Shown in pieces: positions 1-25,252 of a DNA stretch of 25,252 nucleotides (positions within the stretch are counted from its first letter, which is position 1; every line of letters starts with the position of its first letter). The notes under the pieces were generated by a model. That model saw nothing but the letters and a program-made list of their open reading frames with translations, was not told the origin of the DNA and ran no database searches. Made by a program: the position numbers and the translations under genes. The stretch comes from Thermococcus sp. (GTDB taxonomy: Archaea > Methanobacteriota_B > Thermococci > Thermococcales > Thermococcaceae). The stretch is taken from positions 444 through 25,695 of the forward strand of contig JALVWX010000229.1 of the NCBI GenBank assembly GCA_027023165.1. The letters run 5' to 3'.

Positions 1-1161
1 GTTTACGGCCTTTCTCGGAATCCCTTTGAGCAGCTTGCGAGCGAGGGGATAAGCGACGTCGAGAGCATTCACGTTTATCAGGAAGTCGACATGCGCCTTC
101 AGATGATAGTTTCCGAGGTAATCGGGAACAAAAGCTCGATAGCCCTTAGCATCGTCGGACCCCTTGGAATGGGGAAGACCCAGAGGCTCAAGAGCCTCGC
201 GAAGGTCGTTGAGAGCAACGGCGGGAAGGCGATATACGTCAAGGTGGACACGAACGACATCCTCAAGCTCACCAGGGACATCTTCTACGCCCTGAAGCCG
301 CCGAAGAGCAGAACCAACATCTTCCTCGAAAACCTCTCGAAAAAGCTCGGCTTCATAGACCGGCTCGAGAAGATGCTCAGCTCAACCGGCGAGTACAAGA
401 GCAGGGACATAGCGGAGCTTTTGACGGAACAGATGGGGAAGTTCCCCTACTGCGCGCTTCTCCTTGACGAGCTTGAGAACATGCAGAGCGCGAGGGAGCA
501 CGAGAAGATTCAGTTCTTCGAGATGCTGAGGCACTTTATAAGCAACATGCCGAAGGGATGTGTGGTTGCTTTCGCCTGCATTCCCGAGGCCTACGAAGAG
601 TACAGCAAGATTTTCCCGGCCTTCTTCATGCGCCTTCACTACGAGTTCAAACTCCGCCCCATGAGCCTGGATGAGGCCTACGAGCTTGTCAAGAAGAGGC
701 TAAACCGCGTTCGCATAAGGGACACCGACGACCCGCTGTACCCGTTCACTGAGGAAGCGATAAGGCTCATCCACCAGCTCGGCAAGGGCAACCCGAGGCA
801 GATTCTAAGGCTACTCCACTACGTGCTCAGCGAAGCCGCCAAGCACAAGTTCGACCCGATAGACGACTACGTGGTGACCACGATACTCGAAGAGCCGAAG
901 AGCCTCGAGGAGTACCTCATGAGGATTCCAAAGGAGTACAAAGACCTCGTTGAGGCGATAGTCTTCCAGTTCAACGGCGGGCCTATCAGCTACATCCAGG
1001 TGGCTAAAGCCGTCAAAAAGCCGGGAATGCAGGTTTACGAGAGCCTCAACGAGCTTATAAGGCTAGGCTTCCTGGTAGGCGACCCAAAGGGCAACTATAA
1101 GGTCCCGGACTACGTCAGAAAGTTTTTAGAGGAGGATCAGGCCGAGAGGGAAGAGGAGTGA
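1..1161 (+). CDS. AAA+ ATPase with C-terminal winged helix, 5' end cut off
   Basis: The reading frame is open from the first base of the window, so the true start lies upstream; 386 residues are visible. In window numbering a Walker A motif GPLGMGKT lies at about residues 53-60, a Walker B LLLDE at about 153-157, and a GNPR sensor-2-like motif at about 264-266. A C-terminal part of about 90 residues looks like a winged helix. This order of parts is seen in the broad Orc1/Cdc6 and ExeA/TniB-like AAA+ groups, which use ATP to load on or remodel DNA or protein. The exact substrate cannot be read from the sequence. The next gene starts 4 bases after the stop, so the two are probably co-transcribed. 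An internal ATG at 91 is not favoured, because residues before it (NPFEQLASEG) look like genuine conserved protein. Confidence 0.85.
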   Translation, partial: VYGLSRNPFEQLASEGISDVESIHVYQEVDMRLQMIVSEVIGNKSSIALSIVGPLGMGKTQRLKSLAKVVESNGGKAIYVKVDTNDILKLTRDIFYALKPPKSRTNIFLENLSKKLGFIDRLEKMLSSTGEYKSRDIAELLTEQMGKFPYCALLLDELENMQSAREHEKIQFFEMLRHFISNMPKGCVVAFACIPEAYEEYSKIFPAFFMRLHYEFKLRPMSLDEAYELVKKRLNRVRIRDTDDPLYPFTEEAIRLIHQLGKGNPRQILRLLHYVLSEAAKHKFDPIDDYVVTTILEEPKSLEEYLMRIPKEYKDLVEAIVFQFNGGPISYIQVAKAVKKPGMQVYESLNELIRLGFLVGDPKGNYKVPDYVRKFLEEDQAEREEE

Positions 1162-1165
1162 TACC

Positions 1166-1696
1166 ATGCCGAACTACGACGTTCATGTGCTCAGCGGTAT
1201 AGTCAGCTATCCGATAGCGGTGGCGGTCGCCGGCTATCTCTCAACCATCGGCGTCCCATTCAAGCTGACCACGATGGCCCTGCTGATAGGCTACGCCCTC
1301 TACGTGCTTGGAGCGGATCTGCCGGACATGGATCACCCCAACGCGCTCATCCACCGCGGCACAAAGCCGATAGTGAGCGTCTTAGCCGGGGGAGCGACCT
1401 ACATCAACGTCATCGGAATGCTCCACCTCAGCCCGGAGTGGCTCAACATCACAGCGGCGTGGGGAATCTCAGCGGTGGTGGCGCTGATAACCTGGTACGC
1501 CTTCACGTGGCTCATGCCGAAGCACAGGGGAATAGTCCACTCCCTTCTCTTCGCTCTCATCTACGGTGCCCTAGCGTTCCTCCTGGTGGAGTATGGACTC
1601 GCGATGAGCACAGAAGAGGGGCTTTTCGTTGGCTTCGCGGCCTTCAGCGGCTACACCCTTCACCTGCTCCTCGACCGCTCGGTCAAGCTCGTCTGA
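1166..1696 (+). CDS. DUF457/YdjM-like membrane-bound metal-dependent hydrolase
   Basis: This 176-residue protein has about four membrane segments and the polar motifs of the DUF457/YdjM family: GADLPDMDHP near residue 50 and KHRGIVHS near residue 117. The acidic and histidine residues are expected to bind metal at the membrane face. Family members are annotated as inner-membrane metal-dependent hydrolases, but their substrate is generally unknown. The ATG has a GAGGAG ribosome site inside the end of the preceding ATPase gene, and the intergenic gap is 4 bases. This points to an operon with the ATPase. The family call is confident; the function is not known. Confidence 0.8.
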   Translation: MPNYDVHVLSGIVSYPIAVAVAGYLSTIGVPFKLTTMALLIGYALYVLGADLPDMDHPNALIHRGTKPIVSVLAGGATYINVIGMLHLSPEWLNITAAWGISAVVALITWYAFTWLMPKHRGIVHSLLFALIYGALAFLLVEYGLAMSTEEGLFVGFAAFSGYTLHLLLDRSVKLV

Positions 1697-1730
1697 CCTG
1701 CCTACTTCTACCCATTTATGTGGAACAAGG

Positions 1731-1738
1731 CTTTTAAG
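1731..1738 (+). promoter_or_regulatory. TATA box of trxB
   Basis: The element CTTTTAAG lies about 35-40 bases ahead of the ATG at 1773, leaving room for a start of transcription near 1760 and a short leader carrying GGAGGTG. Spacing and composition fit thermococcal promoters. Confidence 0.55.
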
Positions 1739-1772
1739 CAGTCCACGTTAGGGAAGCCCGGAGGTGGGAGAG

Positions 1773-2765
1773 ATGTTCAGCCTCGGAGGATTCTCACGTG
1801 GCGGAGAGTACGAGAACAAGACGTGGGACGTTCTCATCATCGGAGCCGGCCCAGCGGGCTTCACTGCGGCGATATACGCGGCACGCTACGGCCTTGAGAC
1901 ACTGATCATCAGCAAGGACCTGGGAGGAAACATGGCGCTGACGGACCTCATAGAAAACTACCCGGGCTTTCCGGAGGGCATAAGCGGCTCCGAACTCACC
2001 AGCAGAATGCATGAGCACGTCAAGAAGCTCGGCGTTGATGTGGTCTTCGACGAGGTCGAGAGGATCGACCCGGCGGAGTGCGCCTACTATGAGGGGCCGT
2101 GCAAGTTCGAGGTGAAGACCAAGAACGGCAAGAGCTACAAGGGAAGGACGATAATCATCGCCGTCGGTGCCGCGCCGAGGAAGCTCAAGGTTCCGGGGGA
2201 GGAAGAGCTTACCGGAAGGGGTGTTTCCTACTGCGCCACCTGTGACGGACCGCTCTTCAAGGGCAAGAAGGTCATCGTCGTCGGAGGCGGAAACACCGCC
2301 CTTCAGGAGGCCCTCTACCTCAAGAGCATAGGCGTAGACGTCACCCTCGTCCACAGGCGCGACAAATTCAGGGCCGACAAGATACTGCAGGACCGCTTCG
2401 CCGAGAGCGGCATCCCGGCTATACTAAACACCGTCGTGACGGAGATCAATGGGGACGGCAAGGTCGAGGGCGTCAAGCTGAAGAACCGTATTACTGGAGA
2501 GGAGACCGAGATGGCCGTCGATGGAGTTTTCATCTTCATCGGCTACGAGCCGAAGACGGACTTCGTCAAGCACCTTGGAATAACCGACGAGTACGGCTAC
2601 ATCCCGGTGGACATGTACATGCGCACCAAGGTTCCGGGAATCTTCGCGGCCGGGGATATAACCAACGTCTTCAAGCAGATAGCCGTGGCTGTAGGCCAGG
2701 GTGCCATCGCCGCTAATTCAGCCAAGGAGTTCCTGGATGAGTGGAAGGAGAAGAACGGGGAGTGA
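1773..2765 (+). CDS. trxB: Thioredoxin reductase (NADPH, FAD-dependent)
   Basis: The enzyme passes electrons from NAD(P)H through FAD and a redox-active disulfide to thioredoxin or glutaredoxin-like partners in the cytoplasm. The 330-residue length is normal. An FAD-binding GAGPAG lies near residue 21, the redox pair is C154-A-T-C157, the NAD(P)H-binding GGGNTA follows soon after, and the C-terminal FAD motif AAGDIT is present. I chose the ATG at 1773 over the in-frame GTG at 1764 because GGAGGTG at 1760-1766 is correctly spaced only for the ATG, and MFSLGGF is the N-terminus I expect for Thermococcales. It has its own promoter after the DUF457 gene. Confidence 0.95.
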   Translation: MFSLGGFSRGGEYENKTWDVLIIGAGPAGFTAAIYAARYGLETLIISKDLGGNMALTDLIENYPGFPEGISGSELTSRMHEHVKKLGVDVVFDEVERIDPAECAYYEGPCKFEVKTKNGKSYKGRTIIIAVGAAPRKLKVPGEEELTGRGVSYCATCDGPLFKGKKVIVVGGGNTALQEALYLKSIGVDVTLVHRRDKFRADKILQDRFAESGIPAILNTVVTEINGDGKVEGVKLKNRITGEETEMAVDGVFIFIGYEPKTDFVKHLGITDEYGYIPVDMYMRTKVPGIFAAGDITNVFKQIAVAVGQGAIAANSAKEFLDEWKEKNGE

Positions 2766-2993
2766 CTACTCTCTCTTCAACCTTTCTTTCAGTTCCTCCC
2801 CCGTAAGGTACTCTATCTCTTTTGAATCGCCGATTATGTAAGGCTCACGCACCGTGCTCTTCTTGCAGTTCCCATCCATCCACCCACCGAGATAAGAGAA
2901 CAGGGCAAGCAAGAAAACGTCCCATACGGAAAAACTTTCCTGGATAATCATTAGAAGGACAAGAATTAACATGATGATAAAGCCCTTTTTCAT
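2766..2993 (-). CDS. Small membrane protein with EPYIIGDS-type tail (solitary copy)
   Basis: This 75-residue protein has two hydrophobic segments (about residues 4-18 and 24-37), then a polar tail containing EPYIIGDSKEIEYLT and EELKERLK. The same tail closes two other small membrane proteins in this window, at 20334-20609 and 21421-21696. The ATG at 2993 is chosen because GGAGAGG lies 6 bases before it. An upstream in-frame ATG at 3044 sits near where the TATA-like CTTAAAAAG at about 3066-3075 would start a leaderless message, so a longer form (92 residues) is possible. The gene is convergent with trxB and abuts its stop codon. Function is unknown. It may be an orphan partner of the kind of system seen at 20.3-25.2 kb. 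Confidence 0.7.
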   Translation of the reverse strand: MKKGFIIMLILVLLMIIQESFSVWDVFLLALFSYLGGWMDGNCKKSTVREPYIIGDSKEIEYLTGEELKERLKRE

Positions 2994-3160
2994 TTCAATC
3001 CTCTCCGTTGATTCTCCCCTGGGCCAAACATCCAGACTGCCCATCCAAATACCGAAAAAAAGAACTTTTTAAGATTTATTAAATCTGCCTCTGAGTTCCA
3101 TCAAAGCTATGCTCGAGTTCCATTTTCAGCGTATCTCCTCGAAAATTTTTCGGTCAAAAA

Positions 3161-3176
3161 TGTTCATTGATGAACA
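3161..3176. promoter_or_regulatory. Perfect palindrome upstream of aminotransferase TATA box
   Basis: TGTTCATTGATGAACA is a perfect inverted repeat with 7-base arms around TG. It lies directly ahead of the TATA element at 3181-3190. The position, just upstream of where TBP and TFB bind, suits a dimeric activator or repressor. The binding protein is not known. Confidence 0.55.
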
Positions 3177-3180
3177 CAGG

Positions 3181-3190
3181 CTTATATAGG
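3181..3190 (+). promoter_or_regulatory. TATA box of the aminotransferase gene
   Basis: CTTATATAGG is centred about 35 bases before the chosen ATG at 3220, predicting transcription from about 3211 and a leader of about 9 bases holding GGTGAT. Confidence 0.65.
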
Positions 3191-3219
3191 GGAAGCCCGA
3201 TGTTGAGACGGTGATGCGC

Positions 3220-4557
3220 ATGGTGGTTAGACCGAACGTTAAGGAACTCCCCGGGCCAAAGGCCAAGGAGATAATAGAAAGGAACTTCAAGTATCTGGCA
3301 ACCACAACCCAGGACCCCGAGAACCTGCCGATAGTCATCGACCACGGCGAGGGCATAAGGGTCTACGACGTTGACGGAAACGTCTTCTACGACTTCGCGA
3401 GCGGAGTTGGCGTTCTCAACGTCGGCCACGCCCACCCGAGGGTTGTGGAGGCGATAAAGAGGCAGGCCGAGAAGTTCACCCACTACTCACTGACCGACTT
3501 CTTCTACGAGAATGCCGTTGTTCTGGCCGAGAAGCTCATCGAGCTTGCCCCCGGCGACTTCGAGAGGAAAGTGGTCTACGGCAACAGCGGTGCCGAGGCG
3601 AACGAGGCGGCAATGAAGCTCGTCAAGTACGGAACTGGCAGGAAGCAGTTCTTAGCGTTCTACCACGCCTTCCACGGCAGGACCCAGGCCGTCCTCAGCC
3701 TCACCGCGAGCAAGTGGGTCCAGCAGGACGGCTTCTTCCCGACGATGCCTGGCGTTACCCACATTCCCTACCCGAACCCCTACAGGAACCTCTGGGGCAT
3801 AGACGGCTACGAGGAGCCGGATGAGCTTATCAACAGGGTTTTGGATTTCATAGAGGAGTACGTCTTCAGGCACGTTCCACCGCACGAGGTCGGAGCGATA
3901 TTCTTCGAGCCGATACAAGGTGAAGGCGGCTACGTCGTCCCGCCGAAGAACTTCTTCAAGGAACTCAAGAAGTTCGCCGACGAGTACGGCATACTCCTGG
4001 CGGACGACGAGGTTCAGATGGGCGTCGGAAGGACCGGAAGGTTCTGGGCTATCGAGCACTTCGGCGTTGAGCCTGACCTCATCCAGTTCGGTAAGGCCAT
4101 AGGCGGCGGAATACCCCTAGCGGGTGTCGTCCACAGGGCCGAGATAAGCTTTGACAAGCCCGGAAGGCACGCGACCACCTTTGGAGGCAATCCAGTTGCC
4201 ATAGCCGCTGGAATCGAGGTGGTCGAGATAGTCAAGGAACTCCTGCCGCACGTCCAGGAGGTTGGGGACTACCTCCACAAGATACTCGAGGACTTCAGGG
4301 AGCGCTACGAGGTCGTTGGAGATGCAAGGGGTCTCGGACTGGCCCAGGCTGTCGAGATAGTCAAGACCAAGGAAGGAAAGGAGAAGAATCCAGAACTTAG
4401 GAACAGGATCGTCAAGGAAGCGGCAAGGCGCGGTCTCGTTCTGCTCGGCTGCGGCGACAACAGCATCCGCTTCATCCCGCCGCTCACCGTTACGAAGGAG
4501 GAAATAGACGTCGCGATGGAGATATTCGAGGAGGCCCTCAAGGCCTCCCTCGAGTGA
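3220..4557 (+). CDS. Class III omega-aminotransferase, ornithine aminotransferase type
   Basis: This is a PLP enzyme of fold type I, 445 residues, which moves an amino group from the omega position of ornithine or a related amine to a 2-oxo acid. Class III hallmarks are present: [12 protein letters not shown] for cofactor phosphate binding, [18 protein letters not shown] with the aspartate that contacts the PLP ring, and QFGKAIGGG with the Schiff-base lysine at about K292. As I recall, the counterpart in T. kodakarensis has been linked to proline synthesis through ornithine; related thermococcal enzymes include amino acid racemases, so substrate should be treated as inferred. The ATG at 3220 is preferred over 3211 and 3214, since GGTGAT is spaced for it and the TATA box would leave almost no leader for the others. 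Confidence 0.9.
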
Positions 4558-4607
4558 TTTCCCTCTTTTCCCTGTTACTCTCTCAGAATCCCCATTCGGC
4601 TGCGGCA

Positions 4608-4618
4608 CTTTTTTAAAG
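4608..4618 (+). promoter_or_regulatory. TATA box of the ECF S-component gene
   Basis: CTTTTTTAAAG is centred about 35 bases before the ATG at 4649. The leader then contains GGGGAGGTGG. Confidence 0.5.
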
Positions 4619-4648
4619 GAAAAACTTGAGAAAGGGGAGGTGGTTTCG

Positions 4649-5248
4649 ATGACAGACCTCACGGAGATACTCAAGCCTTACGGATGGTGGATACTCGGCG
4701 GCGTCACGGTGCTCTACGTAGCCTACGTCTACGCCAACAGAAAGAAGTTCAGGAGCGCGAGCACACTGGCCCTCTCGGGCATCCTGGCGGCCCTCGTTAC
4801 GGTGGCGACCATAATCATCAAGATACCGACCCCCGCAACGGGGGGCTACATAAACCTCGGTGACACCATGGTCATGTTCTCGGCGATGGTCTTCGGCCCG
4901 GTCATAGGCGTCTTCGCCGGCGGAGTCGGCTCGGCGCTGGGAGACATAGTGGGCGGCTACCCCGGTTGGGCACCGATAACGCTCGTCGTCAAAGGCCTTG
5001 AGGGGCTTCTCGTCGGCTACATAGCGATGAGGAGCGACAGCACGGGAAACCTCGTCGTTGCCGGGGTCGTCGGGGGAACGGTCATGGTGCTCGGCTACTT
5101 CCTCTTCGAGGCCTACATGTTCGGCGTTCCGGCGGCCCTCACCGAGGTTCCGGGCAACACGCTCCAGGCCGTAACGGGAATCCTCGTCGGCACCGCCCTG
5201 GCGAAGGTGATAAAGAAGAGGTATCCAGAGGTCCTCGACCTCATCTGA
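4649..5248 (+). CDS. ECF transporter S component (vitamin or precursor uptake)
   Basis: This is a 199-residue membrane protein with about six membrane segments. The part reading PTPATGGYINLGDTMVM and then GVFAGGVGSALGDIVGG matches the substrate-binding S component of energy-coupling-factor transporters of the HMP/thiamine/pyridoxine type. S components capture a vitamin or precursor and associate with the EcfT/EcfA energizing module. No EcfA or EcfT gene is in this window, so it must rely on a module elsewhere. The substrate cannot be decided from sequence alone. The ATG at 4649 follows GGGAGGTGG by 5 bases; the in-frame GTG at 4640 lies inside that ribosome site. Confidence 0.8.
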   Translation: MTDLTEILKPYGWWILGGVTVLYVAYVYANRKKFRSASTLALSGILAALVTVATIIIKIPTPATGGYINLGDTMVMFSAMVFGPVIGVFAGGVGSALGDIVGGYPGWAPITLVVKGLEGLLVGYIAMRSDSTGNLVVAGVVGGTVMVLGYFLFEAYMFGVPAALTEVPGNTLQAVTGILVGTALAKVIKKRYPEVLDLI

Positions 5249-5253
5249 GGGCC

Positions 5254-5547
5254 TCAAACTTCCAGATTTTTCAATTCTTCCCACATGTGCCCCTCTACCA
5301 GCAGGGGTTCGATGGATATCCTTTTTGAGGCCTTTTTTATCTGACCGAGATACTTCGAGTCCGCTATGACGGCGTCGTAGCCAAGCTCCTCTATCCTGTA
5401 TATTCTGAACCTGCAGGAGCGGAGCAGTTCAGCGGCGTGCTCGATGAAGCCAGGCCCGACCAGCAGGATGTCGGGGCTGAGTCCCTCACCTTCAAGCTCC
5501 TCTATAGCCTTCTCAAGGAGGTCCCGAACCTCGAAGAGGTAGCTCAT
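5254..5547 (-). CDS. DUF1884, family 4 (A-domain) encapsulin-like protein
   Basis: The 97-residue sequence carries the pattern of the small thermococcal DUF1884 proteins: an N-terminal helix, [29 protein letters not shown] and KRISIEPL. A Pyrococcus furiosus member has a solved structure and resembles the isolated axial (A) domain of HK97-type capsid proteins. For that reason these proteins have been classed as family 4 encapsulins. Its ATG overlaps the deoC stop codon by 4 bases, so it is translationally coupled to deoC. I recall the survey of this family naming DeoC among the enzymes encoded next to it. Whether it forms a shell or another assembly around DeoC is not established by sequence. 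Confidence 0.8.
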
Positions 5548-6224
5548 CTCCGGGCACCTTCCACGATCTTTACGCCGCTCGACGTCCCAATCCTGGTTGC
5601 ACCGGCCTCAATCATAGCCAGGGCCTGTTCGTAGGTTCTGATGCCACCGGCGGCCTTGACGCCCATCTCCGGACCGACGACCTTCCTCATCAGCCTGACG
5701 TCCTCGACCGTTGCCCCGCCGGTGCCGAAGCCGGTTGAGGTCTTCACGAAGTCGGCCCCTGCCTCTTTGGCCAGCTCGCAGGCCTTGACCTTCTCCTCCT
5801 CGGTCAAATAGCAGGTCTCGATGATCACCTTCACCTTGGCGCCCTTGGCGTGGGCGACCTTAACCACTTCCGCTATGTCGTTCCTGACGTAGTCGTAGTC
5901 CTTATCCTTCAGCGCGCCGATGTTGATGACCATGTCAAGCTCGTCGGCGCCGTCTTCCAAAGCCCTCTTCGCCTCGAAGACCTTCACCTCGGTTGGCGTC
6001 GCTCCAAGGGGAAAGCCTATGACGCTCGAGACCTTGACATCAGCTTTCTTCTCGCGCAGATAGTCCTTGGCGAGCCTGACGCGGTAGGGGTTGACGCAGA
6101 CGGCATAGAACCCGTACTCGATGGCCTCGTTGCAGAGCTTGACTATGTCCTCCCTGGTGGCGTAGGGCTTCAGGTTCGTGTGGTCTATGTACTTGGCTAT
6201 ATCGATGTGAGCATCCACCACCAT
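5544..6224 (-). CDS. deoC: Deoxyribose-phosphate aldolase
   Basis: The enzyme cleaves 2-deoxy-D-ribose 5-phosphate to glyceraldehyde 3-phosphate and acetaldehyde in nucleoside breakdown. The 226-residue protein has [29 protein letters not shown] and the Schiff-base stretch VKTSTGF with K161, followed by KAAGGIRT. The length is typical of archaeal members. The start is uncertain: the ATG at 6224 is used here, but GGTGATGG overlaps it and is better spaced for GTG codons at 6221 or 6218. A TATA-like stretch near 6253-6262 could serve as promoter. The downstream encapsulin-like gene overlaps its stop, giving a two-gene operon. Confidence 0.93.
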
Positions 6225-6293
6225 CACCGGATAGGAATACGGCCAAAAGGTTTAGAAGTTTTCTCCTCAAAAATACTTAACGGGTAGGCAAAT

Positions 6294-6611
6294 TCACGAA
6301 CCACCGGCAAGAGACCGCAAAGCCCTGGCGAACCTCAAGGCCACCCCCTCGTCCCCGAAGACTGGGTCTTCCTCACCGCGGGCTATTCTCTCCAGAACTT
6401 CGATTGCGTTGTCCCAGTTCTCCTCGAGCGTTTTTCCCTTCGGGATGGGGTTCCTGAGAACGTGCCAGCGGCCGGTTTTCCCGTCGTAGACTATGACCCG
6501 GGGTATGTAGTCCAGATCCATGAAGGTGTTGTCGAGCGTAAGCTCCACTCTGAAGTTCCCGAATTCGAGGTAGCCTTCATCCCTTAGGTGCTTCGTCCAC
6601 TCCATTGCCAT
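6294..6611 (-). CDS. Uncharacterised small protein, probably leaderless
   Basis: This 105-residue soluble protein begins [19 protein letters not shown] and has a mixed alpha/beta look, with alternating hydrophobic strands ([16 protein letters not shown]) and a helical C-terminal half rich in charged residues. I do not recognise a family. The start at 6611 (or the ATG two codons on, at 6605) is chosen because the TATA element CTTTTAAG at 6633-6640 would place transcription initiation almost exactly on it and no ribosome site precedes it. A much longer in-frame extension, back to 6767, runs through the enolase promoter and start, and is unlikely. It is divergent from enolase and lies upstream of deoC on the same strand. 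Confidence 0.65.
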
Positions 6612-6632
6612 CGGGGGAAGTTGGGGGCCGGG

Positions 6633-6640
6633 CTTAAAAG
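6633..6640 (-). promoter_or_regulatory. TATA box for the leaderless small gene
   Basis: On the minus strand the element reads CTTTTAAG, centred about 26 bases before the ATG at 6611. That is the normal distance from TATA box to transcription start, so the message probably begins at the start codon. Confidence 0.5.
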
Positions 6641-6656
6641 TCCACCGCACCCCAAA

Positions 6657-6668
6657 GCCTATATATCC
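6657..6668 (+). promoter_or_regulatory. TATA box of enolase
   Basis: GCCTATATATCC is centred about 38 bases ahead of the enolase ATG at 6700. It is a strong match to thermococcal promoters, and the predicted leader is about 13 bases with GAGGTGAT. Confidence 0.65.
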
Positions 6669-6699
6669 CCACCCGCGAATATCACCCGAGGTGATTGAC

Positions 6700-7992
6700 A
6701 TGGAGAACCCGTTTGAGATTACAGGTGTCGTCGCCAGGGAGATACTCGACAGCAGGGGAAACCCCACCGTTGAGGTCGAGGTCTACACCCCGGTGAGCAT
6801 GGGGAGGGCAGCGGTTCCGAGCGGAGCGAGCACCGGAACCCACGAAGCCGTGGAGCTCCGCGACGGCGGAAAGCGCTACCTCGGGAAGGGGGTTAGGAGG
6901 GCCGTTGAGAACGTCAACAAGATAATCGCCCCAGAGATAGTAGGAATGGACGTCACGTGGCAGAGGGACATTGACACCCTCATGATAGAGCTTGACGGAA
7001 CCGAGAACAAGAGCAACCTCGGAGCGAACGCGATTCTTGGCGTTTCCTTAGCGGTTGCAAAAGCGGCCGCCAACGCTTTGGGACTGCCCCTCTACCAGTA
7101 CATCGGAGGAACCAACGCCTACGTTATGCCGGTTCCGATGAGCAACGTCATCAACGGCGGCGTTCACGCGGGCAACGAGCTTGACTTCCAGGAGTTCATG
7201 ATAATGCCGGTCGGTGCCGACAGCTTCCGCGAGGGAATAAGATGGGTTAGCGAGACCTACCACGTCCTCAAAGGCGTCATAGCCGAGAAGTATGGGAAGG
7301 ACGCGGTCAACGTGGGCGACGAGGGAGGCTTTGCCCCGCCGCTGAAAGAACCCCACGAGCCGTTCGAACTGCTCATCAAGGCCATCGAGGAAGCCGGCTA
7401 CAAGCCGGGCGACGAGATAGCCTTTGCCATGGACCCGGCATCGAGCGAGTTCTACCACCCCGACATCGGAAAGTACGTCGTCAACGGCAAGGAGTACGAC
7501 AGCGGCGAGCTTCTCGAACTTTACAGGGACCTGGTTAACAAGTACCCGATAGTTTCCATCGAGGACCCGTTCCACGAGGAGGACTGGGAGGGCTTCGTCA
7601 TGATAACGAAGGAGCTTGGAAGCAAGATACAGATAGTGGGCGACGATATCTTCGTCACCAACCCGAAGAGGATAAGGAAGGCCATCGAGATGGGAGCCGC
7701 GAACGCGCTCCTCCTCAAGGTCAACCAGATAGGAACCCTCAGCGAGGCCATTGACGCTGCCTACACAGCCTTCAGGGCCGGCTATGGGGTTGTGGTTTCC
7801 CACCGCTCGGGAGAGACCGAGGATTCAACCATAGCAGACATAGCGGTCGCCCTCAACACCGGCCAGATAAAGACCGGTGCTCCAGCGAGGAGCGACAGGA
7901 ACGCCAAGTACAACCAGCTCATACGCATAGAGGAGGAGCTTGAGGGCATCGCCTACTATCCCGGAAGGAAGTTCCACAACCCCTTCCTCTGA
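6700..7992 (+). CDS. eno: Enolase (phosphopyruvate hydratase)
   Basis: Enolase interconverts 2-phosphoglycerate and phosphoenolpyruvate in the modified Embden-Meyerhof pathway and gluconeogenesis of Thermococcales. The 430-residue protein contains the family signatures [61 protein letters not shown] and [14 protein letters not shown], which include the magnesium ligands and catalytic lysine. The ATG at 6700 follows GAGGTGAT by 4 bases; the in-frame GTG at 6691 is part of that ribosome site. The gene has its own strong TATA box and appears monocistronic, since the next gene on this strand begins about 25 bases later and is an unrelated membrane protein. Confidence 0.97.
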
Positions 7993-8017
7993 ACCCCTTC
8001 TTTTTTCGGTGGATATG

Positions 8018-8638
8018 ATGGAAGGAACGCACGAAATCGTCCATCCGCGGCCGTTTCTCATAACCGCGGAGATCCTGCTTTTTCTGGCCCTAATCGAATC
8101 GCAGAAGAGCCGATGGGGTTCGGTTCTCCTCCTGGCGGCTTCAACAACACTCTACTATATAGGGATGGCCGAGCTGGCGAGAAGAAGGCTTGGAAAATGG
8201 GCGGTAAAGAGGTTCACGGTGGCCTACCTCCTCAGGGCGCTCTCCTGGGCGCTGATGCTCGCCTCGGCCTACTACACATACTCCGCGGTGATAGAGAACA
8301 TTCTCCCCTTCGGCCCCAGGGAGTTCGTGGTAACCTCAGTGATGGCCCTGGCCGGAGCGGCGGTCAACTACGTGGCGGTGGGGATAAGGAACAGCGTCCT
8401 CTGGAAGATAGAGGGGCTGAAAACGAGCCTGTGGTTCTCCCGGCTCAACGCGGTGGTCCTCTTCCTGATGGCCGCGGTGCCCTTCATCCCGCTGGCTGAG
8501 GTCGAGGGATTGAAGTGGCTCATCGCACTGCTGGCGGCGCCGGTTCTCGGCTCGTTTACCGTTTTCACCGTCCTGGGAAAGGTTTTCTACTGGCTCTTCC
8601 TGATCAGGATGAACCCAGCTCCTCAAGGGTCCTCTTAA
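8018..8638 (+). CDS. Six-helix membrane protein of unknown function
   Basis: The 206-residue protein has about six hydrophobic segments, starting with FLITAEILLFLALI and ending with a long one, FTVFTVLGKVFYWLFLI. No catalytic or transport motif is recognised. The second of two adjacent ATG codons, at 8018, is chosen because GGTGG at 8008-8012 lies 5 bases before it. The longer frame back to 7940 lies within the enolase coding end. Its last 35 bases overlap the convergent padR gene. It may be read through from enolase or from a weak promoter. Function is unknown. Confidence 0.7.
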   Translation: MEGTHEIVHPRPFLITAEILLFLALIESQKSRWGSVLLLAASTTLYYIGMAELARRRLGKWAVKRFTVAYLLRALSWALMLASAYYTYSAVIENILPFGPREFVVTSVMALAGAAVNYVAVGIRNSVLWKIEGLKTSLWFSRLNAVVLFLMAAVPFIPLAEVEGLKWLIALLAAPVLGSFTVFTVLGKVFYWLFLIRMNPAPQGSS

Positions 8639-9089
8639 GCCCCTCCCTCTTGGCCTGGAGGATTGAGATGATCCCGTCGAGAAGCTCGATGTACTTCTGG
8701 ACGGCCTCCTTGGATATTTCCTTACCGTAGCCAAGCTCCCTGAGCTTCTCCCTGAGCCTCTCATGGTACTCGACGGCGAGGTAGAGGGAGCGCAGGGCTA
8801 TCTCGTTCGACTCCCTGAGCCATTCCCAGCCCTTCTCGGTGAGCCTGTACTTGACCAGCCTTCTCCTGCCCTGGAACTCCTCCCTAGGCTCCAGCAGGCC
8901 CTCATCAACCATCCTTCCCAGCATGGTGTAGAGGTTCCCGTGACTCGGCTTCCAGGTGCCTCCCGTGAGGTTCTCTATCTCCTTGAGTATCTCGTAGCCG
9001 TGGGCCTCCCCCTTAAGACCGACTATCAGGAGTATCATGTTCTTCATGGGGACCGTGAAGAGGTTCCTCACCACTTTGCCGGATTCCAT
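8604..9089 (-). CDS. PadR-family transcriptional regulator
   Basis: This 161-residue protein has the PadR winged-helix signature: LIVGLKGEAHGYEILKEIE, then SHGNLYTMLGRMVDEGLLE and KYRLTEKGWEWL. A C-terminal helical dimerization part follows (about residues 95-160). PadR proteins are mostly repressors that respond to hydrophobic or phenolic compounds and often control an adjacent exporter. Here the gene is divergent from a large MMPL-type transporter across about 120 bases holding ATATGT/ACATAT repeats. GGTGGGAG precedes the ATG. Control of the transporter and autoregulation are inferred from context. Confidence 0.88.
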   Translation of the reverse strand: MESGKVVRNLFTVPMKNMILLIVGLKGEAHGYEILKEIENLTGGTWKPSHGNLYTMLGRMVDEGLLEPREEFQGRRRLVKYRLTEKGWEWLRESNEIALRSLYLAVEYHERLREKLRELGYGKEISKEAVQKYIELLDGIISILQAKREGLKRTLEELGSS

Positions 9090-9121
9090 ACTCCCACCCG
9101 CAAGGTTTTTATAGCCGGCGG

Positions 9122-9165
9122 CGCATATATGTCTGATTCAAACATATCTGGTTTAAACATATTTT
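9122..9165. promoter_or_regulatory. Candidate PadR operator between padR and the exporter
   Basis: ATATGT at 9127-9132 and ACATAT at 9142-9147 form an inverted repeat with a 9-base spacer. AAACATAT occurs at 9140-9147 and again at 9155-9162, and GTTTAAAC is a further palindrome at 9151-9158. PadR/LmrR sites are often of the ATGT-N8-ACAT type, so this is a good candidate. The elements also overlap the A/T stretches best placed to be TATA boxes for both genes. Confidence 0.5.
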
Positions 9166-9210
9166 GGGTAATCATTCGCCCTCATCGTATAAAAGGGTTG
9201 AGGTGGGAGG

Positions 9211-12200
9211 ATGGCCTGGAACGACTGGATAGCCAGACACGCGAGGGTTGTACTCCTCGTCTGGGTCGTCCTGATAATCGCGCTGACGCCGATGGCGGCA
9301 AAGCTCAACAGCGTCACGAGCTACAGCATGGACCAGATGATGCCCATGGGCATAGAATCCGTGGAAGTCCAGAAAATGATGTCCGAGGACTTCTCGAAGG
9401 CCATGAACGAGAACCTGACGTTTCTGATTATAACGAACATCAACGTGAGCAGTCCCGATGCGGAGAAGGCGTACTACGCGTTCAAAGAGCGGGTCGGGGG
9501 GAAGTACGCGTACAACGTCACCTCCTACTACGACGCGGTTGACTCCCTCAGGGAGAGGAGCTACAGCACGGCCCTGAACCTGACGATGATGACCGCGAAC
9601 ATCACGGGACTCCTCTACAGAACCGCCGTGGAGACCAGCGAGGGCTTTGGAAAGACCCTGACGGCCGTGTACGCACTGGCCAACACTACGGAAATGACCA
9701 GGGAATCCCTCGTCGGGACGGCGGGGGCCTACCTCAAGCTCACCGCGGAGCTGAGGCTGCTCTACGGCAGGATGAACAAAACGGCGGAGCTGATAAAGGG
9801 AGCGGACGCGGCCTACCTGAGGATAGCGGCCGAGAATCCGAACCTAACGGCGGAGGAGAGGAAAAAGGCCCTTGAAGAGGTTCTCTATGGAAAGGTCAAC
9901 GAGAGCGCCAGGCCCCTTGTTCCCGCAGTAGTCGAGACCGTCATCGCCTACGACCCCGTTCCGAACGGAACCCTGCTCAGGAACCCCGAACTCCTGGAGA
10001 ACGCCACCGTGGAGCTGACATACAGCCTTATGAGCGGGCGCGGGAGGGTCCTCCCCAAGGAGGTTCTTCACGCGGTTTACAGGAGCGGTGGAAGCGAGGA
10101 GGTATTGGGGAACATAGCCGCCGGAGTACTGGAGAGAGAAATGAGGGAGAGGCTGACGGGGAAGGTTCCAAACCCCGAGAAAGCGGCCAGGGTGCTGGTT
10201 GAAACCGCGTCCAGGGATCCACAGGGGATACTGAGCGGGAAAAGCCTGGAGAACGCCACGGTAGCGGCCGTTCTTTCCCTCATGCCGCCTGGGGAGATGC
10301 CCGGTGCAGAGGAGTTGGTGAGGGCGCTGTACAACGGGGCTGACCCACGGGAGCTGGCAGAGGAGACGTTTCTGAAGGAACTGGAGGAGAGGCTCGCGGA
10401 GAACCTCCCGCCTGGAACTCTGGAGGGCGTTAAAGAAGCCGTACTGTCGCTCAGCAGGGAAGTGGTAAAGGGCTATCCAATGGACGAGGATGAGATAGAG
10501 GCCCTCGTTAAGAGAACGGCCGAGGGGATCATCGGCTCATACCTGGAGGAAGCCGGGGATGTGGGTTCCGGCCTCAACGTCACCCAGCTGGTGGAGATAG
10601 CCTACGAATTCAAGGACGGGCCGGAAGGAGTTACGAGGGAAGCGGTCAAGCCCATAGCGAAGCAGATTTACGAACACCTTTACTCGCTGATGGGCGCGTA
10701 CATAAACGGCCTCAAGAGCGAGGACAACACCAGCATACTCGTAACGTTCATCCCGGCGGGAAAAACCGCCGCAGGCCAGGACGAGTACCGGTATCTGGCT
10801 GGAAACGCCGCCCTCGTCAAAAAGACCGCCCTTGAGGAGTTCGGAAGGTACTACCCGAAAGTCACTGGAGCACTCGGGGGGACTCCCGTCCAGATGCATG
10901 AAATGCTCATTCTCGGCCAGGAGGACAACCAGAAGACCACGAGGTTCAGCGTTGTGGGGGCGCTGATAATCCTGTTCATCCTCATGGGGGCGGCGGTTCT
11001 GGCGACGATACTGCCATTCACGGGCGTTGGAACCGCCCTGCTCACCAGCTTTGGAATCATCTACCTCCTGGCCAGGGGAGACATCATGAACGTGGGCAAC
11101 TGGGCCGTGATGATAGCGGTAACGACGGCCCTGGGCCTCGGTATCGACTACTCCACCTACTACCTGCACAGGTTCAGGGAGTATCTGGCTGAGGGCTACG
11201 ACCACGAGAGGGCCGTTGCCGAGGCTCTGCGGCGCTCAAAGGACGCGGTTTTAGCGAGTGCCGCAACTGACATAATAGCATTTGCCAGCTTCGTCCTCGC
11301 CTGGGAGTTCCCGATGTTCAGGCAGATGGGAACCATAGCACCCCTCGCGGTCGTCGCGGTCCTCCTGGCCAGCCTGACGTTCATCCCCGCTATGACGGCC
11401 CTGGTCGGCAACAGGAGAATATTCTGGTGGCCGAGAAAGCTCGAAAAGCACCTGAAGGGCATAAACGTCCACGAGAGGAGCGGAATCGCGGAGTGGGCGG
11501 TCAGGCACGCGAAGCTCGTCCTCCTGATTGCACTTCTCATAGCCGCCCCGGCGACCTACGCCTTCTTCACCTTTGACGGGAGCCACGACCTGACCCTCTT
11601 CCTCCCGGAGAACAGCGAAACCTACCACTTCATCCAGCTGAGCCAGGAGAAGTTCGGGGCGGCGGTGGCCTCGCCGTACTACGTGATCCTGGAGTTCAAG
11701 GAACCCCTGAGCAACCAGGAGTTAAGGATCATCGAAAGGATAAGCGAGCACCTCCGGGATATGAACGGGGTAACCTCCGTCTACTCCCCGACGATGCCCT
11801 ATGGAAAGCCGGTGAAGAACCTCACGCTGGAGGAGATACAGGCCCTGGGAGGAGACCGCTACATCTCAGGGGACGGGAAACGGGTGCTCATCCAGGTGAG
11901 CGCGAGGTACGGGGAGAACAGCGATGAGGCCAAGCGGCTCATAAGGGAGATGCGGGCCTACCTGCGGGAGGAAGCGGAGAAAACCCCCGAACTGGAGAGG
12001 GCACTCGTGGGGGGAAACGCGGCGCTCTCACTGGATCTCAGCGAGAGGATCAACGACGTCTTCTGGCACAGAATCCTGCCAGTGGCCCTGATCCTGATGT
12101 TCCTCTCGCTGATACCTACACTCAGGGGGATGCCCGCGGTGATGGCCACCGTCGGCACCATATTCCTGGGCGTCATGACGAGCATCTGGGTATCAACGTG

Positions 12201-12594
12201 GCTCTTTGAGAGGGTCTTCGGCCAGGGGGTCATGTGGTTCCTGCCACTCATGGTCTTCGTCGTCCTCATGGGAGTGGGCATCGACTACAACAGCTTCTAC
12301 CTGGTGAAGGCCAGGGACGAGTTCGAGAGAAGAGAGCCGGACGAGTCGCTCATCGTTGCCGCAGGGACCATGGACAAACTCGTGCTCGGGCTGGCGGCTG
12401 TACTCGCGACCACCTACGGGGCACTGATGCTCAGCGGCACCTGGGGAATGAGGGAGATAGGCTTCACCCTCGCGGCTGGGGTGCTCCTGACTGCAACGCT
12501 CGCCGTCTACTTCATAGGGCCGGCCTTCATGAGCCTCTTCGGAAAGAAGGCCTGGTGGCCGCTGTTCAAGAACCATGAGAAAGCAGAGAAGTAA
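9211..12594 (+). CDS. MMPL/RND-superfamily exporter with very large outer domain
   Basis: This 1127-residue transporter has the two-half layout of MMPL proteins: one membrane segment at about residues 12-30, an outer domain to about 575, five more segments to about 730, a second single segment near 770, a second outer domain to about 950, and five final segments. Each half has the proton-relay-like motif of the family, LGLGIDYSTYYLHRF near 640 and MGVGIDYNSFYLV near 1020. Relatives move lipids or hydrophobic compounds out of cells using the ion gradient. The first outer domain is helix-rich and carries about a dozen N-X-S/T sequons, which fits glycosylation outside the cell. GAGGTGGGAGG precedes the ATG. 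PadR upstream is the likely regulator. Confidence 0.9.
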   Translation: MAWNDWIARHARVVLLVWVVLIIALTPMAAKLNSVTSYSMDQMMPMGIESVEVQKMMSEDFSKAMNENLTFLIITNINVSSPDAEKAYYAFKERVGGKYAYNVTSYYDAVDSLRERSYSTALNLTMMTANITGLLYRTAVETSEGFGKTLTAVYALANTTEMTRESLVGTAGAYLKLTAELRLLYGRMNKTAELIKGADAAYLRIAAENPNLTAEERKKALEEVLYGKVNESARPLVPAVVETVIAYDPVPNGTLLRNPELLENATVELTYSLMSGRGRVLPKEVLHAVYRSGGSEEVLGNIAAGVLEREMRERLTGKVPNPEKAARVLVETASRDPQGILSGKSLENATVAAVLSLMPPGEMPGAEELVRALYNGADPRELAEETFLKELEERLAENLPPGTLEGVKEAVLSLSREVVKGYPMDEDEIEALVKRTAEGIIGSYLEEAGDVGSGLNVTQLVEIAYEFKDGPEGVTREAVKPIAKQIYEHLYSLMGAYINGLKSEDNTSILVTFIPAGKTAAGQDEYRYLAGNAALVKKTALEEFGRYYPKVTGALGGTPVQMHEMLILGQEDNQKTTRFSVVGALIILFILMGAAVLATILPFTGVGTALLTSFGIIYLLARGDIMNVGNWAVMIAVTTALGLGIDYSTYYLHRFREYLAEGYDHERAVAEALRRSKDAVLASAATDIIAFASFVLAWEFPMFRQMGTIAPLAVVAVLLASLTFIPAMTALVGNRRIFWWPRKLEKHLKGINVHERSGIAEWAVRHAKLVLLIALLIAAPATYAFFTFDGSHDLTLFLPENSETYHFIQLSQEKFGAAVASPYYVILEFKEPLSNQELRIIERISEHLRDMNGVTSVYSPTMPYGKPVKNLTLEEIQALGGDRYISGDGKRVLIQVSARYGENSDEAKRLIREMRAYLREEAEKTPELERALVGGNAALSLDLSERINDVFWHRILPVALILMFLSLIPTLRGMPAVMATVGTIFLGVMTSIWVSTWLFERVFGQGVMWFLPLMVFVVLMGVGIDYNSFYLVKARDEFERREPDESLIVAAGTMDKLVLGLAAVLATTYGALMLSGTWGMREIGFTLAAGVLLTATLAVYFIGPAFMSLFGKKAWWPLFKNHEKAEK

Positions 12595-12627
12595 CCCTGC
12601 CCCTTTCTCCTTTTATCAATCCTGCAA

Positions 12628-12638
12628 CTTTTAAATAT
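12628..12638 (+). promoter_or_regulatory. TATA box of hicB
   Basis: CTTTTAAATAT is centred about 35 bases ahead of the hicB ATG at 12668. The predicted leader is under 10 bases and contains GGTGATGG. Confidence 0.5.
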
Positions 12639-12667
12639 CCCCATCATAAACTCTAGATGGTGATGGT

Positions 12668-12898
12668 ATGAGGTTTAAGGTCATCCTCGAGCCACAGCCC
12701 GAAGGCGGCTACGTGGCCTATGTCCCGGCCCTTCCAGGTTGCTTTAGCCAAGGTGAAACTAGGGAAGAGGCCCTAAAGAACATCAGGGAGGCCATAGAAC
12801 TATACCTTGAAACCGTGGAGGAAAGAGAGCTAAAAAGAACCCGGCGTGAACTCTTGAAAAACCACGAGGGAAGCACCATAGTCGAGGTATCAGTATGA
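12668..12898 (+). CDS. hicB: HicB-family antitoxin
   Basis: The 76-residue protein is a single HicB domain: FKVILEPQPEGGYVAYVPALPGCFSQGETREEALKNIREAIELYLE is the standard partly degraded RNase H-like fold with the PALPGC and GxTxxEAxxN pattern. HicB neutralizes the HicA mRNA interferase and, when it carries a DNA-binding tail, represses the operon. This short form lacks an obvious tail domain. Its stop overlaps the ATG of hicA by 4 bases. Because the adjacent hicA is frameshifted, HicB may now be an orphan or may act on another HicA. Confidence 0.88.
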   Translation: MRFKVILEPQPEGGYVAYVPALPGCFSQGETREEALKNIREAIELYLETVEERELKRTRRELLKNHEGSTIVEVSV

Positions 12899-13127
12899 GC
12901 AAACTCCCCCGAGATGTTTCTGGAATGGATGCAATAAAAGCCCTCAAAAAGACACCGGTTACACCCCAGTCAGACAGAGGGGTTCTCATGTGATACTCGA
13001 AAACCGGGAGGATAAACTAATAGTGGTTCCGCTCCACAAAAGGCTAAAAACAGGTCTTCTAAGGGCCATCATTAAAGAAGCGGGCTTAACGATTGAGGAA
13101 TTTATCGAGCTTTTGAAAGACCCCTAA
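12895..13127 (+). pseudogene. hicA: hicA toxin gene broken by a frameshift
   Basis: The first frame reads MSKLPRDVSGMDAIKALKK and then stops at 12991-12993. From about 12950 the HicA sequence continues in another frame: TGYTPVRQRGSHVILENRED, then VVPLHKRLKTGLLRAIIKEA and a short helix ending at 13125-13127. The latter part includes the conserved GSH active-site stretch and the HxxLxxGxLRxII region. Removing two bases from GACACC near 12948-12952 would restore one frame of 76 residues, so a duplicated AC dinucleotide is the simplest cause. The local sequence is not a convincing slippery site for programmed shifting. A sequencing error is also possible. Confidence 0.85.
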
Positions 13128-13145
13128 ACCCAGGTGAGGACTAAA

Positions 13146-13355
13146 ATGAAAAAGCTCAAAATCTACATTCCCGACATCAAGTTCCCCTCGCAGGACCGGG
13201 GGGTTTCACCCCCCACGTCCTTGCCAACCCCCTCCCCCCGAGAGTGGGGCTTCGCCCCACATAAACCGGGAAACTACGTTTCCCAGACCCTTCCTCCTCT
13301 TTTAAACACCGGAGGGGGCTACGCCCCCTACAACCCCCTTTCTGAGGTGAGTTAA
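13146..13355 (+). pseudogene. Truncated duplicate of the radical SAM gene start
   Basis: The first 15 codons give MKKLKIYIPDIKFPS, against MRKLKIYIPGIKFPS in the intact gene at 13356. Most of the DNA differences are synonymous, so the copy diverged while it was still under selection and was later truncated. A ribosome site AGGTGAG remains ahead of it. After codon 15 the homology ends, and low-complexity sequence full of hairpins follows up to the TAA at 13353-13355, which touches the intact gene's ATG. The remaining frame (proline- and glycine-rich) does not look like a functional protein. Confidence 0.7.
13198..13329. repeat. Array of four 17-base hairpins, each 7-3-7
   Basis: Four perfect inverted repeats follow one another, each with a 7-base stem and a 3-base loop: 13198-13214 (GGGGGGT, loop TTC), 13244-13260 (GTGGGGC, loop TTC), 13268-13284 (GGGAAAC, loop TAC) and 13313-13329 (AGGGGGC, loop TAC). 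Pyrimidine-rich tracts separate them. The geometry is the same while the stem sequences differ, which is unlike a single copied repeat. The role is unknown. Confidence 0.85.
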
Positions 13356-14183
13356 ATGAGAAAGCTCAAAATATACATCCCAGGCATAAAATTTCCATCA
13401 ATCTCGCTCACGGGCAATGCCTGCGCTTTAAACTGCGCCCACTGCGGGAGGCACTACCTGGAGGGTATGCGAAAGCCCGAGCGGGGAGAGCTTTTGAACT
13501 ACTGCCTCAACCTCGATAGGAAGGGCTACCTCGGCTGTCTGCTGAGCGGCGGGATGGACGGAAGGCTGAAGGTCCCCCTCGACTTCTACGCGGACGAGAT
13601 AAAGGAGATAAAGCGGAGAACGAACCTGAAGCTAAACGCCCACGTGGGATTCATTGATGAGACAGATTTGGAATGGCTTCGATGGGTTGACGTCGTTTCC
13701 CTCGACTTCGTTGGCGATAACGAAGTGATAAAGCGCGTTTACAGAATAGACAAGACCACGGAGGATTACCTGAGAGTCCTCGACCTCTTGACAGAAGCCG
13801 GCGTAAGAGTTGCACCGCACATAACCATCGGTCTAGACTTCGGGAGAATTCACTGGGAGTACAGTGCGATAGACCTGCTGATGAACTACCCGATAGACGT
13901 CATCGTCCTGGACGTCCTAATACCAACGAAAGGAACCGAGATGGAAAACGTTCCCAAGCCGGGCGTTGAGGAGAGCCTCGACGTGGTGAGGTACGCTCGC
14001 GAGCGCTTTGATGGGGAGATAAGCATAGGCTGCATGCGCCCGCTCGGGAGATGGAGACTCGATTTCGACAGGGGGGCGGTTTTGGCCGGCGTTGACAGGC
14101 TGACGAACCCGCCGAGGAAAATAATCGAGTGGGCAAAAACTGTAAGGGAAGTGGAGGTAATCTACGAGTGCTGCGTCATGTAG
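13356..14183 (+). CDS. Radical SAM protein, biotin synthase-like (possible LipS-type lipoate synthase subunit)
   Basis: This 275-residue protein has the radical SAM cluster motif CALNCAHC (CX3CX2C) near residue 24, so it should bind a [4Fe-4S] cluster and cleave S-adenosylmethionine. Further cysteines at LGCLLSGG, IGCMRPLG and the C-terminal YECCVM may hold a second cluster. Such proteins were long annotated as biotin synthase-related. In T. kodakarensis a pair of them was shown to form an unusual lipoate synthase (LipS1/LipS2), and I recall one member lying close to enolase as here. That assignment rests on memory of synteny and motif layout. GAGGTGA precedes the ATG by 5 bases. A diverged, truncated copy of the gene start lies directly upstream. 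Confidence 0.8.
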   Translation: MRKLKIYIPGIKFPSISLTGNACALNCAHCGRHYLEGMRKPERGELLNYCLNLDRKGYLGCLLSGGMDGRLKVPLDFYADEIKEIKRRTNLKLNAHVGFIDETDLEWLRWVDVVSLDFVGDNEVIKRVYRIDKTTEDYLRVLDLLTEAGVRVAPHITIGLDFGRIHWEYSAIDLLMNYPIDVIVLDVLIPTKGTEMENVPKPGVEESLDVVRYARERFDGEISIGCMRPLGRWRLDFDRGAVLAGVDRLTNPPRKIIEWAKTVREVEVIYECCVM

Positions 14184-14251
14184 CTGGGAGGCTCACCAAA
14201 CCTCGCTTCATCACAAATCAGAAAGGAGAACGCCGATCATCGCCCCTGGCT

Positions 14252-14704
14252 TCACAGCTCCTCTTTCACAGTGACAAAGGACACCATCGTGACCGTCTGT
14301 TCTATGCCCCGTATCTCCCTCAGCCTGTCCACGACTATCTGGCCGACCTCTTCAGAGCTGGGGGCGCGGACCTTTATCAGGAGGTCCCACTCGCCGGCTA
14401 TTATGTGCACCTCGTAGACCCCATCGAGGGCCGCTATCCTCTCCGCCACTTCCCTCTGGTTTAGGCCGGAATCCGGGTCGTAGCGCGCCAGAATGAAGGC
14501 CGTTGTGCCGAGGTTGAGCTTCTTGTAGTTCGGCTTGACCGTGAACTTCTCTATTACACCCTCTTCGACGAGCTTTTTAATGCGGTAGTGGACGGTCGTC
14601 CTCGGTATGCCGAGCTTCTTGCTCAGGCTGGCTATGTTCTCCCTCGCGTTCTCCTTAAGCTCCTTCAACAGGCGAAGATCTGTGTTATCGAGCGAACCGG
14701 ACAT
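14252..14704 (-). CDS. Lrp/AsnC-family transcriptional regulator
   Basis: The 150-residue protein has the standard two-part layout. An N-terminal helix-turn-helix reads LDNTDLRLLKELKENARENI and then GIPRTTVHYRIKKLVEEGVI. A C-terminal RAM ligand-binding domain follows, with VYEVHIIAGEWDLLIKVRAP. Such proteins form dimers or octamers and sense amino acids. The ATG at 14704 is used because it opens directly on the conserved part; an in-frame ATG at 14722 is possible. It lies 54 bases after rdgB on the same strand and is convergent with the radical SAM gene. Targets cannot be read from the sequence. Confidence 0.9.
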   Translation of the reverse strand: MSGSLDNTDLRLLKELKENARENIASLSKKLGIPRTTVHYRIKKLVEEGVIEKFTVKPNYKKLNLGTTAFILARYDPDSGLNQREVAERIAALDGVYEVHIIAGEWDLLIKVRAPSSEEVGQIVVDRLREIRGIEQTVTMVSFVTVKEEL

Positions 14705-14758
14705 GGTGACCCCCTTCGTCATCTGTACAAATACCGCTGGATAGTTTGAATCACAGGC

Positions 14759-15313
14759 TTATTTAAGGTTTTCCTTTAGCCACTCTGCGAAGGCTTTTAA
14801 AGCCCTCCCCCTGTGGGATATCTCGTTCTTCTCCTCAGTCGTCATTTCGGCAAAAGTCACCCCGAATCCTGACGGCCTGAAAATCGGATCGAAGCCAAAG
14901 CCACCAGAGCCGCGCTTCTCGCGGATTATTTCCCCGTCAACCCTGCCCATGAAGAGGTGAACTTCACCGTCCCAGTAGGCTACAACGCTCTTGAAGTAGG
15001 CGCTCCTGTCATTGACCCCTTCCAGGAGCTTCAGAATGCCGTCGATGCCGAGGGTCCTGTACACGTAGGCGGAGTAAACGCCGGGGAAGCCCTTGAGGGC
15101 ATCGATGAAGAGTCCAGAATCGTCAAGGAAAAAAGGCCCCTCTACCCTCCCGGCGAGCCACCTAACGCCGTACTCAGCTACTTCCTCCAGCGTATCCGCC
15201 TGTATCTCAGGATAGGGAAAGCGAAGCTGGTAAATCTCGACGCCAAGGGGTTCGAAGTACTTCTTAGCTTCTTCCACCTTTCCGGGATTCGACGTGATGA
15301 AGGCAATCCTCAT
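14759..15313 (-). CDS. rdgB: XTP/dITP diphosphatase (RdgB/HAM1 family)
   Basis: This 184-residue enzyme hydrolyses non-canonical purine triphosphates (XTP, ITP, dITP) to monophosphates and pyrophosphate, keeping deaminated bases out of nucleic acids. All family motifs are present: [15 protein letters not shown] at the start, [31 protein letters not shown], and [13 protein letters not shown]. The length is normal. GGTGG precedes the ATG by a few bases, and a TATA element CTTTTTACC at about 15343-15352 is properly spaced. It may be co-transcribed with the downstream Lrp-type regulator. Confidence 0.95.
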
Positions 15314-15359
15314 GGAACCACCGGAAGAAGAAACCGAAAAGAGGTAAAAAGGTTGTCGT

Positions 15360-15848
15360 TCAGTCTATCTTGTAGCCTATCTTCTCGACAAGCTCTCTGC
15401 GTTCCCTCTTGAGTTCCTCGTCCTCGATCCTGTTGGCGGCCTTTCCGTCAACCACGCCGAGGACGCTCCTTCCGAGTTCAGTTTCAGCCACTATGACCTG
15501 GAAGGGGTTCTCGCTGGCCCCGTAGACCATGGCAACTGCCGGGTGGTTCTTGACGGCGTTGAGAACGTTTATCGGGAAGGCGTTCTTCATGAGGATGACG
15601 AAGACGTGGCCCGCACCGATCTTCAGCGCGTTCTTGGCAGCAAGCTGCTCAAGCTGCTCGTCGTTCCCGGTGAAGCGGGTAAGCTGGGGTTTGGCCTCGT
15701 TCATCCCTATCCCGAACTTTATGCCTGGAACAGTCGTGAGGAGGGTTTTCGCCAGGTCATCAACGGTGAATATCGAGAAGTTGCCCTGCCCGATTATGAC
15801 CTCAACCCCCTCGGGCTTCTCTATATCAACGACCTCTATCTTCACCAT
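15360..15848 (-). CDS. DUF355, adenosine-specific kinase-like protein
   Basis: The 162-residue protein matches the DUF355 (Adenosine_kin) family across its length, with [54 protein letters not shown] and [15 protein letters not shown]. Databases label it adenosine-specific kinase, although the fold is unlike ordinary adenosine kinases and the activity is thinly documented. The ATG at 15848 is chosen because GGTGATG lies just before it; upstream in-frame starts overlap that site. It is divergent from the tandem-HTH regulator and shares a short promoter region with it. Confidence 0.88.
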
Positions 15849-15864
15849 GGTCATCACCGGAAGG

Positions 15865-15889
15865 GTTTAATATGTGAAACGATATAACC
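15865..15889. promoter_or_regulatory. Overlapping divergent promoters
   Basis: GTTTAATATG at 15865-15874 is spaced for the rightward gene at 15915, and the minus-strand reading of GATATAAC (about 15881-15888) is spaced for the leftward gene at 15848. The two TATA elements cross over, so transcription complexes on the two strands would compete. Confidence 0.45.
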
Positions 15890-15914
15890 TTTTCCCGCCG
15901 AAACGGTGAGTAAA

Positions 15915-16832
15915 ATGCAGGAGCCTGCGACGGAGGAGCTGGAATTTCTGGTTGAAATCCTCGACAGACACCCCCTCGACAGCCTCAGGAAGATAGCGGA
16001 GAGCGAGGGGATAGAGTACTACCGCCTGAAGAGGCTCTACGACAGGTACTACGGCAAATACCTCCACGTGAGCGCGGTTCTAAACCTGAAGCGTGTGGGA
16101 CTGCGGAGCTTCGTTGGATTCCTGAGCGTGCCCCCAGAGAGACTTATGGAAGTGGCCTCGCGGATGGTCCAGAATCCCTTCATAAGCTACGTTAACCCTG
16201 CCTTCGGCTTCAAAAACGGCCTGTCGGTGATGTTCCTCGTCCCGGACGAACAGAAGAAGCTCGCTGGAAAGATGCTGGAGAAGTACTCCGACGACTACGA
16301 GTACTACGAGGCCAGAGCCTATCCATACAGCGGAGATGACAACTTCGGAAGGTGGGACCTGAGCTACGACTACGCGGTTCTCCTGGGAATCCTGAAGAGG
16401 GATGCAAGGACGCCCATCACGGAGATAGCGAGGAAGCTCGGGAAGAGCCGGCCGACGGTGAGGTACATGATAAACAGGCTGATGGAGGAGAAAGTCATCC
16501 TCGGCTTCAGCGCCTACATCGACATGAACGTCCACGATCGGGGGGTCATAGGGCTGACGAGACACCTGAACGAAGAAGTCCTTGAGCGGTTTGGGGAGCA
16601 CGAGATAAGCGTGGCGGTGCTTCCTGGCTACGGATACCTCCTGGAGTGGTTCTTTTCATCAAAGGAGGACCTCGGGAGCAAGATACTGGAGTTCAGCGGT
16701 TATGTTGAGAAGATACTCATCGAGTACTTCGAGCCATCCTTCAAGGAGATGAACGACAGGAACATGAGGACGAGGTACGAGAGAATGGCCAGAAAAGATG
16801 GAAAGGGATGGCGCTCAATCCTGGAGTTTTAG
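15915..16832 (+). CDS. Regulator with two helix-turn-helix regions (Lrp-like)
   Basis: The 305-residue protein looks like two regulatory halves. The first has an HTH at about residues 20-50 (LDSLRKIAESEGIEYYRLKR) and a following alpha/beta domain. The second starts near residue 150 with LSYDYAVLLGILKRDARTPI and a clear winged helix, ITEIARKLGKSRPTVRYMIN, followed by a domain containing HEISVAVLPGYGYLLEWFFS. The second HTH is Lrp/AsnC-like. The ATG at 15915 follows GGTGAG by 4 bases; the in-frame GTG at 15906 is in that site. Its last 4 bases overlap the end of the convergent SPASM gene. The target is unknown; the divergent DUF355 gene is a candidate. Confidence 0.75.
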   Translation: MQEPATEELEFLVEILDRHPLDSLRKIAESEGIEYYRLKRLYDRYYGKYLHVSAVLNLKRVGLRSFVGFLSVPPERLMEVASRMVQNPFISYVNPAFGFKNGLSVMFLVPDEQKKLAGKMLEKYSDDYEYYEARAYPYSGDDNFGRWDLSYDYAVLLGILKRDARTPITEIARKLGKSRPTVRYMINRLMEEKVILGFSAYIDMNVHDRGVIGLTRHLNEEVLERFGEHEISVAVLPGYGYLLEWFFSSKEDLGSKILEFSGYVEKILIEYFEPSFKEMNDRNMRTRYERMARKDGKGWRSILEF

Positions 16833-17761
16833 AGACCTATCAGGCAGTACTCAAGGCCGTCAAGCTCGCCGGTTGCCTGGAACTCAAGGGCGCGGCAGTC
16901 GTGGCAGATGTAGCGGAACGGGCAGGTGCTGCAGGCCTCTATCCTGTCCTTGGTGAGCCTCCAGAAGTCCTTGAGGCGCTTCTTTCTCAGGATTCCCCTT
17001 ATACCCGTCGATTTTGCATCCGCGACGATGACGGTACGCATCAGCGGGCATGGGAGGGCGTAGCCGTCGGCAGTTATCGCAATGGTTCCCGCAAGGCAGT
17101 CGTGATACTTCTCAGTCGTGGGGTTGAATATCCTCCTGGCTTCTATGACGTTGAAGTCGAGCTTTCTGGCGGAGCCGGGATAGAGAACGTCCGCGTAAAT
17201 CTCCCCCGGGAAGGTGGTCGTGAGGCCCCTGAGTTCATCGAGGTCTGAAGCACTGACGGTTATCAGGGCACCATGGAGCCAGCCCTGGGCCTCAAGCCTG
17301 CGCACGTTTTCCTCGGAGTACTCAAGCTCGGCGATGAACCTGACGCCCTCAATCGGTCCGATTCTATCGAGGTCATCGAGGAGGACAACAGCGTAAACCT
17401 CGGGAACTTCGATCTCGGCCGCGTAGGCGGCTATCGAGAGGAGGTACTCAACGCTATCGTAGTTCGTGAGCCAAAGCTCCTCTCCGCCAGCCTTTTTGAA
17501 CTCACGGATCAGTTCTTTAACGCGCTCAACGCTCATAGGCTCGCGCCTGAGAACGAAGCGGTTGTTGCCTATGCAACCTATTGACCTAGGAATCCCGGTC
17601 GTTTCGGAGAACCTGCCCTTTCCAGAGCCAAGCTGAAGGATAAGCCTCTCAAGCCTGCCGCTGTGGGGCTTGTTGCTCCAGGGGGGCTTTGAAACGGCAA
17701 CGATGTTTGGCGATACAACCGAATCAACGGAAGCGAGTGATTCGTAGGCAACCTTCTCCAC
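16829..17761 (-). CDS. SPASM-domain protein lacking the radical SAM cysteine motif
   Basis: The C-terminal third is a near-canonical seven-cysteine SPASM domain: CLAGTIAITADGYALPC fits CX10GX4C, then CSTCPFRYICHDC, then a last cysteine in LEYCLIG. SPASM domains hold two auxiliary iron-sulfur clusters in radical SAM peptide-modifying enzymes. The upstream part resembles a TIM-barrel half (MSVERVKELIREFKKAGGEE, LWLTNYDSVEYLL), but where CX3CX2C should be there is only one cysteine, near residue 63. So it is either a degenerate radical SAM protein or an electron-carrier relative. The GTG at 17761 is chosen because GGTGG precedes it and the TATA element at about 17793-17802 gives a 10-base leader. 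The start is rare but well supported; the product is 310 residues. Confidence 0.75.
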   Translation of the reverse strand: MEKVAYESLASVDSVVSPNIVAVSKPPWSNKPHSGRLERLILQLGSGKGRFSETTGIPRSIGCIGNNRFVLRREPMSVERVKELIREFKKAGGEELWLTNYDSVEYLLSIAAYAAEIEVPEVYAVVLLDDLDRIGPIEGVRFIAELEYSEENVRRLEAQGWLHGALITVSASDLDELRGLTTTFPGEIYADVLYPGSARKLDFNVIEARRIFNPTTEKYHDCLAGTIAITADGYALPCPLMRTVIVADAKSTGIRGILRKKRLKDFWRLTKDRIEACSTCPFRYICHDCRALEFQATGELDGLEYCLIGL

Positions 17762-17792
17762 GCGACACCACCAAAGGGGAAAAGGCGTGATG

Positions 17793-17802
17793 ATATATAT
17801 AC
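17793..17802 (-). promoter_or_regulatory. TATA box of the SPASM gene
   Basis: On the minus strand the element reads GTATATATAT and is centred about 36 bases ahead of the GTG at 17761. It supports that GTG as the start. Confidence 0.6.
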
Positions 17803-17816
17803 TTTTTCTATTCCGA

Positions 17817-17847
17817 TTTTGCAAACTATTGACAATAGTATGCAAAA
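17817..17847. promoter_or_regulatory. 31-base near-perfect palindrome
   Basis: Arms TTTTGCAAACTATTG and CAATAGTATGCAAAA surround a single A and differ at one base pair. The element lies 12 bases beyond the moaE stop and about 15 bases upstream of the SPASM gene's TATA box. It could be an operator for the SPASM gene or a hairpin at the moaE message end. Position and symmetry favour an operator. Confidence 0.6.
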
Positions 17848-17858
17848 AATGGAAAGGC

Positions 17859-18284
17859 TCACTCGTGAACTGCCCTGTCTCCCTCTATCCAGAAGGTGCC
17901 CTCATCGGTCACCTCTTTTTTCCAAACGGGGACGCGCTTCTTGACCTCGTCGATGGCCCACGAGCAGGCCTCAAAGGCCTCCTTCCTGTGCCCAGCGCTT
18001 GCTATGATGAGTATCGTGTCCTCTCCAACCTCAAGCTCACCGTGGCGGTGCCAGATCAGCATGTCAATGATCGGGAACCTCTCCAAAGCCTCCCGCCTTA
18101 TGCGCTCCATCTCAGCCTCGGCCATCTCGGGATAGGCCTCGTAGATGAGTTTCTTCACGCGCCTCCCGCGGCTCTCGCTCCTGACCTTGCCGAGGAAGAA
18201 GACGTAGGCCCCTGCCTCGGGAACGAGGAGGTGGCTCAAAGCCTCGTTGAGGTCGAAGGGTTCTTCAGCTAGCCTCACCTTCAT
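17859..18284 (-). CDS. moaE: Molybdopterin synthase large subunit MoaE
   Basis: MoaE, with the thiocarboxylated small subunit MoaD, inserts sulfur into precursor Z to form molybdopterin; in Thermococcales this serves the tungsten cofactor of aldehyde oxidoreductases. The 141-residue protein has GAYVFFLGKVRSESRGRRVK, YEAYPEMAEAEM, IWHRHGELEVGE, SAGHRKEAFEAC and the active-site lysine region VPVWKKEVTDEG. GGTGGGAG precedes the ATG and a TATA element lies at about 18314-18323. A MoaD-like protein and an E1-like enzyme are encoded about 1-2 kb away on the same strand, beyond a lipoprotein gene of opposite direction. Confidence 0.95.
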   Translation of the reverse strand: MKVRLAEEPFDLNEALSHLLVPEAGAYVFFLGKVRSESRGRRVKKLIYEAYPEMAEAEMERIRREALERFPIIDMLIWHRHGELEVGEDTILIIASAGHRKEAFEACSWAIDEVKKRVPVWKKEVTDEGTFWIEGDRAVHE

Positions 18285-18313
18285 GCTCCCACCGGAGAGG
18301 GTTGGGCGCGGCG

Positions 18314-18348
18314 GTTAAAAAGGGCACGGTGTGAAAAGGTTTAAAGTG
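18314..18348. promoter_or_regulatory. Divergent promoters of moaE and the lipoprotein gene
   Basis: The minus-strand element CTTTTTAACC (about 18314-18322) is spaced for moaE at 18284. The plus-strand GGTTTAAAGTG (about 18338-18348) is spaced for the gene at 18377. Each predicts a leader of 8-9 bases. Confidence 0.5.
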
Positions 18349-18376
18349 AATACCGCGAACTGATCTCGGTGAGAAA

Positions 18377-19243
18377 ATGAAGAAGTATGCGCTACCCCTT
18401 GTGGCGCTCATTTTAATCGGCTTCGCCGCTGGATGCGTAGGACAGGAAGGCAAAGGTGGAACCACCACGGTTCAGCCAAGCGGCCCTCTGGTGAACGTAA
18501 CAACGGAAAGCCAGACCCAAAGCCAGACGACAACCTCCCAGCCCCCAGCGACGGGGAACGAGAAGACGATCGACCTCAAAGAACTCCAGAAGGCCGTCAA
18601 CGGGATAGGCCAGTTCACCTACGTGGGCAACACGACCGTAAACATGACGGTCACGCTGACGAGCAACAAAACCTCGCAGAGCGAGAACCTGACCCTCATC
18701 ATCGGGGAGAAGGGCTACATCGACCTCCAGGCAAGGAGAGCATGGATAAACTCCACGACGCAGACGCCGCCGGCGGGGCCGTCAACGACGATGTCGAGGA
18801 TAGTCATAGGAAACACGACCTACATGCACCTCGTCAGCGGCTGGATAAAGCTCAACGACTCGCGGGTAAGCGAGATGGTGTGGGGGTTCAACATCGTCGC
18901 CCTCGCCAGAACCTACCTGACGAAGAAACCCGATTCAATAAAGACGGGGCAGGTGACCGTGCTGGTCTACAGGGTTCCGAACTACCTCATAACGCCGCTG
19001 GCGAAGAACTACTTCGCGACCTCCCCGAACTCAAGCGTTGAAGTCAGGGACGGCACACTGGAGCTTTACTTCCGCGGGAACAGGTTTATAGGAGGAAGGC
19101 TGAGCTTCCACGTGAAGGCAGAGGCCGAGATAAACGACAACCTCCTGGGGAGGATGCATATCGAGCAGAAAGGCTCGTGGGTCGAGACGGTGAGGATAAC
19201 CTCAATAAACGTGAAGGAAGAGGTAAAGGCCCCAACTACCTGA
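18377..19243 (+). CDS. Secreted lipoprotein with S/T/Q-rich linker
   Basis: The 288-residue protein begins MKKYALPLVALILIGFAAGC: a charged start, a hydrophobic core and a lipobox-like end in which C20 would be lipidated. A flexible linker of about 40 residues rich in S, T and Q follows. The rest is beta-strand-rich, with N-X-S/T sequons (NTTVNMTVTL, NKTS, NLTL, NSTT, NTTY) suggesting glycosylation outside the cell. The beta-rich body might be a LolA/LppX-like fold, but I cannot confirm this. GGTGAG precedes the ATG. The gene's last 8 bases overlap the convergent E1-like gene. The specific role is unknown. Confidence 0.8.
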   Translation: MKKYALPLVALILIGFAAGCVGQEGKGGTTTVQPSGPLVNVTTESQTQSQTTTSQPPATGNEKTIDLKELQKAVNGIGQFTYVGNTTVNMTVTLTSNKTSQSENLTLIIGEKGYIDLQARRAWINSTTQTPPAGPSTTMSRIVIGNTTYMHLVSGWIKLNDSRVSEMVWGFNIVALARTYLTKKPDSIKTGQVTVLVYRVPNYLITPLAKNYFATSPNSSVEVRDGTLELYFRGNRFIGGRLSFHVKAEAEINDNLLGRMHIEQKGSWVETVRITSINVKEEVKAPTT

Positions 19244-19934
19244 GTTCAACGACGTCGAAGGTGTTGTAGGCCAAGTCGATTATCAAAAGCCTGTTGGTCA
19301 GAGGCTCACCGATGCCCGTGAGGAGCTTGAGGACCTCCATGGCCTGGATGGAGCCTACAACCCCTGCGGCCGCCCCGATTATGGGGAACTTCCCGCTTTT
19401 TTCCCTCACACTTCCGAAGACCTCGCGGAGGGACTTCGTGAGGCCCGGAACTATCGTCGTCACCTGGCCGAAGGTCCCCTCGACCGCACCGTGAACGAGC
19501 GGGATTCTCTTCCTGTGGGCGTAGTCGTCGAGCAGGAAGCGCGTGGTGAAGTTGTCGAGGCAGTCAACGATTACGTCGACGCCATCAAGGACATCATCGA
19601 TGTTCTCGGCGGTGAGCCGTCCAACGAAGGTCTCGATTTTTATATCGGAGTTGAAGCGCTCGAGCTTCCACTTCGCCGATAGGGGCTTGGGGTTCCTCCC
19701 AACGTCCTCCTCCCAGTGGAGTATCTGCCTGTTGAGGTTGCTCAGCTCCGGTTCCTGCTCGTCTATCAGGAGGAGCGTGCCGATTCCGGCCGCGGCCAGG
19801 TAGTACGCCACCGGGCTTCCCAGGCCGCCGACTCCAACTACGGCCACCTTCGAGTTCTTCAGCTTCTCCTGCCCCTCCTTTCCGAAGATCAGTATCTGCC
19901 TGTCGTAGCGCTCAAGCTCCCTCTCGCTCAGCAT
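19236..19934 (-). CDS. E1-like adenylating enzyme (HesA/MoeB/ThiF family), cysteine-poor
   Basis: The enzyme should adenylate the C-terminal glycine of a small ubiquitin-fold protein such as the adjacent MoaD-like protein. The 232-residue sequence has ERYDRQILIFGKEGQEKL, the ATP-binding GVGGLGSPVAYYLAAAGIG, the arginine motif NLNRQ, KPLSAKWKLERFNSDI and DCLDNFTTRFLLDD. Only one cysteine, in VDCLDN, is present. The two CXXC zinc motifs and the usual catalytic cysteine are absent, so it may only adenylate, with sulfur added by another protein. The ATG at 19934 is chosen because GGTGGTTGAG precedes it; the in-frame GTG at 19943 lies inside the previous gene's end. It lies immediately after the MoaD-like gene. 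Confidence 0.9.
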   Translation of the reverse strand: MLSERELERYDRQILIFGKEGQEKLKNSKVAVVGVGGLGSPVAYYLAAAGIGTLLLIDEQEPELSNLNRQILHWEEDVGRNPKPLSAKWKLERFNSDIKIETFVGRLTAENIDDVLDGVDVIVDCLDNFTTRFLLDDYAHRKRIPLVHGAVEGTFGQVTTIVPGLTKSLREVFGSVREKSGKFPIIGAAAGVVGSIQAMEVLKLLTGIGEPLTNRLLIIDLAYNTFDVVELR

Positions 19935-19935
19935 C

Positions 19936-20202
19936 TCAACCACCGCTCACAGGCGGGAATATCGCAACGGTATCCCCATCACGGAGAACCTCGTCGAAGC
20001 GGACGTAGCGGCCGTTTCTGGAGACGTTGACGTCGGCGAGGTCATCATCCTCCGCGAAGACCTCGCCCTCCAGAACCGGATGCTTCTCCTTCAGGATCTC
20101 GATAAGCTCTCCTACTGTTATCCCATCTGGGATCTCAAGCTCCTCCTCGCTTCTGCCAACGAGGGAGCGGTACCTGGCGAAATAGCGAACCGTAACCTTC
20201 AT
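19936..20202 (-). CDS. moaD: MoaD/SAMP-like ubiquitin-fold sulfur carrier
   Basis: This 88-residue beta-grasp protein begins MKVTVRYFARYRSLVGRSEE and ends TVAIFPPVSGG, the diglycine end needed for adenylation by an E1-like enzyme and thiocarboxylation. It probably works as the small subunit of molybdopterin (tungstopterin) synthase with MoaE. In archaea such proteins can also act as SAMP protein modifiers, so a dual role is possible. The ATG at 20202 is preceded by GGTGGTG, and the minus-strand TATA element CTTTTTAACTT at about 20231-20241 is correctly spaced. The stop lies just before the E1-like gene, and the two are coupled. Confidence 0.92.
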   Translation of the reverse strand: MKVTVRYFARYRSLVGRSEEELEIPDGITVGELIEILKEKHPVLEGEVFAEDDDLADVNVSRNGRYVRFDEVLRDGDTVAIFPPVSGG

Positions 20203-20333
20203 CCACACCACCTGAAGGAGGTTGGAGGGGAAGTTAAAAAGGGTTGCTGGACGTTTTTGATATCATGGCCCACATCGTACCGGGGGTTAGTAAGCCTGCC
20301 CGGTTTGATTTATTCCCCCGCTTTTTAATGCTT

Positions 20334-20609
20334 TTATCCACCACTTTTTCGTTTTCTCAACCTCTCCTCCAGCTCTTCGGGAGTCAGGTACTCAACTTTG
20401 CCAGAATCCCCGATAAGATAGGGCTCTATGAGGGTTCTCTCGGGTTTTGTAAAAAATACGGCAAGTCCCAAAATGATCAATGGAACAACAAAAAATAAGC
20501 CAGCCAGCATGCTCACTTTTATGGAGCCCGTAATATACCATGCCCCTAAGAAGTATAGAACAAAAATGAGAGGGGTAAGGTAAAGGAACAATTTCTTGTA
20601 AGGATCCAT
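20334..20609 (-). CDS. Small membrane protein with EPYLIGDS-type tail, copy 3
   Basis: The 91-residue protein has two or three hydrophobic segments (about residues 8-27 and 30-52), followed by a tail containing EPYLIGDSGKVEYLTPEELE and a basic end RKRKSGG. The tail matches the proteins at 2766-2993 and 21421-21696, while the membrane part differs from both. The ATG at 20609 overlaps the stop of the preceding gene as TGATG and is preferred over the in-frame TTG at 20612; GGGGGGAT precedes it. As the last gene of the minus-strand array it is paired with the 259-residue beta-rich protein. Function is unknown; a partner or immunity role is a hypothesis. Confidence 0.75.
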   Translation of the reverse strand: MDPYKKLFLYLTPLIFVLYFLGAWYITGSIKVSMLAGLFFVVPLIILGLAVFFTKPERTLIEPYLIGDSGKVEYLTPEELEERLRKRKSGG

Positions 20610-21388
20610 CAATTATCCCCCCATATCCAATCCCATCCTTTAGATACTAAATCACCTATAAAAGCCCCTCCTATAAAGCCTGCACCTTCCGCAGAGGACC
20701 CGAAAATATATACTACGGCCACTTCTGTAAGCGTAGACGTGACAACCGGAGTAACCACATCCACTATCACATATTTCCCATACTGTTTTTCAACGTAGTT
20801 GTCGTATTTAACTGTAATATTGATTCCTGTCGATTTCGCCAGTAGCTCTTTTGTAGATAGGAAGTTTTTAGCCTTATAAATTTTTAAGCTAATTGTATGG
20901 TTCTTGGGAAAGAAGTGAACCCTTGTTGTGTTATAACATACCCCACGCTGGCACACTGTCTCACCGCGTTCCTCAACACTACGAACAAAACTCACTGCTG
21001 TTGCTGATGGCCCATACATAATCTGGGCTAATTTATCATTAAATTTGACTTTGTAGTCTAGAGTCATCTTGGAGTCCGTGGGCAAGTTTTTTACATCAAA
21101 CCATAAAGTTTCAACATCATCAATAACCACTCTAGGGGCTATCTGGATTGTGGGGCCATTGTTAACCACTACCGCAGTACATGAAACAACATCCTTATCA
21201 CCGCCCCACTCGTAAAGACCAACTTCTTGGGGTGTGCAAGAAAACTCTTCAATAATAAGATGACCTCCTGCGTCCATGACATTCACGCTCCCGCTTTCCT
21301 CATCTTCCTCACTCTTCCGCCCGTTGCTAATGGAGTACAGCTTAACCGTGTAAGAATGCTCCCCCGCCTGAGCAATCCAGTGAAGCAT
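20609..21388 (-). CDS. Beta-rich array protein 4, variable hydrophobic C-terminus
   Basis: The 259-residue protein aligns with the 289-residue protein at 21693 over about 200 residues. Shared stretches include AQAGEHSYTVKLY, SCTPQEVGLYEW, IAPRVVIDD, VKFNDKLAQIMYG, SVEERGETVCQRGVCY and YDNYVEKQYGKYVIV. It then ends in an unrelated C-terminus of about 50 residues: a hydrophobic, glycine-rich stretch (AVVYIFGSS, GAGFIGGAFIG) and a tryptophan-rich end, GWDWIWGDN. Paired cysteines suggest disulfides outside the cell, yet no signal peptide is seen. The start reads like the last strand of a larger beta-sandwich domain, so the gene may be a displaced fragment of a larger surface protein. The ATG at 21388 follows GGGGAG; a TTG at 21400 is the alternative. 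Confidence 0.7.
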   Translation of the reverse strand: MLHWIAQAGEHSYTVKLYSISNGRKSEEDEESGSVNVMDAGGHLIIEEFSCTPQEVGLYEWGGDKDVVSCTAVVVNNGPTIQIAPRVVIDDVETLWFDVKNLPTDSKMTLDYKVKFNDKLAQIMYGPSATAVSFVRSVEERGETVCQRGVCYNTTRVHFFPKNHTISLKIYKAKNFLSTKELLAKSTGINITVKYDNYVEKQYGKYVIVDVVTPVVTSTLTEVAVVYIFGSSAEGAGFIGGAFIGDLVSKGWDWIWGDN

Positions 21389-21420
21389 TAAACTCCCCAA
21401 GGATGCCTGAATACAAGATA

Positions 21421-21696
21421 TTACTGTCCACGTTTTCTCGTTTTGAGCCGTTCTTCTATATCCTTTGGTGTCAGATATTCAATCTCAGTAGAGTTTCCAA
21501 TAATGTACGGCTCTTTTGGAAACTTTTTACAGTTTTCAAAATGTTTGACATCACACAAAAACCATACTAAAAGCAATGGGAATGAGGGTAAAAGAGCTAA
21601 AGCTAAACTCCATACAATATCTTCAGTTATGAAAAAAACAGGAAGAAATACAAGAATATAAACAAAAGTGAATCTCCTGAGATGTTTGCTCATCAT
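21421..21696 (-). CDS. Small membrane protein with EPYIIGNS-type tail, copy 2
   Basis: The 91-residue protein has two hydrophobic segments (about residues 9-23 and 28-47), then a tail containing EPYIIGNSTEIEYLTPKDIE and ending in basic residues RKRGQ. Its start codon overlaps the stop of the 289-residue gene (ATGA), with GGGGGAGAT in front, so translation is coupled. The conserved tail and differing membrane part recur in two other proteins of this window. The tail is probably cytoplasmic, given its charge. Function is unknown; coupling suggests it acts with or against the protein encoded just upstream. Confidence 0.75.
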   Translation of the reverse strand: MMSKHLRRFTFVYILVFLPVFFITEDIVWSLALALLPSFPLLLVWFLCDVKHFENCKKFPKEPYIIGNSTEIEYLTPKDIEERLKTRKRGQ

Positions 21697-22562
21697 ATAT
21701 CTCCCCCATAACTATCGTCATCAAGGATATACGGCTCAAATATCCCCATTAGCCCTCCAATAGATCCGCTTAACACAACTTGTCCTGATTCTGATGCCAT
21801 ATTTGCAAGGAGTACAGGAGTAAAACATGATATCCCATACATTGTGGCTAGTGTGAACGTTGGCTCCACAATGACATACTCTGCCCATTTCTTTTCCACA
21901 TATCCGTCATATTTAACTGTTACTGTAATATCTTCACTTTGCGTCAGTATTTCTGTGGTCGGCATGTAATCTATCGCTTTGTAAATTCTAAGACCTATTG
22001 TGTGATCTTCAGGTAAATAGCGAGTTAGTATTGGAGTATAACATACACCCCTCCGACACGTAGTATTCCCCCGCTCCTCCACAGTTTTCACAAAACTCAT
22101 TGCAGTAGCTGCTGGCCCATAAATAAGCTGAGCTAACCCATCACTAAACTTAACCTCATACTTTATGACTAGGCTGGAATTTCCCGGTAGAACCCTTGTG
22201 TTAAGCCAGAAAGCCTCAATATCATCAACCACAACTCTTGGAGCTATCCTAACTTCTGAACCATTATTTTGAACAACGACAGTACATAAGACCTTATCCC
22301 GATCAAACCGCCACTCATACAACCCCACTTCTCTGGGTGTACATCCAAAATTCTCAATGGTAATGCCCTCAGATAAATTATTTGAACCTACGGTATTGCC
22401 TGACCCCAACACTTTCAAACTACCTCCATCTAAATCTTCAAGCTCTTCATTCCTGTTCTCATCAAGCGTGTAAACCTTGACCGCATATGAATGCTCCCCC
22501 ACCTGAGCAAGCCGGCGAAGAGTGAAAGATTTCACATGGCCTTCTTCAACGCTTCCACTCAC
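21693..22562 (-). CDS. Beta-rich array protein 3, variable hydrophobic C-terminus
   Basis: The 289-residue protein shares its first 230 or so residues with the 259-residue protein at 20609: AQVGEHSYAVKVY, GCTPREVGLYEW, LCTVVVQNNG, IAPRVVVDDIE, VKFSDGLAQLIYG, SVV-type linkers, and TTCRRGVCY. It then diverges into about 57 unrelated residues with a hydrophobic part (LATMYGISCFTPVLLA), a glycine-rich part (VLSGSIGGLMGIF) and an acidic end (LDDDSYGGDI). The GTG at 22562 is chosen over the GTG at 22574 because it lies exactly 4 bases after the preceding stop, the same spacing as two other junctions in the array. No signal peptide is visible. Function is unknown. Confidence 0.7.
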   Translation of the reverse strand: MSGSVEEGHVKSFTLRRLAQVGEHSYAVKVYTLDENRNEELEDLDGGSLKVLGSGNTVGSNNLSEGITIENFGCTPREVGLYEWRFDRDKVLCTVVVQNNGSEVRIAPRVVVDDIEAFWLNTRVLPGNSSLVIKYEVKFSDGLAQLIYGPAATAMSFVKTVEERGNTTCRRGVCYTPILTRYLPEDHTIGLRIYKAIDYMPTTEILTQSEDITVTVKYDGYVEKKWAEYVIVEPTFTLATMYGISCFTPVLLANMASESGQVVLSGSIGGLMGIFEPYILDDDSYGGDI

Positions 22563-22566
22563 CGAA

Positions 22567-23139
22567 TCACCCACCGATTACGTTGTTATTGTCGTTAGAT
22601 TTTCCTGAAATTCTAGACCCAACTACTGTTAGCAGGTACCACCACCAGAGCACTACTGCATAAGGGAGTACATATAAAGATTGGGTCATAACTGCAACAA
22701 TCGTAATTTGAAGTCCCATGGCCAACATAAAGACTCTATTCCAGTTGTTCGGGGAAAAACTCCGGGAAATCCTCTTATAGGGCAAAACAGGGATCAACAA
22801 AATGTAGAGAAGCCCTGTGTATTGAGCGAGTTTATTATTACTCATTACAAAAAACACTCCTACCGGGGGGAGATATGAAAGGAAAAGGGCACTTGCTAAG
22901 TTCAGAGTCTTACCCGGAAATAATCTGTGCCAAAGAGCAAATCCTGATGCTATCATCCATAGCATAATGGACATATACGCCACTCGGATATCCATTTGAG
23001 TTCCATACTTGAGAGAAGTTATAAAGGATATCCAAGCTATTGCACCAAAGCCAATTCCCCTAATGCCCTCCGTAATAGCACCAATTCCTACTACAGTCAA
23101 TGCAAATAAAAGGAGGAGAAAATCGACAAGTTCCAACAT
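22567..23139 (-). CDS. Six-helix membrane protein with DNNNVIGG tail
   Basis: This 190-residue protein has about five or six membrane segments. They begin VDFLLLLFALTVVGIGAI and end VLPYAVVLWWWYLLTVVG. After the last one comes a short polar tail, SGKSNDNNNVIGG. The last eight residues are identical to the end of the unrelated 219-residue protein at 24094, with different codons at six of eight positions. It is not visibly related to the other membrane proteins of the array. The ATG lies 4 bases after the preceding stop with GGGGGA in front. Function is unknown; it follows the 151-residue beta-rich gene and may be its partner. Confidence 0.7.
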   Translation of the reverse strand: MLELVDFLLLLFALTVVGIGAITEGIRGIGFGAIAWISFITSLKYGTQMDIRVAYMSIMLWMIASGFALWHRLFPGKTLNLASALFLSYLPPVGVFFVMSNNKLAQYTGLLYILLIPVLPYKRISRSFSPNNWNRVFMLAMGLQITIVAVMTQSLYVLPYAVVLWWWYLLTVVGSRISGKSNDNNNVIGG

Positions 23140-23143
23140 TCTT

Positions 23144-23599
23144 TCATCCCCCCACTACTGCATTGTTATCGTTCTCTTGTGGGAAATGATTATTGCCCCA
23201 AATTATCTCCTCCGATATCCACTGAATGTCATTTTCATGTTTTATGCCCTCAATACCAATAGTTATTAAAACACCTTCAGGGTTCAATGAGATAATGGCT
23301 TTAATAGTGTTTCCGACTTCATAAAGTGTCAATCCATAGTCTATCGCTTTGTCTGTTCCGCTTCTCGTGTCTTTGTAAACTACAGTAATAGCATCTGAAA
23401 CAGGATATCCAAGAGCATCAAACTTGACTCCAATCAAGTACGAGTGTCCTGCAAACTTGTCGATATAAGTTCTGTAGATAGGTTTCCCAAAGTAATAATT
23501 CGCCAGCTCGTCATTCACCGTAATCGTCACCGTCAAGTCCTCCTGCATAATTGGAAGAAACTTGCACCCGGTCTTATAATCTACCATCCCCTTGCTCAC
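23144..23599 (-). CDS. Beta-rich array protein 2, short, possibly a displaced fragment
   Basis: The 151-residue protein shares MQEDLTVTITVNDELANYYF with the 219-residue protein, encoded by a perfect 59-base DNA repeat. It continues as a related beta domain (AGHSYLIGVKFDALG) and then diverges into its own C-terminus, YEVGNTIKAIISLNPEGVLI, an IIWGN stretch and the end NDNNAVVGG. The first 17 or so residues before the shared part have no counterpart and overlap the end of the preceding membrane gene. No convincing ribosome site marks a start, so GTG 23599, ATG 23587 or the ATG in the repeat are all possible. It may be a silent or displaced cassette rather than a complete gene. Confidence 0.55.
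   Translation of the reverse strand: MSKGMVDYKTGCKFLPIMQEDLTVTITVNDELANYYFGKPIYRTYIDKFAGHSYLIGVKFDALGYPVSDAITVVYKDTRSGTDKAIDYGLTLYEVGNTIKAIISLNPEGVLITIGIEGIKHENDIQWISEEIIWGNNHFPQENDNNAVVGG
23490..23548 (-). repeat. 59-base perfect direct repeat, copy A
   Basis: This segment is identical to 24464-24522 and lies in the same reading frame and orientation in both genes, 974 bases apart. Homology at the DNA level drops abruptly at both edges. Confidence 0.9.
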
Positions 23600-24089
23600 T
23601 CTCAGATTTTTTCGTTGTTTCTTCCGCCCTTAATAGGCAATATAACACGAAAATGAAATACGTCAGAGGAAGTAGGGGGTATTTGTAATATAGTATCCAT
23701 GCGAGGCAAATTAACACTATATAATACACAATGATTAATCTTGCAACGTTATTTGGATGTTGTCTTATCAAAAAATATATCACAATTTCAATTGCTATAA
23801 ACATTGTTATTGTGTAAATTACAAAGGACTTTAACCCGGAACTCAGGGCAAACACTTTAATCACAATTAGAAACATGAAGGGATAAAGGAGGAGGTCATT
23901 AAGATTATACCATGTAGGCGTCTTTTTGCTTGGGGTCGCTAAGAACATTCCCACAGTCCATAAGAATACGCCAATGAAAGTGTATCCCCACCATTCAGAG
24001 TCGTTGACTTTGACTTGATATGCTGAATACAAGATTACCAAAATATTAATAAAGAAGGAGAACTTAAAGACCTGAGAAGGATTCCTCAT
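23574..24089 (-). CDS. Six-helix membrane protein of the array
   Basis: This 171-residue protein is almost entirely membrane segments, from FKFSFFINILVILYSAYQV to YFIFVLYCLL, with a short charged C-terminal tail (EETTKKSESEQGDGRL). It shows no clear similarity to the other membrane proteins here and no known motif. Its ATG lies 4 bases after the stop of the 219-residue gene, whose terminal GGGGGA serves as ribosome site, so it is coupled to that gene. Its A/T-rich codon use is unlike the metabolic genes. Function is unknown; a partner role for the 219-residue protein is inferred from order only. Confidence 0.65.
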   Translation of the reverse strand: MRNPSQVFKFSFFINILVILYSAYQVKVNDSEWWGYTFIGVFLWTVGMFLATPSKKTPTWYNLNDLLLYPFMFLIVIKVFALSSGLKSFVIYTITMFIAIEIVIYFLIRQHPNNVARLIIVYYIVLICLAWILYYKYPLLPLTYFIFVLYCLLRAEETTKKSESEQGDGRL

Positions 24090-24093
24090 GCTA

Positions 24094-24753
24094 TCATCCC
24101 CCTATCACGTTGTTGTTATCTCCATCTGAGGGTGTCGGTGCTCTGAGCCAGTTTATAACGTCCCTTGCAGTTAAAATCCAACCGACAATCCCAAGTACTT
24201 TTGATCCTACTACTGCCACTTTTCCTAAAGATCCGCTGACCACGGTCTCCAGTTGTCCCATATGTTCGGCTGCCATCTCGAGCACAGACTGAGCAATACC
24301 CCCTACTTCTACTGCAGTCTCAACTTTCTCACCAAGCGAGGACTTATCAGTTATTTCAATTATATCACTGGTCGCAATGTTGTTGCTGAAGACTGCTCTA
24401 ATAAGATAGGAGTATCCTACAAGCCTATCACTATATGATCCCCACCCAAGTGGCTCCTTCTCGAAGTAATAATTCGCCAGCTCGTCATTCACCGTAATCG
24501 TCACCGTCAAGTCCTCCTGCATGTTTGTTGGTGTTAGTGTTACAGTTTTCCTGCTAACTACTATACTGCTCGGTCCGTTTGGCCAAACTTTCTTACCACC
24601 AAAGTCCACTTCCTCCAGATTTAAGGTTACTGTATCAGCACTCTTCAATCCAAGGTGGACAGTACAGGTAGTTGACCCATCCAAAGGAACCACCACCGGA
24701 TCACAGCTCATGTTGGCAATAACGTTCCCCGTTGGCTTCACCTCCACCGTCAC
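24094..24753 (-). CDS. Beta-rich array protein 1, DNNNVIGG tail
   Basis: The 219-residue protein has a beta-rich region (VTVEVKPTGNVIANMSCDP, TTCTVHLGLK, TVTLTPTNMQEDLTVTI) with two cysteines placed as in the two longer array proteins, and VNDELANYYF where they have F-D-LAQ-Y. From about residue 140 it becomes helical and hydrophobic (GGIAQSVLEMAAEH, GKVAVVGSKVLGIVGWILTA, DVINWLRAP) and ends GDNNNVIGG. The frame stays open for 23 codons before the GTG at 24753, reading PNGEGEEHWAE, which also looks like genuine protein. So the start is uncertain and the gene may have lost an N-terminal part. It overlaps the end of the preceding membrane gene by 53 bases. Confidence 0.6.
   Translation of the reverse strand: MTVEVKPTGNVIANMSCDPVVVPLDGSTTCTVHLGLKSADTVTLNLEEVDFGGKKVWPNGPSSIVVSRKTVTLTPTNMQEDLTVTITVNDELANYYFEKEPLGWGSYSDRLVGYSYLIRAVFSNNIATSDIIEITDKSSLGEKVETAVEVGGIAQSVLEMAAEHMGQLETVVSGSLGKVAVVGSKVLGIVGWILTARDVINWLRAPTPSDGDNNNVIGG
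24464..24522 (-). repeat. 59-base perfect direct repeat, copy B
   Basis: Identical to 23490-23548, encoding MQEDLTVTI and VNDELANYYF in the 219-residue gene. Flanking DNA differs immediately on both sides. Confidence 0.9.
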
Positions 24754-25207
24754 CTCTGCCCAGTGTTCTTCCCCTTCCCCGTTTGGCTTTAACGGTTGGT
24801 AGATGTTTTCGACAGTTTCTTTCTATCAAACCATAAGTCACCCCCACCAAACCCACCGCCAGAGGGAACAGCGATAAAAAGAACCTCGTAGAACCATCAA
24901 CCAGCGGGAGGTTAGCCAACCCGCTGAAGGCAAAATAGCCCACAAAAAGGGCAAACAGCTGCCGAGGTTTACCCTTGGCACCTGAGAGTTTGGTGTAGCC
25001 GATCATATATCTCACTACATCGTTCCTGCAACTCTGAGAATTTAACCGCCTACCAGCCCAGCAGATTAATAACATGAGCATAAACGCCACTGCAGAACCC
25101 CCTATTGTCCTGATAGCGCTCCATGACCCAAAGTACTCGGCCTGCAAAAATAAGGATAGAAAAACCAGAGAGCCACATAAGAGTTTAATGAGGGGTTTGT
25201 CTTTCAT
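24701..25207 (-). CDS. Four-helix membrane protein with anomalous C-terminal tail
   Basis: The protein has about four membrane segments (KLLCGSLVFLSLFLQAEYF, AVAFMLMLLICWAG, LFALFVGYFAFSGLANLPL, FFLSLFPLAVGLVGVTYGL), then a tail of about 30 residues rich in R and G. That tail is the out-of-frame reading of the DNA encoding the start of the 219-residue protein, so it is probably not native and the original end may have been lost by recombination. The ATG at 25207 is chosen because GGGAGGT lies 8 bases before it; in-frame ATGs at 25225 and 25213 are possible. It is the first gene of the minus-strand array visible here; the array probably continues beyond the right edge. Function is unknown. Confidence 0.6.
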   Translation of the reverse strand: MKDKPLIKLLCGSLVFLSLFLQAEYFGSWSAIRTIGGSAVAFMLMLLICWAGRRLNSQSCRNDVVRYMIGYTKLSGAKGKPRQLFALFVGYFAFSGLANLPLVDGSTRFFLSLFPLAVGLVGVTYGLIERNCRKHLPTVKAKRGRGRTLGRGDGGGEANGERYCQHEL

Positions 25208-25252
25208 TGGCATTACCTCCCTCATGTGTGCTCCAAGATCCAGGGCTTAAAG

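Follow-up and report, generated by a model that had tools for sequence, protein, structure and literature searches.

The window, that is, the whole 25,252-nucleotide stretch of Thermococcus sp. DNA analysed here, carries on its minus strand an array in which four end-pieces alternate with membrane proteins, one further membrane protein lying upstream; open reading frames are present at all of the positions named in the original prediction. Below, CT stands for the variable C-terminus of an end-piece, and partner for the membrane protein encoded directly after it. Membrane segments and hydrophobic N-termini were called with hydropathy windows only. The features of the array and its flank are as follows.

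24701..25225, minus strand: upstream membrane protein, 168-174 aa depending on the start chosen, three hydrophobic segments
24094..24753, minus strand: unit 1 end-piece, 219 aa, terminal domain (predicted Ig-like) and variable CT ending DNNNVIGG
24464..24522, minus strand: 59-nt exact repeat, copy 1, in the unit 1 end-piece gene
23574..24089, minus strand: unit 1 partner, 171 aa, three hydrophobic segments
23144..23599, minus strand: unit 2 end-piece, 147-151 aa, part of a unit 1-type terminal domain and CT ending DNNAVVGG
23490..23548, minus strand: 59-nt exact repeat, copy 2, in the unit 2 end-piece gene
22567..23139, minus strand: unit 2 partner, 190 aa, three hydrophobic segments, its own C-terminus being DNNNVIGG
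21693..22574, minus strand: unit 3 end-piece, 289-293 aa, second terminal-domain type, CT ending DDDSYGGDI
21421..21696, minus strand: unit 3 partner, 91 aa, two hydrophobic segments, variable membrane half and constant tail (21421-21513)
20609..21400, minus strand: unit 4 end-piece, 259-263 aa, CT ending WDWIWGDN
20334..20612, minus strand: unit 4 partner, 91-92 aa, two hydrophobic segments, constant tail at 20334-20426
20212..20333, no strand: island end, the stretch before moaD, alike in empty and filled sites
19936..20202, minus strand: moaD-like (ThiS family) gene, flanking the island and outside it
19236..19943, minus strand: ThiF-family (MoeB-like) gene, flanking the island and outside it

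The last 29 codons of the upstream membrane protein gene are an out-of-frame read of Ig-domain DNA, with a junction near 24790. At the 3' end of this gene frame 1 reads KAKRGRGRTLGRGDGGGEANGERYCQHEL followed by a stop, and frame 2 reads KPNGEGEEHWAEVTVEVKPTGNVIANMSCDPV, which resembles the parent protein of locus L001 (described below). Judged from the sequence, the out-of-frame DNA is likely a recombination scar.

The end-pieces form two pairs

A single core had been predicted for all four end-pieces. Instead, they fall into two pairs whose terminal domains have no sequence relation (BLASTP E 0.37 and hhalign probability 0.2% between pairs), which rules out one common core. The predicted sharp switch from a core to unrelated C-termini holds for the 289-aa and 259-aa end-pieces, which are 50% identical over residues 15-229 and do not align beyond. 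The 219-aa and 151-aa end-pieces both contain MQEDLTVTITVNDELANYYF, encoded by the exact 59-nt repeat (24464-24522 and 23490-23548); on either side of the repeat, ungapped DNA identity falls to 0.31 and 0.27. A weaker gapped protein similarity nevertheless persists past the repeat (37% over 149 columns overall), so that this pair switches sharply in DNA yet only incompletely in protein.

In AlphaFold2 (AF2) predictions both terminal-domain types have mainly beta cores, and pLDDT was below 50 for both CTs tried. Foldseek searches with the terminal-domain models returned generic Ig-like matches, the CARDB protein PF1109 (3idu) among them. Reading the end-pieces by eye against the full-length relative at L001 agreed with the earlier claim that they start mid-domain and have no visible signal peptide. 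The C-terminal motif D[ND]NxxxG[GD] is present in units 1 and 2 and absent from units 3 and 4. With a slightly wider pattern the gene set yields 57 proteins, of which 41 have a detected core, Ig or N-terminal match, and a motif of this type also occurs on at least two membrane proteins.

The array is a VARTIG module with full-length parents in relatives

Arrays of this kind were described in 2021 as VARTIG modules (Makarova et al. 2021, PMC8416519), and the present one belongs to them. The accessible part of that paper describes the same large Ig-like parent in relatives, smaller proteins aligning with its C-terminal part, membrane proteins of the same kind, all in one direction, and the D[ND]NxxxG[GD] motif at the C-terminus of some members, which was seen there in no further proteins; its presence on at least two membrane proteins is an addition. 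The toxin/immunity idea is not new: it is already hypothesis (i) of the three untested hypotheses of these authors, next to complement-like innate immunity (ii) and self/non-self or mate recognition (iii), and these authors could not identify a toxin.

No full-length parent lies in the window, and the contig (25,695 bp) has at most 443 bases beyond it. A longer parent with the same end, as had been anticipated, exists in relatives, with a hydrophobic N-terminus and with stem-less copies of its end downstream. At the nearest relative, L001, the parent has 1091 aa and a hydrophobic N-terminus and adjoins carS. Units 1-4 of the window are homologous to the C-terminal part of VARTIG parents. The gene set holds 51 array genes of at least 700 aa. 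Among the 46 parents away from contig ends, a simple hydropathy scan found a hydrophobic N-terminus in 32 and none in 14, and a protein with at least two hydrophobic segments follows directly in 43. The CT of unit 1 matches the tip of L097_2, a parent of 1083 aa, at 92% identity, and the partners of the two match at 83%; the CT of unit 4 is 86% identical to that of L033_8, with partners 81% identical. In a Pfam scan of the L001 parent, the sole full-length relative scanned, no family was found at E 0.001, hence no Rhs repeats and no CdiA-type or thioester domain.

Islands occupy a shared site between carS and moaD

Among the matches listed, islands were found in 53 genomes, out of 94 in the family and 115 in the class, hence in none of the 21 class genomes outside the family; the published confinement to Thermococcales and variability between genomes are thus borne out. 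Each of the 11 loci flanked by moaD has a different gene content, so the variation between genomes at one site that the original prediction called for is found. moaD directly follows carS in 43 genomes, and among the matches listed VARTIG genes lie within 14 of 15 wide carS-moaD gaps (coordinates read by eye). The carS-moaD neighbourhood is a shared insertion site, an addition to the published account, the main text of which does not name MoaD. For this reason a ubiquitin-like reading of the C-terminal GG, suggested by the neighbouring moaD and ThiF-family genes, was set aside. No att-type repeats were seen by eye at the island ends in nine empty and nine filled sites (a tenth empty site resisted alignment, and only one end falls within the window). 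Several island matches contain internal stops, again among the matches listed.

Similar C-termini are followed by related partners

We compared CTs and their neighbours over 67 loci from 51 related genomes and the window. From the 53 matching genomes, G047 and G070, which had weak matches only, were left out, as were secondary matches including G020 214262, G043:C4, G061:C81, G048:C11 and G068:C42. Genes were called by our own script; the 188 array genes include some N-terminal fragments of broken parents. For the pair counts 13 of the 188, running off contigs, were dropped and 13 core-less ends were added by hand, and neighbours that are themselves array genes were excluded from neighbour counts.

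Among cross-locus pairs with at least 60% CT identity, 112 of 113 had homologous next genes, against 3 of 58 for the previous gene and 6 of 50 for the second next. For CT matches at E<1e-8 the next gene was homologous in 176 of 241 cross-locus pairs, against 7/118 at position +2, 4/124 at +3 and 8/135 at -1, and in 84 of 9983 pairs where the CTs had no match. Among 289 pairs 183 had homologous partners, compared with a mean of 8.0 and at most 20 in 2000 partner shuffles; related loci are counted several times, so that pairs are not independent, and the shuffles make no correction for this. Over the 183 pairs, CT identity and partner identity were correlated (Spearman 0.69). The predicted covariation of C-terminus and following membrane protein is therefore borne out, far beyond shuffles, and what the accessible part of the VARTIG paper notes as a trend is now counted with controls. 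Linkage is weaker for distant CTs: homologous next genes were found in 26 of 97 pairs at 30-45% CT identity and in 45 of 79 at 45-60%. Four partner families go with the largest CT cluster (22 members), two with the third (10) and three with the fourth (9), and parent/cassette pairs with similar CTs have a partner family in common in 67 of 117 cases. For the window itself, homologous next genes were found in 9 of the 12 CT matches listed for unit 1, these being the nine best; in only 5 of the 12 listed for unit 2, including the four best; in 3 of 3 for unit 3; and in 2 of 3 for unit 4. Since longer parents, variation at the site and covariation of CT and partner were all found, neither of the contrary outcomes named beforehand, a fixed and evenly conserved gene order or C-termini without a longer parent that vary independently of their neighbours, was seen.

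Partners may combine a matched membrane half with a constant tail

One family of partners with two transmembrane segments (2-TM) has a divided architecture, which adds to the published description. Its membrane half is 61% identical within a CT family (18 pairs) and 19% across (73 pairs), whereas its tail is 72% identical within (14 pairs) and 69% across (64 pairs); label shuffles over the 14 CT-linked members gave p<=0.0002 for the membrane half and p=0.14 for the tail. The constant tail was seen in this partner family only, and it is alike in DNA even past the stop codon, so that it may simply be a recombination arm. Genes of partner families also occur alone: 187 of 314 have no recognised CT gene before them, 120 of these standing behind another membrane protein gene and 60 after a non-membrane ORF that is a possible unrecognised end.

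Cassettes share exact repeats with the parent of their own locus

Exact sharing of at least 40 nt was found in 13 of 79 parent/cassette pairs of the same locus, compared with 32 of 5043 between genomes, and concerns 12 of 36 loci. At L036, 251 nt are common to parent and cassette, at the very start of the cassette, with identity 0.32 thereafter. Displaced end/partner modules with a piece of stem are present. Since no trace of within-locus recombination is reported in the accessible part of the VARTIG paper, these repeats are a further addition.

Some C-termini resemble glycine zippers

In CT family c4, glycine-zipper models match four of the seven members, one of them above the Pfam cut-off (PF13488, 26.9 vs 25 bits); such zipper-like CTs are likewise new for VARTIG. 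The CT of L085 is one of the zipper type. A strongly hydrophobic stretch was found in 16 of 57 CT representatives and in 2 of 57 cores, and GxxxG was slightly more frequent in CTs than in shuffles (56 vs 47.3), both weak as a hallmark of all CTs. A Pfam scan covered 31 CT representatives out of 64 CT clusters (6 of the 37 listed were omitted as fragments), and at least 23 of the 31 had no family at E 0.05. The search for family names for CTs and partners yielded little besides the zipper models; one CT reached 27.7 bits against DUF6861 (PF21724, cut-off 28), with weaker matches in two more CTs, and no mention of this family was found in the literature searched.

A probable membrane toxin with a swappable antidote

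Since closely similar end-pieces in related genomes nearly always come with related partners, the pairs are likely membrane toxins with matching antidotes, held in reserve. We consider it probable, on the strength of sequence comparison, that the window holds four stem-less VARTIG end-modules in which each CT is a membrane-acting toxin and each partner its immunity protein. A module consists of a partial predicted Ig-like domain, a variable CT and a membrane protein whose family matches the CT. The full-length parent would reach out of the cell with an Ig-like stalk, tipped by one CT that it would insert into a neighbouring archaeon's membrane; in the membrane of the producer itself, the adjacent membrane protein would block this CT. 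A new CT and partner would be acquired by homologous recombination within the last Ig-like domains, and the old pair would be left downstream with neither stem nor export signal; the pattern is seen in the loci, and the process and its direction are our proposal. In one partner family the constant 3' tail could serve homologous recombination as well. The partner genes left behind would still give protection from relatives armed with the old tip.

More tentatively, and at somewhat less than an even chance, VARTIG may serve archaea as a contact-dependent membrane-toxin system. What is exchanged would be the last Ig-like domain along with the tip, as toxin, and the antidote's membrane half. The constant flanking DNA (the stalk domain upstream, the antidote tail downstream) would then provide the recombination arms, weapon and antidote would change together, and the old set would be kept as a library.

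Simple immunity would not require a constant tail, which counts against the toxin/immunity reading. Such a tail is what one would expect under hypothesis (iii), in which CT and membrane half form a ligand/receptor pair for self/non-self or mate recognition and the tail reports binding to a common cell component: a CT-matched membrane half with a constant tail, as in the 2-TM family, looks like a receptor with one signalling end, and the terminal-domain models are similar to Ig-like and adhesin-type domains. We regard this reading as rather unlikely, as the tail occurs in one partner family only and may, being alike in DNA past the stop codon, simply be a recombination arm; moreover, one CT family matches glycine-zipper models, and stem-less modules and lone partners (187/314) are of obvious use for immunity and of less for recognition.

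Antigenic or phage-receptor variation, with a tip that changes to evade viruses or binding partners and membrane proteins that are the anchors each tip needs, would fit a variable tip on a stalk, the hydrophobic N-terminus of 32/46 parents and islands in 53/94 genomes among the matches listed. It is improbable, however, because anchors need neither co-diversify so tightly with the tip (112/113) nor persist alone in tandem, as three partner copies do in a row at L099. Still less probable is hypothesis (ii), in which CTs attack foreign cells or viruses and the partners give self-protection: complement C4 and cobra venom factor are among the weak Foldseek matches of the unit 1 domain (TM-score by query 0.31-0.35), but these are generic Ig-like sandwiches, with CARDB, RbmA and pilus chaperones scoring alike, and the L001 parent has no Pfam family and so no thioester domain. 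That the array is functionless recombination debris, as its partial domains, its frame-shifted tail and the several matches with internal stops (among those listed) might suggest, is the least probable reading, given that partners co-diversify with CTs across large distances and that the partner genes of the window are open frames.

Likeness to known toxin systems

The toxin/immunity reading has parallels in bacteria, each taken here from the accessible part of the respective paper. In Salmonella, orphan rhs-CT/rhsI modules (PMC3967940) likewise consist of a toxin-end fragment and an immunity gene downstream of the main gene, lack a start or export signal, and carry a stretch nearly identical to the main gene, so that recombination is permitted. 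There, however, toxicity was demonstrated, whereas for VARTIG it is a proposal; the L001 parent has no Rhs or other Pfam family, and the shared exact stretch is shorter (251 nt at L036, compared with 522 bp at 95%). CDI ionophore toxins and their polymorphic CdiI proteins (PMC11630599) resemble the proposed VARTIG system in a variable membrane-acting CT, a highly polymorphic specific partner and a putative glycine zipper, but their toxicity and specificity have been demonstrated by experiment, and Pfam finds no CdiA-type family in the L001 parent. Glycine-zipper toxins are countered by membrane proteins in EsxX/ExiCD (PMC12744356) and CdzC/D-CdzI (PMC5380434), the former also with immunity genes that have no toxin; these use type VII or type I secretion, and only one VARTIG CT family matches zipper models.

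Three findings favour the toxin/immunity hypothesis for VARTIG: the unit of CT and matched partner, cassettes that lack a stem yet repeat stretches of their own parent exactly, and ends that resemble glycine zippers. The matched pairs are named candidates for direct testing. If the hypothesis is true, archaea would have swappable membrane toxins, much as bacteria have CDI and Rhs, and a published but unexplained gene module would become an archaeal weapon system.

The array in the window is a VARTIG locus

VARTIG is described, in the part of its paper that was accessible, as a hypervariable module of Thermococcales with a large Ig-like parent (PMC8416519), and the locus in the window is a new member of this known system. 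In its nearest relative, locus L001, a 1091-aa parent whose N-terminus is hydrophobic adjoins carS, the CDP-archaeol synthase gene (PF01864), and is followed by membrane proteins and stem-less pieces resembling those of the window; the end of this parent includes the terminal domain found in our units 1 and 2. The window's own parent is out of view because its contig ends at 25695 bp. The array and the other features discussed here are:

20334–25225, minus strand: nine genes, one for a membrane protein and then four units of beta-rich end-piece plus membrane protein
21693–22574: end-piece gene with a close match on another contig
22567–23139, minus strand: membrane protein gene of the array
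13139–13189 and 13349–13399: repeat at a radical SAM gene

The original prediction gave the gene sizes and order correctly. The first gene, encoding the upstream membrane protein, has a frame-shifted end, its final 29 codons being Ig-domain DNA in the wrong reading frame. The end-pieces had also been described as beta-rich proteins with a common core, which holds within two pairs (219/151 aa and 289/259 aa) and not for all four, and the terminal domain differs between these pairs. Units 1 and 2 have 59 identical bases in common. In AF2 models, the 219-aa end-piece has a mainly beta core (block means above 90 for residues 11–90, and up to about residue 135 with a dip) and the 259-aa end-piece a beta core at residues 42–197 (mostly 67–91); the C-terminal ends (CTs) of both are below 50.

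P0001, a 297-aa protein from another contig, is nearly identical (96%) to the 21693–22574 product except in its N-terminal part, which looks like that of a cassette with another junction there. The membrane proteins encoded at 22567–23139 and at L033:6410–6976 (plus strand, a related locus) both end in DNNNV[IL]GG and are placed in separate families by clustering; as the same cassette start directly follows both, this tail may be a fusion scar. According to the accessible part of the VARTIG paper (PMC8416519), this C-terminal motif of VARTIG proteins was found on no others. Outside the array, the radical SAM gene at 13356 has a partial duplication: its start recurs 210 bases upstream in a short ORF (78% over 51 nt).

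C-termini vary with the following membrane protein

We compared the last 65 residues of 175 complete array genes, and the neighbours of these genes, in a set of 67 loci from 51 genomes plus the window (188 array genes, each with a detected core, a match to the Ig or N-terminal part, or an end that bears the motif). Where CTs were similar, the next gene was homologous in 176/241 pairs, against 7/118 at +2, 4/124 at +3 and 8/135 at −1, and thus the predicted covariation of C-termini with the following membrane protein was borne out. The next gene was homologous in 112 of 113 pairs at CT identity of at least 60%, and in just 26 of 97 among distant CTs (30–45%); four partner families occur behind the largest CT cluster, which has 22 genes. 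Every unit of the window has a homologous partner at its best CT match. Among the matches listed, this was the case in 9/12 for unit 1 (in the three exceptions the CTs are no more than 42% identical), 5/12 for unit 2 (including the four best), 3/3 for unit 3 and 2/3 for unit 4. Similar CTs and similar partners co-occur at full-length tips and in stem-less positions alike.

One partner family has a matched half and a constant tail

Units 3 and 4 have 91-aa partners from one 25-member family of 2-TM proteins. Among its 14 members preceded by a clustered CT, identity in the membrane half depends on CT family (61% within a family vs 19% between families); the tail EPYIIGxSxxxEYLTxxELExRL shows no such dependence (72% vs 69%). 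The DNA of this tail and of some bases beyond the stop codon is alike across CT families (e.g., L053_4 vs L096_17, 90% over 127 nt). Because the break falls inside the partner gene, these alignments argue that pairing follows function and not nearness alone; the constant tail could be a recombination arm. The other 11 of the 25 members have no clustered CT gene before them, and at loci L049 and L097 a short remnant precedes them. In locus L099, genes 16–18 are three consecutive members without an end-piece gene before them.

Parent and cassette of one locus share exact DNA

As to the displaced truncated copies that had been predicted, parent and cassette have an identical stretch of 40 nt or more in common in 13/79 same-locus pairs, compared with 32/5043 between genomes and 2/29 between loci within a genome. 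In locus L036, a 296-aa cassette opens with 251 bases identical to the parent, and the identity ends about where the parent passes into a different terminal domain. The VARTIG paper, in its accessible part, reports no sign of within-locus recombination (PMC8416519). The repeats are a sign of such recombination, which may have run in either direction.

Arrays occupy a site between carS and moaD

The carS gene was found in 87 of 94 genomes. In 43 of these 87, moaD comes next in the same orientation, no more than 700 bp away and in most cases at about 60 bp; the distance is 1.5–18 kb in 15 and far in six, and 23 allowed no same-contig, same-strand call. By coordinates, 14 of the 15 wide gaps contain a VARTIG match among the matches listed. 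A moaD of this kind also closes the window array, whose carS side is outside view, and ten further moaD-flanked loci differ in array content, with carS visible in eight. The sequence before moaD is similar in filled and empty sites. The remaining wide gap, of 4.5 kb (genome G036, contig C1, about 850240–854742), is without a VARTIG match among the matches listed and perhaps holds a different kind of insert. A single assembly, G064, has an empty site and two moaD-flanked arrays (L086 and L087, contig C369), and may be a mixture of strains.

Proposed function

The CT would act as a membrane toxin, against which the partner would protect. Membrane partners fit membrane toxins such as the CDI ionophores (PMC11630599), EsxX (PMC12744356) and Cdz (PMC5380434), as far as the accessible parts of these papers describe them. 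Glycine-zipper models match 4/7 members of one CT family, c4, which occurs in seven loci and forms the tip of four parents. Of the 31 CT representatives that were scanned, at least 23 have no Pfam family. The main rival to a toxin with its immunity protein is a recognition pair without toxicity. The name VARTIG was found in the original paper, an editorial and a strain-haplotyping paper, and among the titles and abstract openings listed there was no experimental test of it. To the VARTIG paper, as far as its text was accessible, the present analysis would add a controlled count of the pairing, the matched membrane half and constant tail of one partner family, the within-locus repeats, the zipper-like ends and the carS–moaD site.
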